Positions 1 to 64,000 of a stretch of 64,000 nt of DNA are shown piece by piece. Origin of the DNA: Candidatus Atribacteria bacterium (GTDB lineage Bacteria; Atribacterota; Atribacteria; Atribacterales; Thermatribacteraceae); the NCBI GenBank assembly GCA_029982245.1, contig JARRBX010000001.1:1-64000 (forward strand), written 5' to 3'. A program made the position numbers and the translations under genes. Under the pieces are notes generated by a model, which did not search any database, was not told the origin of the DNA, and saw only the letters and a program-made list of their open reading frames with translations. Position 1 is the stretch's first letter. Each line of letters starts with the position of its first letter.

Positions 1-906
1 CTTTCTAAAATCAAACCAGGTGTCAAAAACTCCCAACCAGGTAAGCACCGTGGAAAAAACTGGTTGCATCACCACAAATATAATTATAATTGCTCTCACT
101 ACCCGCTGGGCAATAATTTTTCTGAGAAAAAAGTTGAGGACTGCCACTCCCTGAACCATGAAAAGAATTTGCGTTACCAGTTGTAAATTCAAACCAATCT
201 GGTAAACGAAACTACTCCCACCCAGAAAGAGCAACAACCAGCTCAGAAAGTACATCCAAACCATGGAAGGTGGCAAACGCCACTCACTGAAAGCAGGAAA
301 GGGAGGAAATCTAACCCCTATTCTTTTACCCACCCAACTACCCAGAATAAAGTTCAAAAAAGTGTCAAAAAGGGCAGCAAGAATCAGAATGGCCGGGATG
401 GTCATCTTCACAATTTGCATAAGAGTTTCAACGCTGTTTTCTCCCAACCCCTCTCCCAGGTTACCCAGCATACTGTAAGCTTGACCAAAAGCCTGCTCCA
501 TAATATTTAAACTCTCGAGAATGGGATTTTTACCCATTAAAAGAAGCGTTAATCCCACCAGAGCCAGTTTGGAAAGCAGAGAAACCAGAGCGCCGAGACC
601 GATAATTTCTACCCAACCATATCCTCTTTTAACCAGAACTCCCATAAAAATACCCAGAAAGGAAAACCCCACAAAGCAAATTATTGCCTGGTACAAACCT
701 GCAAAAGCAAGAATGATAAGCGTGGCAACCGCTGCAGCCAGAAAACCCACTTTGAGATTCCAACGGATGACCAGGAACATCACTGGCAAAGGGCAAAGAA
801 AGCTCAAAATCAAGCCAAAAACAGGAATATATATAGAACCCAGATAAAGAATCACGGTGAGGGCAGCAAAAAACGCGCCCTCTACCGTGGATATTGTTCT
901 CCGCAT
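1..906 (-). CDS. YybS family (DUF2232) integral membrane protein, 3' end cut by window
   Basis: Reading the minus strand from an ATG at 906 gives 302 codons with no stop before the window edge, so the C-terminus is missing. The protein is very hydrophobic and starts MRRTISTVEGAFFAALTVIL. Some seven or eight membrane segments follow, with a basic KRGYGWVEIIGLGALVSLLS loop and an IILIFVVMQPVFSTVLTW-like late helix region. Length, hydrophobic profile and position 8 bp after rpsR match the DUF2232/YybS family, which commonly sits beside the rpsF-ssb-rpsR operon. It resembles substrate-binding membrane components of ECF-type transporters, but no substrate is established. Family assignment is by profile and neighbourhood, hence moderate confidence; the reading frame itself is solid. 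Confidence 0.72.
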   Translation of the reverse strand, partial: MRRTISTVEGAFFAALTVILYLGSIYIPVFGLILSFLCPLPVMFLVIRWNLKVGFLAAAVATLIILAFAGLYQAIICFVGFSFLGIFMGVLVKRGYGWVEIIGLGALVSLLSKLALVGLTLLLMGKNPILESLNIMEQAFGQAYSMLGNLGEGLGENSVETLMQIVKMTIPAILILAALFDTFLNFILGSWVGKRIGVRFPPFPAFSEWRLPPSMVWMYFLSWLLLFLGGSSFVYQIGLNLQLVTQILFMVQGVAVLNFFLRKIIAQRVVRAIIIIFVVMQPVFSTVLTWLGVFDTWFDFRK

Positions 907-914
907 GCTATCAT

Positions 915-1160
915 TTACTCAACAGTGTAAGGCAACAAAGCCATCTCTCTGGCCCTTTTTATAGCCCGAGCCAGCATTCTCTGATGTTTGGCACAGTTGC
1001 CGGTAACTCTTTTGGGGATGATTTTTCCACGTTCGCTGAGGAATCTCTGCAGCCTATCAACGTCTTTATAGCTCACTTCAATTTTTTCTATGCAAAATAT
1101 GCACCCTTTTTTCTTCTTTCTTCTGAAAAATCTTCTTTTAACGTCATTTCTTTCAACCAT
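915..1160 (-). CDS. rpsR: 30S ribosomal protein bS18
   Basis: This 81-residue basic protein of the 30S platform binds next to bS6. The N-terminal basic run [15 protein letters not shown], the [19 protein letters not shown] core and the [20 protein letters not shown] block are diagnostic of bS18. It carries CIFC near the N-terminus plus a third cysteine in TGNCAKHQ, so it may be a zinc-binding (C+) form; this is inferred from cysteine spacing. It is the third gene of rpsF-ssb-rpsR, 23 bp after ssb, an order shared by most bacteria. Length is normal for the family. Confidence 0.97.
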
Positions 1161-1183
1161 ACCGATAAAGCCTCCTTATCAAT

Positions 1184-1561
1184 TCAATCTAATTTGAGCA
1201 CACTATCATCAGAAGAACTTTCACTCTCTTTAAACTCTGAAAGTCTCTTTACATCCAGGGCAACTATTTCGTAAACCTTGCGCTTCCTTCCTGAAGCATC
1301 TTCATAAGCTCTCACTTGAATTCTACCCTCAACAAACACCCAGTCATGACGGCGAAGGTTTTCCTCACAGAATACCGCCAGGTCTTTCCAAGCAATAACT
1401 GTGAAATAATCCAGTATCTCCTTTCCGTCTTCAGAGGTATATCCCCGATACACCCCCAAGGGGAAACTGGTTACCGGAGTGCCACTCGGCACGTAGCGAA
1501 GAACCGGTTTTTGGGTTAGGTAACCAATCAAAAAAACACGGTTCAAAGTAGGCTGAGACAT
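1184..1561 (-). CDS. ssb: single-stranded DNA-binding protein
   Basis: An OB-fold SSB of 125 residues that protects ssDNA during replication and repair. The N-terminus LNRVFLIGYLTQKPVLRYVP and the strand pair YFTVIAWKDLAVFCEENL / DWVFVEGRIQVRAYED are typical. It sits between rpsF and rpsR; its ATG overlaps the rpsF stop... in fact the shared TAATG lies at 1559-1563, so it is translated within the rpsF-ssb-rpsR unit. Oddity: the tail is short and acidic (SESSSDDSVLKLD) and lacks the usual DDDIPF-like tip that recruits partner proteins. Partner binding may therefore differ, or another SSB elsewhere may carry that role. Confidence 0.93.
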   Translation of the reverse strand: MSQPTLNRVFLIGYLTQKPVLRYVPSGTPVTSFPLGVYRGYTSEDGKEILDYFTVIAWKDLAVFCEENLRRHDWVFVEGRIQVRAYEDASGRKRKVYEIVALDVKRLSEFKESESSSDDSVLKLD

Positions 1562-1962
1562 TACTCTTCGCCAGAATCACTACTTTTTTCTGGAGTCATT
1601 TCTTCTCCAGAAACAGTAGCACTTACCTCCTCACTCGCCTGGGACTCGCCCTTGGAAGGAGTGCTTTCTTCTTTGGTCTCCTGCTCACGAACCAGGATAT
1701 GCCGCAGAACAGACGGCAAAAGCCTAACCTGACGGCTTACTTCCTGCACCTCCTCCGGAGGTAGAAGCAGGGATACAAAAAGGTAATACCCTTCGGTTTC
1801 CTTTTCAACCGGGTAAGCCAGCTTTCTCCGACCCCAAAAATCCACCTTTCCCGCTTCGCCACCACGGGAAACCACTATTTCTTTCACCTTTTCCACCACA
1901 CCCTGAACCTCTTCCTCACTGAGCTGTGGCTTCAACAAAAGAGCTAACTCATAATTCCTCAA
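1561..1962 (-). CDS. rpsF: 30S ribosomal protein bS6
   Basis: bS6, partner of bS18 on the 30S platform. I place the start at the TTG at 1960-1962, giving MRNYELALLLKPQLSEEEVQ. A GGAGG lies 9 nt upstream, and this matches the usual bS6 N-terminus. The frame is also open from a TTG at 1971, but there the SD would abut the start codon. The core includes GGEAGKVDFWGRRKLAYPV and GYYLFVSLLLPPEEV, with VLRHILVREQE closing the fold at about residue 95. The remaining ~40 residues form an acidic, Ser/Glu-rich tail, longer than usual and probably disordered. First gene of rpsF-ssb-rpsR; the ssb start overlaps its end. Confidence 0.95.
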   Translation of the reverse strand: MRNYELALLLKPQLSEEEVQGVVEKVKEIVVSRGGEAGKVDFWGRRKLAYPVEKETEGYYLFVSLLLPPEEVQEVSRQVRLLPSVLRHILVREQETKEESTPSKGESQASEEVSATVSGEEMTPEKSSDSGEE

Positions 1963-1971
1963 TGAATTCAA

Positions 1972-2018
1972 CCTCCCTTCGGACTTTGCGGTCTCGCCTC
2001 AGGACGAGACAGGGATAA
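1972..2018 (-). promoter_or_regulatory. leader hairpin upstream of rpsF, candidate S6:S18 autoregulatory element
   Basis: In the rpsF leader (minus strand) GTCTCG at 2005-2010 pairs with CGAGAC at 1991-1996 around an 8-nt loop. An outer TCCCT/AGGGA pair can enclose it, leaving an unpaired 3' stretch containing CCG. No U-tract follows, so it is not a simple terminator. Known rpsF leaders bind the S6:S18 complex through a hairpin with a bulged CCG, and this layout is compatible. The fit is by eye and the structure is short, so confidence is low. Confidence 0.3.
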
Positions 2019-2040
2019 TAAATTCTCTACCAACAGCTTG

Positions 2041-3297
2041 TTAGGTTCCCTCCTCCCAGGAGGAGAGATACTGCTTCTGCCGCTCAGTCATGGTTTCTAT
2101 TTTAACTCCTAAGTGCCCCAGTTTCATCAGGGCCACCTGATGATCGATTTCTTCGGGCACCTTAAAAACGTCTTTTGGAAGTGTAGAAGCATTTTTCTTA
2201 AGATAAAACACCGAAAGAGCCTGGTTGGCAAAACTTAAATCCATAACCTCTGGGGGGTGACCCTCGGCACAGGAAAGATTAACCAACCGCCCTTCTCCCA
2301 GGAGAAAAATTCTTTTTCCATCAGGAAGGGTATACTCGTCAATCGTGCCACGAATCTTTCTTTTGTTCACGCATAGCTTTTCCAGCGCTTCAACATCTAT
2401 CTCCACGTTAAAATGGCCTGCATTGCTCAAAATCGCTCCATCGCGCATTTTAAGGAAGTGCTCTCTTCGGATCACTGAAACATTTCCAGTTGCCGTAACC
2501 AGCACTTCTCCCCATTCTGCCGCTTCATCCATAGACATGACCAGGTTACCGTCCATGAATGCTTCCAGAGCACGAATTGGGTCCACTTCCACAACCGCTA
2601 CCTGAGCCCCCATACCTCGGGCCCTCATAGCAATGCCTCTTCCACACCATCCATACCCTACAACAACAAATCTTTTCCCGGCCAGCAAAACGTGAGTGGC
2701 GCGCAATATGCCTTCAATGGTGCTTTGGCCTGTACCATAACGGTTATCAAAAAGATGCTTGGTGTCGGCATCGTTGACAGCAATTATGGGGTAGGCAAGT
2801 TTTCCACTCCGAGCAAGACTCCTCAAGCGAATTACTCCGGTAGTGGTTTCTTCAGTGCCCCCCCAGACACCCTCAAGAAGTGAACCGCCCTCTTTGTGAA
2901 GATAAGAAACCAGGTCCGCGCCATCATCCATAGTGATTTGAGGAGAAAAACTAACCACTTCCTCAATATGACGATAATAAGTATCCCTGTCTTCTCCTCT
3001 GATAGCAAAAACCGGGATTTCAAAATCATTTACCAAAGAAGCAGCCACTTCATCCTGGGTGCTCAGCGGGTTCGAAGCGCAGAGGCGAATCTGAGCACCA
3101 CCTTTCTTTAAGGCCAGCATGAGGACTGCTGTTTCAGAGGTAACGTGTAAACACGCCGCCACTTTCAGCCCTTCAAGGGGTTTGGTTTTTTTCCATTCTT
3201 CACCAATGGCAGATACTACAGGCATTTCCCGAGCTACCCACTCAATCTTTTTCCTGCCCTCGGGAGCAAGAGCAAGGTCTCTCACATGATAGTCCAT
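2041..3297 (-). CDS. ahcY: adenosylhomocysteinase
   Basis: S-adenosylhomocysteine hydrolase (418 aa) splits SAH to adenosine and homocysteine with a bound NAD cofactor, relieving methyltransferase product inhibition. Visible motifs are the substrate region ITMDDGADLVSYLHKE, WGGTEETTTGV, the catalytic NDADTKHLFDNRYGTGQST (Lys/Asp pair) and the Rossmann loop VVVGYGWCGRGIAMRARGMG. The C-terminus is the short bacterial/archaeal type and lacks the long insertion seen in some homologues. The ATG at 3297 has AAGGAG 8 nt upstream. It follows metK by 13 bp, so SAM synthesis and SAH recycling are co-transcribed. Confidence 0.96.
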   Translation of the reverse strand: MDYHVRDLALAPEGRKKIEWVAREMPVVSAIGEEWKKTKPLEGLKVAACLHVTSETAVLMLALKKGGAQIRLCASNPLSTQDEVAASLVNDFEIPVFAIRGEDRDTYYRHIEEVVSFSPQITMDDGADLVSYLHKEGGSLLEGVWGGTEETTTGVIRLRSLARSGKLAYPIIAVNDADTKHLFDNRYGTGQSTIEGILRATHVLLAGKRFVVVGYGWCGRGIAMRARGMGAQVAVVEVDPIRALEAFMDGNLVMSMDEAAEWGEVLVTATGNVSVIRREHFLKMRDGAILSNAGHFNVEIDVEALEKLCVNKRKIRGTIDEYTLPDGKRIFLLGEGRLVNLSCAEGHPPEVMDLSFANQALSVFYLKKNASTLPKDVFKVPEEIDHQVALMKLGHLGVKIETMTERQKQYLSSWEEGT

Positions 3298-3310
3298 GAT
3301 ATCCGCTCCT

Positions 3311-4507
3311 TTAAACTCCAGCCAATTTTCTAATTGCTTCTACCTGATCGGTTTTTTCCCAACTAAAGTCCGGGTCATTGCGCCCAAAATGCCCGTAGGC
3401 TGCAGTTTTTTTGTAGATAGGTCTGCGAAGCTTTAAGTTTTTGATAATTGCTCCAGGTCGCAAATCAAATATCTCACGGATAATTTTGAGAATTTCCTGA
3501 TCGGGTATTTTACCAGTACCAAAGGTATTTACCGACATGGAAACAGGTCTGGCAACACCAATGGCATACGCTACCTGAAATTCACATTTTTCAGCAATGC
3601 CCGCCGCCACAATATTTTTGGCCACATACCTCGCCGCATAAGAAGCTGAACGATCCACCTTCGTAGGGTCTTTACCCGAGAAACACCCACCACCATGTCT
3701 TCCCACACCACCATAGGTGTCCACAATAATTTTGCGACCGGTAAGCCCAGTATCTCCCTGAGGACCCCCAATCACAAAACGACCGGTGGGGTTAACAAGG
3801 ATACGTGTCTTCTCATCCAGAAACTCGTGAGGAATAACCGGCTTTATGACCTGCTCGATAATATCCTCTTTAAGAGCTTCAAGGGAGATATCAGGATGGT
3901 GCTGTGCTGAAACGATTATGGTATCGATGCGCAGAGGTTTTCCATCTTCGTAATCAACAGTAACCTGGGTTTTTCCATCCGGGCGAAGGTAAGGCAAAAT
4001 ACCTTTCTTGCGAACCTCAGCTAATCTATAAGCAAGGCGGTGAGCCATAGCAATGGGAAAAGGCATAAGCTCCGGCGTCTCATTGCAGGCATAGCCAAAC
4101 ATCATGCCCTGGTCTCCGGCACCCAGAGAAAGTTCTTCATCCTCGATTTCCTCACCCATTTTGGCTTCCAGAGAACGGTTAACACCCAGCGCAATATCCG
4201 GCGACTGTTCATCAATAGCTGTCAAAACAGCGCAGGTTTCAAAGTCGAAACCATACTTTGCCCTGGTATATCCTATATCCCTGACCGTACTCCTCACTAC
4301 CTGAGGAATGTCAACATAAGAAGTAGTGCTAATCTGCCCGGCCACAAAAACCAAACCCGTGGCAACCAATGTCTCCACAGCCACTCTTCCCAGAGGATCC
4401 TGAGCGTAAATGGCGTCCAGAATGGCATCTGAAACCTGGTCTGCTATTTTGTCAGGATGTCCCTCGGTTACCGATTCAGATGTGATTTGATATCTTCCAT
4501 TGTCCAC
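3311..4507 (-). CDS. metK: S-adenosylmethionine synthetase
   Basis: Methionine adenosyltransferase (398 aa) makes SAM from methionine and ATP. It shows the N-terminal signature [20 protein letters not shown], the ATP motif [12 protein letters not shown], the P-loop-like [19 protein letters not shown] and the C-terminal [17 protein letters not shown]. The start is GTG at 4505-4507 behind a GGGGGAGAGG purine run. It is the first gene of metK-ahcY. A TTGACA-17-TACTTT promoter at 4607-4635 lies upstream, with a hairpin and U-tract between promoter and gene. I see no SAM-riboswitch core in the roughly 90-nt leader. Confidence 0.97.
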
Positions 4508-4569
4508 ATCCTCTCCCCCTTTCCACAGGAACCTCTCTTCCTTTATGTTTTAAAATAAATGCCAAAACA

Positions 4570-4596
4570 ACAAAAATAGCCCCCACTCAGGGGGAC
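4570..4596 (-). terminator. intrinsic terminator after rsfS (or attenuator before metK)
   Basis: On the minus strand a CCCCC/GGGGG stem with loop TGAGT (4580-4594) is followed by CTATTTTTGTTGTTTT, a textbook Rho-independent terminator. It closes the yqgF-independent block ending in rsfS, 35 nt after that gene's stop. Because a strong promoter reads straight into it, it could also attenuate metK-ahcY transcription. Confidence 0.75.
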
Positions 4597-4606
4597 CAGG
4601 AAAAGT

Positions 4607-4635
4607 AAAGTATCAAAAAGAAAGAGATTTGTCAA
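4607..4635 (-). promoter_or_regulatory. sigma70-type promoter upstream of metK, overlapping the rsfS stop
   Basis: On the minus strand TTGACA (4630-4635) and TACTTT (4607-4612) are separated by exactly 17 nt. The predicted start is near 4600. The -35 box overlaps the rsfS TGA. The match to consensus is strong, but the first transcribed segment is a terminator-like hairpin, so activity is uncertain. Confidence 0.55.
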
Positions 4636-5009
4636 CGTATATCTTCCAGCAAGTCCACGTTTTCCCTCTCCGAATAAACAAGTGGCGCCTTCCTCCACAA
4701 TTTTTCCAGCTGATAAAAAGAGCGTTCCGCTTCACGGAAAATATGAACTATTAAATCACCATAGTCCAGTAAAATCCATTCCCCAGTATCTTCGCCCTCA
4801 ACATGCAAAGGCCGGAAAGAATGTTCCTGCATCTTTTCCATAATTTCTTCTGCAATGGCTTGAGTCTGCACGCTTGAAGTGCCACTACAAATCAACCAGA
4901 AATCAGAGAAAGGGAAAAGCCCTCTCAAATCAATCACTACCAAGTCATAAGCCTTTTTACTCCTGGCAGCTTCCCGGGCAATGTGTATCTTTCGCAGAAC
5001 CCCCTTCAA
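4632..5009 (-). CDS. rsfS: ribosome silencing factor RsfS (Iojap family)
   Basis: A 125-aa RsfS/Iojap protein that binds uL14 and blocks 30S-50S joining in starvation. The family core is clear: KKAYDLVVIDLRGLFPFSDF, FWLICSGTSSVQTQAIAEEI, then GEDTGEWILLDYGDLIVHIF. The start is TTG at 5007-5009 with GGAGG 10 nt upstream. Its first four bases overlap the stop of the LCP gene (TTGA), a translational-coupling arrangement. The nadD-yqeK-LCP-rsfS order is a conserved bacterial cluster, which supports the call. The last ~15 residues are variable. Confidence 0.95.
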   Translation of the reverse strand: MKGVLRKIHIAREAARSKKAYDLVVIDLRGLFPFSDFWLICSGTSSVQTQAIAEEIMEKMQEHSFRPLHVEGEDTGEWILLDYGDLIVHIFREAERSFYQLEKLWRKAPLVYSERENVDLLEDIR

Positions 5010-5926
5010 GGATTAGAAACCTCCTCATCAAAAAAATCTAAAATTATTTTCCTGGCCTCTTCGAAATCAGGTTTCCAGTAGCTAACACCTTCGATATACG
5101 TAGGTTCACCAGGCATCACTACAAAACGAATATCTTTTTCCTCCAGACCTTTATACCACAGGGCAATTCTTATCAACTCTTCCGTCTGAAGGTTGGTAAC
5201 CAGAGCCGAACGTAAGCTTTCCAAAATTTCGGGAGCTTTTACAATATTATCCAGTTGTTCCATTTTCCCAAGAAGAGCTTGTAGAAATTTTTGCTGTCGT
5301 TTTATCCGTCCAATATCTCCAAGCTTATCAGCTCGAAAGCGCACATATTGCAGTGCCTTTTCACCATCAAGCACTTGTCGCCCCGGCTTAAGATCTATAA
5401 AGAAATTCTGTGCTTTATCCTGATACTTCATACGTTCCTCAACCTCTATTTCAACCCCACCCAGAAGGTCGATAACTTTCTCAAACCCCTCGTAGTCAAC
5501 CTCCACAAAATAGGGGATTGAAATACCCAGACCTTCCTCAAGGGTTTTCTTCAAAAGCTTTATTCCTCCAAAAGCATAGGCATGATTAATCTTGTCATAC
5601 CGTTCCCGGTCCGGGATATAAAAGCGCGAATCGCGGGGAACTGAGTACAGCATAATCCGATTACGCTCGGTATTAAGAAAAACAAGTATTATGGTATCGC
5701 TCCGTAAAGGCTTGATGCTGTCCTGACCAACCACCAGTATACAGGTATTCTCCGGGGTATCATAACCGAGCACTTTCTTAAAAAGCGCTTCCCTAAAGGG
5801 GGCATTAAAAACAAAAAGCATCACAAAGCCAGCAAAAAAGCCCAGAAACAGAAATAGTATTTTAGTCCTGAATTTAGAGCTGGTACGTCTTTTTCCCTTC
5901 TTTTTCGAAGTTTCCACTTTCTTCAA
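5006..5926 (-). CDS. LytR-CpsA-Psr (LCP) family cell-envelope glycopolymer transferase
   Basis: An LCP-family membrane protein (306 aa) that attaches glycopolymers to peptidoglycan from polyprenyl-phosphate carriers, with the catalytic domain outside the cell. A basic cytoplasmic N-terminus ([14 protein letters not shown]) precedes one membrane helix at about residues 24-42. The LCP core follows: ILVVGQDSIKPLRSDTIILV, YSVPRDSRFYIP (key Arg/Asp), YDKINHAYAFGG, GGVEIEVEERM and ALQYVRFRADKLGDIGRIKR. The start is TTG, and it overlaps the yqeK end by 53 bp; no later good start is visible. LCP proteins are best known from Gram-positive walls, so the acceptor polymer here is unknown. Confidence 0.88.
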   Translation of the reverse strand: MKKVETSKKKGKRRTSSKFRTKILFLFLGFFAGFVMLFVFNAPFREALFKKVLGYDTPENTCILVVGQDSIKPLRSDTIILVFLNTERNRIMLYSVPRDSRFYIPDRERYDKINHAYAFGGIKLLKKTLEEGLGISIPYFVEVDYEGFEKVIDLLGGVEIEVEERMKYQDKAQNFFIDLKPGRQVLDGEKALQYVRFRADKLGDIGRIKRQQKFLQALLGKMEQLDNIVKAPEILESLRSALVTNLQTEELIRIALWYKGLEEKDIRFVVMPGEPTYIEGVSYWKPDFEEARKIILDFFDEEVSNP

Positions 5927-6482
5927 TACCCCACTTTCTTGATTCTACATTCCAGGCTCGAAGGGTGGCAGGATAAATGATTTTCCCGCCAGAAACAAGG
6001 TATTCTAATTTCACCTTCAACGAGTAAAAATAAGCCTGATTCAGATTATTATAAGCTAAATCTCTAATTTTTCTGGCCTCTTCAAACGTCCTTCCAGGTT
6101 CACAAATATCGGCCACAAATAAAAGCTTATCAAATTTTCCCATGGTTTCACAGGCTGTAGCATGCCAGCAAATAGCCCGTAAAATCGAAAAATCCTTGAC
6201 TCCCAGCACTTCCCTGATAAAAGCTGGAGCAGCAAAGGCATGATGAATGGCAGGAATGCTCCAAATTTCCCACCCAACCCAGGAAGGAAGAAAAGAGGAT
6301 ATTTTTTCAAGCGGAAAATCCCGCAAACAATCGTGCAAAAGACCAGCCAAAAAGGCTTTCTCCTCATCAAGGTGATTACAAGCAGCCAGAGCTGCCGCCT
6401 CTCTCGCCACCCTTTCTGAATGCTCAAACCGGCAAGGAGACAGCATGCCCTTCAGCTTCTTTCGAATATGCTCAAATTTCAT
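5874..6482 (-). CDS. yqeK: YqeK family HD-domain hydrolase (NAD biosynthesis-linked Ap4A hydrolase)
   Basis: An HD-superfamily metal hydrolase of about 202 aa. Characterised YqeK proteins cleave diadenosine tetraphosphate symmetrically to ADP. Metal ligands are visible in [16 protein letters not shown] (first His), [16 protein letters not shown] (HD pair) and [10 protein letters not shown] / [29 protein letters not shown] choose ATG 6482 because the product then begins [14 protein letters not shown]; the frame stays open to 6518 inside nadD. It overlaps the nadD end by 11 bp and precedes the LCP gene. The nadD-yqeK-rsfS linkage is widely conserved. Confidence 0.9.
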
Positions 6483-7062
6483 CTCTATACAGCCCATTTT
6501 TATAGATATAATGTTCAACAGCTTCCGGCAAAAGGTACTTGATTGACTCTCCCCGGCGCACTCTCCTGCGGATTTCTGAAGAGGAAATAGCCAGAGCAGA
6601 AACTTCTATAACCCTCACATTATCACGAAAATTCCTGTCGATATTGAGCTTGTAACCAGGTCTTGACGCGGCAACAAAGGTGCACATAGTCAAAAGTTCC
6701 TGAGGATTGTTCCAGGTCGAAATCTGGGCAAAGGCATCAGCACCGGTTATAAAGAATATCTCCGTTTCTTCTCCCCAGAGTTTTCTAAAATAGCGAACCG
6801 TATCGATGGAGTAGGAAGGGCCAGGCCTTTCAATTTCTACACGAGAGACGCTAAAGTAAGGATTAGTTACCGTGGCAAGCACCACCATGAGATACCTGTG
6901 TTCAGGGTCGGTAATCTTCTGACCAACTTTATGAGGAGGTCTTCCCGAAGGTACAAAAACGACCTCGTCAAGGTTGAAGTAATCGCGCACCTCTTCTGCA
7001 GTGACCAGGTGACCATAATGTATGGGATCGAAGGTTCCACCCATTATTCCCTTTCTCGCCAA
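6472..7062 (-). CDS. nadD: nicotinate-nucleotide adenylyltransferase
   Basis: NadD adenylylates nicotinate mononucleotide to deamido-NAD. The nucleotidyltransferase signature [20 protein letters not shown] sits at the N-terminus. [10 protein letters not shown], the [14 protein letters not shown] loop and the late [19 protein letters not shown] (ISSTxxR motif) follow. I place the start at TTG 7060-7062, with GGAGG about 10 nt upstream, giving roughly 196 aa (normal). The longer open frame to 7122 would overlap proA and has no SD. Downstream gene yqeK overlaps by 11 bp. Confidence 0.95.
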
Positions 7063-7087
7063 AAACTCCAAACCTCCAATCCAGTAA

Positions 7088-8341
7088 TTACTCTCGAATT
7101 TGTCCCGAACCCAGAACCACAAACTTGTAAGTGGTAAGCTCTCTCAAGCCCATAGGCCCGCGAGCATGAAGCTTTTGGGTGCTGATACCAATTTCTGCAC
7201 CCATGCCAAACTGGCCCCCATCAGTAAATCTTGTCGAGGCGTTTACATAAACTGAGGCAGCATCTACTTCTTCCACAAACTTTTTAGCTGCAGCATAATC
7301 TCTGGTAACTATGGCTTCGGAATGTTTGGTGCCATAACGATTTATATGGGCTATGGCTTCCTCCACGCCTTTGACCACCCTAACCGCCAGAATCAAATCC
7401 AGATACTCAGTAAGCCAGTCTTCCTCAGTAGCTTCCTGGACTTTTTCCCCAAGTATTGCTCTGGTTTGAGGGCACCCCCTCAGTTCTACACCTTTTTCCC
7501 AAAGGGCTTGAGCTGCCAAAGGTAAAAAGGATTCAGCAATGCCTTCGTGAACCAGAAGTGTTTCGCAAGCATTACAAACACTTGGTCGCTGGGTCTTGGC
7601 ATTGACTACTATCCTGACCGCTTGCTCCAAATCAGCGCTACAGTCCACGTACACATGGCAGTTACCAACGCCAGTTTCAATCACCGGAACACTTGCGTTT
7701 TGCACCACTGTATTGATAAGCTCAGCCCCTCCTCGGGGAATAACTACATCAACGTATTCTCTCATTTTCAATAAAGCATTCACTTCTTCATGTTTTCCAC
7801 TATGGAGGAGTGAAACAGCGTCTTCGGGTAAGCCACGGGTTTTAAGTACATCACGGGCTATCTTAACCAGAGCACGGTTAGAACGGAGAGCCGAGGAACT
7901 GCCTCTCAAGATGACGGCATTGCCAGCTTTAATGCAAAGCCCGATGCTATCAATAGTAACGTTAGGACGAGCTTCGTAGATGATGGCACAAACCCCCAGA
8001 GGAACTCTTACCTTAGAAATTACCAGACCATTGGGCCTTTTGGTGCCTTCAATAACTTCTCCCACGGGATCGGGTAATGCTGCAACTTCCCGCAACCCCT
8101 CCGCCATGTCGGCGATTCTTTTCTCAGAAAGGGCAAGACGGTCCACAAGAGAACGCTTCATCCCTTTGGCTTCTGCGTCTTGCACGTCCTTTTTGTTTTC
8201 TTCTATTACTTCTTCTTTTCTTTCCCAGAGTACATCCGCAAGATAATTTAAAAACGCGTTTTTCTCCAGGGTTGACAATTTAGCAAGCACAAAAGAGGCT
8301 TGCTTGGCCTTTCTTCCTACTTCCAGGACTACTTCATCCAT
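7088..8341 (-). CDS. proA: glutamate-5-semialdehyde dehydrogenase (gamma-glutamyl phosphate reductase)
   Basis: Second enzyme of proline synthesis (417 aa): NADPH reduction of gamma-glutamyl phosphate to the semialdehyde. ALDH-fold hallmarks are [41 protein letters not shown], and the catalytic-cysteine region [16 protein letters not shown]. The C-terminus has [20 protein letters not shown]. The ATG at 8341 lies behind GAGGAGG and overlaps the proB stop by 8 bp, so proB-proA are coupled. No anomaly seen. Confidence 0.97.
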
Positions 8342-9479
8342 CTTTTTCCTCCTCCTCGAGCAAAATTAAATTGTCCGCATGAATTACCTCTTCTTCCAAG
8401 TTTTCACGCTGCAGAACCTTTCTCACCTGGTGGGTTCTTAAACCCGAAATTATCTTTAATTCCTCACTGGAGTAATTCACAAGTCCCCGTCCAATTCTTT
8501 TATGAGCAGCATCAAATATCTCCACGCATTCGCCTACTTCAAAATCGCCCTCAATCCCTATAACTCCTGGAGGCAAAAGACTTTTACCTTCGTTCAGCGC
8601 CTTCTTAGCACCCTCATCGATAAAAACCTTCCCACCAGGTAGCATTCCAAAAGCTATCCAGCGCTTCCTGCTTCGAATGCCCCTTTTCTGAGGGTAAAAG
8701 AAAGTACCCACTTCTCGCGCTAAAAAGATATCTTTAATAATCCCAAAGTCTCTACCAGAAGCAATGATTACAGCGGTACCAGAAAGGGTAGCCATGCGGG
8801 CAGCCATGATTTTGCTCCTCATACCCCCGGTCGAAAAATGCGAACCCTCTCCTCCAGCCATTGCCTCAATATTTTCATCAATGGAGAAAACTTCTTTCAC
8901 CAGGGTCGCATCTTTAAAAAGACGAGGGTCACGAGTAAACAAACCTTCCACATCAGAAAGGATTACCAACAAATGAGCATCTATCAGAGCAGAAACCAGT
9001 GCAGAAAGCCTGTCGTTATCACCAAACTTTATCTCGTCAACAGCAACAGTGTCGTTTTCATTGACCACCGGAACAACCCCAAGACTCAGCAACGTTTCTA
9101 TGGTGTTTCTGGCATTCAGGTACTTCCTGCGATAGTGGACATCTTCCGGAGCAAGCAATATCTGCCCCACTTTGCGACCATATTTAGAGAAAGCCTCAAG
9201 ATAAAAGCGCATCAAAATGCTCTGTCCCACGCTGGATAAAGCCTGCTTGAAGGGGATATCCTGCGACTTCCTCACAGAATCTCCCAGGGCAATCATGCCG
9301 CAGGCCACCGCACCAGAGGTAACCAGAACCACTTCCTTTCCCTGCTCGAGCAACCAGGAAACACTGGCCGCTAAACTCTCGAAACGCTCATTTCTGAACT
9401 GCAGGCCTTCGAAAAGGAGAGAAGAGCCTACTTTGATAACTATTCTCTTGCTGTGACGTATAAGAGCCTCTCTTTTCAT
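8334..9479 (-). CDS. proB: glutamate 5-kinase with C-terminal PUA domain
   Basis: First enzyme of proline synthesis (381 aa). The amino-acid kinase domain (about 1-260) shows RIVIKVGSSLL, VVLVTSGAVACGM, PVVNENDTVAVDEIKFGDND and GEGSHFSTGGMRSKIMAARM. A PUA domain of about 75 residues (LPPGVIGIEGDFEVGECVEI to the end) makes it the full-length form, often feedback-inhibited by proline. Start ATG 9479 overlaps the obg stop by 4 bp (ATGA). The obg-proB-proA order is common in Firmicutes-like genomes. Confidence 0.97.
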   Translation of the reverse strand: MKREALIRHSKRIVIKVGSSLLFEGLQFRNERFESLAASVSWLLEQGKEVVLVTSGAVACGMIALGDSVRKSQDIPFKQALSSVGQSILMRFYLEAFSKYGRKVGQILLAPEDVHYRRKYLNARNTIETLLSLGVVPVVNENDTVAVDEIKFGDNDRLSALVSALIDAHLLVILSDVEGLFTRDPRLFKDATLVKEVFSIDENIEAMAGGEGSHFSTGGMRSKIMAARMATLSGTAVIIASGRDFGIIKDIFLAREVGTFFYPQKRGIRSRKRWIAFGMLPGGKVFIDEGAKKALNEGKSLLPPGVIGIEGDFEVGECVEIFDAAHKRIGRGLVNYSSEELKIISGLRTHQVRKVLQRENLEEEVIHADNLILLEEEEKDG

Positions 9480-10771
9480 TCTCCCAAGATTTTCAATCCT
9501 TTACCATCCCAGTAGAAACGATATGGCCCAACTTCAACCGTGCTCCCTGGAGCCATGCGTTCAAAATACTTCATAAAACCTGACTCGCTCAACCGCTGGT
9601 TAAGCTGTTTTTCAAAAACCTTACTTTCCCCTTGAACAGAAACAGCCACTTCTTCGACCAGCCTTCTCAAAAACTCTGACTCAAAACGATACACCCTGGA
9701 AGTTTTCGCCTCAGACCCAGTAACAGGAACAGGAACCGGTTCTTTCTCTGCCTCCTGCTCTCGCAATTTCACCACGCTTTCCTGCAGGGTGTCAATAAGC
9801 TCCTCAATACCTTCCCCAGTCAGTGAGGAAATACCAAAAACCTTCCAACCTTCCTTCTGCAAGGCAGCTTTAAAAGAGGGAAAAGCCTGCTTTGCTTCAG
9901 GTACATCGAGCTTGGTGCCTACCACAAAAATCCTTTTTTTAAGCAGAGCAGGACTATACTGTGCAAACTCTTCCAAAAGTACCCGAAAACGAGTTAGGGG
10001 CTCATCTTCATAAAAGGGGGTAAGATCAACCAAACACAGAATAACCTGAACTCTTTCTATATGGCGCAAGAACTCAAGCCCCAGGCCTGCTCCTTTGCTT
10101 GCATCCTTGATAATTCCAGGTATATCAACCACAAAAAAGCGGTCGCCTTTCCTTTCCACCACACCTAAAACTGGATAACGGGTGGAAAACGGATAATCAG
10201 CTATCAAGGGCTTGGCATTACTGATGACTGAAAGCAGGGTAGATTTACCAGCATTGGGAAAACCAGCCAGACCAACCTCGGCAATGGTTTTAAGCTCCAG
10301 TCTTAATACCTTCTCTTCTCCCTGTTCTCCCTTCTCCGCAATACGTGGCGTCCGGTTGCTCGGGCTTGCAAAAGCCGCGTTACCTCTTCCACCCTTACCA
10401 CCACGAGCAACGATTACTTCCATGCCATCCCTGACTAAATCAGCAATGAGAACTCCTCTTTCTGCATCAAACACCTGGGTGCCCACAGGAACTTCGATAA
10501 CACAGTCTTTTCCGTCTTTGCCTTGACGTTTCCCCCGAGACCCAGCTCCTCCCGGTTCAGCCTCAACAAAGTGAAGGAGAGAAACATCGTAAAGAGTCCT
10601 CTTGTGGGAAACGGCACGCACTATAATACTACCGCCTTTTCCCCCTGAGCCTCCATCAGGACCTCCTCGGGGAACATATTTTTCCCTTCTGAAGGATACC
10701 GCTCCATCTCCTCCCTTTCCAGCTTTTACTCGAACCAAAGCTCTGTCCACAAAAACCATGTCTTTATTCAC
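9476..10771 (-). CDS. obgE: GTPase Obg/CgtA
   Basis: Ribosome-associated GTPase (431 aa) needed for 50S maturation and stress responses. Three domains are visible. The glycine-rich Obg domain (about 5-160) contains VKAGKGGDGAVSFRREKY and GGPDGGSGGKGGS. The G domain has AGFPNAGKSTLLSVISNAKP, DIPGIIKDASKGAGLG and the specificity motif GTKLDVPEA. An OCT domain of about 70 residues ends FYWDGKGLKILGE. The longest frame starts at GTG 10771; the ATG four codons later (10759, MVFVDRALVRVKAG) matches family N-termini better. Neither has a clear SD. It follows rplU-rpmA, the usual position. Confidence 0.96.
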   Translation of the reverse strand: MNKDMVFVDRALVRVKAGKGGDGAVSFRREKYVPRGGPDGGSGGKGGSIIVRAVSHKRTLYDVSLLHFVEAEPGGAGSRGKRQGKDGKDCVIEVPVGTQVFDAERGVLIADLVRDGMEVIVARGGKGGRGNAAFASPSNRTPRIAEKGEQGEEKVLRLELKTIAEVGLAGFPNAGKSTLLSVISNAKPLIADYPFSTRYPVLGVVERKGDRFFVVDIPGIIKDASKGAGLGLEFLRHIERVQVILCLVDLTPFYEDEPLTRFRVLLEEFAQYSPALLKKRIFVVGTKLDVPEAKQAFPSFKAALQKEGWKVFGISSLTGEGIEELIDTLQESVVKLREQEAEKEPVPVPVTGSEAKTSRVYRFESEFLRRLVEEVAVSVQGESKVFEKQLNQRLSESGFMKYFERMAPGSTVEVGPYRFYWDGKGLKILGE

Positions 10772-10782
10772 ATATCACAGGT

Positions 10783-11040
10783 TCAATTTAAACCTGGGAG
10801 TACCGATACCCACTTCCTTCCTTGCTTTTCCTCAAAACGAACATAGCCTTCCTGTAAGGCAAACAAGGTGTAATCTTTGCCTACTCCAACATTCTTTCCT
10901 GGACGAATGCGAGTACCCCGTTGCCTCACTATTATCGAGCCCGCTTTGACATATTGCCCACCATAGACTTTAACACCCAAGCGCTTCGAATTGCTATCTC
11001 GTCCGTTTTTGGCGCTACCACCACTTTTCTTATGGGCCAT
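10783..11040 (-). CDS. rpmA: 50S ribosomal protein bL27
   Basis: bL27 (85 aa) reaches the peptidyl-transferase centre through its N-terminal tail. [40 protein letters not shown] and [14 protein letters not shown] are typical. The N-terminus begins directly with MAHKK, the mature form, with no Firmicutes-type cleavable extension. Consistently, no Prp (YsxB) protease gene lies between rplU and rpmA, which are only 12 bp apart. A GGAGGTG SD precedes ATG 11040. Confidence 0.98.
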
Positions 11041-11052
11041 AACTCACACCTC

Positions 11053-11367
11053 CTAGGATGTTTCCACCGCTTCTATGTAGACCAGGGTCTTAGGCTGGCG
11101 GTGGCCGATTTTCCTTCGATAGTTCTTTTTAGGTTTGTACTTAAAAACCAGAACCTTACGATCTTTCGCCTTTTCAAGAACAGTACCACGCACCTTAACC
11201 CCTTCGAGATAAGGAGTACCAACGCTAATCTGGTCACCATCCTTAACCATTAACACCCGCTCAAAAACCACTTTCTCTCCCTTGTCTCCCATCCAGCTAT
11301 CGAGCTTTACTGTTGAGCCTTCTTTGACAAGAAATTGCTTTCCTGCAGCTTCAATAATTGCCAGCAT
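11053..11367 (-). CDS. rplU: 50S ribosomal protein bL21
   Basis: bL21 (104 aa) of the large subunit. I start it at ATG 11365-11367, preceded by an excellent GGAGGTGAT, giving MLAIIEAAGKQFLVKEGSTV; the frame is open 15 codons further but without support. VFERVLMVKDGDQISVGTPY, VRGTVLEKAKDRKVLVFKYK and KKNYRRKIGHRQPKTLVYI are diagnostic. A TTGACA-17-TACATT promoter at 11403-11431 sits just upstream, so rplU-rpmA-obg-proBA can start here independently of rng. Confidence 0.97.
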   Translation of the reverse strand: MLAIIEAAGKQFLVKEGSTVKLDSWMGDKGEKVVFERVLMVKDGDQISVGTPYLEGVKVRGTVLEKAKDRKVLVFKYKPKKNYRRKIGHRQPKTLVYIEAVETS

Positions 11368-11402
11368 AAGCCATATCACCTCCACCAGATCAAGCGATAA
11401 AG

Positions 11403-11431
11403 AATGTACCAAGAATCTCGTAATTTGTCAA
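11403..11431 (-). promoter_or_regulatory. sigma70-type promoter for rplU-rpmA-obg
   Basis: On the minus strand TTGACA (11426-11431) and TACATT (11403-11408) are spaced by 17 nt, in the 82-bp gap between rng and rplU. The predicted start near 11396 leaves a leader of about 30 nt before the rplU ATG. The -35 is perfect and the -10 matches 4 of 6. Confidence 0.6.
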
Positions 11432-11449
11432 ACATTCACCAAGTTCTTG

Positions 11450-12934
11450 CTACGCTATTTCTTCGAGTCTTTTGCGAACTTCTTCCTCGCTACCCACTCC
11501 CACGATGCTATAGCGTCGCGGTGGGAGATTGTCATCAAATTTCCACTCTATCTTCTTCTTATAAATCCTCTCCAAACGCTCGATAAATTTTCCACCAATC
11601 TCGTCCAGGTACTGCTTTAATTCTGAGCCCACAGTTGCACCCACGAATTCGGCGCTGCTGTTGCGACATATTTCTTCGAGCTTCCTCAAAAAACCAACCG
11701 CAATGGTTTCCAGAGAAAGCACTTTTCCCTCTCCCTTACAATTGCTGCAAGGTTCCTGCAGAAAATAATCCAGGCCCTTTTTAACCCTTTTTCGGGTCAT
11801 TTCCACCAAACCAAGGTCGCTCATGTCTATCACACTACAACGCGTGCGGTCTTTCAAAAGGGAGTTCTCCAGAGTCTTTATCACTTGTTTGCGGTGTTCT
11901 TTCTTGTTCATATCGATGAAATCTATCAAAATTATTCCTCCAATATCCCGCAAGCGAACCTGACGTGCTATTTCTTCCGCCGCCTCCAGGTTGGTCTTTA
12001 AAACGGTTTCTTGTAAATCCTTTTTGCCTACAAACTTGCCAGTGTTCACGTCGACAACGGTCATAGCTTCAGTACGGTCAAAAACCAGATAACCCCCGCT
12101 TTTAAGCCATACCTTGCGGCTCAAGGCCCGGGTTAACTCTTTCTCAATTCCAAAGTGTTCAAAGATGTTTTCCCGACTCTCAAAGAATTGCACTCTCTCG
12201 CCAAAGCCGGGCAAAAGCGATTCTATAAAGTCCCGCATTTTTTGATAGGCCAAAAAAGAGTTAATCCAAACTCTCTCCATTTCTTCATCAAACAAATCCC
12301 GTATCAGGGTAAAAATGAGACTTGCTTCTTCGTAAAGAACCGCAGGAGCTGCCACGACCTCGGCTTTTTCCAGGATACGCTTCCAGAGTCTGACCACGGT
12401 TTGGATATCCTCTTCAATTTCCCCCTTACTCCTTCCCTCAGCTACAGTCCTTACAATAATACCCATTCCCTGGGGGCGACAGCTCTCAGCTATTTTTCTC
12501 AATCTTTCCCGCTCCGTAGAAGACGAAACACGATGGGAAACACCTATAAAGTCTATCCCCGGCATAAGCACCACGTAGCGTCCCGGAAGCGTGATTTTGG
12601 TGCTGACCCTTGCCCCCTTGGTTCCCATTGGTTCTTTGGTAACCTGCACTACCAATTCCTGACCAGGACGCAAAAGTTCTTCAATCCTGCGAGGCTTTTC
12701 CTTGTCTTCAAGTAGCATATCCCCAGCAAAAAGAAAAGCATTTTTATCAAGACCAATGTTCACGAAGGCCGATTGAATTCCAGGCAACACGTTTTCAACG
12801 ATGCCTTTAAAAATATTTCCCGCGATATGCAAATCAGTACTCCGCTCAAAGAAAAATTCGACTACCTTTCCCTCCTCAAGCAAAGCAGCACGTACCTCTA
12901 TTTCAGAAACGTCTATGACCAGTTCCTTTCTCAA
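11450..12934 (-). CDS. rng: ribonuclease E/G family endoribonuclease
   Basis: RNase G-type enzyme (494 aa) for rRNA maturation and mRNA decay. The N-terminal S1 region includes GNIFKGIVENVLPGIQSAFV. Catalytic acidic residues are in AMTVVDVNTGKFVG and GGIILIDFIDM. The zinc link CSNCKGEGK lies at about residue 395. Length matches RNase G; there is no long RNase E scaffold tail. TTG start at 12932-12934 has GGAGG 10 nt upstream and overlaps the preceding gene by 4 bp. Its place before rplU-rpmA and after the TIGR03960/03936 pair is a conserved arrangement. Confidence 0.94.
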   Translation of the reverse strand: MRKELVIDVSEIEVRAALLEEGKVVEFFFERSTDLHIAGNIFKGIVENVLPGIQSAFVNIGLDKNAFLFAGDMLLEDKEKPRRIEELLRPGQELVVQVTKEPMGTKGARVSTKITLPGRYVVLMPGIDFIGVSHRVSSSTERERLRKIAESCRPQGMGIIVRTVAEGRSKGEIEEDIQTVVRLWKRILEKAEVVAAPAVLYEEASLIFTLIRDLFDEEMERVWINSFLAYQKMRDFIESLLPGFGERVQFFESRENIFEHFGIEKELTRALSRKVWLKSGGYLVFDRTEAMTVVDVNTGKFVGKKDLQETVLKTNLEAAEEIARQVRLRDIGGIILIDFIDMNKKEHRKQVIKTLENSLLKDRTRCSVIDMSDLGLVEMTRKRVKKGLDYFLQEPCSNCKGEGKVLSLETIAVGFLRKLEEICRNSSAEFVGATVGSELKQYLDEIGGKFIERLERIYKKKIEWKFDDNLPPRRYSIVGVGSEEEVRKRLEEIA

Positions 12935-13563
12935 CTTCGTGAAACCTCCTTGTTGTTGAAAAGCACTTTCTCTTTAACCACTCCAAGAAGCTCCTCCTTG
13001 CCCACATCAACACCAAGGCTTTTTGCAAACCGAAAAGGGTTCAAAAAAAGGCCCTTTCCTTCAAAAACAAAACTGAAAGCGCACGCTCCAGCTTGCTGCG
13101 AAGTTTGTTCATCTACCACGGAAGAACAAAAATTCACTCCGTCAGGGAGATGTTTCAACACATCCTCCATGCTCAACCCTATTTTTTTGGAAAAATAAAA
13201 GGTATAAAGAAATCCCCGGATCATCCCAGCAACCTTCTTTTCGCCTGGATGGAGTTTTCTCACCGTGTGTACTCCAAGCTCCGGCGGCAACTCACGGTTT
13301 AAAACAGCGCGGAGCTCCTCTTCCTGCAAGGGCACTGCAAAGAAAACATCCAAATACTCGGCTTTGCTTTCCACACCCAAGGGGGTAGCCGGGGCAAAGG
13401 AAATCAGAGGTCTGGGGTTAAAACCCCGAGAAAACAAAACCGGTAAGCCTGCCCTACGGAGAACTCTGTCCCACAGGCGATTCATATCCAGTTGAGAAAT
13501 AAGATGAAAAGGAGAGAGTTTAAATTGTACTATACGGTAACCAAAACGCTGTTCACGTTCCAT
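12931..13563 (-). CDS. TIGR03936 family radical SAM-associated protein (DUF2344)
   Basis: About 210 aa, matching the DUF2344/TIGR03936 family that is adjacent or fused to a B12-binding-like radical SAM protein. Recognisable segments are YRIVQFKLSPFHLISQLDMN, RRAGLPVLFSRGFNPRPLIS and FAPATPLGVESKAEYLDVFF. I choose ATG 13563 (MEREQRFGYRIVQFK), which overlaps the radical SAM stop by 11 bp; the frame is open to 13623. The biochemical role is not established; linkage to RNase G, bL21, bL27 and Obg suggests a translation or RNA connection. Confidence 0.85.
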   Translation of the reverse strand: MEREQRFGYRIVQFKLSPFHLISQLDMNRLWDRVLRRAGLPVLFSRGFNPRPLISFAPATPLGVESKAEYLDVFFAVPLQEEELRAVLNRELPPELGVHTVRKLHPGEKKVAGMIRGFLYTFYFSKKIGLSMEDVLKHLPDGVNFCSSVVDEQTSQQAGACAFSFVFEGKGLFLNPFRFAKSLGVDVGKEELLGVVKEKVLFNNKEVSRS

Positions 13564-15370
13564 AGCAGACCCCACATCGCGAACAATTCTCAGTGCCAAA
13601 ACAGGGTAAAGTGAGCTCTTCACCTTGAGCCCGTTTCAATTCCTGCCACATAAATTGTTTACTCACTCCGCAATCCAGATGTTCCCAAGGTAGAATTTCT
13701 GCAAAACTTCTTTCTCTGTTAACATAGAAAGCACCGTCCAGCCCTTCCTCGTCCATCGCTCCATACCAGTAGTCTATTTTGAAAAATTCACTCCAGCTTT
13801 CCATTTTAGCACCTTTTGCGTAAGCCTTTTCCAAAACTCTGCTTAGTTTTCGGTCACCCCTGGCGAGCAAAGCCTCAACGAAACTCGCATCCAAATCAGA
13901 CCAGTGCCAGGAAACTCCTCGCAAACGAGCCAAACCTTTCTCCAGAAGTTGAACTTTTTCCCGCAAACTTCTTTTATCTTCCTGAGCAACCCACTGAAAA
14001 GGTGTGTGAGGTTTGGGGACAAAGGCTGCCACACTGAGATTAAGTTCTACTCTCTTTCTGGCCACTTTTTTCCCCAATCGTAAAATACCCTCACAAAGCT
14101 TGACAATACCCAGGACATCCTCCTCCCTTTCAAAAGGGAGACCAATCATAAAATATAATTTTACCCTGCTCCATCCCGCCCTGAAAACTTTCTCCAAAGT
14201 ATGGAAAATGTCTTCTTCGTTCAAACCCTTGTTAATAACCCGGCGCATCCTGTCTGTGCCTGCCTCGGGAGCGAAGGTAAGTCCCTTACGCCGCACCTTC
14301 GCAATGTTTTCGGCCAGTTCCACTGAAAAAAGGTCCATTCTCAAGGAGGGTAACGAAATGTTCACCTTTAAAGGTTCCAGTTCCCGAGCAAGTCGAAACA
14401 CCAGTTCCCGAATTTGAGAATGATCAGTAGAGCTTAAAGAAACCAGGGACACTTCCTCGTAGCCCGTACTTTTAACCAGTTTTTTCGCAAGTTCGACCAG
14501 AGAGTCCAGAGAACGTTCCCGTATCGGGCGATAGACCATTCCTGCCTGGCAAAAACGGCAACCTCTTCCACAGCCCCGAGCTATCTCCAGAGGAATTCTA
14601 TCATGAACAATGCTCACGTAAGGCACCAGCATCTTTTCTGGAAAAGGTACAGCGTTAAGATCCGAAACCACTCTCTTTTTAACGGGTAAGGGCGCGCTCT
14701 CAGAGGCAATTATCTTTGCTACTCTACCCTGAATATCGTAGTAAACCCGATACCGGGACGGAATATACACGCCTTTTATCTTAGAAAGCTCACTCAGTAT
14801 TTTATCCCGGTCCTCACCTTTTGTTTCTTTAAGCACCTGAGCGATTTCAGGCACAGCTTCCTCTGCTTCTCCAAGAAAGAAAGCATCAAAAAACTCAGCT
14901 ACAGGTTCCGGATTAAAAACACATGGCCCTCCTCCTATAACCAGCGGCAAATCTTCTCCTCTTTCCGAAGCTCTAAAAGGAATACCAGCCAATTCCAAAA
15001 AATACAGTATGCTGGTATAACTAAGCTCGTGCTGAAGGCTGAAACCGAGTACATCAAACTCCTTCACAGGAGTGCGGCTTTCCAAAGAAAAAAGGGGCAA
15101 CTTTTCCTGAAGCAGAAATTCTCCCAGATCCGGCCAGGGAAGAAACGCCCTTTCAGCACGGCAGAAAGGGAGCGCATTAAAAAGATGGTAGAGAATTCGC
15201 AAACCAAGATGGGACATTCCAATCTCATAAACATCTGGAAAGGCAAGGCAAACGTTCACCACGACCTGTCGACTATCTTTGACCACCACATTCCATTCCT
15301 TACCCAGGTATCTTCCTGGCTTCTTAAAACGCAGAAGCTGGTTACTCTTAAAAAGCTCCTCTATTTCCAT
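13553..15370 (-). CDS. TIGR03960 family B12-binding-type radical SAM protein
   Basis: A 605-aa radical SAM protein. The N-terminal ~220 residues resemble a cobalamin-binding-like domain (VNVCLAFPDVYEIGMSHLGL, DVLGFSLQHELSYTSILYFL, PLVIGGGPCVFNPEPVAEFF). The radical SAM core begins at ARGCGRGCRFCQAGMVYRPI with the CxxxCxxC cluster, followed by VSLVSLSSTDHSQI, TFAPEAGTDRMRRVINKG and FMIGLPFEREEDV. The C-terminus carries cysteines in CFGTENCSRCGVCYGT, possibly an extra metal site. Substrate is unknown for the family. It is translationally linked to the TIGR03936 gene. Confidence 0.88.
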   Translation of the reverse strand: MEIEELFKSNQLLRFKKPGRYLGKEWNVVVKDSRQVVVNVCLAFPDVYEIGMSHLGLRILYHLFNALPFCRAERAFLPWPDLGEFLLQEKLPLFSLESRTPVKEFDVLGFSLQHELSYTSILYFLELAGIPFRASERGEDLPLVIGGGPCVFNPEPVAEFFDAFFLGEAEEAVPEIAQVLKETKGEDRDKILSELSKIKGVYIPSRYRVYYDIQGRVAKIIASESAPLPVKKRVVSDLNAVPFPEKMLVPYVSIVHDRIPLEIARGCGRGCRFCQAGMVYRPIRERSLDSLVELAKKLVKSTGYEEVSLVSLSSTDHSQIRELVFRLARELEPLKVNISLPSLRMDLFSVELAENIAKVRRKGLTFAPEAGTDRMRRVINKGLNEEDIFHTLEKVFRAGWSRVKLYFMIGLPFEREEDVLGIVKLCEGILRLGKKVARKRVELNLSVAAFVPKPHTPFQWVAQEDKRSLREKVQLLEKGLARLRGVSWHWSDLDASFVEALLARGDRKLSRVLEKAYAKGAKMESWSEFFKIDYWYGAMDEEGLDGAFYVNRERSFAEILPWEHLDCGVSKQFMWQELKRAQGEELTLPCFGTENCSRCGVCYGT

Positions 15371-15376
15371 CTCTTT

Positions 15377-16459
15377 TCACCCACTTTCTATACTCCGAGC
15401 AGCAATGCGATAGATAAAAGCTATTGAAAGGAGACTCATCATCAACGAGCTACCCCCATAACTCACAAAAGGAAGAGGGATTCCAGTAACTGGAGCCCAT
15501 CCCAGATTCATAGCTATATTTATCGTCGACTGAAAAAGTAAAATACTCCCCAGAAAAACAACCGCAAACTTCCCTTCCAGCTCAGGCACGCTTCTTGCGA
15601 TACTGAAAACCAAGTATAACATAATCGAAAGCAGGACGATTATCAAAAACCCTCCAACGAATCCAAACTGCTCACACCAGGAAGCAAAGATAAAATCTGT
15701 GTATGCTGCAGGCAAAAAACGCAGCTGGCTTTGAGAGCCTGCAAGAAAACCCTTTCCCAAGAAGCCACCAGCTCCAATAGCAATCAAAGATTGAATAACG
15801 TTGTACCCACTTCCCAGAGGATCTCGTTGAGGATTTATAAACACCAGCAACCTGGCTTTCTGGTAGTCCTTGAGAAAAGGCCAGGATAGAGAGAATAATG
15901 CTACCAGTAAAGCAACTATTCCCAGAATTTTTCTGGCAGAAAAACCACTGAGCAAAAGCCCAACAAACCAGATTACCACCAGCACCAGCGCGGTACCCAG
16001 GTCCGGCTCAAGATAAATGAGGAAAGCTGGTATGCCCGTTAGAAAAAGAGTTTTAAGAAATAAACTCCAGTATCCAAACTCCTCTTCTCTTTCTGCAAGA
16101 TAAGCAGCCAGAAAAAAGGAAAAGGCGAGTTTTGCAAATTCCGACGGCTGCACGGATTTAGAGAAAAGCCATCTTCGAACCCCGGCTTCATCGCCCTCCC
16201 CAAAGAGAAGGACTGCAACCAGAGCAAGTATCATAAGGATATAAAGTGCCCACTTCCACTCGAAAAATCTACTTACTTCTACTTTTCTGGCAATCAGCCA
16301 GAAGAGTAACCAGCCCACAGCCGCCCACAGAGTTTGCCTACCATGAAAACTTGCCAGAGAAAATCCCTCATCTCGCAAAGGGTCAACGCTGTACACGGCA
16401 AACAACCCACAGATAGTCAAAGCAATGGCAACCAGCACAAGCCAGTTTCGTTTAGTCAT
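15377..16459 (-). CDS. rodA: rod-shape peptidoglycan glycosyltransferase RodA
   Basis: SEDS-family membrane glycosyltransferase (360 aa) that polymerises lipid II during elongation with its cognate PBP2. About ten hydrophobic segments are visible. SEDS markers are SKSVQPSEFAKLAFSFFLA, LEPDLGTALVLVVIWFVGL, QSLIAIGAGGFLGKGFLAGS, FLPAAYTDFIFASWCEQFGF and the last-loop GIPLPFVSYGGSSLMMSLLS. ATG 16459 forms an ATGA overlap with the mrdA stop and has GGAGAG just upstream; the frame is open to 16486. Order mreC-mreD-mrdA-rodA makes RodA rather than FtsW the better call. Confidence 0.92.
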   Translation of the reverse strand: MTKRNWLVLVAIALTICGLFAVYSVDPLRDEGFSLASFHGRQTLWAAVGWLLFWLIARKVEVSRFFEWKWALYILMILALVAVLLFGEGDEAGVRRWLFSKSVQPSEFAKLAFSFFLAAYLAEREEEFGYWSLFLKTLFLTGIPAFLIYLEPDLGTALVLVVIWFVGLLLSGFSARKILGIVALLVALFSLSWPFLKDYQKARLLVFINPQRDPLGSGYNVIQSLIAIGAGGFLGKGFLAGSQSQLRFLPAAYTDFIFASWCEQFGFVGGFLIIVLLSIMLYLVFSIARSVPELEGKFAVVFLGSILLFQSTINIAMNLGWAPVTGIPLPFVSYGGSSLMMSLLSIAFIYRIAARSIESG

Positions 16460-18186
16460 GACTCTCTCCTGTTTTTCAACCACCACTCTATCATTGCCCG
16501 AGCAGTATTTGCCGCTTCTCCACTTCCATCTCCACCATGCTCTATCATAACCACGAAAGCGAATTCAGGCTGGTCAGCAGGAAAAAAACCGGCAAACCAG
16601 GAATGGTCTTCACCATGGGGATTCTGAGCAGTACCGGTTTTTGCCGCCAGATCTATTCCTAAATCTGCACAAACTCTTCCCGTACCCTGTTTAACCACAA
16701 GCCGCATTCCATCTATGACTTTTCTCCAGGTTTCTTCTTTGAAAGAAGCAACCTTTCGCTGGAAAGGCTCAAATGCCAGTATTTCTCCTCGCTGGTTATC
16801 AATGATTCTGTCCAGAAGATGAGGTTGGCAAAATACACCTCGATTAGCCAGAACGCATATCATCCTATAAATCTCAAGAGGGGTCACCATCAAGTAACCT
16901 TGTCCTATGGCAAGGTTAATGGTATCACCCGGATACCATGGTTCTCCATACTGGCGCCTTTTCCAGATTGGATTGGGGAAAAAGCCCCCAATTTCACCAG
17001 GCAGGTCAATCCCGGTCGGTGAACCAAAGCCCAGTAAACGAGCATATTCTTCAAGTTTTTCAATCCCCAGCTGAAGACCCAGCTGATAAAAAACAACATT
17101 GCAAGACTGCGCGATGGCCTCTTCAAAGGAAATCTTTCCATGCCCTCCTCTCTTCCAACACGGGTATTTCCAATCATTGTACTCAAAGTATCCCGGGCAG
17201 AAAAAAGTCTTTTCATCCAGGTCCGGTATTTCTTCGGAAGCAGCAAGAGCAACAAGAAGTTTAAAAACCGAACCAGGAGGATAAAGAGCCTGGGTTGCCC
17301 GGTTGGTCAACGGAAAAGATTGATCTTTGGAAAGAGCCTCCCACGCCTCCTGTGACATCCCTTTGCTCAGCTGGTTAGGATCAAAAGTAGGAGAACTGGC
17401 CAGGGAAAAAATCGCTCCTGTACGGGGATTTCCAGCAATAATCACACCCTTTTTGTCTTTCAGCAAATTCATGCAAAATTCCTGAAAAGGCAAATCCAGA
17501 GTAAGCGCTATTGAATTCCTAAAATGAGGTGGCTGATTCTCCAGAACTCTCAACACTCTCCCTTTAGCGTCCACTTCCAACTTTTTAAATCCTTTCTCAC
17601 CCCGAAGCAATTTATCGTAAAAAAGTTCCACTCCCCCTTTACCCGAAAAATCCTGAATGTCGTAATCGCCTTCCTCAACTTCCTGAGGAGTGACCTTCCC
17701 CACATAACCCACCACGTGAAAGACATACTCACCATGGGGATAAAAACGCATGGGAATGGTCTCTACAGAGAGCCCCGGCAGTTCCTGACGTGCTTCTTCA
17801 AAACGGATTACCTCCTCAAGGTTCAGGTTGTCACATAAAATCCACTCATTTGCTGAACGCTGTTTGGGATTGATGGCTATTTTATCTTTGAAAAGGACTT
17901 TAAGTTTGGAAACAGCTTCTTCGAGACTCAAAGAACCGGGGCGAAAAACAATCTGGAATCGCGGCACATCTTCGGCCAGAACTTCACCATTACGGTCGTA
18001 AATGATACCCCGGGGGGCCTGAAGCTCGACTATCCTGACCCTATTGGCCTCAGACTTTTCCTTAAAAATTTCTCCCTGCAAAACACTAATCTGCCAGAGC
18101 CTTGCCGAAAGCGCAATAAAGATAATTCCCAGTATCCAAATCAGGACTTCTATTCTCCGGTCCAAAATCGTCTTCTGATTCTCCAT
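16456..18186 (-). CDS. mrdA: penicillin-binding protein 2 (elongasome transpeptidase)
   Basis: Monofunctional class B PBP (576 aa) cross-linking peptidoglycan with RodA. One N-terminal membrane anchor (VLIWILGIIFIALSARLWQ) is followed by the dimerisation domain (PRGIIYDRNGEVLAEDVPRF). The transpeptidase has the active-site YPPGSVFKLLVALAAS (SxxK), SCN in EAIAQSCNVVFYQLG, and KTGTAQNPHGEDHSWFAGFF (KTG). Zinc ligands are possible in FFCPGYFEYNDWKYPCWKRG. Four nt separate it from mreD, and rodA overlaps its stop. Confidence 0.94.
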   Translation of the reverse strand: MENQKTILDRRIEVLIWILGIIFIALSARLWQISVLQGEIFKEKSEANRVRIVELQAPRGIIYDRNGEVLAEDVPRFQIVFRPGSLSLEEAVSKLKVLFKDKIAINPKQRSANEWILCDNLNLEEVIRFEEARQELPGLSVETIPMRFYPHGEYVFHVVGYVGKVTPQEVEEGDYDIQDFSGKGGVELFYDKLLRGEKGFKKLEVDAKGRVLRVLENQPPHFRNSIALTLDLPFQEFCMNLLKDKKGVIIAGNPRTGAIFSLASSPTFDPNQLSKGMSQEAWEALSKDQSFPLTNRATQALYPPGSVFKLLVALAASEEIPDLDEKTFFCPGYFEYNDWKYPCWKRGGHGKISFEEAIAQSCNVVFYQLGLQLGIEKLEEYARLLGFGSPTGIDLPGEIGGFFPNPIWKRRQYGEPWYPGDTINLAIGQGYLMVTPLEIYRMICVLANRGVFCQPHLLDRIIDNQRGEILAFEPFQRKVASFKEETWRKVIDGMRLVVKQGTGRVCADLGIDLAAKTGTAQNPHGEDHSWFAGFFPADQPEFAFVVMIEHGGDGSGEAANTARAMIEWWLKNRRES

Positions 18187-18189
18187 CTC

Positions 18190-18669
18190 TTAGCGCTCCT
18201 CAGGACCTGAGTTTTCCATGATAAGAAAAATGAGCAAATACCCAACAGCCAGATTAAGAACAAATGTTAACAGTGGAAAATGCTGAAAAAGCGATTCCTT
18301 GCCCCAGGTTAGAAGAAAGACGGCAAATCGGTTAAGAAATACTTCAGTAAACACCAGAAGAGTAAAAAGCATGTAAAGCGACAAACCAGAAAAAAACTCT
18401 AACCAGAGACCGGCTACAAAAAAAAGGAAGGCGGACTTAAAAAGAAAGCTTCCAAAAGTGGCAAAAGAAAAAATATCCAGTAAAAGGCCAGATAGAATAC
18501 AAATACCCAAGCCCAACCAGTTTTGTTTCAGCGCACAGAGCATAACCAGCAAAGGAAGCAGTGAGAAACTTCGGAAAACTTCTCCCCAAGAACCCGAAAG
18601 CGAAAAAAGCAAGATTTGAAGTGTCAAAATTCCAGCCAAAAGATGAGCATGCTTTCGTACCAGTTTCAC
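18190..18669 (-). CDS. mreD: rod shape-determining protein MreD
   Basis: Small polytopic membrane protein (159 aa) of the elongasome. Nearly the whole sequence is hydrophobic with about five helices, e.g. LLPLLVMLCALKQNWLGLGI and YMLFTLLVFTEVFLNRFAVF. MreD is poorly conserved, so the call rests on size, membrane profile and its position between mreC and mrdA. The start is GTG at 18667-18669, immediately after the mreC stop. Confidence 0.85.
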   Translation of the reverse strand: MKLVRKHAHLLAGILTLQILLFSLSGSWGEVFRSFSLLPLLVMLCALKQNWLGLGICILSGLLLDIFSFATFGSFLFKSAFLFFVAGLWLEFFSGLSLYMLFTLLVFTEVFLNRFAVFLLTWGKESLFQHFPLLTFVLNLAVGYLLIFLIMENSGPEER

Positions 18670-18675
18670 AACTTT

Positions 18676-19473
18676 TCAACCCTTCTCGCCTACAACCACA
18701 AAGACCCTGCTAATAGAGTCAAAATCACAGCTGGGACGCAGAATTATTTCTTTAAAGAGCTGACCCGGTTTTTCTACCACTTCTTCCACTTTTCCTACCA
18801 CTATACCTTTTGGCATCTCCTCACTTATTCCTGAGGTTACCACCAGGTCACCTTTTTGCACTCCAGCACCCCGGCGGATGTACTCGACGCTGCACAAACC
18901 ATCACTGCTGCCAACCACCATCCCAATATCTCCGGTCCGCTGCACCAGCACACCTGCCGTAAATGAAGAGCTCAGAATTGTCCTGACCACAGCATAACTG
19001 CGATACACTTTTTCCACTCGCCCAACCAGCCCCTGGTAGGTAACCACCGGTAAACCTTTTCTGATTCCCTGTTTCTCCCCCACATCGATAACCAGAATCC
19101 CTAACCACTCTTCAGGGTTGCTTCCAATTACTTGAGCAGGCACAACTTCAAAAGGCACCCCTCTTTCGATTTCCTGAGCTTCAACCGCCGCTTCAAGTTT
19201 TTGAAGCTTTTCCCGCAACAGGGAATTCTCATTTTCCAGGATGCCTATTTCCATTTTGAGCCGCTGGTTTTCTTCAAGAAGCATCCGCTTCGAAGCAAAG
19301 TATGCATAAACGTTTAAAAAAGACCTTTTGACCACCATGCTACCCTGATAAAAACCCTTGCTAACCACCCGCCATTCCTCAACAAAGGGAATACCACCCC
19401 TCAAAACTGAAAAAACGAAAAGCTGAAAAGAAATAACAGCAATCACGGCTCCCACAAGATATACTTTTTTCAT
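18676..19473 (-). CDS. mreC: rod shape-determining protein MreC
   Basis: MreC (265 aa) is a periplasmic scaffold linking MreB to PBP2/RodA. A single N-terminal membrane helix (YLVGAVIAVISFQLFVFSVL) precedes a coiled coil at about residues 60-100 rich in Leu/Glu (LLEENQRLKMEIGILENENS). A beta-rich domain follows with VIGSNPEEWLGILVIDVGEK, GLVGRVEKVYRSYAVVRTIL and GDLVVTSGISEEMPKGIVVG. ATG 19473 overlaps the apbE stop by 4 bp. No mreB lies upstream as it does in many genomes. Confidence 0.93.
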   Translation of the reverse strand: MKKVYLVGAVIAVISFQLFVFSVLRGGIPFVEEWRVVSKGFYQGSMVVKRSFLNVYAYFASKRMLLEENQRLKMEIGILENENSLLREKLQKLEAAVEAQEIERGVPFEVVPAQVIGSNPEEWLGILVIDVGEKQGIRKGLPVVTYQGLVGRVEKVYRSYAVVRTILSSSFTAGVLVQRTGDIGMVVGSSDGLCSVEYIRRGAGVQKGDLVVTSGISEEMPKGIVVGKVEEVVEKPGQLFKEIILRPSCDFDSISRVFVVVGEKG

Positions 19474-20498
19474 GAGCGCGAGTCCGCCTTTAACAAATAA
19501 TAGTCGATTTCCTTCGTAACCTTGAATTTAAACTCGCTGAGCATATTGGGAGTAATTAACACTTTACCTTCGGCATCAATGATGCATATCCCGACTGCCG
19601 GGAAATTCTGAACAACCACAGAAAGCGCTTCTTTGCCACCCGCCATCAAAGCAGTAGCCAGAGCATCGCTTAAAGCAGCTTCCCTGGAAACCACTGTTAC
19701 GCTCCGAAAGTCTCTACAGGGAAAGCCGCTAAAAGGGTTCAAGATGTGAAAATATCTTTTTCCATCGGCAATGAAAAAGCGAAAATAATCCCCAGAAGTC
19801 GCCACCGCTCCTTCCTTCAAACTTATACTCCCAATGATACCCTCTCCACGAGGGTCTTTGATTCCAATACGAAACTCCTTTCCGCTGACCAAGACGGTAC
19901 CCCCTGCATTGATTAAAAAGGTCGAAATTCTCATTTCGCGAAAAAGGGATGATACCTTATCAGCGAGATATCCCTTGCCAATACCCCCCAGGTCAACACT
20001 GCCTGAACCCAGAAGTTGGGCTTCGCCGTTTTCGGGGTCAACGATTAAACTGGAATTTTGAACATCCAGAACAAGTTTCCGCACCGTCCTTTCTTCTGGA
20101 ACTGATGGCGTATCACCAGAAAATCCCCAAGCATCTACCAGAGACGCCATAAAGGGGTTAAAGTACCCTCCCGTTTTTTGCTGTAAAACCAGAGCTTCCT
20201 GCAAAACGGAAATGGTGTCAGGAGAAAGCTTGACCCCTTGCCGGGCATTGTTCAAGAGGGAAATCTCGCTCTCCGGAACAAAACGATTCCACTTCCTATC
20301 GAGCTCACTAACCAGCTTTTCGATTTCAGGCCTGAGCTTACTAAGCTCGTGAGCTTCAACTCTGACTTCGATGAATGAATCAAATCCGGTAAGATAAAAG
20401 GACTCTAAGGAAAATTCCTTCGCCCTCCAAAAAGCAAAAATCAGAGAAACCACTACGAAAGGGAAGGCCAGCAACCAGGTTACAACCTTGAAATTCAT
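19470..20498 (-). CDS. apbE: ApbE-like FAD:protein FMN transferase
   Basis: About 342 aa with an N-terminal membrane anchor (VVTWLLAFPFVVVSLIFAF), so probably on the outer face of the membrane. ApbE attaches FMN covalently to Thr/Ser of partner flavoproteins such as Rnf or Nqr subunits. Family motifs visible are NPFMASLVDAWGF, GSVDLGGIGKGYLADKV, LINAGGTVLVSGK, VATSGDYFRFF, HILNPFSG and ALSDALATALMAGG (metal-site Asp). Start ATG 20498 forms an ATGA overlap with the amrS stop. Its flavoprotein target is not in the window. Confidence 0.9.
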   Translation of the reverse strand: MNFKVVTWLLAFPFVVVSLIFAFWRAKEFSLESFYLTGFDSFIEVRVEAHELSKLRPEIEKLVSELDRKWNRFVPESEISLLNNARQGVKLSPDTISVLQEALVLQQKTGGYFNPFMASLVDAWGFSGDTPSVPEERTVRKLVLDVQNSSLIVDPENGEAQLLGSGSVDLGGIGKGYLADKVSSLFREMRISTFLINAGGTVLVSGKEFRIGIKDPRGEGIIGSISLKEGAVATSGDYFRFFIADGKRYFHILNPFSGFPCRDFRSVTVVSREAALSDALATALMAGGKEALSVVVQNFPAVGICIIDAEGKVLITPNMLSEFKFKVTKEIDYYLLKADSRS

Positions 20499-21496
20499 CG
20501 CCGAACTACGACAGGAAGAGGCTGCCCGCAAAACGCACAGCGATTTCCCCTAAGACCCTCACAGCTAACTCTATAACCGCTTCTTCTTATAACCGCATTA
20601 CCACAAGAAGGACAGTAAGTGGTAGAAGTCCGGTCTTCAATTACATTTCCCAGATAAACATAACGAAGTTTCTGGGAGGCGATTTCATAAGCTTTATACA
20701 ATAGCTCCACTGACGTAGGAGGCAAATCCAGCTGGTAAGCAGGAAAATAACGAGAAATGTGCAACGGTAGGTCAGGACTCAGTTCATAAATCCACTGTAT
20801 CATCTTTTCAAAAGATGCAAAATCATCGTTCAAACCACCAATCAGAAGGTGGGTGATTTCAACATGCACTCCTTTCCGATAAGCACGCTCTATGGTTCTA
20901 AGTACCGGCTCCAGCCTTCCACCACAAACCTTTCGGTAAAAATTTTCATCAAAGGATTTAAGGTCTACGTTCATAGCATCAATTAGAGGCAAAATTTCTT
21001 CAAGGGGTTGTTCTTCAACATATCCATTGGTTACCAAGACGTTGACCAAACCCTCTTTTTTGGCTAAATAAGCGGTATCAAAAACATATTCCCAAAAAAC
21101 GAAAGGTTCGTTATAGGTATACGCAATACCCACCGAGCTATATCTCAAGGCAAGCTCGACAACCTTCTGAGGCGGAAGTTCCCTAAGGGGAAAGTCTGCT
21201 GCAGAACTCTGCGATATCTCCCAATTCTGGCAAAATAAACAGTGCAAATTGCATCCTACGCTTCCCAAAGAAAGGATGGAAGCACCCGGTAAAAAATGGT
21301 ATAAGGGTTTTTTCTCTATTGGATCCATGGCCAACGAAGTAACCTTACCGTAAGTAAGAGCAAAAAGCACGCCTTCTCGGTTCTCCCTGACCCGACAATT
21401 ACCCCTTTTCCCTTCATCAATTAAACAGTGATGGGGACAGAGCAAACAGCGCACTCGTTTATTTTCAAGCTTTTCAAAAAAGCGAGCTTCTCTCAT
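20495..21496 (-). CDS. amrS: AmmeMemoRadiSam system radical SAM enzyme AmrS
   Basis: A 333-aa radical SAM protein of the AmrS/PflA-like family. The N-terminus has a Cys-rich stretch (CLLCPHHCLIDEGKRGNCRV), and the radical SAM cluster is in GCNLHCLFCQNWEISQ. FTYNEP-type AYTYNEPFVFWEYVFDTA, LVTNGYVEEQPLEEI, AMNVDLKSFDENFYRKVCGG and a C-terminal zinc-like CPSCGNAVIRRS ... NRCAFCG follow. The exact reaction of this system is not settled. amrA follows within the operon (upstream in transcription, 4-bp overlap); the Memo partner amrB is absent from the window. Confidence 0.92.
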   Translation of the reverse strand: MREARFFEKLENKRVRCLLCPHHCLIDEGKRGNCRVRENREGVLFALTYGKVTSLAMDPIEKKPLYHFLPGASILSLGSVGCNLHCLFCQNWEISQSSAADFPLRELPPQKVVELALRYSSVGIAYTYNEPFVFWEYVFDTAYLAKKEGLVNVLVTNGYVEEQPLEEILPLIDAMNVDLKSFDENFYRKVCGGRLEPVLRTIERAYRKGVHVEITHLLIGGLNDDFASFEKMIQWIYELSPDLPLHISRYFPAYQLDLPPTSVELLYKAYEIASQKLRYVYLGNVIEDRTSTTYCPSCGNAVIRRSGYRVSCEGLRGNRCAFCGQPLPVVVRR

Positions 21497-22050
21497 AGAT
21501 AGTCTTTTCTGAAAAACCTCTCCACCGTAAAACGGTAGATTTTAACAGGCTCATAAGGTGCGATACCAGCTTTGGCCCTGGCAATCCTAATTTGCTCCTC
21601 AACGGTGTCAACACCCTCTATATCCGGCAACAACAACCCTTTTCTAAAACCGCTTTCCACGATAATCCCATACTTGCGAGGGTCCAGCTTCTCTAAGCTT
21701 TCCACCGGCTCAGGAGGGGATAGGACATCAACGGAGATATCCAGCAATTCAAGCTCTTCGGGCGTTACCGGAGGAAAGCGTGGGTCTTCAAAAGCAGCTC
21801 CCACCGCATTGTGAATAACTTCCAAAGCCAGGTTCTCTCGTTGAGGGACAAAAGTCCCTATACATCCCCGCAGTTTACCCTTTTTCTTAAGGGAAACAAA
21901 AGCTCCTTTTCTTTCAGTCAACAGAGCAGGATGAATGTCTCGGGGAAGAGGCATAATTGACCCTTTTTCCAAGAAATAAGCAATTGAACGATAGGCAAGA
22001 TCTGTAATGTCTTTTCCGAACTTGTGATTTCTGGAGCAATGAGCATTCAT
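21493..22050 (-). CDS. amrA: AmmeMemoRadiSam system protein A (AMMECR1 domain)
   Basis: 185 aa with the AMMECR1 fold: IHPALLTERKGAFVSLKKKG, KLRGCIGTFVPQRENLALEV, AAFEDPRFPPVTPEELELLD, ISVDVLSPPEPV and RKGLLLPDIEGVDTVEEQI. The conserved LRGCIG motif is intact. Co-transcribed with amrS (4-bp overlap) and preceded by the YqgF-like gene (4-bp overlap). Function is unknown beyond its fixed association with the radical SAM and Memo proteins. Confidence 0.93.
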   Translation of the reverse strand: MNAHCSRNHKFGKDITDLAYRSIAYFLEKGSIMPLPRDIHPALLTERKGAFVSLKKKGKLRGCIGTFVPQRENLALEVIHNAVGAAFEDPRFPPVTPEELELLDISVDVLSPPEPVESLEKLDPRKYGIIVESGFRKGLLLPDIEGVDTVEEQIRIARAKAGIAPYEPVKIYRFTVERFFRKDYL

Positions 22051-22466
22051 AAACTCTCCCCCCTCTGCATTAGCTCAAGAAGCCTGCGTCCAATAACCAC
22101 AGCTTGCCAGTCATCAAAATTCCTTTCAGGAAAGAGTAAAGAACGAGGGATAAGCCTGCGCCACCCCCGAGGAGGATGTTCACGAAAATAGAGCTCTCTC
22201 GCTTCTTCGCTGCTCCCTCTCTCGTCAACAAGTGTATAGGGAATTGTTCGTTGCTCGAGAAAGTCAATGACCCGCTCTTTCCCAGTGCCATCACCGACAG
22301 CGACTCTGAAAAATTTGCGCTCCGCATTTATTTTATCACACCAGGAGGTAAACTCGGAAAAGGACACAATAGCTTTGGATACTACGTTGCCACCCAGGTC
22401 AAGAATGGCCACACCGATCTTTTCGCGACCAGGATCGATTGCCAGTATCAACTTCTGGAAGTTCAT
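22047..22466 (-). CDS. YqgF/RuvX-like RNase H-fold nuclease, divergent
   Basis: 139 aa with an RNase H-like layout. AIDPGREKIGVAILDLGG carries the first catalytic Asp, VDERGSSEEARELYF the central Glu, and DDWQAVVIGRRLLELMQ the last Asp. YqgF proteins take part in pre-16S rRNA 5' maturation; RuvC-like resolvase activity is an alternative. It is divergent from canonical YqgF, so I leave the symbol blank. The ATG at 22466 lies only four nt past the U-tract of the hydrogenase terminator and has no SD. It heads the amrA-amrS-apbE-mreCD-mrdA-rodA run. Confidence 0.7.
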   Translation of the reverse strand: MNFQKLILAIDPGREKIGVAILDLGGNVVSKAIVSFSEFTSWCDKINAERKFFRVAVGDGTGKERVIDFLEQRTIPYTLVDERGSSEEARELYFREHPPRGWRRLIPRSLLFPERNFDDWQAVVIGRRLLELMQRGESL

Positions 22467-22470
22467 TGGA

Positions 22471-22498
22471 AATAAAAAAAGCCCCCATTAAGGGGGCC
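22471..22498 (-). terminator. intrinsic terminator of the hydrogenase operon
   Basis: Minus strand: GCCCCC (22492-22497) pairs with GGGGGC (22481-22486) around a TTAAT-like loop, followed by TTTTTTTATT. It begins 14 nt after the hydA stop. The same CCCCC-N5-GGGGG plus U-tract design ends rsfS at 4570-4596. Confidence 0.9.
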
Positions 22499-22511
22499 AA
22501 CAAAATTCGGT

Positions 22512-24278
22512 TTACATCTTCTCTCGAGGCACATAGTGAGTATGCAAGAGATGATGCGCTTTCTCTCCATTAGGCTCACCCAAAAACTCTTCATAAAGCT
22601 GCTTAACGGCCGGATTTTCGTGAGACTTGCGCAGGGGGAGCTTACGGTCTACTTCATAAATGGCTTCAATGCGTTTCATCCGTACTTCAAGGTTAGTGGG
22701 AATAGGCTGGCCACCACCACCAATACACCCTCCAGGACAGGCCATTATTTCAATAAAGTGGTAGTTTGCTTCTCCTGAGCGAACCCGGTCCAGAAGTTTG
22801 CGCGCGTTGCCCAGACCATGAGCAACCGCTACATTAACCACGGTTCCATCAATGTTAACTGTGGCCTCTTTAACGCCCTCTATCCCACGCACGTCGTAAA
22901 AATCAATTTTACCCAGAGTTTTACCAGTAAGAATTTCATAAACCGAGCGCAAAGCTGCTTCCATAACGCCTCCTGTGGCACCGAAAACCGCAGCAGCTCC
23001 AGTGGATATGCCCAGCGGGTCATCAAAATCTTCCTCTGGCATCTCTTTCAAATCAATGCCTTTTTCTTTTAGCATGCGCGCTGCTTCTCTGGTGGTCAAC
23101 GAGTAGTCCACATCCTGGCAACCGCTGGACTTCATTTCATCACGCTGGCACTCGAATTTTTTGGCCGTGCAAGGCATGATAGAAACAACCACCATGTTGT
23201 TGGGGTCGATACCCAGCTTCTGGGCGTAATAGGTCTTGGCCACCGCTCCAAACATCTGTTGCGGCGATTTGCAGGTAGAGACATTCTCCATGAGGTCGGG
23301 ATAGAAATGCTCCATAAACTTAATCCAACCCGGGCTGCAGGAGGTTATCAGGGGAAGTTTACCACCCTTTTTGAAGCGGTTAATAAACTCGGTTCCCTCT
23401 TCGATTATGGTCAAATCAGCCGCAAAGTTGGTGTCAAAAACTTTGTCAAATCCAAGCCTCCTGAAAGCAGCCACCATTTTACCAGTGGAAACCGTTCCCG
23501 GTGGCAGCCCAAAAGGTTCCCCAATACTCACTCGTATTGCCGGAGCAGTCTGCAAAATGACAAATTTATCTGGGTCTTCAATGGCATCCCAAACCATTTC
23601 AACGTGGCTGACCTCAGACAGAGCACCAGTAGGACAGGAAAGTATACACTGACCACAGTTAACGCACACACTCTGCCCAAGGGGTAATCCTAAAGAGGGG
23701 CTGATAATAGTATCAAAGCTTCGATTGGCAAAATCAATCGCAAAAACCGTTTGTACTTCAGCACAGGTACGGACACAGCGACCACAAAGAATACAACGAT
23801 TAGCATCTCTTTTTACTGAAGGACTGCTCTGGTCAACTTCGTAGGTTTTTCGTTCACCCTGGAAACGAATTTCCCGTACTCCAAATTCATAGGCCAGTTC
23901 CTGAAGTTCACAGGAACCATTGCGATCACAGAGCTGGCAATCCAGAGGATGATTGGAAAGCAGAAGTTCGAGATTAGTCTTCCGGGCCTCTCGAACCTTT
24001 TTAGAAACAGTCCGGATTTTCATGCCTTCACGAACTGGAGTAACACAAGAAGCCACCAGATTGGGTTGGCCCTCCACCTCAACCACACAAATCCGACAGC
24101 CACCCCAGCTACTCAATCCCTCCATATAGCAAAGAGTGGGGATGTGGATTTTTTCCATCTTACAGGCTTCAAGTATGGTAACACCATCAGGAACCTGAAC
24201 TTCTCTGCCATCGATAAAAATGGTAACCAGTTTTTCACTCACTTCAGTCTTTTTCGCTCCCTCAACAACTTTAGCCAT
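22512..24278 (-). CDS. hydA: [FeFe]-hydrogenase catalytic subunit (HydA type)
   Basis: About 588 aa, cytoplasmic. Start ATG 24278 (MAKVVEG) has GGAGG and GAGG upstream; the frame is open to 24302. Domains in order: plant-type [2Fe-2S] (CYMEGLSSWGGCRIC, Cys about 50-78), NuoG-like His/Cys cluster region (NHPLDCQLCDRNGSCELQEL), two [4Fe-4S] (CILCGRCVRTC and CVNCGQCILSCPTGAL), then the H-cluster domain. Its three motifs are TSCSPGWIKFMEHFYPDL, MPCTAKKFECQRDEM and MACPGGCIGGGGQP. A small-subunit-like tail ends LLHTHY. Such subunits oxidise or evolve H2 in bifurcating HydABC complexes. It lacks the extra C-terminal [2Fe-2S] domain found in some homologues. Last gene of the seven-gene operon, followed by a terminator. 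Confidence 0.96.
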   Translation of the reverse strand: MAKVVEGAKKTEVSEKLVTIFIDGREVQVPDGVTILEACKMEKIHIPTLCYMEGLSSWGGCRICVVEVEGQPNLVASCVTPVREGMKIRTVSKKVREARKTNLELLLSNHPLDCQLCDRNGSCELQELAYEFGVREIRFQGERKTYEVDQSSPSVKRDANRCILCGRCVRTCAEVQTVFAIDFANRSFDTIISPSLGLPLGQSVCVNCGQCILSCPTGALSEVSHVEMVWDAIEDPDKFVILQTAPAIRVSIGEPFGLPPGTVSTGKMVAAFRRLGFDKVFDTNFAADLTIIEEGTEFINRFKKGGKLPLITSCSPGWIKFMEHFYPDLMENVSTCKSPQQMFGAVAKTYYAQKLGIDPNNMVVVSIMPCTAKKFECQRDEMKSSGCQDVDYSLTTREAARMLKEKGIDLKEMPEEDFDDPLGISTGAAAVFGATGGVMEAALRSVYEILTGKTLGKIDFYDVRGIEGVKEATVNIDGTVVNVAVAHGLGNARKLLDRVRSGEANYHFIEIMACPGGCIGGGGQPIPTNLEVRMKRIEAIYEVDRKLPLRKSHENPAVKQLYEEFLGEPNGEKAHHLLHTHYVPREKM

Positions 24279-24305
24279 CGATTTCCTCACTCCTCCAATC
24301 AATTT

Positions 24306-25946
24306 CTATTTGGCATAAACCATTTTTTTCTCAAGCTTACAAACGCCCGCCGGACAAGTTTTGCCCTCAACATGGGCAATAAATTCCTCTTCGAAGAACT
24401 GAAGGCAGCGCAACAAAGGATTGGGTGCTGCTTGCCCCAATCCACAAAAAGCAGTAGCTTTCATGTTCTCTCCCAGCGCTTTCAGCAAAACAAGGTTTTC
24501 TCTGGTTCCCTTGCCCCTCTCGATATTTTCCAGTATTTCAACAATTCGCTTATTGCCGATACGACAAGGCGTACACTTACCACAAGACTCGTGTAAGAAA
24601 AACTCTGCAAAGCTTTTTACTACGTCAACGATGCAATGGCTATCATCGATAATCGTGAGTGCTCCTGAGCCCAGAGCAGAATTGTATTTGGGAAGCGTAT
24701 CAAAAGCCATGGGCACATCCAGAAGTTCCGGTGTCATGGTACCTCCCGAAGGTCCTCCAGTTTGCACCAGCTTAAGACCACGCCCTCCAGGAATACCACC
24801 TCCAATTTCAAAAACCAGTTCTCGCAGAGTAATGCCCATAGGCACTTCTATAAGCCCTGCATTAACAATGTTACCAGTAAGGGTAAACACCTTGGTACCG
24901 GGACAAGTAGGAGTACCAATGTTTTTAAACCATTTCGCACCATTGAGAATTATGGGGGGTATGTTGGCCAAGGTTTCCACGTTATTGATAACAGTAGGTT
25001 TACCCCACAAGCCTTTCTGGGGAGGATAAGGAGGCTTGATGCGGGGTTCACCTCTCCCGCCTTCTATAGAATTAAGAAGTGCTGTCTCTTCCCCACAAAC
25101 GTAAGCTCCAGCTCCTTTGCGAATCTTAATATCAAAACTAAAACCTGAACCCAGGATGTCCTCTCCCAAAAGGCCATATTCTCGAGCCTGATCAATGGCT
25201 TTCTCCAAATGTGCAATGCTTTGAGGATACTCTGCGCGTACATATATGTATCCTTTCGAAGCTCCAACCGCATAGCCCGCTATGGCCATTGCCTCGATAA
25301 TGGAATGCGGATCGCCCTCAAGGATTAACCTGTCCTTAAAGGTGCCTGGTTCCCCCTCGTCCGCATTGCATACCACGAATTTTTGCTCACCAGGAGCTTT
25401 GTAGGTGAATTCCCATTTCAGCCCGGTCGGAAAACCTGCCCCACCACGGCCCAAAAGACCCGAAGCCTTTACCTCCTCTATCACATCCAGGGGTTCCATC
25501 GAAGAGAGCACCTTGGCCAGAGCCTGATACCCGTCACGGGCAATGTAATCTTCTATGTTATTAGGGTCTATAAAACCACTGTTGCGCAAGACCACCCTCC
25601 GCTCTTTTTGAAGCGGAAAAGTTGATACCAGCTCACCAACACCACCAGAGGAAGGCATTTTAAAGCGCAGTTCCTCTACCACGCGACCTTTAAGCAGATG
25701 TTCTTCAACTATTCTTGGAACATCCTGGGGGTGGACCGGAGCGTAGATGACGTTGTCGGGATATATTACCACAAAAGGCGAAGGTATTTCACTCCCCAAA
25801 CTCCCAGTCTCCAGCACTTGTACTTCTTGCGAAAGACCTCGTCTTTTGATCTCTGCAGAGAAGAGTTCCTTAATCTGCAAAGCCCCCAGGGGTACAGAAT
25901 TGCTGCTTACTTCCACAAGCACATGCGCCCTGTAAAGCATACTCAT
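24306..25946 (-). CDS. hydB: NuoF/HydB-like flavin subunit with cysteine-less N-terminal domain
   Basis: 546 aa. The FMN/NADH core is intact: SGLLGRGGAGFPTGLKWEF, CNADEGEPGTFKDRLILEGD, GAGAYVCGEETALLNSIEGG, then the [4Fe-4S] site ESCGKCTPCRIGNKR with FCGLGQ. Two departures stand out. The N-terminal ~125 residues form the thioredoxin-like domain but hold no cysteine; the usual ETGCxGPC becomes ETGSLGSE, so no [2Fe-2S] can be bound there. The protein ends 10 residues after CPAGVC, where HydB homologues continue into a 2[4Fe-4S] ferredoxin domain. It sits directly before hydA (27 bp) and after the second NuoE-like gene, so it is the likely direct partner of HydA. A second ATG at 25940 is a possible start. 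Confidence 0.93.
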   Translation of the reverse strand: MSMLYRAHVLVEVSSNSVPLGALQIKELFSAEIKRRGLSQEVQVLETGSLGSEIPSPFVVIYPDNVIYAPVHPQDVPRIVEEHLLKGRVVEELRFKMPSSGGVGELVSTFPLQKERRVVLRNSGFIDPNNIEDYIARDGYQALAKVLSSMEPLDVIEEVKASGLLGRGGAGFPTGLKWEFTYKAPGEQKFVVCNADEGEPGTFKDRLILEGDPHSIIEAMAIAGYAVGASKGYIYVRAEYPQSIAHLEKAIDQAREYGLLGEDILGSGFSFDIKIRKGAGAYVCGEETALLNSIEGGRGEPRIKPPYPPQKGLWGKPTVINNVETLANIPPIILNGAKWFKNIGTPTCPGTKVFTLTGNIVNAGLIEVPMGITLRELVFEIGGGIPGGRGLKLVQTGGPSGGTMTPELLDVPMAFDTLPKYNSALGSGALTIIDDSHCIVDVVKSFAEFFLHESCGKCTPCRIGNKRIVEILENIERGKGTRENLVLLKALGENMKATAFCGLGQAAPNPLLRCLQFFEEEFIAHVEGKTCPAGVCKLEKKMVYAK

Positions 25947-25952
25947 CCCCCT

Positions 25953-26435
25953 TCACTGACGGTAAAGAGCCAGTATCTCCCGGATTCTTCCTTCCGAAAG
26001 ATTACCGTAAGTCGTTTCATTAATCATCATAGCAGGAGCAACACCGCAAACTCCCAGGCAGCTGGTAACTTCAAGGGTAAAAAGACCATCCCTTGTGGTT
26101 TCTCCTTCTTTTATGCCCAACTCTTTCTTTAAAATTTTAATCACATCAGTTGCACCCCTAACATGGCAGGGAGTGCTCTTGCAAACTCGTATCACATACT
26201 TACCCACAGGTCTGGTTTCCAAAAAGGAGTAAAAAGTAGCCACTCCATACACCTTGCTTGCTGGAACACCCAGCTTTTTGGAAACTCTCTGAAGTACAGG
26301 TTGGGGTAAATATCCAAACTTAGCATTCAAATCTTGCAGGATACACAGGAGAGGGGTTTCCTCTCCTACATAGCGGTCAATTATCTGGTCTACCTCTTCA
26401 AAAAGCTTGTCGTCAACAGTAATAGCGCCCATCAT
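25953..26435 (-). CDS. hydC: NuoE/HydC-like [2Fe-2S] subunit (second copy)
   Basis: 160 aa, thioredoxin-like [2Fe-2S] protein that pairs with NuoF-type flavin subunits. The helical N-terminus (VDQIIDRYVGEETPLLCILQ, FGYLPQPVLQRVSKKLGVPA) precedes VYGVATFYSFLETRP. The four ligands lie in CKSTPCHVRGA and CLGVCGVAPAM. ATG 26435 overlaps the NuoF-GltD gene stop by 4 bp, and hydB follows after 6 bp. It is one of two NuoE-like genes in the operon and probably forms the HydABC core with 24306-25946 and hydA. Confidence 0.94.
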   Translation of the reverse strand: MMGAITVDDKLFEEVDQIIDRYVGEETPLLCILQDLNAKFGYLPQPVLQRVSKKLGVPASKVYGVATFYSFLETRPVGKYVIRVCKSTPCHVRGATDVIKILKKELGIKEGETTRDGLFTLEVTSCLGVCGVAPAMMINETTYGNLSEGRIREILALYRQ

Positions 26436-29400
26436 CCCTCTTCCTCCTCAACCATTGCCATTTGCTGATACTTCTTCATTACTTTCTCGAGATCACAGCG
26501 CAAGCAACGCTCGGCTTCCAGACGCGCAGCTTCCTCATCCAGACATAATTTAACCTCGGCAAAACTGCATACTCTTTCCCTAACTGGAATCTCGCGTGGC
26601 TTCACACGAGGAATTTCTTTTATCACTGGTGGTTCTTCTATAATCGAAGGACGTTCAGGTTGCACCACCAACTCCTCTTCCTCGCCTTTCACCTCTTTGA
26701 GATAATCATGTATACTAAAAGCAGCCTTTTTGCCACAAGCCATAGCGCTTACAACCGTTGCTTCAGCACCAATCATATCTCCACCAGCAAAAACACCGGG
26801 TAAAGAAGTGGAAAGAGTATACCTATCCACAACCACGTTGCCGCGATGATCCAGGGTAATACCTTCAGCAAATCCCTCCAGATTCGGAGCTTGACCCACG
26901 GCTGCCACCACCAGATCGCAATCCAGGACAACTTCTGCACCTTCAATAGGTACCGGTCTTCTTCTCCCGCTACGGTCGAACCCAGAGAGACGCATCCTCT
27001 GCAATTTTATACCCTTGACATTCCCTTTTTCATCACCCAGAATTTCCAGAGGAGCCATCAAGAAGTGGAACACAATGCCTTCCTTTTCTGCATCTTCAAT
27101 TTCCTCGTACAGAGCGGGCATCTCCTCACGAGTTCTGCGATATACCACGTTTACCTCTTCAGCACCCAATCTCAAAAGCGTCCGCGCAGCGTCCATAGCA
27201 GCGTTACCACCACCAACTACCACTGCTTTTTGGGGAGCCTCCACAGGCTCGCCAAGATTAACCTTTTTGAGGAGATCCAGGGCAGGGATAACACCCTTCA
27301 AGTTCTCCCCAGGAATGCCAAGTGGCATGCTCTTCCAGGCTCCTATAGCCAGGAACACCGCATCATAGTTTTCTCGCAACTCCTGCAACGTAAAGTCCTT
27401 GCCCAAACACTTATTAGGCTGAAAGTCTATTCCCATAGCCTGGAGCTGCTTTAGGTCATAGTCCAGAGCCTCTCTCGGCAAGCGATAAGGAGGAATGCCC
27501 ACCGCCAGCATTCCACCAATCACAGGAAGAGCTTCAAAAACAGTAACCGAATATCCCTTCCGAGCCAGGAAGTAAGCACAGGTAAGGCCTGCGGGACCAG
27601 AACCAACTATAGCTACTTTAGCATCGCGCTTTCTTTCCATAACCACAGGCAACATTAAACGGTTCACTCGAGCGTAATCAGCCACAAAACGTTTCAAGTC
27701 ATCTATGGCAACTGGTTCATCAAGCTGGCTGCGGCGACATTTAGCTTCGCAGTAGCGGTTGCAAACCCTTCCACAAACCGAAGGAAGAGGATTGTCCTCA
27801 CGGATAATCTGCAACGCCCCAATGTAATTTCCTTCTTTAATTTGTGCAACATATCCAGGAACGTCTATGCCCAGAGGACAGGCATGCTGACAGGGAGCTC
27901 TGAACAGCGGACGACAGACAACAGCAGGGCATCGTTTTTCCCGTATATGAGCTTCATATTCATCTCTGAAGTAGAGCAAAGTGCTCAAAACCGGATTAGG
28001 AGCAGTCTGTCCTAAACCACAAAGAGCAGTCGCTTTTATCTGTTTGGCCAAGTCTTCAAGTAATTCAATGTCTCCCTCTCTACCTTCGCCGTTGGTAATC
28101 CTCTGCAAAATTTCCAGCATCCGCTTGGTGCCTATACGGCAGGGCGTACATTTACCACAGGACTCATCCTGAACAAATTCCAAGAAGAAACGAGCAAGGT
28201 CAACCATACAGGTATCCTCATCCATTACGATGAGACCACCTGAACCCATGATTGCTCCCAGCTCCTTAAGTGAGTCATAATCTATTTCAACGTTAAGGTA
28301 CTCGCAGGGAATGCACCCTCCAGAAGGACCGCCAATCTGTACTGCTTTGAGTTTCTTTTCGCCTCGAACCCCTCCACCAAGGTCATAGACAATTTCACCA
28401 AGAGTAATTCCCATGGGAACCTCAACAAGACCAGTGTTCTGAATATCTCCAGCAAGTGCAAAAACTTTGGTACCTTTGCTTCCTTCAGTACCAATGGCTC
28501 TGAACCAATCTGCCCCATTCAAGATGATAGGAGGAATGTTGGCATAAGTTTCCACATTGTTAATTAAGGTTGGTTTACCCCACAGGCCCTCAGAAGCTGG
28601 GAAAGGAGGTTTGGGTCGGGGCATTCCTCTCTTTCCCTCTACAGAAGCGATAAGGGCAGTCTCTTCACCACACACGAAAGCACCAGCCCCAATTCTTATT
28701 TCTATGTCAAAATTAAAGCCCGTCCCCAGAATGTTTTCGCCCAAAAGACCATACTCTCTGGCCTGCTCAATAGCGTGTTGCAAGCGCTCCACGGCCAGCG
28801 GATACTCAGCTCGCACATAAACATACCCCTGAGAGGCTCCAACTGCATAACCCGCTATGGCCATGGCTTCGAGAACCGAATGAGGGTCTCCCTCAAGTAT
28901 GCTACGATCCATAAAAGCACCTGGATCGCCCTCATCAGCATTACAGATAACATATTTTTCATCTCCAGGTGACTTTCGGGTAAATTCCCATTTCAGCCCG
29001 GTCGGAAAACCTGCCCCACCACGGCCTCTCAAACCGGATTTTTTTACTTCTTCAATGACTTCTTCAGGAGTCATTGAAGAAAGCACCTTGGCCAGAGCCT
29101 GATACCCGTCACGGGCAATGTACTCCTCGATATTTAAAGGATTAATAAAACCACTGTTGCGCAGGGCGATTTTAACCTGCTTTTTGAAAAAATCGATTTC
29201 CTGAATAAACTTACGTCTTTCATCTTCAGAAGGCTGATAAAGAAGCCTATCTACAACTCTTCCCTTCAAAAGGTGCTCTTCCACTATTTCCTGCACATCT
29301 TCAACGGTCACCCTCTGGTAAAAAACCCCTTCCGGATAAATGATCATCAAAGGACCAAGATTGCAGGGACCAACACACCCGGTTTCTATCAAACGGACCT

Positions 29401-29521
29401 CATTATCCAAACCGTTTTTTTGAAGTTCTTTTACTAACGCCTCTTTTACCTTAAGTGCACCCGAAGAAATACAGGCTGCACCAGCACACAAAAGCACCTG
29501 ACACCTTTCCATCCCATTCAT
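26432..29521 (-). CDS. NuoF-GltD fusion: NADH-binding flavin subunit joined to an NAD(P)H:FAD oxidoreductase
   Basis: A 1029-aa fusion. Start ATG 29521 has GGGAGG upstream (MNGMERCQVLLC); the frame is open to 29566. Domains: thioredoxin-like [2Fe-2S] with ligands intact (CQVLLCAGAACISSG, TGCVGPC; 1-125); NuoF FMN/NADH core (GLRGRGGAGFPTGLKWEF, CNADEGDPGAFMDRS, VCGEETALIASVEG); [4Fe-4S] CGKCTPCRIG plus LCGLGQ (to about 520); GltD Fer4 domain (CPAVVCRPLFRAPCQHACP, CGRVCNRYCEAKC); FAD site AIVGSGPAGLTCAYFLARKG; NAD(P) site VVVGGGNAAMDAARTLLRLG with VYRRTREEMP, whose Arg pair suggests NADPH; C-terminal EAERCLRCD. NuoF-plus-GltD modules occur in Stn-type transhydrogenases, the nearest parallel I know. 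The likely role is exchange among NADH, NADPH and ferredoxin with the hydrogenase. Confidence 0.93.
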   Translation of the reverse strand: MNGMERCQVLLCAGAACISSGALKVKEALVKELQKNGLDNEVRLIETGCVGPCNLGPLMIIYPEGVFYQRVTVEDVQEIVEEHLLKGRVVDRLLYQPSEDERRKFIQEIDFFKKQVKIALRNSGFINPLNIEEYIARDGYQALAKVLSSMTPEEVIEEVKKSGLRGRGGAGFPTGLKWEFTRKSPGDEKYVICNADEGDPGAFMDRSILEGDPHSVLEAMAIAGYAVGASQGYVYVRAEYPLAVERLQHAIEQAREYGLLGENILGTGFNFDIEIRIGAGAFVCGEETALIASVEGKRGMPRPKPPFPASEGLWGKPTLINNVETYANIPPIILNGADWFRAIGTEGSKGTKVFALAGDIQNTGLVEVPMGITLGEIVYDLGGGVRGEKKLKAVQIGGPSGGCIPCEYLNVEIDYDSLKELGAIMGSGGLIVMDEDTCMVDLARFFLEFVQDESCGKCTPCRIGTKRMLEILQRITNGEGREGDIELLEDLAKQIKATALCGLGQTAPNPVLSTLLYFRDEYEAHIREKRCPAVVCRPLFRAPCQHACPLGIDVPGYVAQIKEGNYIGALQIIREDNPLPSVCGRVCNRYCEAKCRRSQLDEPVAIDDLKRFVADYARVNRLMLPVVMERKRDAKVAIVGSGPAGLTCAYFLARKGYSVTVFEALPVIGGMLAVGIPPYRLPREALDYDLKQLQAMGIDFQPNKCLGKDFTLQELRENYDAVFLAIGAWKSMPLGIPGENLKGVIPALDLLKKVNLGEPVEAPQKAVVVGGGNAAMDAARTLLRLGAEEVNVVYRRTREEMPALYEEIEDAEKEGIVFHFLMAPLEILGDEKGNVKGIKLQRMRLSGFDRSGRRRPVPIEGAEVVLDCDLVVAAVGQAPNLEGFAEGITLDHRGNVVVDRYTLSTSLPGVFAGGDMIGAEATVVSAMACGKKAAFSIHDYLKEVKGEEEELVVQPERPSIIEEPPVIKEIPRVKPREIPVRERVCSFAEVKLCLDEEAARLEAERCLRCDLEKVMKKYQQMAMVEEEEG

Positions 29522-29544
29522 AACGTTACCTCCCAACCTCTTCT

Positions 29545-29913
29545 CTATTCGGTGTGAATTACCCATTCACCCACAATTTGACCATTGACAAGGTGCGAAA
29601 CCACAACTTGCCTTGCCTTCTCTGGGGTTAAGTTCCCATAGAGGACCTTTTGTGAACCATTCTCAACGCTTATCAAGGGTTCTCTATCGCAGAGACCAAT
29701 ACACCCCGCCTGAGTCACTACCACGTCTTTCAGGTTGCGCCTGCTTATTTCATCCAGGACCGCAGACATAATTTGCCTGGCTCCTGCAGCAATGCCACAG
29801 GTTCCCATGTGCACCGTAACCTTATACTTTGCTTTCCCTTCCCGTAGAGCAACGTTTTTTTGAGCTTCCTCCTTAATTCTTTTGAGGTCCTCAATGCTTT
29901 TAATTTTCATCAT
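29545..29913 (-). CDS. thioredoxin-like (2Fe-2S) ferredoxin
   Basis: 122 aa, small thioredoxin-fold [2Fe-2S] protein common in clostridial-type hydrogenase operons. Motifs are HMGTCGIAAGARQIMSAVLD and TQAGCIGLCDREPLISVENG, giving three cysteines plus the conserved CxGxC spacing. AAGGAGG stands 4 nt before ATG 29913 (a second ATG follows immediately). It overlaps the HATPase stop by 14 bp and lies 23 bp before the NuoF-GltD start. Probably an electron-carrying subunit or assembly partner of the NuoF-type protein after it. Confidence 0.9.
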   Translation of the reverse strand: MMKIKSIEDLKRIKEEAQKNVALREGKAKYKVTVHMGTCGIAAGARQIMSAVLDEISRRNLKDVVVTQAGCIGLCDREPLISVENGSQKVLYGNLTPEKARQVVVSHLVNGQIVGEWVIHTE

Positions 29914-30469
29914 TTACGCCTCCTTCTCGAAAAGACTTTTCCTGAAAATTAATCCACTCCTTAACAGCCGGCAAGACAGCTGGTAAATCCTCAGGGTTAT
30001 CCACTCCAAGATACTCTAAGAGTTCCTTGCTACTAAAACGCCACTCAACGCCATCCACGTTATGTACAAACTCAAACTCTACTTCTGGGTTGGCAACAAT
30101 CAGAGCAACCAGAGTCTCGGCAATATCGCCAAGCGGAGGAAGGTCAATGTGGCTCCTTTTAAAGGTGACAATCAGCTCGGTTCCCTTGCCTTTCTGAGAA
30201 CTCAAACGGACATTTCCTTCGCACTGTTCAGCAAGCTGCTTGATGAGCGGAAGTCCCAAACCGATTTTTTTCCTCTTGTTTTGACCAGTAAAAAAGGGAT
30301 CAAAAACGTGCTTCAAGACATGCTCTTCCATACCTCTACCGTTGTCCTTAATAAGCAACTGCAAGGTGTCAGAAGACGTATCCTCAAAAACACCAATAGT
30401 CACTTTACTGGCCCCAGCTCGAAGAGAATTTTCAACCAGATCCAGAATATGAAGAGAAAGATCTTTCAT
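29900..30469 (-). CDS. sensorless histidine-kinase-type ATPase (HATPase_c) protein
   Basis: 189 aa beginning directly with a GHKL ATPase domain: N box LHILDLVENSLRAGASKVTI, G1 IKDNGRGMEEHVLKHVFDPF, G2 GLGLPLIKQLAEQCEGNV and GTELIVTF. No sensor, membrane helix or phospho-accepting H-box is visible, so it is not a complete two-component kinase. About 60 residues follow the ATPase domain. Such proteins recur between NuoE-like and 2Fe-2S genes in hydrogenase operons, but their role is unknown; regulation or assembly is a guess. Confidence 0.88.
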   Translation of the reverse strand: MKDLSLHILDLVENSLRAGASKVTIGVFEDTSSDTLQLLIKDNGRGMEEHVLKHVFDPFFTGQNKRKKIGLGLPLIKQLAEQCEGNVRLSSQKGKGTELIVTFKRSHIDLPPLGDIAETLVALIVANPEVEFEFVHNVDGVEWRFSSKELLEYLGVDNPEDLPAVLPAVKEWINFQEKSFREGGVNDEN

Positions 30470-30489
30470 TCACCTGTTCATCCGGTACC

Positions 30490-30996
30490 TCAGGTGTAAT
30501 TGCTAATAATTTCCATAATCTGAGAAGGATTCACTCTTTTATGAACATCGTTGTCTATACGCACCACTGGCGCAAGACCGCATGCTCCAGCACAGCGCAT
30601 CACTTCAACCGAATAAAGACCATCCTCAGTAACCTCCCCAACCCCTATTCCCAGCTCTTTCTGAATCTTGTCCAGGATTTCCTGTCCTCCCCGCACATAG
30701 CAGGCAGTACCCAGACACACCTGAATAACATGCTTTCCACGCGGTTTCATAGAAAAGAAGTGGTAAAAAGTTACCACTCCATAAACCTCGCTAAGAGGAA
30801 CATCAAGTTCACGCGCAACGATTCTTAGCACCGAAGGTGGTAAATAACCAACTATGTTTTGCACCGCATGCAAGGCTTGGATAAGAACACCCTTTTTCCC
30901 TTTAAAGCGGGATAAAACACCAAGCAAGGTGTCTTCAAGTTCAGAAGAAATCTCCATATCTCTGGTTCTTTCTTCTACTTCAAGGTTAGCCACCAC
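30490..30996 (-). CDS. NuoE-like [2Fe-2S] subunit (first copy)
   Basis: 168 aa, first gene of the hydrogenase operon. Same fold as 25953-26435 but clearly diverged: FKGKKGVLIQALHAVQNIVG, LPPSVLRIVARELDVPLSEV, VYGVVTFYHFFSMKPRGKHV, ligands in CLGTACYVRGGQEIL and CAGACGLAPVV. The start is GTG at 30994-30996 with GGGGGA five nt upstream. Two NuoE genes in one operon suggest one per NuoF-like subunit; this one is nearer the NuoF-GltD fusion and the ferredoxin gene. Promoter and palindrome lie in the gap before it. Confidence 0.93.
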   Translation of the reverse strand: MVANLEVEERTRDMEISSELEDTLLGVLSRFKGKKGVLIQALHAVQNIVGYLPPSVLRIVARELDVPLSEVYGVVTFYHFFSMKPRGKHVIQVCLGTACYVRGGQEILDKIQKELGIGVGEVTEDGLYSVEVMRCAGACGLAPVVRIDNDVHKRVNPSQIMEIISNYT

Positions 30997-31021
30997 TATC
31001 TCCCCCTAAAACAAATTTCTC

Positions 31022-31043
31022 ACCCAAACTTTGGGTTATTATA
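31022..31043 (-). promoter_or_regulatory. promoter -10 and palindromic operator of the hydrogenase operon
   Basis: On the minus strand a perfect TATAAT occupies 31038-31043. Right after it lies the 15-bp palindrome ACCCAAAGTTTGGGT (31022-31036), spanning the predicted start near 31031. A weak TTCACT lies 17 nt upstream of the -10. Placement over the start site is typical for a repressor operator. It does not match the Rex consensus (TTGTGAA-N6-TTCACAA). Confidence 0.6.
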
Positions 31044-31052
31044 AACCGAATT

Positions 31053-31079
31053 TCAAAAAAAGTGAAGCAAATCACTTAT
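31053..31079 (-). terminator. weak intrinsic terminator after clpC
   Basis: Minus strand: AAGTGA and TCACTT form a 6-bp stem around TTTGCT, followed by TTTTTTT-like Ts and TGAAATTC. The stem is short and AT-rich. It lies about 70 nt after the clpC stop and just upstream of the hydrogenase -10. Confidence 0.5.
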
Positions 31080-31148
31080 CAATTTTAAAATTATTTAATT
31101 TTTACCGCCCATATCTTGTTTACTACCTTTCCAGGCTCGAATCCGCAA

Positions 31149-33572
31149 TTAAATGCTCACTTTTTCTAATTTTCGAAAACGAATCTGATTGCTGTCATCA
31201 AGATATGCTTCTATAACATCTCCTTCTTGAAAGGTACCTCTTATGAGCTCACCAGAGAGGGGAGCTTCTATTTGTTTTTGAATCAATCTCCGCAAAGGTC
31301 GGGCCCCATAATCGGGGTCATAGCCTGCTTCAGCAAGGAACTCCTTGACCTCTTCTGCAAGAACCAGGTCCATACCTTGTTCTTGCAACCGCTTTCGCAA
31401 CCTGGACACCATAAGATCAACGATTTTTTTAATATCTTCTTTGCGCAAAGGATTAAATACCACTATTTCATCAATGCGGTTAATAAACTCGGGCTTTAAT
31501 CTACTATGCACTTCCTCTAAAACCTTGTTTTTTACCCTCCGCAGTTCTTCCGTGTTTTCAGGGTCAACATTTCTGAAATAGTGACTGCCCAGATTAGAAG
31601 TCATTATAATGACCGTATTCTTAAAATCAACTGTTCTACCCTGACCGTCGGTCAGTCTTCCGTCATCAAGAATTTGCAAAAGGATGTTAAAAACATCGGG
31701 ATGTGCCTTCTCTATTTCGTCAAAAAGAATCACCTGATAAGGTCTTCTTCGCACTACCTCGGTTAATTGGCCACCTTCTTCATAACCCACATAACCAGGA
31801 GGTGCACCTATCAGGCGAGCAACAGAGTGCTTTTCCATATACTCAGACATATCAATCCGCAAAAGCGCGTTTTCATCTCCAAACAGGAACTCAGCCAGGG
31901 TTTTAGCCAGTTCGGTTTTACCCACACCGGTAGGACCAAGGAAAAGAAAAGAGCCAACTGGTCTGTTCGCCTCAGCTATACCAGCACGAGAACGCCTTAT
32001 CGCTTCAGCAACTGCTCTCACTGCCTCTTCCTGGTCAATTAAGCGCTTGTGGAGTTCATCTTCCATTCGGATTAACCTTTCTTTCTCTTTTTGAAGTAAA
32101 CGTCCAACCGGAATACCAGTCCAGCTGGAAACTACTTCTGCTATGTCTTCCTCACTTATCACTTCATTAATTCTTTTGTTTTGCATCCACTCTTCCTTCG
32201 CTTTAATATATTCGCTTTGCAGGGCTTCAGCTTCGTCCCTGAGACGAGCTGCCTTTTCATACTCCTGCGCCTGTACCGCTGCCATACCTTCTTTAGCAAG
32301 CTCCTGCAGTCGTTCTTCCATTGCCTTGATTTCAGGAGGAACACTTTGCAGTTCTATTCTCTTTTTACTGGCTGCCTCATCAAGAAGGTCAATAGCTTTA
32401 TCGGGTAAAAAGCGATCAGTAATATATTTGTCCGACAGACGACAGGCTGCATCAATTGCTTCGTCACTGATTTTCACCTTATGGTAGGCTTCATACTTGT
32501 CTCGCAAACCTCTCAAAATTTCTTTACTCTCTTCAACAGAAGGTTCGGAAACGAAAACCGGCTGAAATCTTCGCTCCAAAGCAGGATCTTTCTCAATATA
32601 TTTACGGTATTCATCAAGAGTGGTAGCTCCGATACACTGGAGCTCTCCTCGAGCTAACGCTGGCTTGAGCATGTTAGCAGCGTCAATGGCCCCTTCTGCC
32701 GCTCCAGCCCCCACCACGGTGTGTAGTTCGTCTATAAACAGGATAATTTTGCCCTGTGACTTCTGAACTTCTTCAAGAACCGACTTTAGACGCTCCTCAA
32801 ATTCTCCTCTGAACTTCGCTCCCGCAAGTAGTGCACCCATGTCAAGAGCAACAATTCTCTTCCCTTTCAAACTCTCTGGGACGTTTCCTTGTACAATTCT
32901 TTGAGCAAGACCCTCCACGATGGCTGTCTTGCCCACACCAGGATCACCAATCAAAACAGGGTTGTTTTTAGTTCTTCGAGAGAGAATCTGAATAACTCTT
33001 TGAATTTCTTTATCCCTACCTATTACTGGATCCAGCTTGCCCTCTTTAGCCAGCTGAGTCAGGTCCCTGCCATACTTTTCAAGCGCCATATACTTCCCTT
33101 CCGCATACGGATCATCCACTCTTCTCTGCCCCCTTATTTCCTGAAGTGCTCGGTAAATCTTCTCAACATCCAGACCATAAGCCTTCAGGATACGATGGCT
33201 CGCCCCGCTTTCCTCCCGTGCAACAGCAATCAGAAGGTGCTCTACACCCACATAGGTGTCTTTAAGCCTCTGGGCTTCCTCAATAGCACCATCCAGAACC
33301 GATTTTGCTCGTGGCGTCAGGTAAATCTGCAACTCTGAACCATGCTGATAAACCTTGGGCAGGCGCTCTAAAGCATCTTCAAGCTCTCGCTGCAAAACCT
33401 GGGGGTCAACACCACAGCGAGAAATTATCTGTGAAGCCAAGCCTTCTGGTTGTTTTAAAAGAGCGAGAAGAATATGCTCTACATCAAGCTGGTTATGATG
33501 GGACTCTATGAGAATATCCTGAGCAATAGAAATCACTTCACGTGCCTTTTCTGTAAAACGATCAAACTGCAT
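31149..33572 (-). CDS. clpC: AAA+ unfoldase ClpC
   Basis: 807-aa Clp/Hsp100 ATPase that feeds substrates to ClpP. Order: Clp N-domain repeats ([40 protein letters not shown]), AAA-1 with [18 protein letters not shown], a UVR-type middle region at about 410-450 ([20 protein letters not shown]), and AAA-2 with [20 protein letters not shown]. The C-terminal D2 small domain includes [20 protein letters not shown]. The UVR motif distinguishes it from ClpB. SD AGGAGG precedes ATG 33572. It follows dnaJ by 50 bp with no terminator, so both should be driven by the CtsR-boxed promoter at 34757. No ctsR, mcsA or mcsB is in the window. Confidence 0.95.
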
Positions 33573-33622
33573 CGCTCAAACCTCCTTCTCTTAGGAAATT
33601 TATTCATCTCAAATGCCAATTA

Positions 33623-34702
33623 TTAAGAAACCAAATTAAGTCTCGGATTTTCGTGTCTCAAAGTAGCCAGTTCTTGGAACAACTCTTTTTCCTTAGCGCT
33701 TAACTGGCGAGGTAAAACTACCTGTACTTTGACTAGCAAATCGCCTTTTTCCTTAGTTTTAGGATCTACAAAACCCAAACCCTTTAAGCGCAACACAGTA
33801 CCATTTTGGGTTTCAGGAGGAATTTTCAATCTGACTTTTTTACCATCTAAGAGAGGAATTTCAACCTCCGCTCCAAGCAAAGCTTCATAAAGAGTTACCG
33901 GTAAATCCAGGCTCAAATTCGAACCTTCTTTACGGAAAACTGGATGGGGTTTTATTTTGATCCGCAAATAAAGATCTCTACCACCAGCAACACCTGGGAT
34001 GCGCAGCTTTGACCCATCATCCAGGCCTGGAGGTATGGTTACATTAACTGTTTTGCTTTTCCTAATTACTCCTTCTCCATTACAAGATGAACACACTCCA
34101 AAGTTACCACTTTTACCAGTACCAGAGCAGGCACTACATATTTCATCAAAGGCAACTTTTATATTTCTGGTGGTCCCCCGATACACTTCCTCCAGACTAA
34201 TTTCCACTTCATGGGTAGGTTCTGAAGTCGGAGTTTCTTTTTTAGTAGTATGCTCTGCAAAAGGACTGCTCCGATAGGTACGATATACCCTGAATCCTCT
34301 CCCAGAAGGTCTCTCTGAAGAAAAAATATCACCGAAGAGTATTTTGAAAAAGTCGCTAAAATCTTCAAAGCCACCCCACTCTGCCTGTGCCTCACCCGCA
34401 GTATAATACCGTTGTCCAGAAGCCCCATACTTGCGATAAAAATCTTGCCAGAACTGCTCCGTATTTTGTTGTCCATAGGTATTCCAGGCGGCTCCAAGTT
34501 CATCATACCTTTTTCGTTTTTCGGGGTCACTCAAAACCTCATAGGCTTCATTAATTTCCTTGAATTTTTTTTCTGCTTCTTTATCGCCTGGGTTCAGATC
34601 TGGATGATATTTTCTTGCCAGTCGCCGATAAGCGCGTTTTATTTCCTTTTCATCAGCGTTTCTATCAACTCCCAGTATTTTGTAGTAATCTTTAAATTCC
34701 AT
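33623..34702 (-). CDS. dnaJ: DnaJ-family co-chaperone with a half-size zinc finger
   Basis: About 359 aa. The J domain (about 1-70) has [20 protein letters not shown] and the HPD motif in [17 protein letters not shown] Gly/aromatic linker with [20 protein letters not shown] follows. The zinc region has only two CxxCxGxG repeats (CSACSGTG and CSSCNGEG) separated by a few residues, against four in classical DnaJ. C-terminal substrate-binding domains continue to [22 protein letters not shown] 34702 ([11 protein letters not shown]) matches the family; the frame opens at 34717. Architecture lies between DnaJ and CbpA, so naming is provisional. Confidence 0.85.
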
Positions 34703-34730
34703 ACCGCCACCAACCATCCTTACGGGTTAA

Positions 34731-34747
34731 TTTTACCTTCTTTGACC
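34731..34747 (-). promoter_or_regulatory. CtsR-like heptad repeat operator
   Basis: Minus strand reads GGTCAAA-GAA-GGTAAAA. The CtsR consensus is a direct repeat (A/G)GTCAAA-NAN-(A/G)GTCAAA; the first heptad is perfect, the spacer fits, and the second heptad has one mismatch. It starts within a few bases of the predicted transcription start of dnaJ-clpC, the standard repressing position for class III heat-shock genes. Confidence 0.65.
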
Positions 34748-34756
34748 TTCACGAGC

Positions 34757-34785
34757 ATTATAATATCTCCCCTGCAAGTTGTCAA
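34757..34785 (-). promoter_or_regulatory. consensus sigma70 promoter for dnaJ-clpC
   Basis: TTGACA (34780-34785) and TATAAT (34757-34762) on the minus strand are both perfect and are separated by exactly 17 nt. It is the best promoter in the window. The predicted start is near 34750, leaving a leader of about 50 nt that contains the CtsR-like box. Confidence 0.85.
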
Positions 34786-34956
34786 CAAAACACTACCTCG
34801 AACTTATTGAATACCAAGAACTTTTGGAAAGTCCAAGCAGAGGAAACCCTTATAAGAAAGATACCAGAAAAAAAGCAGTAAATAAAGCCCAAGTAAAACC
34901 GAAAAAATCTGGACCATAAGTGGGATAGATAGTTCGACCCCTGTGCAGGTTAAAAA

Positions 34957-35517
34957 CTACAAACCAAGCTCCTGGCTTTTCTCTTTCATAGCTGCAAGAG
35001 AAAGGGAAAGAAAATCCTCAAGAGAAAGCCCCAATTTTTCGCAACTTCTTATCTGCTCCCGGTCAGCACCCCTGGCAAAACTCTTTTCCTTAAAGCGATT
35101 CAACAGGAAGTCCAGATCAAGGGGAGCCAATTTCTTTTGAGGATGAATAAGCGCACAGGCTACGATGAAACCGCTGGTTGGGTCTACACAAAAAATAGCC
35201 CATTCCAGCTTGTTCTGAGGGGAAAAACCCGTCGCTGGATTGTGTGCCTTAATGGCCCTCAAGACTTCCTCTCCCAATCCTAAATCAGCAAGCATTTCCG
35301 CGCCAACTAATCCATGATAAGCGGGATTGTCCTTAGTCTGCTCATAATCAATATCGTGCAGAAGACCCACCAGTGACCACGAAGTAGGATCTTCCCCCAA
35401 TTTTCGAGCAAGCGCAGCCATAATGCTTTCACAAGCAAGAGCGTGTTTGATAAGATTTGGGTTTCTGAGGTGCTTTTCCAAAAGCCTTATTGCTTCTTCT
35501 CTTTCCAAACTATCCAC
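34957..35517 (-). CDS. HDIG-domain protein, putative metal-dependent phosphohydrolase
   Basis: 186 aa HD-superfamily protein. Ligands are visible as LIKHALACESIMAALARKLG (first His), SLVGLLHDIDYEQTKDNPAYH (HD pair) and AIKAHNPATGF. AIFCVDPTSGFIVACALIHP provides the late Asp. Proteins of this HDIG type are common, but their substrates are mostly unknown. The start is GTG 35515-35517; it overlaps the stop of the LysM/M23 gene by 8 bp. The 239-bp gap after it holds the dnaJ promoter and no convincing terminator. Confidence 0.85.
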   Translation of the reverse strand: MDSLEREEAIRLLEKHLRNPNLIKHALACESIMAALARKLGEDPTSWSLVGLLHDIDYEQTKDNPAYHGLVGAEMLADLGLGEEVLRAIKAHNPATGFSPQNKLEWAIFCVDPTSGFIVACALIHPQKKLAPLDLDFLLNRFKEKSFARGADREQIRSCEKLGLSLEDFLSLSLAAMKEKSQELGL

Positions 35518-36871
35518 CTCGCAAATATTGAAGAGGATTCACCGCTTTATTGTTAACCCTCACTTCAAAATGGAGATGATAGCCAGTAGCATTGCCAGTG
35601 CGTCCCACCCGGGCAATAGGGTCTCCACGATTAACCCGTTCCCCTCGAGTAACCAGATTAGCCGAGTTATGTGCATAAAGCGTTTGAAAACCATTAGGAT
35701 GAGAAATAATAACCACTCTTCCATAACCACTCATCCAGCCACTATAGGTTACCACACCACTTTGGGCTGCCCTGATAATCGAGCCAGGAGGAGCTGCAAT
35801 ATCTATTCCATAGTGAAAGTTCCTACTCCTTCTTCCAAAGTACGAAGTAATGCGTCCCCGAAGTGGCCACGTAAAGCCTCCCCCACCTCCGTAATTTGGA
35901 GCAAGGTGGGAAGGAATACGAATTTTCTGGCCAATCCTGAGTATACTCCGCTCCGTTAAACCATTCACACTCGCCAGAAGCTCAATAGAAACCTTAAACC
36001 TTCGAGAAATTGACCACAGGGTGTCACCTTTTTGAATCTCGTAAATTACGTAATCTTGAGAAAAAGTAGTAACTTTCTGAGCAGGAGGGATAACCAGACT
36101 CTGGCCAACTTTTAGCTTATCAGGGTTAGAAAGATTATTGGCCACAAGAAGTGAGTTAATGGAAACTCCGAAACGGCGAGAGATTGACCACAAAGTATCA
36201 CCTGGGCACACCTCATAGACTTGCATCTCCTGTTCTTTTTCACTGACAACAGCTGGATGCTCTGGGGATTCAACTTTTTGCAGCTCTCCAAGAGGAATTA
36301 CGAGCTCCATACCCACTTGCAAAACCGAGTTCTCATCAAGCCCGTTTGCTTCCATGATGCTGCGCATGTCCACCCCGTAAAAACGAGAAATCAACCAGAG
36401 CGATTCTCCCTTCTGAACCCGGTGTTTCGTAGTAGCAGTAAGAAGCTCCTCTCTCTTCTGCCCATCACCAGCTTGTGGCGCTTCTCCAGTAGGGATAACA
36501 ATAGTTTGACCTTCTCTGAGAATACTTTGTTCACTTAACCCGTTTGCTTCCATCAAGCTTTTCAGTGATACCCCAAAAGACCTGGATATCGTCCAAAGAG
36601 TATCTCCAGGCCTCACCTGGTAGTTAACCCGAGGGGAATCATTCACCGAGGGGATGACCAGCTCAGTTCCAACCTGCAAAATACTGTCTTCGGTCAAACC
36701 GTTAGCCTTCATAAGCTTCTCAAGGGAAACCCCATACTTTCTGGAAATTACCCAGAGTGTATCGCCCGGCTTCACCACATAATGCACGTCAGAAGGCCAG
36801 GCAGAAACAGTTAGGAAAAGCAGGGTCAAACTTATAGTAAAAAATGCCAGAAAATTCCGGATTTTCAGCAT
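35510..36871 (-). CDS. LysM-repeat M23 family murein metallopeptidase
   Basis: 453 aa, exported. A signal peptide spans about residues 1-27 (LAFFTISLTLLFLTVSAWPS). Five LysM repeats follow, each with a GDTLWxISRxFGVS-like core (YVVKPGDTLWVISRKYGVS, HRVQKGESLWLISRFYGVD and so on), joined by Ser/Glu-rich spacers. The C-terminal M23 (LytM) domain has the zinc ligands in FHYGIDIAAPPGS, ISHPNGFQTLYAH and GYHLHFEVRVNNKAVNP; all are intact, so it should be an active endopeptidase or a close EnvC/NlpD-like activator. It follows ileS with a 7-bp overlap. Confidence 0.93.
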   Translation of the reverse strand: MLKIRNFLAFFTISLTLLFLTVSAWPSDVHYVVKPGDTLWVISRKYGVSLEKLMKANGLTEDSILQVGTELVIPSVNDSPRVNYQVRPGDTLWTISRSFGVSLKSLMEANGLSEQSILREGQTIVIPTGEAPQAGDGQKREELLTATTKHRVQKGESLWLISRFYGVDMRSIMEANGLDENSVLQVGMELVIPLGELQKVESPEHPAVVSEKEQEMQVYEVCPGDTLWSISRRFGVSINSLLVANNLSNPDKLKVGQSLVIPPAQKVTTFSQDYVIYEIQKGDTLWSISRRFKVSIELLASVNGLTERSILRIGQKIRIPSHLAPNYGGGGGFTWPLRGRITSYFGRRSRNFHYGIDIAAPPGSIIRAAQSGVVTYSGWMSGYGRVVIISHPNGFQTLYAHNSANLVTRGERVNRGDPIARVGRTGNATGYHLHFEVRVNNKAVNPLQYLRGG

Positions 36872-39800
36872 TTTTTAACTCCAAGAATCGCTTTCATTCC
36901 CGAAACCTGGAACTCTTCTTTAAAAATCTGGTTGCCATCAATTTTACCAAAAACAATTTCTTTGGCCAGAACTTCTTCTCGAATCAAGGGTGCAAGTTCA
37001 AGAAAAACTTGTTTTAACGGCTCCGCTGTGGAGTCATCAACCAAAAGCACTATGCGGTCGGTAATCTCAAAACCCGCTTCCTTGCGCATTAACTGTACAC
37101 GATGGATAACGTCCCTAACTATTCCTTCTTTCCTGAGTTCCTCATCTAAAGCTGCATCAAGGATAACCGCATATTTACCCGCACTTTCCATGTGCAAAGT
37201 GCCCGTTGTTTTAAGAAGAACCTCAACCTCCGAATGCGATAAAACAATCGGTCCGTCCTTCAAATGGAGAACAAGCTCTCCCTGCTCAAACAAACGCAGA
37301 GCTTCGTCTCGTGAGCATTTAGTCAAAAAACTGGCGATTTCCTTAACTTTTTCTCCAAACCGAGGACCTAATTCTTTAAAGTTGGGTTTCAAAACGATTT
37401 GTACCTCTTCAGGCAAGTGCTCAAGCCAGTCCACCTGTTTAACATTAAGTTCCTCTTTCAATAAATTTTCGAATTGGCGTGCGCGTTCTCGCTCACTTAC
37501 CTCAGGCACAACCAGCAAAGCTCTTCTCAGAGGCTGGCGGAGTTTGATGTTGATTTTGTTACGGACTGACCTACCCAAGTTAGCAAGCGTTCGCACTACC
37601 TCCATGGTGGCAACAAGTTCTTTGTCCAACAATTCTTCCCGAGACAAAGGGTAATCTTCAAGATGAACACTCTCCCTTCTCTGCTGAATCTTCTGCGTTA
37701 AACGCTGATAAGCAAGCTCAGCAGCAAAGGGAATAAAAGGAGCCATTAAGCGGCTCAACTCAAACAACACTCTAAAGAGCGTTTTATAGGCACTTTCTTT
37801 ATCTTCGTCCCAACCTTCCTTCCAGAAACGTCTTCTTGAACGCCTTATATACCAGTTACTCAAATCCTCCACCACAAAGTATTCAATGGCCTTAGCAGCT
37901 TTGGAAATTTCAAAAGATTCCAGGCAGCTTCTTACCTCGTTTATCAAAAAGTGGAGACGAGCAACAATCCAGCGGTCAAAAACGTTGCTCCTCTCGATAT
38001 CCCATTCTGGAAGGTACACAGGTTCAAAGCCGTCGATATTAGCATAGGTAACGAAAAAGTTAAAAACATTCCAGAAGGTACTGAAGAACTTACTGAACAC
38101 CTCACCCAGCGCCTTTTTGCCAAAACGTTTGGGCATCCAGGGAGGAGAAACTGAGAAAACGTACCAGCGTAGCACATCAGCACCATACATGGAAATCAGT
38201 TCCCAGGGGCTAATCACATTACCAATGTGCTTACTCATTTTCTGCCCCTTTTCGTCCAAACCAAGCTCGGTTACCAAGCAGTTGCGATAGGCAGGAGACG
38301 CAAATAACAGAGTAGCCAGCACATGCAAGCTGTAAAACCAGCCTCGAGTTTGGTCTATGGCCTCGCATATAAAATCAGCCGGGAAACTCTGTGCAAACTC
38401 TTCCTGATTCTCAAAAGGGTAATGATATTGCGCCACAAACATCGCACCCGAATCAAACCAGCAGTCGATGACTTCCCTGACCCGACGCATAACACCAGAA
38501 CAATGAGGACACTGTATAATAACCTCATCCACATAAGGGCGATGTAACTCAATACTGTCAAGCCTTTTCAAAGATCGAGAGCGAAGCTCGGCTATGGAAC
38601 CTATGGCCTCTTTAGAATTACAGTTTTCACAAACCCATATATTCAGAGGTGTTCCCCAATAGCGCTCCCGAGAAAGAGCCCAGTCAACCACGTTTTCAAG
38701 AAAATTCCCAAACCTTCCTTCCTGAATATGAGGTGGAAACCAGTTGATTTTGCGATTATTCTCGATAAGGAGATCTCGGAAGGCAGTAGTCTTAATAAAC
38801 CAGCTTTCCTTGGCGTAGTACAAAAGAGGCGTATCACACCTCCAGCAAAAAGGATAAGTGTGACGATACGTCTCTGCTCGGAAAAGCTTATTTTGCTCTC
38901 TCAGGTATTCAATAATCAAGGGGTCTGCATCCTTAACCCACATTCCCTTCCAGAGAAACACTTCATCAGAATAAGTGCCGTCAGGTTTAACTGGTTGTAA
39001 GACGGGAAGGTCATATTCTCTGGCCAAAGCCATATCATCTTCACCAAAGGCAGGGGCAATATGCACGATACCCGTTCCTTCTTCTGTAGAAACAAAATCT
39101 GCTCCAAAGACCTGATAACCCTTCTCAGCCTTCAGAAAGTCCATCAAAGGTTCATAACGTAACCCAATTAAGTCCTTACCTTTCAAGGAACGAACAACTT
39201 TGAACTCTTTTCTTTCTTCAGGGGTGAAAATGCGCTCAAAGCCTTGCCGGCTAAGGATAAACCTTTCCTGAGAAGTAAGGTGTTCTACCTCGAGATACTC
39301 AAGTTCTTTCCCCACCGCAAGCGCAACATTGGCCACCAAGGTCCAGGGGGTTGTAGTCCACACCAGGAAATACACCTTTTCCCGCCCAGCAATCTTAAAC
39401 TTAACAAAAATACTGGGGTCTTCAGTATCACGATATCCAAGCGCCACTTCGTGGCTGGAAAGCGAAGTGCCACAACGAGCACAGTAAGGAAGCACTTTGT
39501 GGCCCTGATAAAGTAAGCCTTTATCCCAAAGTTGCTTCAAAACCCACCACAAGCTCTCTATGTAATCATTATCAAAGGTAATATAGGGATTATCAAGGTC
39601 CATCCAGATGCCCATTCTCTCGGTGAGCTTTTCCCATTCCCGAATGTACTTCAATACACTTTCTTTACATTTTTTGTTGAAGCGGTCAATTCCATACTCT
39701 TCAATCTGAGGCTTACCAGAAATTCCCAGTTCCTTTTCAACTTCAAGTTCTACCGGCAAACCATGGGTATCCCAACCTGCTTTTCTGGGAACGTAATAAC

Positions 39801-40026
39801 CACACATCGTCTTATAGCGGGGAATGAGATCCTTTATGCTCCTTCCAATCACGTGTCCGGCATGAGGATAGCCATTGGCAGTGGGAGGACCTTCATAAAA
39901 AACAAAACGAGGGCTCTGCTCGCGTTGTTTAAGGCTTTTCTCAAAAATCGAGTTTCGCTTCCAGAACTCCAGAATTTCCTCTTCAAATTTCCCCCATTCT
40001 GTTTTAAGGTCCACTTGCTCAAACAC
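36865..40026 (-). CDS. ileS: isoleucyl-tRNA synthetase, type 2
   Basis: About 1053 aa class I aminoacyl-tRNA synthetase. HIGH equivalent GYPHAGHVIGRSIKDLIPRY, editing-domain segments WTTTPWTLVANVALAVGKEL and GTGIVHIAPAFGEDDMALAR, and KMSKHIGNVISPWEL are clear. GRSIKDLIPRY and the overall length mark the eukaryote-like type 2 group, which is often less sensitive to mupirocin. Zinc ligands CARCGTSL and CENCN are visible. I favour GTG 40026, which yields MFEQVDLKTEWGKFEEEILE and has a purine-rich SD; the frame stays open from a TTG at 40068 without an SD. Confidence 0.95.
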   Translation of the reverse strand: MFEQVDLKTEWGKFEEEILEFWKRNSIFEKSLKQREQSPRFVFYEGPPTANGYPHAGHVIGRSIKDLIPRYKTMCGYYVPRKAGWDTHGLPVELEVEKELGISGKPQIEEYGIDRFNKKCKESVLKYIREWEKLTERMGIWMDLDNPYITFDNDYIESLWWVLKQLWDKGLLYQGHKVLPYCARCGTSLSSHEVALGYRDTEDPSIFVKFKIAGREKVYFLVWTTTPWTLVANVALAVGKELEYLEVEHLTSQERFILSRQGFERIFTPEERKEFKVVRSLKGKDLIGLRYEPLMDFLKAEKGYQVFGADFVSTEEGTGIVHIAPAFGEDDMALAREYDLPVLQPVKPDGTYSDEVFLWKGMWVKDADPLIIEYLREQNKLFRAETYRHTYPFCWRCDTPLLYYAKESWFIKTTAFRDLLIENNRKINWFPPHIQEGRFGNFLENVVDWALSRERYWGTPLNIWVCENCNSKEAIGSIAELRSRSLKRLDSIELHRPYVDEVIIQCPHCSGVMRRVREVIDCWFDSGAMFVAQYHYPFENQEEFAQSFPADFICEAIDQTRGWFYSLHVLATLLFASPAYRNCLVTELGLDEKGQKMSKHIGNVISPWELISMYGADVLRWYVFSVSPPWMPKRFGKKALGEVFSKFFSTFWNVFNFFVTYANIDGFEPVYLPEWDIERSNVFDRWIVARLHFLINEVRSCLESFEISKAAKAIEYFVVEDLSNWYIRRSRRRFWKEGWDEDKESAYKTLFRVLFELSRLMAPFIPFAAELAYQRLTQKIQQRRESVHLEDYPLSREELLDKELVATMEVVRTLANLGRSVRNKINIKLRQPLRRALLVVPEVSERERARQFENLLKEELNVKQVDWLEHLPEEVQIVLKPNFKELGPRFGEKVKEIASFLTKCSRDEALRLFEQGELVLHLKDGPIVLSHSEVEVLLKTTGTLHMESAGKYAVILDAALDEELRKEGIVRDVIHRVQLMRKEAGFEITDRIVLLVDDSTAEPLKQVFLELAPLIREEVLAKEIVFGKIDGNQIFKEEFQVSGMKAILGVKKC

Positions 40027-40111
40027 TACTCCTTCACCTTCCTTTATAATCAGCTGTTTTTCAACCAAAACAGGATTATCTGCATACCATAAACAAAACA
40101 GTTCTCAAGTG

Positions 40112-41425
40112 CTAAGCTTTGGCATCCACTCTTATTGGCTCTACAATCATCCAAGGCAAAAGCCACCTGCCATAAACCCAGCGAGCATCTCTGGAAACTT
40201 CTTGAATGTTTTTAAGGGCTTCAAAGGCATTGCCGCTAATCATCACATTTTTGACTCTTCCCCGTATTTCTCCGTCCTCAACGTAGAAACCCAGGTTTAC
40301 ATTGCAAGAAAAGTGTCCAGCAGAAACATTACTCTGACCTAAACCCAGAACGCTATCTACAATCAATCCTTTTTCCAGCTCTTCAATAAGGGTCTCCTGG
40401 CTCCTTAACCCTCCCTTAACCTTAACACAGGAAAGCTCGGGATAGGGAAGAGTTCGATAGGATTGTCTGAAACCATTCCCAGAAGGCTCAACGCCTTCCA
40501 GAAAAGCAGAAAAAAGATCCCAAAAGGCTGACTTGACTTCTCCAGCCACAATCAGTTCCCTCTCTCGGACAGTCATAATTCCTTCATCATCAAAAGGACA
40601 GGAACCCAGTGTCCAGGCTTCGTAAGGCACTTCAGCAAGAGATAGAAGTGGCGAAAAAACCAGTTTCCCCAATTTGCCCTTCAGAAAAGAGCGATTAAAA
40701 GCAATATTTCTGCCGTTCAAAGCGTAAAAAAGAGGATAAAGTAAAACCAGCAAACCCTGGGGAGTGAAAAGAACAGGATAAGCTCCACCTTCAACCCTAC
40801 ATTCCTTCTGCGAAAATTCCAATCTGAAAAATATCTCGCTGATAAAGTGGTCAAGATCGATATCACGATTACCCCAAAATCTCTCTACAGAGAATTCCAG
40901 GATATCTGATTCCCTGGTCAAATTCACTTCAGCTTCTATTCCAAAAAAGGTTCGTTCGAAAGAAAGCATCTCCTGATGATGATTCACAAGCCCTTTCTTT
41001 TCCGTACCAGCTTTTACACTGAGATTTAAAACCACTTCTGGATATTCTTCCCTGATGCGGTCGATGACATAAGTTCCTATCTCTATCATCTCGGTAAAGT
41101 CAATATCAACCACCCGTCGGTCCACAAAGCTATCCCAACCCTTTAAAACGGGATACGAGGGTAGAGTGTACGCTACCTGGTCACCAAACTTGCTGATTGA
41201 GCAGGCCTTCTCCAGCATCTCCTCAAAAAGAGAGGGAGAATTAAAGGCCACAAAACCCAGCCTGCCCTCGTTGTTGATAACCCTGAGTCCAAACCCATCA
41301 GAGTCCTCGACCTCACACTGCCTTAAAATGCCACCCTCAAAACGAACGGTCTTTGACCTTACCTTGGCACGATAAAGGTCTCCCGCCATACCTTTACTGG
41401 CAAGCTTCTCCAATCCAGAAAACAT
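40112..41425 (-). CDS. pmbA: TldE/PmbA family metalloprotease subunit
   Basis: 437 aa, the TldE half of the TldD/TldE heterodimeric peptidase that trims partly unfolded peptides. The fold is seen in RFEGGILRQCEVEDSDGFGL, FVAFNSPSLFEEMLEKAC, ETLIEELEKGLIVDSVLGLG and VKNVMISGNAFEALKNIQEV. It has no HExxxH motif, as expected for TldE. Start overlaps the tldD stop (TAATG). In other bacteria the pair matures peptide antibiotics; no such precursor is visible here. Confidence 0.9.
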   Translation of the reverse strand: MFSGLEKLASKGMAGDLYRAKVRSKTVRFEGGILRQCEVEDSDGFGLRVINNEGRLGFVAFNSPSLFEEMLEKACSISKFGDQVAYTLPSYPVLKGWDSFVDRRVVDIDFTEMIEIGTYVIDRIREEYPEVVLNLSVKAGTEKKGLVNHHQEMLSFERTFFGIEAEVNLTRESDILEFSVERFWGNRDIDLDHFISEIFFRLEFSQKECRVEGGAYPVLFTPQGLLVLLYPLFYALNGRNIAFNRSFLKGKLGKLVFSPLLSLAEVPYEAWTLGSCPFDDEGIMTVRERELIVAGEVKSAFWDLFSAFLEGVEPSGNGFRQSYRTLPYPELSCVKVKGGLRSQETLIEELEKGLIVDSVLGLGQSNVSAGHFSCNVNLGFYVEDGEIRGRVKNVMISGNAFEALKNIQEVSRDARWVYGRWLLPWMIVEPIRVDAKA

Positions 41426-42801
41426 TACTCGCTCCCTCCCACGAGCGTTTCCCTCAACCTGACATGGGGACTACCGGTGGGGGTAGGCAAACCCATCTGC
41501 AAGCCCTTACCACACCCACCCAGCTCATTCCAAACAAAATCATTAGCAATACAGTCAATTTTTTGAAGGGTTTCAAAAAGATTACCACTTAAAACAAAAT
41601 TTTTAACCATATCGGTAATTTTCCCATTCTCGATTAAAAAGCCGTATGCGGGAGAAAAGGTAAAAAGCTCCAGTGCCGTATTGCCACCCAAGTACTCTAC
41701 GGCATACACTCCTCTTTGTATATCTCCAAAAAGTTCTTCTTTCGATGTTTTTCCGCTTTCAATAGCCGTGTTAGTCATCCTAACCAAAGGAGCATACATA
41801 AACCCTACCGTACGTGCGTTACCGGTTAATTCCTCCTGCATGGAAAAAGCAGTCTCTCGGGAGTGCAATCGGCCCGTCAAAATACCCTCACGAATGAGAT
41901 AGGTTTTGCGAGTAGGAATTCCCTCATCATCATAAGGCGAAGACCCTCTCAAACCATCTACGCTCCCATCATCAAAAACTGAAAGCAATGGTGAGGCAAC
42001 TCTTCGGCCTAGAGTCATTTCCTTTTTAAGTCGCTCGTTATGGTAGAGAAAATCGGCTTCACTAAGATGCCCAAACGCTTCATGAATGAAAACACCCGCT
42101 AGGGTAGGATCCAATACTACGTCATATACCCCACCAGGCAAAGGTCTGGCCTCAAGAAGAGATGCCGCGCGAGCAACCACTTCTTTCGCCAGAGCCTCAA
42201 GCCCTTTCACCGCTTCTAACCCTGCTCTTCTGGCCACTCCATTGCGATAAAGCTCGATGACATCCCCTTTCCTGCAAACCGCAGTAAAAACCATACTGAT
42301 ATCTGGCTTTTCCAGATGGAGCAGCGTCCCGTCTGAATTTGCCAGATAAATTTCTCGAAATTCGTCTCGATAGTCTACCGAGGAGTTAACCAGAAAACTT
42401 GAGACTTCAGGCATCAGTTCAGCATAACATCTGGCAATCTTTACCTTTTCTTCAAAAGGCACACAGCGAAAATCCTCCTCAAGTTGAGCCAGATGCTCAT
42501 CTTCGAACGCCTCACCCCTGACAACACCCGAGTGAAAAGCAGTCGGGTTTTTAAGAGAAGCGCTATGTAAAGCGCTCCTAATCTTCTCCAGGATGTTTTC
42601 CCATCCTGAAAAAGTCTCAAAATACCACCCAAAACCACTCCTAAAAACCCGCACATATCCACCCATTATCTCTTCTTCCTTAAGTGCTTCTATACAACCA
42701 TTCTGAAGGGTGAGGCGAGTAGAAACTATTTTTTCCAAGCGTACTTCTACATACTCTTCCTTTCCAACCAGCCTTAGAGCCTTTCTTAAGGTCTCTAACA
42801 T
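41425..42801 (-). CDS. tldD: TldD family metalloprotease
   Basis: 458 aa catalytic subunit partnering the adjacent TldE/PmbA. The zinc motif HEAFGHLSEADF lies in GVFIHEAFGHLSEADFLYHN at about residue 245. Further signatures are GSSPYDDEGIPTRKTYLIRE, GILTGRLHSRETAF, GNARTVGFMYAPLVRMTNT and CGKGLQMGLPTPTGSPHVRL. ATG 42801 follows the parvulin stop by 3 bp. Complete and of normal length. Confidence 0.94.
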   Translation of the reverse strand: MLETLRKALRLVGKEEYVEVRLEKIVSTRLTLQNGCIEALKEEEIMGGYVRVFRSGFGWYFETFSGWENILEKIRSALHSASLKNPTAFHSGVVRGEAFEDEHLAQLEEDFRCVPFEEKVKIARCYAELMPEVSSFLVNSSVDYRDEFREIYLANSDGTLLHLEKPDISMVFTAVCRKGDVIELYRNGVARRAGLEAVKGLEALAKEVVARAASLLEARPLPGGVYDVVLDPTLAGVFIHEAFGHLSEADFLYHNERLKKEMTLGRRVASPLLSVFDDGSVDGLRGSSPYDDEGIPTRKTYLIREGILTGRLHSRETAFSMQEELTGNARTVGFMYAPLVRMTNTAIESGKTSKEELFGDIQRGVYAVEYLGGNTALELFTFSPAYGFLIENGKITDMVKNFVLSGNLFETLQKIDCIANDFVWNELGGCGKGLQMGLPTPTGSPHVRLRETLVGGSE

Positions 42802-42804
42802 CGG

Positions 42805-43701
42805 TTATTCAGTTGCTCCTTCCTCTGGCGAAGAACCATTATCAGAAGTAGGAATATTTTCCTCAAAAATGACTATCTCGGAAGCCTTCTTAAGCTCTCG
42901 AATCAGCTCTTCAAAAGCCTCCTGTTGTTTCTTAGGCAGTAAACGTGCAGTAATCTCTTCTTTCACTTCGTCGATTTCTTTCAGGCGCGGAGGTACATGC
43001 TCCTCAACCATGAAAATGTGAAAACCATAGTCAGTCTTAATCACATCGCTAAAATTACCAGGCGCCAGCTCAAAAATTACCTTTTCGATTTCTTCGCTTA
43101 AATCTCCTTTCTCAACATACCCCATATCACCACCAGTTGAGGCATCAGGAGACTCTGATTTTTCTCTGGCCACCTCTTCAAAAGGCTTACCAGACCGGAG
43201 CTCGTTCAACACCTCTTGTGCCTGTTGTTCACTTGAGACCATAATATGTTTTGCTTTAACTTTCTCCGGCTCTGTATAAAGTTCAGGATGAGCAGTGTAT
43301 TCATTTTCTATCTCTTCGTCAGTTACCTTCACTGCATCCACTATTTTTCTCTGGATTAGTTCCTGAATAAGGATTTGTTTCTTAAGGTTTTCAATCTTCT
43401 TTGCAACCTCGGGGTCCTCTGCAAGTCCCTCTTTTTGAGCTTCCTGCACCAGAAGTATCTGACGAATCCACTGCTCCAGCAAATCCTTTAGACCTCCAGG
43501 AAACTGGGCTTTGTACTCTTGAGGCAAGCTATCCCAAATTTCCTTAATCTCGTCCAGGTAAACGGGCTCCCCATTCACCTGGGCAATAATTACCCTTTCT
43601 CCCGACGTTTCTTCCTGTGCATAACCGAAAGAAACCAAAACTACCAAACAAAGCAAAAGTAAAATCCCCATCAAAGACAACTTCGTCAATCTGGATACCA
43701 T
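42805..43701 (-). CDS. SurA/PpiC-type peptidyl-prolyl isomerase, exported
   Basis: 298 aa. A signal or anchor segment (LSLMGILLLLCLVVLVSFGY) leads into a SurA-like N-domain (VNGEPVYLDEIKEIWDSLPQ, IRQILLVQEAQKEGLAEDPE). A rotamase domain lies at about 145-240 (KVKAKHIMVSSEQQAQEVLN, ESPDASTGGDMGYVEKGDLS, DVIKTDYGFHIFMVEEHVPP). Role: folding of secreted or outer-membrane proteins. SD GGAGA precedes ATG 43701. It sits 2 bp after a small membrane protein gene. Confidence 0.93.
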   Translation of the reverse strand: MVSRLTKLSLMGILLLLCLVVLVSFGYAQEETSGERVIIAQVNGEPVYLDEIKEIWDSLPQEYKAQFPGGLKDLLEQWIRQILLVQEAQKEGLAEDPEVAKKIENLKKQILIQELIQRKIVDAVKVTDEEIENEYTAHPELYTEPEKVKAKHIMVSSEQQAQEVLNELRSGKPFEEVAREKSESPDASTGGDMGYVEKGDLSEEIEKVIFELAPGNFSDVIKTDYGFHIFMVEEHVPPRLKEIDEVKEEITARLLPKKQQEAFEELIRELKKASEIVIFEENIPTSDNGSSPEEGATE

Positions 43702-43703
43702 GT

Positions 43704-43961
43704 TTATGTCTCCTCTCTTTTGATTGTTTTTCTATCTTCAGATGCATCAAGTATTTCAAAGGAAAAACTTGCAGAGTCTACCGAAAGTTCACCTCCTTTT
43801 CCCAGCGCTTTCTGGAATCCATCAAGTTTCGCGTTCACCTCTCGAATCTCCTCTCTGACCTTCTTCATTTGTAAAGAAACTTCTTTCACCCGTTCATTAA
43901 TAATCCAGAAGAGGAGAAGACCATACAGGACAAGTATGCTAAGCAAAAGGCCGAGAATCAA
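43704..43961 (-). CDS. small membrane-anchored coiled-coil protein, function unknown
   Basis: 85 aa. An N-terminal membrane helix (LGLLLSILVLYGLLLFWII) is followed by a charged coiled coil of about 30 residues (ERVKEVSLQMKKVREEIREV) and a polar tail. The start is TTG 43959-43961 with GAGG eight nt upstream. I do not recognise a family. It is followed within 2 bp by the exported PPIase, so a membrane-associated accessory role is possible. A TAAAAT box lies in the 72-bp gap before it, without a good -35. Confidence 0.7.
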   Translation of the reverse strand: MILGLLLSILVLYGLLLFWIINERVKEVSLQMKKVREEIREVNAKLDGFQKALGKGGELSVDSASFSFEILDASEDRKTIKREET

Positions 43962-44033
43962 TTTTCTACCTCACTTCATAAACGTCTTTAAAAGCATTTT
44001 AGCAGAAAAAAAGCGAAACAAAAACCTCAACAA

Positions 44034-45287
44034 TCAGAGAAAAGCACTTCCACTCTTCAAAAAATCGACCCCCTTAAAACTTTCAAAACCGAGTCCTATG
44101 CCAACAATGCAGTTGCGACAGATAATAGTTCGAGGTGGGATACGTGTTCCTTTCCCAACCAGGTTGACACCCCAATCAAGAAGGTCGGGCCTAAGCGTAT
44201 TGGGTGTAAAGTCTTCCCCAAAGCCAATCTTTGCCTCTTCTCCAACGACAACATTCTTATCTAAAATACTAAGGTTAACCTCACTGCCTCTTTCTATTCG
44301 GGCATTATTGAAGACTATAGAATCTACCACCCTTGCTCCCTCCTCTATCACCACTCCTGGAAAAATCACTGAATGAATAACTTCTCCTTTTATCAAAGCC
44401 CCCTCGCCAACAATGCTTTCTGTAACTTTCGCTTTCCTGCAAACCTGAGCAGGAGGTGAGATAGGCCGATTAGTATATATTACCCACTCAGGGTCATAAA
44501 GGTTAAAACAGGGTACAGGTTCCAAAAGCTGCATGTTTGCTTCCCAATAGGCTCTGACAGTGCCCACATCCCACCAGCATCCTGTATAAAAAAAAGCCTG
44601 TATCTTGGCCTTTCCCAAATTCTCTATTATCACATTTTCTACCAGATCAAACTTGTTTTCCTGATTATTTTTTATCAACTGTTCCACCAAAAACTCAGTT
44701 CGAAAAGCATAAATACCCATAAAAGCTACATTGGTCTTCGGTACCGCCGGTTTCTCCTCAAAATTCGATATCCAGTTATCATGATCCACTTCAACAATTC
44801 CAAAGCGGGGAGCATCTTCTGGTTTAACCTCAGTGACTACAAGCGTAATATCTGCTCCTCTTTCCACGTGATAATTAAAAAGAGGGTTGTAGTTCATCAT
44901 GTAAACATGGTCTCCAGAAAGAACCAGAAGGTGGGGTACTTTTTTGCGCAGGATAACATTAAGATTTTGAAAGAGTGCATCACCAGTACCACGATACCAA
45001 CCACCAACACTTCGGCTTAGATAGGGAGCTAAAAATTCAACTCCTCCTCTTTTTCTATCAAGATCCCAGGGTCGTCCTGCTCCAATGTGTTCAATCAAAG
45101 ATTGTGGCTGGTATTGAGTAAGCACGCCAATATCATAAATTCCAGAGTTCACACAATTACTCAAGGAAAAATCGATCAACCGATAACACCCACCAAAAGG
45201 AACAGCAGCTTTGGCACGTTCCACAGAAAGAACATCCAGACGGTCTCCCTTACCTCCTGCCAAAATCATGGCATAGCGAAAAGACAA
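44034..45287 (-). CDS. glucose-1-phosphate adenylyltransferase paralogue, GlgD-like
   Basis: 417 aa with nucleotidyltransferase and left-handed beta-helix domains. Nucleotide loop ILAGGKGDRLDVLSVERAKA and FEEKPAVPK are present. Compared with the neighbour at 48011-49276 several conserved residues differ: PFGGCYRLIDF instead of [11 protein letters not shown], and SGDHVYMMNY instead of [10 protein letters not shown]. These changes resemble GlgD, the regulatory partner of GlgC in Bacillus-type heteromers. TTG start at 45285-45287 has GAGGAG nine nt upstream. It may be catalytic with altered control, or a regulatory subunit. Confidence 0.85.
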   Translation of the reverse strand: MSFRYAMILAGGKGDRLDVLSVERAKAAVPFGGCYRLIDFSLSNCVNSGIYDIGVLTQYQPQSLIEHIGAGRPWDLDRKRGGVEFLAPYLSRSVGGWYRGTGDALFQNLNVILRKKVPHLLVLSGDHVYMMNYNPLFNYHVERGADITLVVTEVKPEDAPRFGIVEVDHDNWISNFEEKPAVPKTNVAFMGIYAFRTEFLVEQLIKNNQENKFDLVENVIIENLGKAKIQAFFYTGCWWDVGTVRAYWEANMQLLEPVPCFNLYDPEWVIYTNRPISPPAQVCRKAKVTESIVGEGALIKGEVIHSVIFPGVVIEEGARVVDSIVFNNARIERGSEVNLSILDKNVVVGEEAKIGFGEDFTPNTLRPDLLDWGVNLVGKGTRIPPRTIICRNCIVGIGLGFESFKGVDFLKSGSAFL

Positions 45288-45319
45288 ATCGATCAGCTCC
45301 TCAAAACCCTACCCCTTGT

Positions 45320-46384
45320 TTAGGGAATCCAATTTTCTTCCACCTTCAAGCTCTTGATAAAAAGCACCAGCAGGCGAATTGCGTTTTCAACATCCTGCAT
45401 ATCGACAATCTCAGAGGGAGTGTGCATATAGCGGTTTGGAATACTTAAAAGCGCAGTAACCACTCCACTTCTTGTAGTCTGGATAACGTTTGCATCCGTA
45501 CCAGTAGCTCTGGCCTCTGCCTGAACCTGATAGGGGATGTTATTCTCTTCAGCAACTCTTTTTATTCTCATCCACAACTTACTATTGATGTTGGACCCCC
45601 TGGCAAGAACTGGGCCTTTACCAAGACTTATATCGCCAACTTTCTTTTTATCAATGTTTGGGCAATCGGAAGCAAAAGTAACATCTATGGCTATGCCAAT
45701 TTTGGGATTAATACCAAAAGCACTGGTCTTAGCACCTCTCAACCCCAATTCTTCTTGCACAGTGCTCACTCCATAAACACCAAAGGCCAGGCTTTGTTTT
45801 TCCCTTCCCAGCTCCCGTAAAACTTCACAAACCACAAAAACTCCTACTTTGTCATCAATGCCTTTTCCAGTGATTCGTTCACCAGCCAAACAGCGCGAAG
45901 CAATATCAAAAGTTATCGGGTCACCTATTTGGACCATACTCCTTGCTTCTTCCCCGTCTTTAGCTCCAATATCAATCCACTGTTCTTCAATACGAGCAAC
46001 TTTCTGCCGCTCTTTCTCTTCAAGCAAATGAATTGGCTTTTTTCCAATAACACCAGATACCGGTCCTTTCGCAGTGTGAATAACCACTGGCATCCCCTGA
46101 GTAATCTGAGGATCGATCCCGCCAACCGTGGAAAAGTACACATATCCCTCTTTATCAATGTAACTAACCATCAAGCCAACTTCATCACAGTGGCCGGCAA
46201 GCATAAGCTTATGTTCACAGTCAGGATTAATAACTCCAAAAGCATTGCCATGAACGTCCTTATAAGTCAGGTCAACCGCGTCTTTAACCCGCTCTAAAAA
46301 AAGCTGTTGAACCTGCTCCTCAAAACCGGAAGGGCTTGGAGTATCAATAAGCATTCTAAAAAATCGGATCCTTTCTTCCTCCAC
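45320..46384 (-). CDS. M42 family aminopeptidase (glutamyl aminopeptidase/FrvX type)
   Basis: 354 aa cobalt/zinc aminopeptidase of the tetrahedral TET-like group. Metal and catalytic residues are visible in LAGHCDEVGLMVSYIDKEGY (His), TGKGIDDKVGVFVV (Asp), VSTVQEELGLRGAKTSAFG (Glu pair), AIDVTFASDCPN (Asp) and the final HTPSEIVDMQDVENA. GTG start at 46382-46384 has GGAGG eight nt upstream. Members of this family were once called cellulases in error. The 91-bp gap upstream holds an AT-rich stretch but no clear promoter. Confidence 0.93.
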   Translation of the reverse strand: MEEERIRFFRMLIDTPSPSGFEEQVQQLFLERVKDAVDLTYKDVHGNAFGVINPDCEHKLMLAGHCDEVGLMVSYIDKEGYVYFSTVGGIDPQITQGMPVVIHTAKGPVSGVIGKKPIHLLEEKERQKVARIEEQWIDIGAKDGEEARSMVQIGDPITFDIASRCLAGERITGKGIDDKVGVFVVCEVLRELGREKQSLAFGVYGVSTVQEELGLRGAKTSAFGINPKIGIAIDVTFASDCPNIDKKKVGDISLGKGPVLARGSNINSKLWMRIKRVAEENNIPYQVQAEARATGTDANVIQTTRSGVVTALLSIPNRYMHTPSEIVDMQDVENAIRLLVLFIKSLKVEENWIP

Positions 46385-46475
46385 ATTTGAGACCTCCTTT
46401 GGTCTTCAAAATTAACTTTAATCTAAATCGTTAATTAATTTAAAACATTACCTTAGCCTGGAAGAATCCCTCCAG

Positions 46476-48014
46476 TTATAGCAAAATCATTAAGCGTTGC
46501 AATAGCAAAAACGCATCTTGACTTTCACTCTCCACTTCTATCCTGAGACGATTTTTGCCCATTCTCAGGGATTGGGTAATATAAACTGACTGATAATCCA
46601 GAGGAGAAAGAACACCTTCGGGAATGGGCCCCGAAAAAACAAGCTGGTCATTTACAAAAACCCGTAAAGAAACCTTCCCTTGGGCTTTGCTCCAGAGACA
46701 CAAGCCAACACCTTGTAAAGGTTGAGCAACCTCAAAAGTAGTTTCCACAAAATCTCTGCCAGATACTGCCAACACCGAAACCGGGTTGATACTTGAACCT
46801 TCTTTTATGTTGCCCCGATACACAAGGTCTCCAAAATTAGTCTGGGGCTTACCAGAGCTGAAATCCAGAAAATAGAAACCCGGCCCAGAATAAGAAATTG
46901 TCATTCCCGAAACTATCCCATACGCAAATCCTTCTGAAGGCAAAAACTGCAAAGCTCCAGGAAAAGCGGCTTTCAAAACCACGTTTAGGTCTCCTTCTAC
47001 GACCTGGGGAGCAAACCAGCGGTTGGTTGTTTTCCCATTCGAATCCGTATAAGTGATTGGCTTTTCCCAGCTTCCCTGGTTAGCTTCCCAGCGAACACTT
47101 CTTCCAGAAACTGGCTTACCGCGCAAATCCTGAAGTTCTGCGGTAAAATCGAGATACTCGCCAGAAGATAACCTGAAACTACTCGGAGAAAGGTTTAAAA
47201 CCGTTTTCAAGGTTTCAGGAGTCACCCAAACTTGAACCTCGGCGCTGGAATAGTCGTACAACGTGTCTCCCTCAAAAGTGGCTTTTATAGTAACCGGTGC
47301 TTCCTCATAAGTGGAGGGGGCATAGAACAGGTTTTCGCTTTCCCCAAAAACATTGGTAACAGTCTGGTACTTTTCGAGCTTCCCGTCACTCGTTTCCCAC
47401 TGGATTCTTCTGCCTACCAGAGGGTTGCCGTTCTGGTCGCGAAGTAAAACCCGGATTGAGGAACGACCTTTGGAGGGTACCCTCTCAGGGACAGAACTAA
47501 AACTCAGAAAAGAAGGTGTTTTTCTATACTCACCCAGAATCTGAACCCTGCAGCGGTTGAGGTAAAAGCGAGTAGTAATTAAATCTTTTGCTTTTGAAGG
47601 TTTCCGCATTGCCTCAATCAGAATACGATCCGGAACAGGCCGTGCAGAAAGGAGTATGAGAAAGCGTTCCAATCCCACTTCTTCACCAGCTTGCCCCCTC
47701 AACATTCTCTGGGAACCGGCAGTAACATATTCGTTATTTTTCAAGAGCTTTGCTCTACCATCGGGTAAATAGTCAAAAATGCTCACATAGCCATTAATCC
47801 GAGCTTCATAGTAGAGGACTATTGTTTCACCACGATAATAACTCCCAAAGTCGCCTTTATCAGGCTGGATATAAACCAGAGGAGAAACTTCCAGAAAATC
47901 CACCTGTTCAATCTCACTTTGAGAAACTGCAAACTCAAAAGGTTGGGCAATTACCAGTGCCGCACACCAGAACACCAGTGCCAAAATCAGAAGCAACAAA
48001 AGGTATTTTTTCAC
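46476..48014 (-). CDS. exported protein with DUF4384 and Ig-like (Big-1 type) domains
   Basis: 512 aa. A signal peptide ([19 protein letters not shown]) precedes a DUF4384-like domain at about 45-140 ([38 protein letters not shown]). Two invasin/Big-1-like beta domains follow at about 180-360 ([40 protein letters not shown]). A beta-rich C-terminal part of about 120 residues looks like a carbohydrate-binding jelly roll by its strand pattern ([20 protein letters not shown]), which is a guess. GTG start overlaps the glgC stop by 4 bp, so it is coupled to an intracellular glycogen enzyme. Function unknown. Confidence 0.75.
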
Positions 48015-49276
48015 TTTAACCCCTCCGAATAACCAGGTTTTTTTAAAACAGTTCCACTCTTAATCAAAAGACCAGGAAAGTCATCAACTGCAAGATCGGG
48101 ACCGATACGACACCCCTTTCCTATAGCCGTGCCAGAAGGTATATGGCAGTTCTTGCCCACCACAGTTATGCTCTCGCCTTCCCACGTTTCGTCTTCCTTC
48201 CCAAGACACACTTCGCGCTCCACAATTACCTGTTTATCAATAATGACCCGATCCAAAAAACTGTTTTCTCCAATTTTAGAATCATTCATTACGATTGAAT
48301 CAACGACTCGCGCACCCTCTGCAACATAAACGCCACCAAAGATTACCGAGTGTTCAACTATCCCGTTGATAACAGAACCACTGCCAATGATGCTGTTTTC
48401 TACCGCTGCGGTTCTTCCAAGCTTTACCGGAGGCCTGTCCTCTAAAGGAGTATAAATGGGCCAGTCGTCATCCCGCAAATTCAAAGGGGGATTGGCTTGA
48501 AGAAGTTCCATATTGGCTTCCCAAAAAGCAGTAAGGGTTCCTACATCTTTCCAATATCCTTCAAAACGATAGGCAAAAACCCGATTACGAGTAATCAGCC
48601 GAGGTATAACGTCTTTGCCAAAATCATAAGACGTGCCTTCTCTCATTGCTTCCTTTTTTACTTCTTCTTCCAATATATCCCTGCGAAAAACATAAATACC
48701 CATACTGGCCAGATTACTCGCAGGAAAGCGAGGTTTTTCTTCAAAATCAATAACTCTTCCCTCCTCATTTACTTCCATAATTCCAAAGCGCGAAGCTTCT
48801 TCCCAAGGGACTTCTATGGCAGAAATCGTAACTTCTGCCTCTCTTTCCAGATGAAATTTGATCATGTTGCGATAATCCATTTTATAAATATGATCGCCAG
48901 AAAGAATCAAAACCAGCTCCGGATTGATATCCCTTATGAAACGCAAATTCTGATATATAGCATCAGCAGTACCCCGATACCAGTTGGTTCGCTCGTCGCT
49001 TATGTAAGGCTGAAGAATAAAAACTCCCCCCTTGATTCTGTCCAAATCCCAGGCTTTCCCTATTTTTATATGCTCATGGAGTGAGCGAGGATTATACTGA
49101 GTAAGCACTCCCACATAGTAAATACCTGAATTAACACAGTTGCTCAGACAGAAATCAATAATACGGTACTTGCCACCAAAAGGAACAGCTGGCTTGGCTC
49201 TTTTCTCAGAAAGCACATCCAACCTTCTCCCCTCACCACCTGCAAGAATCATAGCCAGTGTTTCTATTGAGGGCAT
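48011..49276 (-). CDS. glgC: glucose-1-phosphate adenylyltransferase
   Basis: 421 aa ADP-glucose pyrophosphorylase, the committing step of glycogen synthesis. Motifs are intact: [77 protein letters not shown] and [19 protein letters not shown] beta-helix C-terminus follows. ATG 49276 has GGGG upstream. It lies between the GH57 gene and the exported DUF4384 protein. The second paralogue at 44034-45287 may form a mixed tetramer with it. Confidence 0.95.
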
Positions 49277-49305
49277 CCGATCACCCCTTCAAAAGGTATT
49301 GATAA

Positions 49306-50868
49306 CTAAAGCAATTCTTTCGCCTTGTTTAGAAGATAATGGAATTGATTTAAAAAGTCAGCTTTTTGGGGCGAGGGATTGTCTTCACCAAGCCACCAGA
49401 ACCAATCACTTCCCTCTGCACGATAAATAAATTGCAAGGCTTTTTCTTTATCTCGAGCACAGGCTTTTTTGCTGGCAAAAAGACTTCTTACCTCAGCCAG
49501 TTCCTCCCAAGCTCGGTTTTTCTCTGGATGACCAATCCAGGTGGTGAGCTTCCCATAAATCCAGGACCCGGCAACCAGCTTTTTTAAGCGGGGCAAAGAT
49601 GTTTGGCGAGAAAGATATTCCCGGGGGGTAACGGTTGCTAAACCTTCTTCAGAACTCAGTCTTTCGTAAAGCAAAGAAAGAAAAGGAAGACCATTTTGCT
49701 CATAAAACTCCCAGGCATTTTCTCCATCCAAAATTATGCTTACCACATATTCCCTGTCTCCAGGAAGAGCATCTTTTATCCTGAGTAAACGAGATATAAG
49801 GTCCTCAACCGCTTGTTGATAGGGCATTTTATGGTACTCAAAACCTATCAAGTCCGAAAGCAACCGATCTCTAAAAAAGATGGCGACTTCCTGGCCTTTT
49901 TCTCCTACCAGATAGGGAGTATAAAGTTTCTCCGGGGTTATAGGTACACCTGCCTCATCGCGCCTGCATTCCTCGTTCAAAGAGAAAAACAGAACCTCCT
50001 CTCCAGTAGCCACCCAACGAATTCCGTTTTGAGAAAAAATAGGGATGATCTTTTCGCTCACTGCGCCTTCAGAAGGCCACATTCCGCTGGGCTCTCTTTG
50101 CCAGAAAAGACGACAAAAATCCACTGCCATTTGAACCTGGGCAAAAGCATCCTCTGGATAGGCAAAAGAAACAGCAGGTAAACCGATTTGAGGAGTCGTC
50201 TCCAAAGCTAAATTGTTATTGTATAAAAGTGGTAGTATCGGATGATAAAAAGGAGAAACGCTGACCTCAATCTGATTTCTATCAAGAAGCTCGAAATAAG
50301 GCAAGGCGAATTTTCGGGCGTACTCTTCGGTAACCCTTAAAATTACTCTTTTGTCCTCTTCAGTATAGTTGCGACCTTTTTCGTAAAGAATGGAAAGCTG
50401 AGGGTATTCTTTACGAATGAAAGGATCAAACCACAAAAGCTGGTAAAGAACCTGTAAGTCCAGAAAATCTTGCTCGGAAAACTCTGCTCCTTCCTTCGCC
50501 TTATTCCTTAGTTCCACAAAACGAGGCAAATCCTGAGCAACTCTCTCGGAAGCAACCAGGAAAAAGTTTTTAAAAATCGCTTCCTTAGCGCTATTGTCCA
50601 ACTTTCCGGCTTCAAGTTCCATAAGTTCCAAAACTTGATCTTTTTTACCTTCGGCATACATGTTTATTTGCTCGAGCAAAACGGGTGAAAAATTAAATGT
50701 AGTCTTAACTCCTGGAAATTTACTCAACAAGCGAGGCATAAAAAGATAATCTTTCACAAGGTGAGTCCTGACCCAAGGAAAAACAAAATGATTCCGATCT
50801 TCATTCCAGTAGAAGGGCTGATGCATATGCCACACAATGTTCACTAAAAGTCGCTTTTTATTCATCAT
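49306..50868 (-). CDS. glycoside hydrolase family 57 protein
   Basis: 520 aa, no signal peptide, so intracellular. GH57 signatures: N-terminal [32 protein letters not shown], a catalytic-type Glu in [14 protein letters not shown] and the acid Asp in [19 protein letters not shown]57 covers amylases, 4-alpha-glucanotransferases and branching enzymes; the sequence alone does not settle which. Context with two GlgC paralogues favours glycogen/alpha-glucan remodelling. GAGGTG precedes ATG 50868. Confidence 0.9.
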
Positions 50869-50873
50869 TCACC

Positions 50874-51368
50874 TCATTCAAAACGAATTATCTCAGCTCT
50901 TTGAATCGTCCCATCAGCAATATCAATCACACCATAAGAAAAATAAGGAGCAAAAACGGTATCGGTGGGGCTCCCCGGGTTAAAATAGAGTACGTTTCCT
51001 ATCATTTTCTTAAGAGGCTGGTGGGTATGCCCAAAGATAATTACATTAAGGGATGTACTTTCGAACGCCTTGCCAACCCGTTTCTCTATCCCCCAGGGTG
51101 GACCCCAACCATGAATCAGCCCTATCCTTTGCCCAGCTATCTCAAAAACTTCTTCCTTTTTAAGCCTGGTCTTTACATCAGCTCTATCCATATTACCCTG
51201 TACAGCAAAAAGAGGGGCAAAAGAGCGCAGCTCCTCTACAACCCAGTACTCACAAATATCTCCAGCATGAACGATCAACGAAGCCTCTTTTAAGGCTGAA
51301 ACCAACTGCGGAGGTAACTTTTTTGCCCGCTCTGGGATATGCGTATCGGAAATGACTACAATCCTCAT
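50874..51368 (-). CDS. YfcE/MJ0936-type metallophosphoesterase
   Basis: About 164 aa. All calcineurin-like ligands are visible: VVISDTHIPERAKKLPPQL, IVHAGDICEY, VQGNMDRADVKT, LIHGWGPPWGIEKR and IFGHTHQPLKKM. Start taken at ATG 51368 (MRIVVISDTH); the frame also opens with a TTG at 51377. Members hydrolyse phosphodiesters in vitro; the biological substrate is unknown. It lies 5 bp before the GH57 gene. Confidence 0.9.
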   Translation of the reverse strand: MRIVVISDTHIPERAKKLPPQLVSALKEASLIVHAGDICEYWVVEELRSFAPLFAVQGNMDRADVKTRLKKEEVFEIAGQRIGLIHGWGPPWGIEKRVGKAFESTSLNVIIFGHTHQPLKKMIGNVLYFNPGSPTDTVFAPYFSYGVIDIADGTIQRAEIIRFE

Positions 51369-51386
51369 GGCTTTCAAAATTAAAGT

Positions 51387-52253
51387 TTACCCGTGCTGAA
51401 ACAGGTTTTCTGCTGCTTTAACCGTGTTAGCCATGAGCATAGCTATGGTCATAGGCCCTACTCCTCCGGGAACAGGAGTAATGTAAGAAGCAACTTTGCT
51501 CACTTCCTCAAAATCAACATCCCCAACCAGGCCCCCGTCAACCCTGTTGATGCCTACATCAACTACAACAGCTCCCTCTTTCACCATATTCCCTTTAATC
51601 ATACGGGGAACACCACAAGCAGCAACCAGGATATCGGCAAGCAGAGTATACTCGTGCAGATTTTTGGTTCTGGTATGACATACAGAGACTGTGGCATTAG
51701 CACCTTTCGCTTTCTGGACCAGCATCATGGCCAGGGGTTTCCCTACAATGTTGCTTCTTCCAACAATAACCACGTTCTTCCCTTCAAAATCTATCCCATA
51801 TCTCAAAAGAAGTTCCTGTACCCCCCAAGGAGTACAGGGCAAAAACAAAGGGTCACCGATCAGGAGCCTACCCAGGTTATAAGGGTGAAAACCATCAACA
51901 TCCTTATTGGGTGAAATATGATATAAAACCTTGCGTTCATCTATGTGAGCAGGCAGAGGAAGCTGAACCAGTATACCATGAACATTTTGATTAGCGTTGA
52001 GCTCCTCGATAAGCCTTAAAAGCTCTTCTTCGGTGGTTTCTTTTGGCAAATCGTATCTTAAGGAAACAATCCCCAGCTGGTGACAGACTTTTTCTTTATT
52101 GCGAACGTAAACCTGACTGGCTGGATTATCACCTACCAGAATAACTGCTAAGCCAGGAGTTATCCCTCTTTTGACCAGCTCCTCGACCTTATTCTTAACT
52201 TGTTCTTTGATTTCCCGAGCTACTTTCTTGCCATCCAGTATAACCGCACCCAA
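51387..52253 (-). CDS. folD: bifunctional methylenetetrahydrofolate dehydrogenase/cyclohydrolase
   Basis: FolD (288 aa) interconverts methylene-, methenyl- and formyl-THF. Motifs include YVRNKEKVCHQLGI (catalytic Lys), GILVQLPLPAH, PNKDVDGFHPYNLGRLL, VIVGRSNIVGKPLAMMLVQK and the closing ITPVPGGVGPMTIAMLMANT. TTG start at 52251-52253 has GGAGG nine nt upstream. It is 6 bp after the PHP gene. Complete and typical. Confidence 0.97.
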   Translation of the reverse strand: MGAVILDGKKVAREIKEQVKNKVEELVKRGITPGLAVILVGDNPASQVYVRNKEKVCHQLGIVSLRYDLPKETTEEELLRLIEELNANQNVHGILVQLPLPAHIDERKVLYHISPNKDVDGFHPYNLGRLLIGDPLFLPCTPWGVQELLLRYGIDFEGKNVVIVGRSNIVGKPLAMMLVQKAKGANATVSVCHTRTKNLHEYTLLADILVAACGVPRMIKGNMVKEGAVVVDVGINRVDGGLVGDVDFEEVSKVASYITPVPGGVGPMTIAMLMANTVKAAENLFQHG

Positions 52254-52259
52254 TTTCGT

Positions 52260-52982
52260 TTACCTCCTATCTTTTATAGACTTCTCAAGAAAGGCTTCGA
52301 GTCTTCCCAAATCAGCATTGACGACCTTGTCTTCCGGAAAACCAATTTCCTTCAGCATAGCCAGTGCAAAGCTAAAATCTCCAACTTCCTCGCAAAAATG
52401 CGCATCGCTGGAAAGAATGATGGTACCTCCTCTTTTCATTACCTCAACAGCAATTAACCGGCAATTTTCCAAACTTCCCTTCCTACTTACCGAAAAGGAA
52501 CTGTTGTTAATTTCTATTATTTTATCATTGGAAACCGCTTCCTCAACAATCCTTTCGTAATCCAAAGGATAACGAGGGTTACCTGGATGTGCTATTATGT
52601 TGACTAAAGGGTTCTTTAATACCCTCAAGAGGGCTTTCGTATTGTCCTCTCGATTGCCCCCCTTAAAAACCTGGGGGTGAAAAGCCGCTATTGCATAATC
52701 AACCTTTCTTAAAACCTTTTCCTCAAGGTCCAGATTACCTTCAAAGTCGAGAATATCCACCTCGACTCCGAAAAAGATTCTACAACCGTTCACTTCCCGC
52801 GGGAAATGTCCCCTTGCCTCAAAGTAAAGGGGGTCTGGTCCCCCTGGCATACTGGGACCATGATCAGCGATTCCCAAGACCTTTAAACCTTTTCTTTTGG
52901 CAACTTGGACATTCTCCAAAACTGTACTGTAAGCATGCCCACTTGCCAGGGTGTGAACATGCAAGTCTCCAACAATATGCAT
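52260..52982 (-). CDS. PHP-domain phosphatase (YcdX type)
   Basis: 240 aa. PHP metal motifs: GDLHVHTLASGHAYSTVLEN, LGIADHGPSMPGGPDPLYF, GVEVDILDFEGNLDLEE, AFHPQVFKGGN, NIIAHPGNPRYPLDYERIVE and LSSDAHFCEEVGDF. These ligands suit the trinuclear zinc site of YcdX-like phosphatases. AAGGAG precedes ATG 52982. Substrate unknown. Confidence 0.9.
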   Translation of the reverse strand: MHIVGDLHVHTLASGHAYSTVLENVQVAKRKGLKVLGIADHGPSMPGGPDPLYFEARGHFPREVNGCRIFFGVEVDILDFEGNLDLEEKVLRKVDYAIAAFHPQVFKGGNREDNTKALLRVLKNPLVNIIAHPGNPRYPLDYERIVEEAVSNDKIIEINNSSFSVSRKGSLENCRLIAVEVMKRGGTIILSSDAHFCEEVGDFSFALAMLKEIGFPEDKVVNADLGRLEAFLEKSIKDRR

Positions 52983-52999
52983 CTATAATCACTCCTTCG

Positions 53000-54220
53000 T
53001 TAGCCGCCCTGAAGATTTTGCCAAAAACTGCGGTGTAAAAAAGACGGATACACTTCTTCCAAAAGGTTAACACCATTTAAGAAACCCAGATAACAGGCAA
53101 GACTTTGCAGAAAAGAACCCAGAACTCCAGCGCTAAAGAAGAGCTCTCCTTCTACAGACAAATAAACACAGGGAATACGCTTTTCAGAAAGAAGCTCTTC
53201 CAGAGAGTCAAACAGTGCACTCTTAATCCTGCGATAGGTTTTACGATGAAGAGGAGAAAAAGCAGTTTCCCAAAAAACGGAATCCCTAAACTCAACCGGG
53301 AACTTCACCTGCAAGTCGACCCTGGAGTTTTTGTTTCTCCTTTGTATGAAAAACACCAAACATTTGTCATTCCTATCTACCGCTTCCAGAAAGGTTTCGC
53401 CAAATTGCTGCACATCACTAACCCGGAGAAAAAGGTCGTATTCCCCCTGGCTAATCCTTTCAAAAACCGACCTAAATCCATTTGCCAGGTTAAAGGAAAA
53501 ACTATCTTCTGTTACAAAGAATACCTGGTAGCCATTTTTCAGAAAGGAATGAAAGGCTAAAGCACAGAAAATGGCCGCTTCCTTCCCTACTTCCTGCAGC
53601 CACCAAAAACCTTCCTCCAGGTCGTGTACACCTGTTTTTAACCCAGCACAGCAAAGAGGAACATACACCAGCTCACTGTAATGCCAAAAAGAACCCTGTT
53701 CCAGCCTGACAGGGAAAAAGGGGCAAAACATCGAACGCGCTATTTCTGCAAAGACACCACGTTCTCTACCAACAAAAGCCTTCTTCCACTCATCAAAGAA
53801 AAAAACAAGAGGTAGCAAATCGAGTTCGTCGTTTTTTCGCCCCAAAAAAACCAGTAAAATTGGTTCATCACTGAGTTCTTCTCGGATTTGAAATATCAGT
53901 TCTTCTTGTGTCTCATCAAACAAGAGAAAGCGTCCCGTAAGGGACGAAGCTTTTAATTCCAAAAGATTCCTGACCCACCCACTCACTTCTCTCCTGGTAC
54001 AAAAGAAAACGCGATCAAAACCTTCACTAATCACTTTGCAAAAATTAAACAGTGGTTCGAGATTTTCTCTTCTTTCTAAAAGAGAAGTAGGATGAACCCT
54101 TTGGAAGGCGATAACATCTGCTTTTTCAACTTTTTTCTTCCAAGGATAAGAATCACTACCCCAGATTGTTACGCTACCCTTTTCAGTGCTTCTTTTGATT
54201 AATGGTCTTCCATAAACCAT
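53000..54220 (-). CDS. degenerate phosphoglucose-isomerase-like (SIS fold) protein
   Basis: 406 aa, at first sight unrecognisable. Segment by segment it follows the PGI domain of transaldolase-PGI proteins. [10 protein letters not shown] (18-27) fits the xWAxDPxxW opening. [19 protein letters not shown] (64-82) fits the strand leading to GMGGSSL, but that motif is erased. [11 protein letters not shown] (98-108) fits the LDSTDP strand, [14 protein letters not shown] (120-133) the SKSGTT strand, again without the motif, and [20 protein letters not shown] (178-197) the RYSALSxFGLVPAAL segment. [20 protein letters not shown] (366-385) fits the last helix before NPFDQP. Sugar-phosphate binding motifs are gone, so isomerase activity is unlikely. 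It overlaps the cimA end by 38 bp. Homology is inferred by eye. Confidence 0.6.
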
Positions 54221-55772
54221 ATTTGATGCTGTCGATTAATGCATTCCAGCTTGCCTCAATAATATTGGTCGAAACACCCACTGTACCCCATTCCTTTTCT
54301 CCATCTGTGGTTTGGATAAGCACCCGTATCTTAGCAGCAGTACCCTCTTTCTCGCTCAAAACTCGCACTTTATAATCAGTAAGTTTAATTCTCTCGAGGT
54401 CAGGGAAGTATGGCTTCAAAGCCTTCCTTAAAGCATTATCGAGAGCATGCACTGGTCCGTCTCCTTCAGCTACAGTATGAGCTACCTCGTTCTCAATATC
54501 AATCTTTACAGTAGCTTCAGTAATGGTTTCCCCTTCCTCGCGTTTTTCCACAATAACTCGAAAGCCCTTCAGGCTAAAAAGGTCGATGTTTTCACCAAGG
54601 GTATTCCTCAAAAGGATTTCAAATGAAGCATCTGCTCCTTCGTACTGGTAACCATAATTTTCGGCTTCTTTTATTTTCTGAACCAGTTCGAAAAGTCGAG
54701 GGTCTCGGGGGTCTATCTCGATGCCCATTTCTTTGGCTCTGTGGACTATGTTGCTTCTTCCCGCCTGCTCTGAAACCAGAATTTTGCGACGATTGCCAAC
54801 GCTCTCCGGAGGAACATGTTCATAGGTTCTCGGGTTCCGTAGCATTGCACTGGCGTGAATACCACCTTTATGGGCGAAAGCACTCCTGCCGACATAAGGA
54901 TCGTAATCATTGGGTCTCAAATTCGCTATTTCATAAACAAAGTGAGCAACCTCAGTTAATTTTTTTAAGTCCTCTTCATTCAGAGGGCAATAACCCATTT
55001 TCAACTGCAAATTAGGCAATACTGAACACAGGTTAGCGTTGCCACAGCGCTCTCCCAAACCGTTAATAGTGCCCTGAACATGAGACACCCCTTTTCTCAC
55101 TGCAACCAAGGTATTTGCAACCGCCACCCCACTATCATTGTGGGCATGAATTCCCAGAACAACATCTCGAGAACCATTAAAGTAATCCCATACCCTATCG
55201 ATAATTTCCTCCACTTCAAAAGGAAGAGTACCCCCATTAGTGTCACAAAGAACTAATACTCGAGCACCAGCTTCCCAAGCTACTTTTAAAGTCTTAAGCG
55301 CATAATCCGGGTCATCTTTGAATCCATCAAAAAAGTGCTCAGCATCGTAAAGCACTTCAACACCTTTGCCTGCAAGATAGCTTACTGTATCATCTATCAT
55401 CCTGAGATTTTCTTCGAGCGTGGTTTTCAGTGCCTCCTGTACATGCAACGTCCAGGACTTACCAAAGATAGCAACTGCTGGCGTCTCAGCTTCAAGAAGC
55501 AATCTCACATTTCTATCTTCTTCAACTTTCACATCGGCCCGCCGAGTGCTTCCAAAAGCACTTACTTTTGCCCTCTTGAAAGAAAGCTTTTTGACTTCCC
55601 TAAAAAAAGAAGCATCTTTAGGGTTAGAACCAGGCCATCCACCCTCGATATAATGAATGCCAAGTTCATCAAGCTTTTTCGCTATTTGAAGCTTATCGTA
55701 AACCGAAAAGTTAATTCCCTCACCCTGCGAACCATCCCTCAGGGTAGTGTCATAAACTTCGATCCTCTGCAC
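54183..55772 (-). CDS. cimA: citramalate synthase
   Basis: 529 aa member of the isopropylmalate/citramalate synthase family, TIGR00977 type, condensing pyruvate and acetyl-CoA for threonine-independent isoleucine synthesis. [19 protein letters not shown] holds the metal and catalytic Arg-Asp; [37 protein letters not shown] (HAH metal site) and [13 protein letters not shown] follow. The C-terminal regulatory domain begins near 400 ([20 protein letters not shown]). The [10 protein letters not shown] motif separates it from LeuA. GTG start 55770-55772 overlaps the HAD gene by 34 bp. Confidence 0.93.
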
Positions 55773-56578
55773 AAGGCACCACCTTCCAGAAATAAATCTT
55801 TGAACTCCAGGAGATTTTCCACCACCAGGTCAGGCTTGCATTCTGCACTTTTCAAGTCCTCTCTGGTAGTCACCCCTGTCAACACCAGAACTGAAAAAAG
55901 ACCAAACCTTTTGCCCAGAACAATATCGGTATCCAGGCGATCACCAATAAGCACCGTTTCTTCTTTCTTGAATCCGGTAGCACTGAGTACAAAGTCCATT
56001 ATAAGTGGAGAGGGTTTTCCCACTATCAACGCTTTTTGACCAGAACAGGTCTCAATAGCAGCAACCATAGCACCACAACCCGGAAGAAGACCCTTATCAG
56101 TGGGGTACGTAGGGTCGGGATTGGTTCCTATCAGGCGAGCACCTTTGGTTAAAAAACGCAGGGCAGAACTCATCTTTGAGAAACTGAATTTCCTATCCAT
56201 TCCTACCACGACAAAGTCTACCCTCTCCCTGGCGTTACCAGCAACCACTCTCAAGTTACAGCGTTTTATTTCTTCACGAAGGCCCTCTTCTCCTATTACG
56301 TAGACTCTACTTTGAGGAAAATTTTGCCCCAGATACTTTGCAGTAACAAAAGCCGAACTGAAAACCTCTTTTGGGGAAGCATTGACGCCCATTTTCTGGA
56401 GTTTCTCAGCATACTTTTCTCTGGTCAAGAAAGTGTTGTTAGAAAGAAAAACTACATTATAGCCTTCCTCTTTAAGGAAATTAACAAAGCTAATGTTTTC
56501 AGTAAGTGGTCTATCAAGAAGATACAAAACACCATCAAGGTCAAAGATAAAATTCTTAAACTTATAAAGCGAATCCAT
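55739..56578 (-). CDS. NagD-like HAD superfamily phosphatase
   Basis: About 279 aa. HAD motifs: [16 protein letters not shown] (nucleophile Asp), [19 protein letters not shown], and [19 protein letters not shown] with a C2-type cap between. This is the NagD/p-nitrophenylphosphatase-like group; physiological substrate unknown (phosphoglycolate or sugar phosphates are common). Start taken at ATG 56578, GGAGG about 11 nt upstream; a TTG at 56596 is in frame. A promoter-like sequence precedes it. Confidence 0.88.
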
Positions 56579-56620
56579 AACCGCTAAATCCTCCAACTAA
56601 AATGAAATCCAGGTCAAAGT

Positions 56621-56651
56621 ATTATAATACATTATTCCAGCTTTGTGGCAA
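56621..56651 (-). promoter_or_regulatory. candidate promoter for the HAD-cimA block
   Basis: Minus strand: TTGCCA (56646-56651) and a perfect TATAAT (56621-56626), separated by 19 nt, longer than the ideal 17. It lies in the 90-bp gap after the SorC regulator, where no coding frame is visible. The -10 sits in a GTATTATAATAC palindrome. Confidence 0.45.
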
Positions 56652-56686
56652 AAAGAAGAGATAAATTCAGAAGTTAAAAGTAGGTA

Positions 56687-57646
56687 TTAATGCTCCAAAA
56701 GCCACCTACCTGTGGCTTCATCAGTCACCAATGTGGTTATCCACTGTCCCCTCAGGGCACCAAGGATAGCCTCTTTTTTTTCTTTACCTCCAGCAATAGC
56801 TATAACCTTTCTGTTGCCCTCCTTTAATCGTTCAAGTCTTACCGAAATTCTTCTTGCATTGAAAGAGACATCGAGCAAACATCCCCTTATGTCGAAAAAA
56901 TTACCACATATTCCTCCCACTGCTCCCTTCTCGGTGAGCTCCCTAATCTCTTCCTCTCTCAAGTCTCCTGTCTCTATGAGAAGACTGGTTTCGCTTCGTA
57001 TTCCTCCTATACCCACCAGCGCAACATCTACCTCTTCTGCCATCCTGAGAGTTTCTCGCACTCCTACTTCTTTCAAAAAGGCCTCTCTTATTGCACTATT
57101 TCCTGCAAAAGCAGGAGCAAAAAGATAAACAGCTTCTCCACCCAGCTTATCGGCAAAATTTTTCAAAAGCTCGATGGCCAGAGTTTTCCACTTCACTCCC
57201 CCGTATGCTCCCATCATTTGAACCACTCTCACCCCTGGAAGCTCCAACCTTGGCAAATAACGGATGACCTCATAAAGAGTCCTTCCATAAGCTACTCCAA
57301 CGCTAATATAAGGTACCAGTTTCCCTTTTATATAATCAGCTCCAGCTTGGGCAATCGCTTTAATAACATTTTCGGGAACTTCGCTATAAACTCTGGCCAC
57401 CACCACATCTTCGAGAGAATACTTTTCCTTAATCTTCTGAGCCAGTGCCTGATCGGCTTCCGCCGGTCTCCTTATTTTTATCTCAACCAAGCCCAACTCC
57501 CGGGCTTTTTTGATCAAACGAAAAGCCTTTTGGCGAGATACCCCCAAAATTTTGGCTATTTCACCCTGGTTAAGACCCGAAATATAATACAGCTCAGCAG
57601 CCTTAACCATTGCTTCCAGCTCATCAAACCGGGCTTTTCTTTTCAA
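56687..57646 (-). CDS. SorC/DeoR-type sugar-binding transcriptional regulator
   Basis: About 319 aa. An N-terminal helix-turn-helix (YYISGLNQGEIAKILGVSRQ, AFRLIKKARELGLVEIKI) precedes a SorC effector domain (VVVARVYSEVPENVIKAIAQ, VGVAYGRTLYEVIRYLPRLE, VVQMMGAYGG, DVALVGIGGIRSETSLLIET, GGICGNFFDIRG, VIAIAGGKEKKEAILGALRG). I place the start at TTG 57646 with GAGGT upstream; the open frame to 57808 would run back through the aldolase gene. It is last in the sugar locus and likely senses its phosphorylated intermediate. The palindromes at 61102-61146 are candidate binding sites. Confidence 0.9.
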   Translation of the reverse strand: MKRKARFDELEAMVKAAELYYISGLNQGEIAKILGVSRQKAFRLIKKARELGLVEIKIRRPAEADQALAQKIKEKYSLEDVVVARVYSEVPENVIKAIAQAGADYIKGKLVPYISVGVAYGRTLYEVIRYLPRLELPGVRVVQMMGAYGGVKWKTLAIELLKNFADKLGGEAVYLFAPAFAGNSAIREAFLKEVGVRETLRMAEEVDVALVGIGGIRSETSLLIETGDLREEEIRELTEKGAVGGICGNFFDIRGCLLDVSFNARRISVRLERLKEGNRKVIAIAGGKEKKEAILGALRGQWITTLVTDEATGRWLLEH

Positions 57647-57689
57647 ATGATCCCTACCTCGCTTGTTAAAAATATGATGAACAATCAGG

Positions 57690-58598
57690 TTAAAGAACCT
57701 TCTGGATAGCTTCCTGCAAATTATCTGCCTCCTCTTTTGACAAGGGCAAAAGAGGGCGACGAGGATAAAGACCCTCAAACCCAAACTTATCCATAGCAGC
57801 CTTAACACCGGCTACACCAAAACTTCCTGAAACCAGGCTATTTAACTTCATAATCTTACGATGCAGGCTAATCCCCGCTTCAAGATCTCTCTTAACAGCA
57901 AGCTCGTAAAGCTGACAACACAAATCCGGAAACACGTTGGCCAGCGATAAAACCCCTCCCACACCACCAAGTATTACAGCCGGGAAGAAAAAGCTGGCCG
58001 AACCAGCCAAAACCCAGAAATCTCTACCCTGGGTAGACAAAAGGTAAGAATCGTAATTCCCCTTGGAAGTATCCTTTATTCCAAAAATGTTAGGATGTTC
58101 ACTCACCTTAGCAACCACCCTGGCAGAAAGGCACAGATTATTGGTTACTGAAGGATTATTATAAAGGAGAACCGGCTTGTCGATCGCTTCTGCAACTTCG
58201 CTAAAATAGCCAACCAACATTTCATCTGTCATACGTTTAGCAAAGAAAGAAGGAGGCATGAGACTTATAAAGTCAACATCCAGACTACATAACTCTTTGG
58301 CCAACTTTATACTTTCAAAAGTCGATTCACAGCTTGCCCCAGCAATCACTATTTTACCCTTGCTTGAGGCCTCCTTTTTTACAAGCTCTACAATTTTTAG
58401 CTTCTCCTCCAAAGTTAGACTTCTAAACTCACCATTGGTACCCAGAACAAAATATCCCCTTAATGGAGTTTCATTAAGTTTGGTAATGTTTCTCTGCAAA
58501 GCATCAAAGACGATTTCTCCTTTCTCATCGAAAGGAGTTACTATAGGAGCAAAAACGCCCGAAAGCTTATTTTTGATTTCCAAAGACAATTCAATCAC
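57690..58598 (-). CDS. DapA/NAL family lyase (2-keto-3-deoxy acid aldolase-like)
   Basis: 302 aa class I aldolase family protein. Motifs are FAPIVTPFDEKGEIVFDALQ, GYFVLGTNGEFRSLTLEEKL (GTTGE-like loop), VLLYNNPSVTNNLCLSARVV (proton-relay Tyr) and the Schiff-base Lys in FGIKDTSKGNYDSY. GTNGE instead of the DapA GTTGE, plus the sugar-catabolic context, argue against lysine synthesis and for a keto-acid aldolase or dehydratase. GTG start overlaps the dehydrogenase stop by 8 bp; a TTG at 58589 has better SD spacing. Confidence 0.87.
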   Translation of the reverse strand: MIELSLEIKNKLSGVFAPIVTPFDEKGEIVFDALQRNITKLNETPLRGYFVLGTNGEFRSLTLEEKLKIVELVKKEASSKGKIVIAGASCESTFESIKLAKELCSLDVDFISLMPPSFFAKRMTDEMLVGYFSEVAEAIDKPVLLYNNPSVTNNLCLSARVVAKVSEHPNIFGIKDTSKGNYDSYLLSTQGRDFWVLAGSASFFFPAVILGGVGGVLSLANVFPDLCCQLYELAVKRDLEAGISLHRKIMKLNSLVSGSFGVAGVKAAMDKFGFEGLYPRRPLLPLSKEEADNLQEAIQKVL

Positions 58599-59517
58599 TC
58601 CCTTTCAAAGCAGCAATCAGATTTTCCACTGCTTTAACAGCAACCCGCCGGGTACACTCCTTGGTAAGACCAGCAACATGAGGCGTCAAAACCACATTCT
58701 CAAGCTTCAGAAGGGGATTATCCAGTGATGGTGGTTCTTCTTCAAAAACATCTATTGCAGCACCAGCAATCCATCCTTCTTTCAGGGCTCTGTAAAGAGC
58801 TTTCTCATCCACAATAGCACCGCGAGCTACGTTAATCAAAAAAGCATGAGGCTGCATACAACGCAGTTCTCTTTCCCCAATCATCTTTCTTGTCTCTTCA
58901 GTAAGGGGAAGATGTAGAGAAACAAAATCGCTTCCCTTAAGTAGTTCTTCGAGCACGCAAACCTTCTTAGCCCCACTCTCACTTTTTTCCACGAAAGGAT
59001 CGTAAAAAAGAACTTGCATCCCAAGCGAAAGAGCCAACTCAGCAACTTTTTTCCCTATAGCACCAAATCCTACAAGGCCAATTGTTTTTCCGGCAACCTC
59101 AATTGGCTTACCAAGATAACGAGACTTCCAGTTTCCTCTTCTAATTTCCCTGTCAAACCAATTTATACCCTTAGCAAGGGTGAAAAGCAATGCTACGGCA
59201 TGTTCAGCTACTGACAACGCATTTTCTCCTTCAACGTTAAGTACCTTAATGCCTTTCTTGCAAGCATAATCAACGTCGATATTATCCAGCCCTACTCCAA
59301 CCCTGGAAATAGCCTTTAATCTCTGTGCTCTATCCAGAAGCGTTGCGTCCACCTGGAAAGCACTTCTCACAATAACCCCATCAACGTCTTCTATCAGCCT
59401 TCTTGCTTCCGCAGGATCTTTAAAGGGACCTACTACTTCTATGTCAGGGTTATTCAATAACAAATCCATGGCCTCTGGGTCTATTTGTTGAGGCAGAAGA
59501 ATCTTCCATTTTGGCAT
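58591..59517 (-). CDS. D-isomer-specific 2-hydroxyacid dehydrogenase (SerA/GyaR-like)
   Basis: 308 aa NAD(P)-dependent dehydrogenase. Rossmann loop VGFGAIGKKVAELALSLGMQ, catalytic Arg in NVARGAIVDEKALYRAL, Glu in AAIDVFEEEPPS and His in LTPHVAGLTKEC are all present. VGVGLDNIDVDYACKKGI is typical of 3-phosphoglycerate dehydrogenase-like and hydroxypyruvate/glyoxylate reductases. There is no C-terminal ACT domain. Neighbours (xylulokinase, aldolase, ALDH) favour a role in sugar-acid catabolism over serine synthesis. Confidence 0.9.
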   Translation of the reverse strand: MPKWKILLPQQIDPEAMDLLLNNPDIEVVGPFKDPAEARRLIEDVDGVIVRSAFQVDATLLDRAQRLKAISRVGVGLDNIDVDYACKKGIKVLNVEGENALSVAEHAVALLFTLAKGINWFDREIRRGNWKSRYLGKPIEVAGKTIGLVGFGAIGKKVAELALSLGMQVLFYDPFVEKSESGAKKVCVLEELLKGSDFVSLHLPLTEETRKMIGERELRCMQPHAFLINVARGAIVDEKALYRALKEGWIAGAAIDVFEEEPPSLDNPLLKLENVVLTPHVAGLTKECTRRVAVKAVENLIAALKGSD

Positions 59518-59537
59518 ATTAAACGGCGCTCCTTCCT

Positions 59538-61085
59538 CTACTTTTGAAACGAATTTAACATCTTAAATATATCCTTCAGAGCTTTGTAAGTGGAACGATA
59601 CACCTCGAAAAACTTTGCATATTCCTCAATCATTTCTTCATCAGGGTCGGTTTCAGTTTTCACCTTGATACAACGAACAGCATCGCTTACCGATTGCCAG
59701 ATGCCAGCACCTACTCCAGCTATAATAGCTGCACCATAGCTTCCCCCCTCTTCACCAGACTCCACAGTTACCACCCGAGAACCAAAAATGGTAGCGTGAA
59801 GCTTGCGGAAAAGGGGACTTCTAGCCCCACCACCTGCAAGCCTAATCTGACTGACTTTAAGTCCCAAAGGCTCCATAGAAACCAGAACATCTTTAAGGCT
59901 ATAAACGATGCCCTCGAAAACGCTTCTTAAAAAATCATTGCGGGAGCTGTGGAGACCAAAACCTACCAGGGCGCCCCGCGCAAAAGGATCGTTATGAGGA
60001 CACCGCTCTCCAATAAGATAAGGCAAAAACACAAGTCCTCTACCAAAAGGAGACGCCAAAGCTGCCTCCTCACCTAAAAGCTCGTAACTCGACCTACCAA
60101 GCCACCTGGCGACACCATCTTCTGACCAAGCAAAGGTGTCCCTAAACCATCTCAGAGAACCACCCGCTGCAAGGGTGGTTCCATAAGCAATCCAGCTCTC
60201 TGGCATAGCATTACAAAAGAATTGAATGGTCTCTCCGGGATTTTTACGAAATTCATTAAAGCTTGCTGCCACTATTCCCGCAGTACCCAGAGTAATTGCC
60301 AAAACTGAGGGGTCCACTGCACCCATACCCACCGTCTGCACTACTGCATCTCCTCCACCCCCAAAAACTGGGACGCCAGGATTAATTCCCAGTTCTTTGG
60401 CTACAGACTCAGCAACTACTCCAGTTTTCTCGTGCGATTCCACCGAAAGAGGAAACAGTGAAAAAGGTAACCCCAAAAGCTTAATAAGCTCTGTAGCCCA
60501 TTTTCTTTCTTTTACGTCAAAGAGACCAGTTCCTGAAGCATCGGTTACATCAGTGGCCAGCTCTCCGGTTAGCATGAACCTTATAAAATCCTTCGGACAT
60601 AAAAATTTATCAGCTTTTTCAAATATCTGAGGCTCGTTTTCTCTAACCCACAAAAGTTTTCCCCCAGTATATCCGGGAAGCATTATATTGTTGGTTATCT
60701 CCATGAATTTTTCTTTCCCACCAACCAGGCTGTGAATCTGGTCGCAAAAGGGAGCGCTCCTCTGGTCATTCCAGAGAATACAAGGTCGCAAAACTTTCCC
60801 TTGAGCATCCAGGAGTACCAGACCATGCATCTGGCCAGTAAGGCCAATACCCTCTATGGAAAAATCATGCTCTTTTACTTTTGCGGCAACTTCTCGAAAA
60901 GTACTCTTTACCGCATTCCACCAATCGAGAGGATCTTGTTCTGACCAGCCTGGAAAAGGTGTATACACTGGGTACTCAGCTGAACTACTAGCAACTACTT
61001 CCCCATGCTCATCGATAGCCAGAGTTTTGCAACTTGAAGTCCCTATATCTATACCCACAACACAGGGTTTTTTTGACAAATTCAT
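59538..61085 (-). CDS. xylB: xylulokinase (FGGY family)
   Basis: About 515 aa sugar kinase. The FGGY layout is complete: GIDIGTSSCKTLAIDEHGEV, TGQMHGLVLLDAQGKVLRPC, ILWNDQRSAPFCDQI, TGTSGLFDV-like DASGTGLFDVKERKW, GGGGDAVVQTVGMGAVDPSV and IRLAGGGARSPLFRKL. GQMHGLVLLD and LRPxILWNDQR fit xylulokinases; related ketose kinases cannot be excluded. Start ATG 61085 (MNLSKKPCVVGID) has GGAGGG upstream; the frame opens at 61103 inside an operator-like palindrome. Confidence 0.9.
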   Translation of the reverse strand: MNLSKKPCVVGIDIGTSSCKTLAIDEHGEVVASSSAEYPVYTPFPGWSEQDPLDWWNAVKSTFREVAAKVKEHDFSIEGIGLTGQMHGLVLLDAQGKVLRPCILWNDQRSAPFCDQIHSLVGGKEKFMEITNNIMLPGYTGGKLLWVRENEPQIFEKADKFLCPKDFIRFMLTGELATDVTDASGTGLFDVKERKWATELIKLLGLPFSLFPLSVESHEKTGVVAESVAKELGINPGVPVFGGGGDAVVQTVGMGAVDPSVLAITLGTAGIVAASFNEFRKNPGETIQFFCNAMPESWIAYGTTLAAGGSLRWFRDTFAWSEDGVARWLGRSSYELLGEEAALASPFGRGLVFLPYLIGERCPHNDPFARGALVGFGLHSSRNDFLRSVFEGIVYSLKDVLVSMEPLGLKVSQIRLAGGGARSPLFRKLHATIFGSRVVTVESGEEGGSYGAAIIAGVGAGIWQSVSDAVRCIKVKTETDPDEEMIEEYAKFFEVYRSTYKALKDIFKMLNSFQK

Positions 61086-61101
61086 CGCCCTCCATAACTT
61101 C

Positions 61102-61146
61102 ATTTCTCTGCGCAGAGAGTAGATTTATTTCTCTGCGCAGAGAAAT
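61102..61146. repeat. two tandem copies of a palindrome between aldehyde dehydrogenase gene and xylB
   Basis: Copy 1 has a perfect 14-bp core TCTCTGCGCAGAGA at 61105-61118. Copy 2, ATTTCTCTGCGCAGAGAAAT at 61127-61146, is a perfect 20-bp palindrome. Centres are 25 bp apart. The pair fills most of the 70-bp gap before xylB. It may be a paired regulator-binding site, or RNA hairpins affecting mRNA processing. No U-tract follows either copy. Confidence 0.75.
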
Positions 61147-61155
61147 GAAAGTCCT

Positions 61156-62601
61156 TTACTTATAGGTTACTTTAATATGCTTAACCTCTAGATACGACTC
61201 TATTCCACCCGGGCCAAGGTCAGTGCCAAAACCGCTTTCCTTCCAACCGGTGTAAGGAGCATAAATTGTGGCCACATCAACATTATTTAACCCGACGTTG
61301 CCGCATTCAAGACCTAAACAAACCTTGCGAGCAATATTAATATTTGAGGTATACACATAAGCAGCAAGACCGTATCTTGTGGAATTAGCCCAATCAATTA
61401 CTTCATCAAGGCTATCGAAAGGCATTACTCCAACTGCTGGACCAAAAGTTTCTTCTCTCATGATTAGCATCTCATGTGTGGTATCAGCCAAGATAGTAGG
61501 TTCAAAGAAATAACCTTTCTTAAAAGCTTCTCCTTCGGGCTTTTTGCCTCCGTAAAGCAATCTGGCTCCTTTCTTTATCGCATCCTCTACGTGTTCTTTA
61601 ACTTTTTCCAGAGTACTCAAACTTACCATTGGACCCAGGTCCACATCCGGGTCGGTCAAGCCGTTCCCAATTCGCAACTTTCTGGTTCCTTCGACAAAAG
61701 CTTCTAAAAACCTGTCATAAATGGAACGCTGCACGTAAATCCGATTGATAGCGTTGCACACCTGTCCCATATTACGGAAAGATCTCCGTACTGCACCCTT
61801 GACTGCTTCATCAAAATCCGCATCTTCGAACACAATAAGCGGTGACTGACCTCCTAATTCCAGAGTTACCCTTTTTACCCCTTCCGCACAGTAACTCATA
61901 ACCTGCTTTCCTGCTTCAGTAGAACCTGTAAAACTCACCTTTTTTACCAAAGGGTGCAAAACCAGTGCTTTGCCAATCACTGAGCCAGAACCTGTAATTC
62001 CATTGACTACACCTTCAGGAAGCCCCGCTTCAACGAAGCACTCCAAAAACATCAACGGTGAAATTGGCGTTTCCGAAGGAGGTTTGGCCACCACCGTGCA
62101 CCCTGCGGCCAGAGCCGCACCAACTTTCCAGGAAAGGAGCTGCACCGGATAGTTCCAGGGAGAAATAGCTGCAACTACACCTGCTGGTTGCTTAATAACC
62201 AGGCTTTCAACGTTACCTTTATTTAAGGGGATAATTTCTCCAAATACTCTTTTCGCACCCTCTGCAAAATATCTGATTACCTCTGCAGAACCTTTAACCT
62301 CGCTTATACCCTCCTTTAAGGGTTTACCTTCTTCAGCAGTAAGCACCCGTCCAATTTCTTCGGCTTTCTGTTCAATTATATCCGCAGCTTTATGCATGTA
62401 ACGTGCTCTATCAAAGGGAGTAAGTTTAGACCAGGTTTGAAAAGCTCTATGAGCAGACTTTACAGCTTCCTCTACCTGTTCTTTGGTAGCCCTGGGAACT
62501 TCCCCCATTTTCTCTTCAGTAGCTGGGTTGATAACCTCAAGGTATTCCCCCTTAACCGAATCCACGAATTGATTATTAATTATCATCAGTTTTCGAATCA
62601 T
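61156..62601 (-). CDS. NAD(P)-dependent aldehyde dehydrogenase (AldA-like)
   Basis: 481 aa ALDH. NAD-binding and catalytic motifs: ISPWNYPVQLLSWKVGAALA, AGCTVVAKPPSETPISPLMF, FTGSTEAGKQVM, VTLELGGQSPLIVFEDADFD (Glu) and FRNMGQVCNAINRIYVQ (nucleophile Cys). GQVCNAxxRIYVQ resembles lactaldehyde/glycolaldehyde dehydrogenases (AldA); succinate-semialdehyde or 2,5-dioxovalerate dehydrogenase remain possible. SD GGGAGG precedes ATG 62601. In this locus it probably oxidises an aldehyde released by aldol cleavage. Confidence 0.93.
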   Translation of the reverse strand: MIRKLMIINNQFVDSVKGEYLEVINPATEEKMGEVPRATKEQVEEAVKSAHRAFQTWSKLTPFDRARYMHKAADIIEQKAEEIGRVLTAEEGKPLKEGISEVKGSAEVIRYFAEGAKRVFGEIIPLNKGNVESLVIKQPAGVVAAISPWNYPVQLLSWKVGAALAAGCTVVAKPPSETPISPLMFLECFVEAGLPEGVVNGITGSGSVIGKALVLHPLVKKVSFTGSTEAGKQVMSYCAEGVKRVTLELGGQSPLIVFEDADFDEAVKGAVRRSFRNMGQVCNAINRIYVQRSIYDRFLEAFVEGTRKLRIGNGLTDPDVDLGPMVSLSTLEKVKEHVEDAIKKGARLLYGGKKPEGEAFKKGYFFEPTILADTTHEMLIMREETFGPAVGVMPFDSLDEVIDWANSTRYGLAAYVYTSNINIARKVCLGLECGNVGLNNVDVATIYAPYTGWKESGFGTDLGPGGIESYLEVKHIKVTYK

Positions 62602-62619
62602 AAAGGCTTACCTCCCACC

Positions 62620-62997
62620 TCAATCCACTTTACCAGTTACCCACAAAATAACCAGAGGAAGAATGCCCGTATTGTAGGTAACATGAAACTTACCTGGTTC
62701 AACATAAAAGGCGTCTCCTTCCTGAATGGGAAAACGCTCTTCTTCAATTTCCATTTCTCCGCGCCCACTCAGGATGAAATATACTTCTTCCTGATCAGGG
62801 TGAGCATGACCAGTAGTTTTACCATCAGGATAGACAATGGTATATCCCAGTTTCAGGCGCTGAGAAGGGGAATTCTCCGGGTCTATCAACCAGTAAGTAT
62901 CTCTCAGGGTTTCTCCTTTTTTATCTTTCGCAAAATACCGAAAAGACCGATCACAAGTATCTGGTTCTACATTATTGATGTTAACCTTATACGCCAT
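62620..62997 (-). CDS. cupin-domain protein
   Basis: 125 aa single-domain cupin. Motif 1 GKTTGHAHPDQEEVYFILSG has the His-x-His and Glu metal ligands, and motif 2 GDAFYVEPGKFHVTYN the last His. Such small cupins in sugar loci may be isomerases, epimerases or sensors; nothing here decides. ATG 62997 follows AGAGGAGG. It lies between the ABC ATPase and the ALDH gene. Confidence 0.88.
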   Translation of the reverse strand: MAYKVNINNVEPDTCDRSFRYFAKDKKGETLRDTYWLIDPENSPSQRLKLGYTIVYPDGKTTGHAHPDQEEVYFILSGRGEMEIEEERFPIQEGDAFYVEPGKFHVTYNTGILPLVILWVTGKVD

Positions 62998-63037
62998 TAC
63001 AGCATCTACCTCCTCTGTTCATTAGTTCCCAAAAGCT

Positions 63038-64000
63038 CTATGGTTTCTCCCTGTGAATTATCGGGAGATCCTCAACAAAAATGTGAATCACCGGGGGAGG
63101 GAAATACAGCCATACCCTTTCACCTTCCTGATAGCGCTCCTGGGCTGCAACCACCGCCTTTACCTCACTTCTTGGCTGGTCATCGAGAGAAACAGTAAGT
63201 ACCACCTTATCTCCCTGAAATTCAAGTATCTTTACCGTCCCTGAAACAGAATTAGCTACCTTTCTTTCTCTGGAAACTTCAATTTGCTGAGGACGAATGC
63301 CCAACTCCACCTGGGAATCTACATATTTCGGATCCACTTCACCTTCAAAGGTAAAGAGGAATTCCTCTGTTTCACCAGGAATCACTATTTGATTGGTTCC
63401 TTTCGCCAAGGCAGGGATAAAGTTCATAGCCGGTTCACCAACAAAATAAGCCACAAACTTGTTGGCAGGATAATTCCAAATTTCCTCCACAGTTCCAATC
63501 TGCTGTAGTTCTCCCTGGTGAATTATCAACATACGGTCGCAAAGAGCAATGGCTTCTGCTTGATCGTGGGTTACATAAATTGTAGTAAGCCCCAATTCAT
63601 CATGAAGATGTCGAATACGAGCGCGTATCTCGTGACGTACCTGTTGGTCCATATGGGATATGGGCTCATCAAGCAGAGTAACGTTTGGCTTTCTTACCAG
63701 GGCTCGGGCCAGGGAAACCCGCTGCTGTAGACCGCCAGGAAGTGAACCCGGACGTTTTTTGAGGTGTGGAGTAAGTTCCATTAACTCTGCTATTTCTTTT
63801 ACTCTTTTGTCCACCTCGGGACCCTTAAGACCTCGCGCACGAAGTGGAAAAGCTATGTTCTCGTAAACACTTAGACGATAGTAGAGAGCGTAAGACTCAA
63901 AGGCCAAAGCTACATTGCGCTCAGCAGGGCTAAGATGATTCACCACTCGTCCATCAAAAAGTAACTCTCCTTTACTAATTTCTTCAAGACCAGCCAGCAT
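63038..64000 (-). CDS. CUT1-type sugar ABC transporter ATP-binding protein, 5' end cut by window
   Basis: 320 residues are visible; the Walker A region and start lie beyond 64000, and the Met at the edge is internal (LAGLEEISKGEL). Walker B VTLLDEP, D-loop region SHMDQQVRHEI, switch His VTHDQAEAIALCD and a C-terminal MalK-like OB domain of about 110 residues are present. The Q-loop reads AFESYALYYRLSVYENIAFP, a Glu variant seen in paired CUT1 ATPases. The signature is LPGGLQQR instead of LSGGQQQR, an unusual Ser-to-Pro change. Partner permease, binding protein and probably a second ATPase should lie beyond the window. Confidence 0.9.
   Translation of the reverse strand: MLAGLEEISKGELLFDGRVVNHLSPAERNVALAFESYALYYRLSVYENIAFPLRARGLKGPEVDKRVKEIAELMELTPHLKKRPGSLPGGLQQRVSLARALVRKPNVTLLDEPISHMDQQVRHEIRARIRHLHDELGLTTIYVTHDQAEAIALCDRMLIIHQGELQQIGTVEEIWNYPANKFVAYFVGEPAMNFIPALAKGTNQIVIPGETEEFLFTFEGEVDPKYVDSQVELGIRPQQIEVSRERKVANSVSGTVKILEFQGDKVVLTVSLDDQPRSEVKAVVAAQERYQEGERVWLYFPPPVIHIFVEDLPIIHREKP

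Follow-up and report, generated by a model that had tools for sequence, protein, structure and literature searches.

A conserved Atribacterota operon with one [FeFe]-hydrogenase gene and two different diaphorase modules

Seven intact, co-directional open reading frames (ORFs) lie at 22512-30996 on the reverse strand of the window, the whole 64,000 nt stretch of DNA that was analysed. In order of transcription, they encode NuoE1, a HATPase, a 2Fe-2S-ferredoxin-like protein, a fusion of NuoF with GltD, NuoE2, NuoF2 and HydA (Table 1), separated by junctions of +20, -14, -22, -4, +6 and +3 nt. ORF and domain searches bear out the genes, order and domain assignments given in a preliminary description of this DNA, as well as its count of one H-cluster subunit, two NuoE, two NuoF and one GltD module. 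The hairpin and T run 3' of HydA, previously regarded as a terminator, are present, but the terminator scan as a whole gives no excess over shuffled sequence; similarly, the number of sites found by the promoter scan does not rise above that in shuffles. Neither the Rfam nor the tRNA scan gave a match in the window. The region downstream of HydA (19470-22050) appears to contain ApbE-like, radical SAM and AMMECR1-like genes followed by the MreC, PBP2 and RodA cell-shape genes, and no evident tie between these neighbours and the hydrogenase is observed.

Table 1. Features of the hydrogenase operon and its immediate flanks, in order of transcription
Feature	Coordinates	Strand	Evidence and remarks
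Promoter-like site TTCACT-17-TATAAT	31038..31066	-	42 nt 5' of NuoE1; 10/12 consensus matches; weak
NuoE1, 168 aa, gamma subunit of [2Fe-2S] thioredoxin-like type, presumed to partner the fusion	30490..30996	-	PF01257; 4/4 ligand Cys
HATPase_c protein, 189 aa, probably regulatory	29900..30469	-	PF02518
Thioredoxin-like ferredoxin-related protein, 122 aa	29545..29913	-	3/4 canonical Cys: C39, G44, C71, C75
NuoF-GltD fusion, 1044 aa	26432..29566	-	Pfam and PDB matches; start codon may be 10 codons inward, at 29536
GltD module of the fusion, residues 550-1044	26435..27919	-	Eight DPD_II Cys; YRRTREEMPA; K625 at the StnC K170 position
NuoE2, 160 aa, presumed partner of NuoF2	25953..26435	-	PF01257; 4-nt overlap with the fusion gene
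NuoF2, 546 aa, non-bifurcating-type NADH subunit	24306..25946	-	FMN domain and B1 cluster only; T-K-Y; tree
HydA, 596 aa, [FeFe]-hydrogenase catalytic subunit	22512..24302	-	NF040763, 928 bits; H-cluster motifs; A1-A4 ligands; no C-terminal A5 domain
Terminator-like hairpin 3' of HydA	22480..22498	-	7-bp stem, 6 G-C pairs, then T run TTTTTTATTT

The genome to which the window belongs is a 1.44 Mb metagenome-assembled genome that is 79% complete. The operon is collinear in a closed conspecific genome (G061, 2.27 Mb), with 96.8% nucleotide identity over 8,700 bp and no gaps; together with the intact ORFs, this rules out an assembly artefact or a set of pseudogenes. Synonymous changes between the two copies far outnumber non-synonymous ones in the fusion, NuoE2, NuoF2 and HydA, while in the three short upstream genes the changes are too few for selection to be estimated. 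Elsewhere, the window's genome encodes a canonical hydrogenase of HydABC type and a PAS-linked one of sensor type. The latter is a 573 aa [FeFe]-hydrogenase-like PAS protein encoded 5' of the canonical NuoE-HydB-HydA genes (L140 and L215, in G000:C106 and G061), comparable to hydrogen-sensing group C arrangements. A further protein, of 1543 aa, combines a GltD module with a part resembling HdrA2 (L217:4194-8825 in G061; also G000:C92 near 41.7 kb), and versions of similar length are found in G001 and G007.

The fusion matches HydB/BfuB from the solved structures of HydABC and NfnABC over residues 20-556, and the GltD portion of StnC, NfnA and NfnB over residues 553-1027. When a confident AlphaFold model of the whole fusion as a single chain (pLDDT 86, pTM 0.77) was searched with Foldseek, its halves matched separate BfuB and GltD chains of known complexes, and none of the best matches listed spans both. 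The protein is better read as a variant of HydB/BfuB, in which a GltD (NADPH/FAD) module replaces the C-terminal B3/B4 [4Fe-4S] ferredoxin-docking domain. An in silico study of 2024 named this architecture 'sub-type I BfuABC' and considered an additional bifurcating FAD possible (PMC11406978). A scan of public genomes finds the fusion in many phyla, and in most of the loci read, a NuoE precedes it and a HydA, FdhA-like or NuoG-like protein follows directly; the last two kinds carry HydA-like N-terminal clusters. This recurrent position directly 5' of HydA, or of a protein with HydA-like clusters, suggests that the fusion is a HydB-type partner of HydA. The earlier idea of a separate Stn/Nfn-type transhydrogenase is disfavoured both by these neighbours and by the census of A subunits given below.

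The bifurcating A-M-F set of residues is found in 70 of 71 sequences of the fusion family, some genomes being counted more than once, and the fusions retain the B1 and B5 ligands and all eight DPD_II cysteines. R695, the equivalent of NfnB R201, is likewise retained. In the structure of StnC, where the FAD is reported to be a non-bifurcating flavin, the proximal cluster is coordinated by K170, a residue that is glutamate in NfnB (PMC10482914). By alignment, 67 of the 71 fusion sequences have lysine at this position (K625 here), which argues against the idea of double bifurcation by the fusion. Taken with the YRRTREEMPA motif, the putative NADP(H) site in the GltD/Nfn family, this StnC-like lysine suggests that the GltD part may be a plain NADPH port.

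The second diaphorase module is of a different kind. Residues diagnostic of bifurcating and non-bifurcating beta subunits were defined by Losey et al. (PMC7311640), those of the non-bifurcating type being Thr/Ser and Lys/Ser/Ala near the NADH site and Tyr near the FMN site. NuoF2 and its orthologues have T, K and Y, a non-bifurcating set of the Syntrophomonas wolfei type. A nearby Asp/Glu column separates NuoF2-type from fusion-type sequences in the same way as T-K-Y and A-M-F do. The B5 positions of NuoF2 read E-S-S-E, leaving no B5 ligands, and the whole B3/B4 domain is absent; S. wolfei HydB has also been reported to lack B3 and B4 (PMC11406978). The preliminary assignment of NuoF2 as an ordinary bifurcating HydB can hence not be upheld. 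Trees separate the T-K-Y NuoFs from all those with A-M-F, with strong support. In Bacillota, T-K-Y NuoFs occur in complete operons, with a ferredoxin-like gene, an E2-like NuoE and their own HydA (L194-L210). NuoF2 is 58-63% identical to these Bacillota proteins, as against 59% to the fusion, and it groups with them in the tree; the possibility that it is a recent copy of the NuoF part of the fusion was accordingly rejected. Neither NuoF of the operon carries a recognised ferredoxin-docking domain. The coupling to ferredoxin that had been suggested for this operon is consequently unsupported, as the B3/B4 ferredoxin domain is missing from both.

The P1, P2 and P3 H-cluster motifs of HydA are intact (TSCSPGW, MPCTAKK and EIMACPGGCIGGGGQ) and a HydF maturase is encoded in the genome (555 bits, cut-off 326), the combination looked for in group A [FeFe]-hydrogenases. 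The ligands of the A4 cluster, His118 and Cys122/125/131, are also retained; in Thermotoga maritima, the His-ligated A4 clusters of HydA join two HydABC protomers at a distance of 8.8 A (PMC9499530). Phylogenetically, the HydAs of those relatives in the phylum that have both modules nest within the clade of fusion-partner HydAs. Those of the order itself form a separate clade, outside both the fusion-partner and the T-K-Y-partner clades. PF10588, the A4-cluster domain of HydA and NuoG proteins, is found in only two proteins in each of the two single-contig genomes, G061 and G007. These are the operon HydA and a second HydA, which in G061 adjoins its own NuoE/HydB; the fusion is thus left without a spare NuoG/HydA-type subunit in either genome.

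Other phyla likewise have an E1-like NuoE beside the fusion, and a HATPase_c gene is found in canonical Bacillota hydrogenase operons as well. Of the four cysteines that the thioredoxin-like ferredoxin fold normally has, only three remain in the small protein previously labelled a 2Fe-2S ferredoxin, and this C-G-C-C pattern is shared by 65 of 66 sequences from several phyla.

The level of conservation of the operon was also studied across related genomes. NuoF2 was found in 22 of the 25 genomes of the order searched, and all 22 have the line fusion-NuoE2-NuoF2-HydA, as far as their contigs reach, so that the two NuoE/NuoF sets are linked throughout. Unlinked halves, named in the preliminary description as evidence against its reading, are therefore not seen in the order; in other lineages, either half can be found by itself beside a catalytic subunit of its own (L014, L194-L210, L127, L132-L134). 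One locus in Bacillota (L214) encodes NuoE, HATPase, fusion, HydA, NuoE2, NuoF(T-K-Y) and HydA, i.e. two complete enzymes in tandem, each with a HydA, and one in Sumerlaeota (L060) has the order fusion-HydA-NuoE-NuoF(T-K-Y)-HydA. The line-up in the order under study is that of these tandem loci without the first HydA.

In the rest of the phylum, nine genomes have fusion-NuoE2-NuoF2 with HydA, an FdhA-like gene or both 3' of it, and five lack NuoE2-NuoF2 but have the fusion together with HydA, FdhA or a subunit of similar kind (L132-L135, L152). L132 and L126, which share a genus code, differ by the NuoE2-NuoF2 pair. The converse is seen at L127 (G045), where an FdhA-like gene lies 3' of NuoE2-NuoF2 and both the fusion and NuoE1 are missing; this natural loss offers a possible point of comparison. 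At several loci (L120-L126, L128, L129) a gene for the molybdopterin protein FdhA comes after the fusion-NuoE2-NuoF2 cassette, either replacing HydA or standing beside it; at L121, where FdhA was identified by Pfam, a formate channel and a MobA-like gene lie 3' of it. The cassette seems to have been reused for formate. A single insertion of NuoE2-NuoF2 for the order and the phylum relatives was borderline rejected (AU p 0.046, for a group named after the tree had been seen), and two separate insertions are possible.

The composition of the operon, its residue signatures, cluster ligands and conservation, and the absence of a spare NuoG/HydA-type subunit can all be read from the sequence. Between the two complexes and the one large assembly envisaged previously, these data favour a shared HydA. 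The account towards which we lean, by a modest degree, is that one HydA exchanges electrons with two different diaphorase (NuoE plus NuoF) modules, one using NADH only and the other NADH and NADPH. The first, NuoE1 with the fusion, would consist of a BfuBC-like core with a bifurcating-type NAD/FMN signature and a GltD module handling NADP(H). As this module replaces the ferredoxin-docking domain, we infer that the second donor alongside NADH (or the second acceptor, if the enzyme oxidises H2) is probably NADPH rather than ferredoxin. The other, NuoE2 with NuoF2, would provide a simple NADH input of the S. wolfei Hyd1BC type. The direction of flow is probably towards H2 production, in a fermenter. 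HydA may take part in two alternative trimers, or in a mixed pair of HydAs that the His-ligated A4 cluster connects. The retained A4 ligands make a mixed pair feasible, and two alternative homodimers would fit them equally well. A single particle, in which an A4-wired HydA pair bears NuoE1 and the fusion on one side and NuoE2 and NuoF2 on the other and accepts a variable mixture of NADH and NADPH without ferredoxin, is a speculative and rather unlikely version of this scheme.

Two observations weigh against sharing. The HydA of the order falls into neither partner clade, and neither module requires the other, given that the pair occurs without the fusion (L127) and the fusion without the pair (L132-L135, L152).

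The operon may instead encode two enzymes: an NADH hydrogenase of the S. wolfei type, formed by NuoE2, NuoF2 and HydA, and a co-regulated soluble NADH:NADP(H) transhydrogenase or dehydrogenase, formed by NuoE1 and the fusion without an A subunit. HydA does lie directly 3' of NuoF2 in the order, as it does in S. wolfei-type operons, the fusion by itself has one NAD and one NADP site, and a Type 4 of Bfu enzymes, devoid of the A subunit, has been put forward (PMC9304861). Nevertheless, we regard this division as unlikely: the fusion in other lineages directly precedes a HydA, FdhA-like or NuoG-like subunit, NfnAB is already encoded in the genome for transhydrogenation (L216), and relatives in the phylum that carry both modules have HydAs of the fusion-partner clade.

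It is more doubtful still that the GltD FAD or the [4Fe-4S] clusters act as a site of ferredoxin-dependent bifurcation, coupling H2, ferredoxin, NAD(H) and NADP(H). This has been raised as a possibility for sub-type I BfuABC (PMC11406978), and is consistent with the A-M-F signature, B5 ligands, eight DPD_II cysteines and R695 that the fusions retain. Against it stand the absence of the BfuB B3/B4 ferredoxin domain, the proximal-cluster lysine shared with StnC, in place of the glutamate of NfnB, and the ferredoxin-independent type of NuoF2. That HydA serves NuoE1 and the fusion only, NuoE2-NuoF2 being redundant or having a partner encoded elsewhere, is very improbable, for despite the fusion-HydA operon without NuoE2-NuoF2 at L132, NuoF2 is under purifying selection and adjoins HydA in all 22 genomes, and no other NuoG/HydA-type partner lacking its own NuoEF exists in G061 or G007.

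The operon was also compared with known systems. Sub-type I BfuABC and BfuABDC of Hydrogenedentota and others, described in silico only (PMC11406978), likewise combine HydA and NuoE with a BfuB in which DPD_II and FAD/NAD(P) domains take the place of B3/B4, and some have an extra D gene. The same domain swap and the accompanying NuoE and HydA are found here, but instead of a single BfuB and BfuC per cluster, a second NuoE/NuoF pair of non-bifurcating type is placed between the fusion and the single HydA. S. wolfei Hyd1ABC and Syntrophus aciditrophicus HydAB, which are NADH-dependent and ferredoxin-independent (PMC5626996, PMC7311640), resemble NuoE2-NuoF2-HydA in the T/K/Y residues and the lack of B3/B4; they differ from the present operon in having no second beta/gamma set with an NADP(H) module 5' of HydA. 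With the bifurcating HydABC of T. maritima and Acetobacterium woodii, the operon has in common a HydA with A1-A4 and the H-cluster, an FMN-binding NuoF, a NuoE and possibly an A4-joined pair. Unlike in that enzyme, there are two kinds of NuoF, both without the B3/B4 ferredoxin domain, and neither the fusion nor NuoF2 has the B1-B5 complement by which BfuB of the Bfu (HydABC) family is defined (PMC9304861).

StnABC and the Nfn-Bfu enzymes (PMC7483475, PMC10482914, PMC9304861) share the BfuBC-type core, the GltD NADPH module and the lysine at the proximal cluster. In those, GltD is part of BfuA and BfuB retains B3/B4, whereas here GltD is part of BfuB, and BfuA is a hydrogenase; the operon has no NuoG-GltD gene, and GltD is joined to NuoF, so that the GltD-NuoG fusion and the NuoF with a C-terminal [4Fe-4S] pair that characterise Stn are not the arrangement observed. 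Hyt/FdhFeFe-Bfu of Clostridium autoethanogenum (described in PMC9304861) is likewise a large soluble hydrogenase that is built of several modules and linked to pyridine nucleotides, but it has one BfuBC core and two catalytic sites, as opposed to two diaphorase modules and one catalytic site. Each half of the operon is hence already known: the fusion BfuB from in silico work, the NADH module of S. wolfei type from biochemistry. A literature search limited to open-access text found no pairing of both modules on one HydA, and this combination on a single hydrogenase gene, conserved across the order and present in similar form elsewhere in this deep-subsurface phylum, appears to be undescribed.

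Bifurcating and non-bifurcating [FeFe]-hydrogenases have been treated as separate enzymes on the basis of their beta subunits, and here one of each accompanies a single HydA. If HydA is shared, this would offer a direct way of comparing both inputs on one H-cluster. With physiological potentials taken from PMC9304861, the equilibrium H2 pressure at 25 C is calculated to be ~3 Pa for NADH, ~145 Pa for NADH with NADPH and ~15 kPa for NADH with ferredoxin. Good growth of Atribacter laminatus depends on the removal of H2 (PMC7736352), a setting in which the choice of electron input would matter. Given these calculated pressures, the hydrogenases of the cell could cover a graded range of H2.
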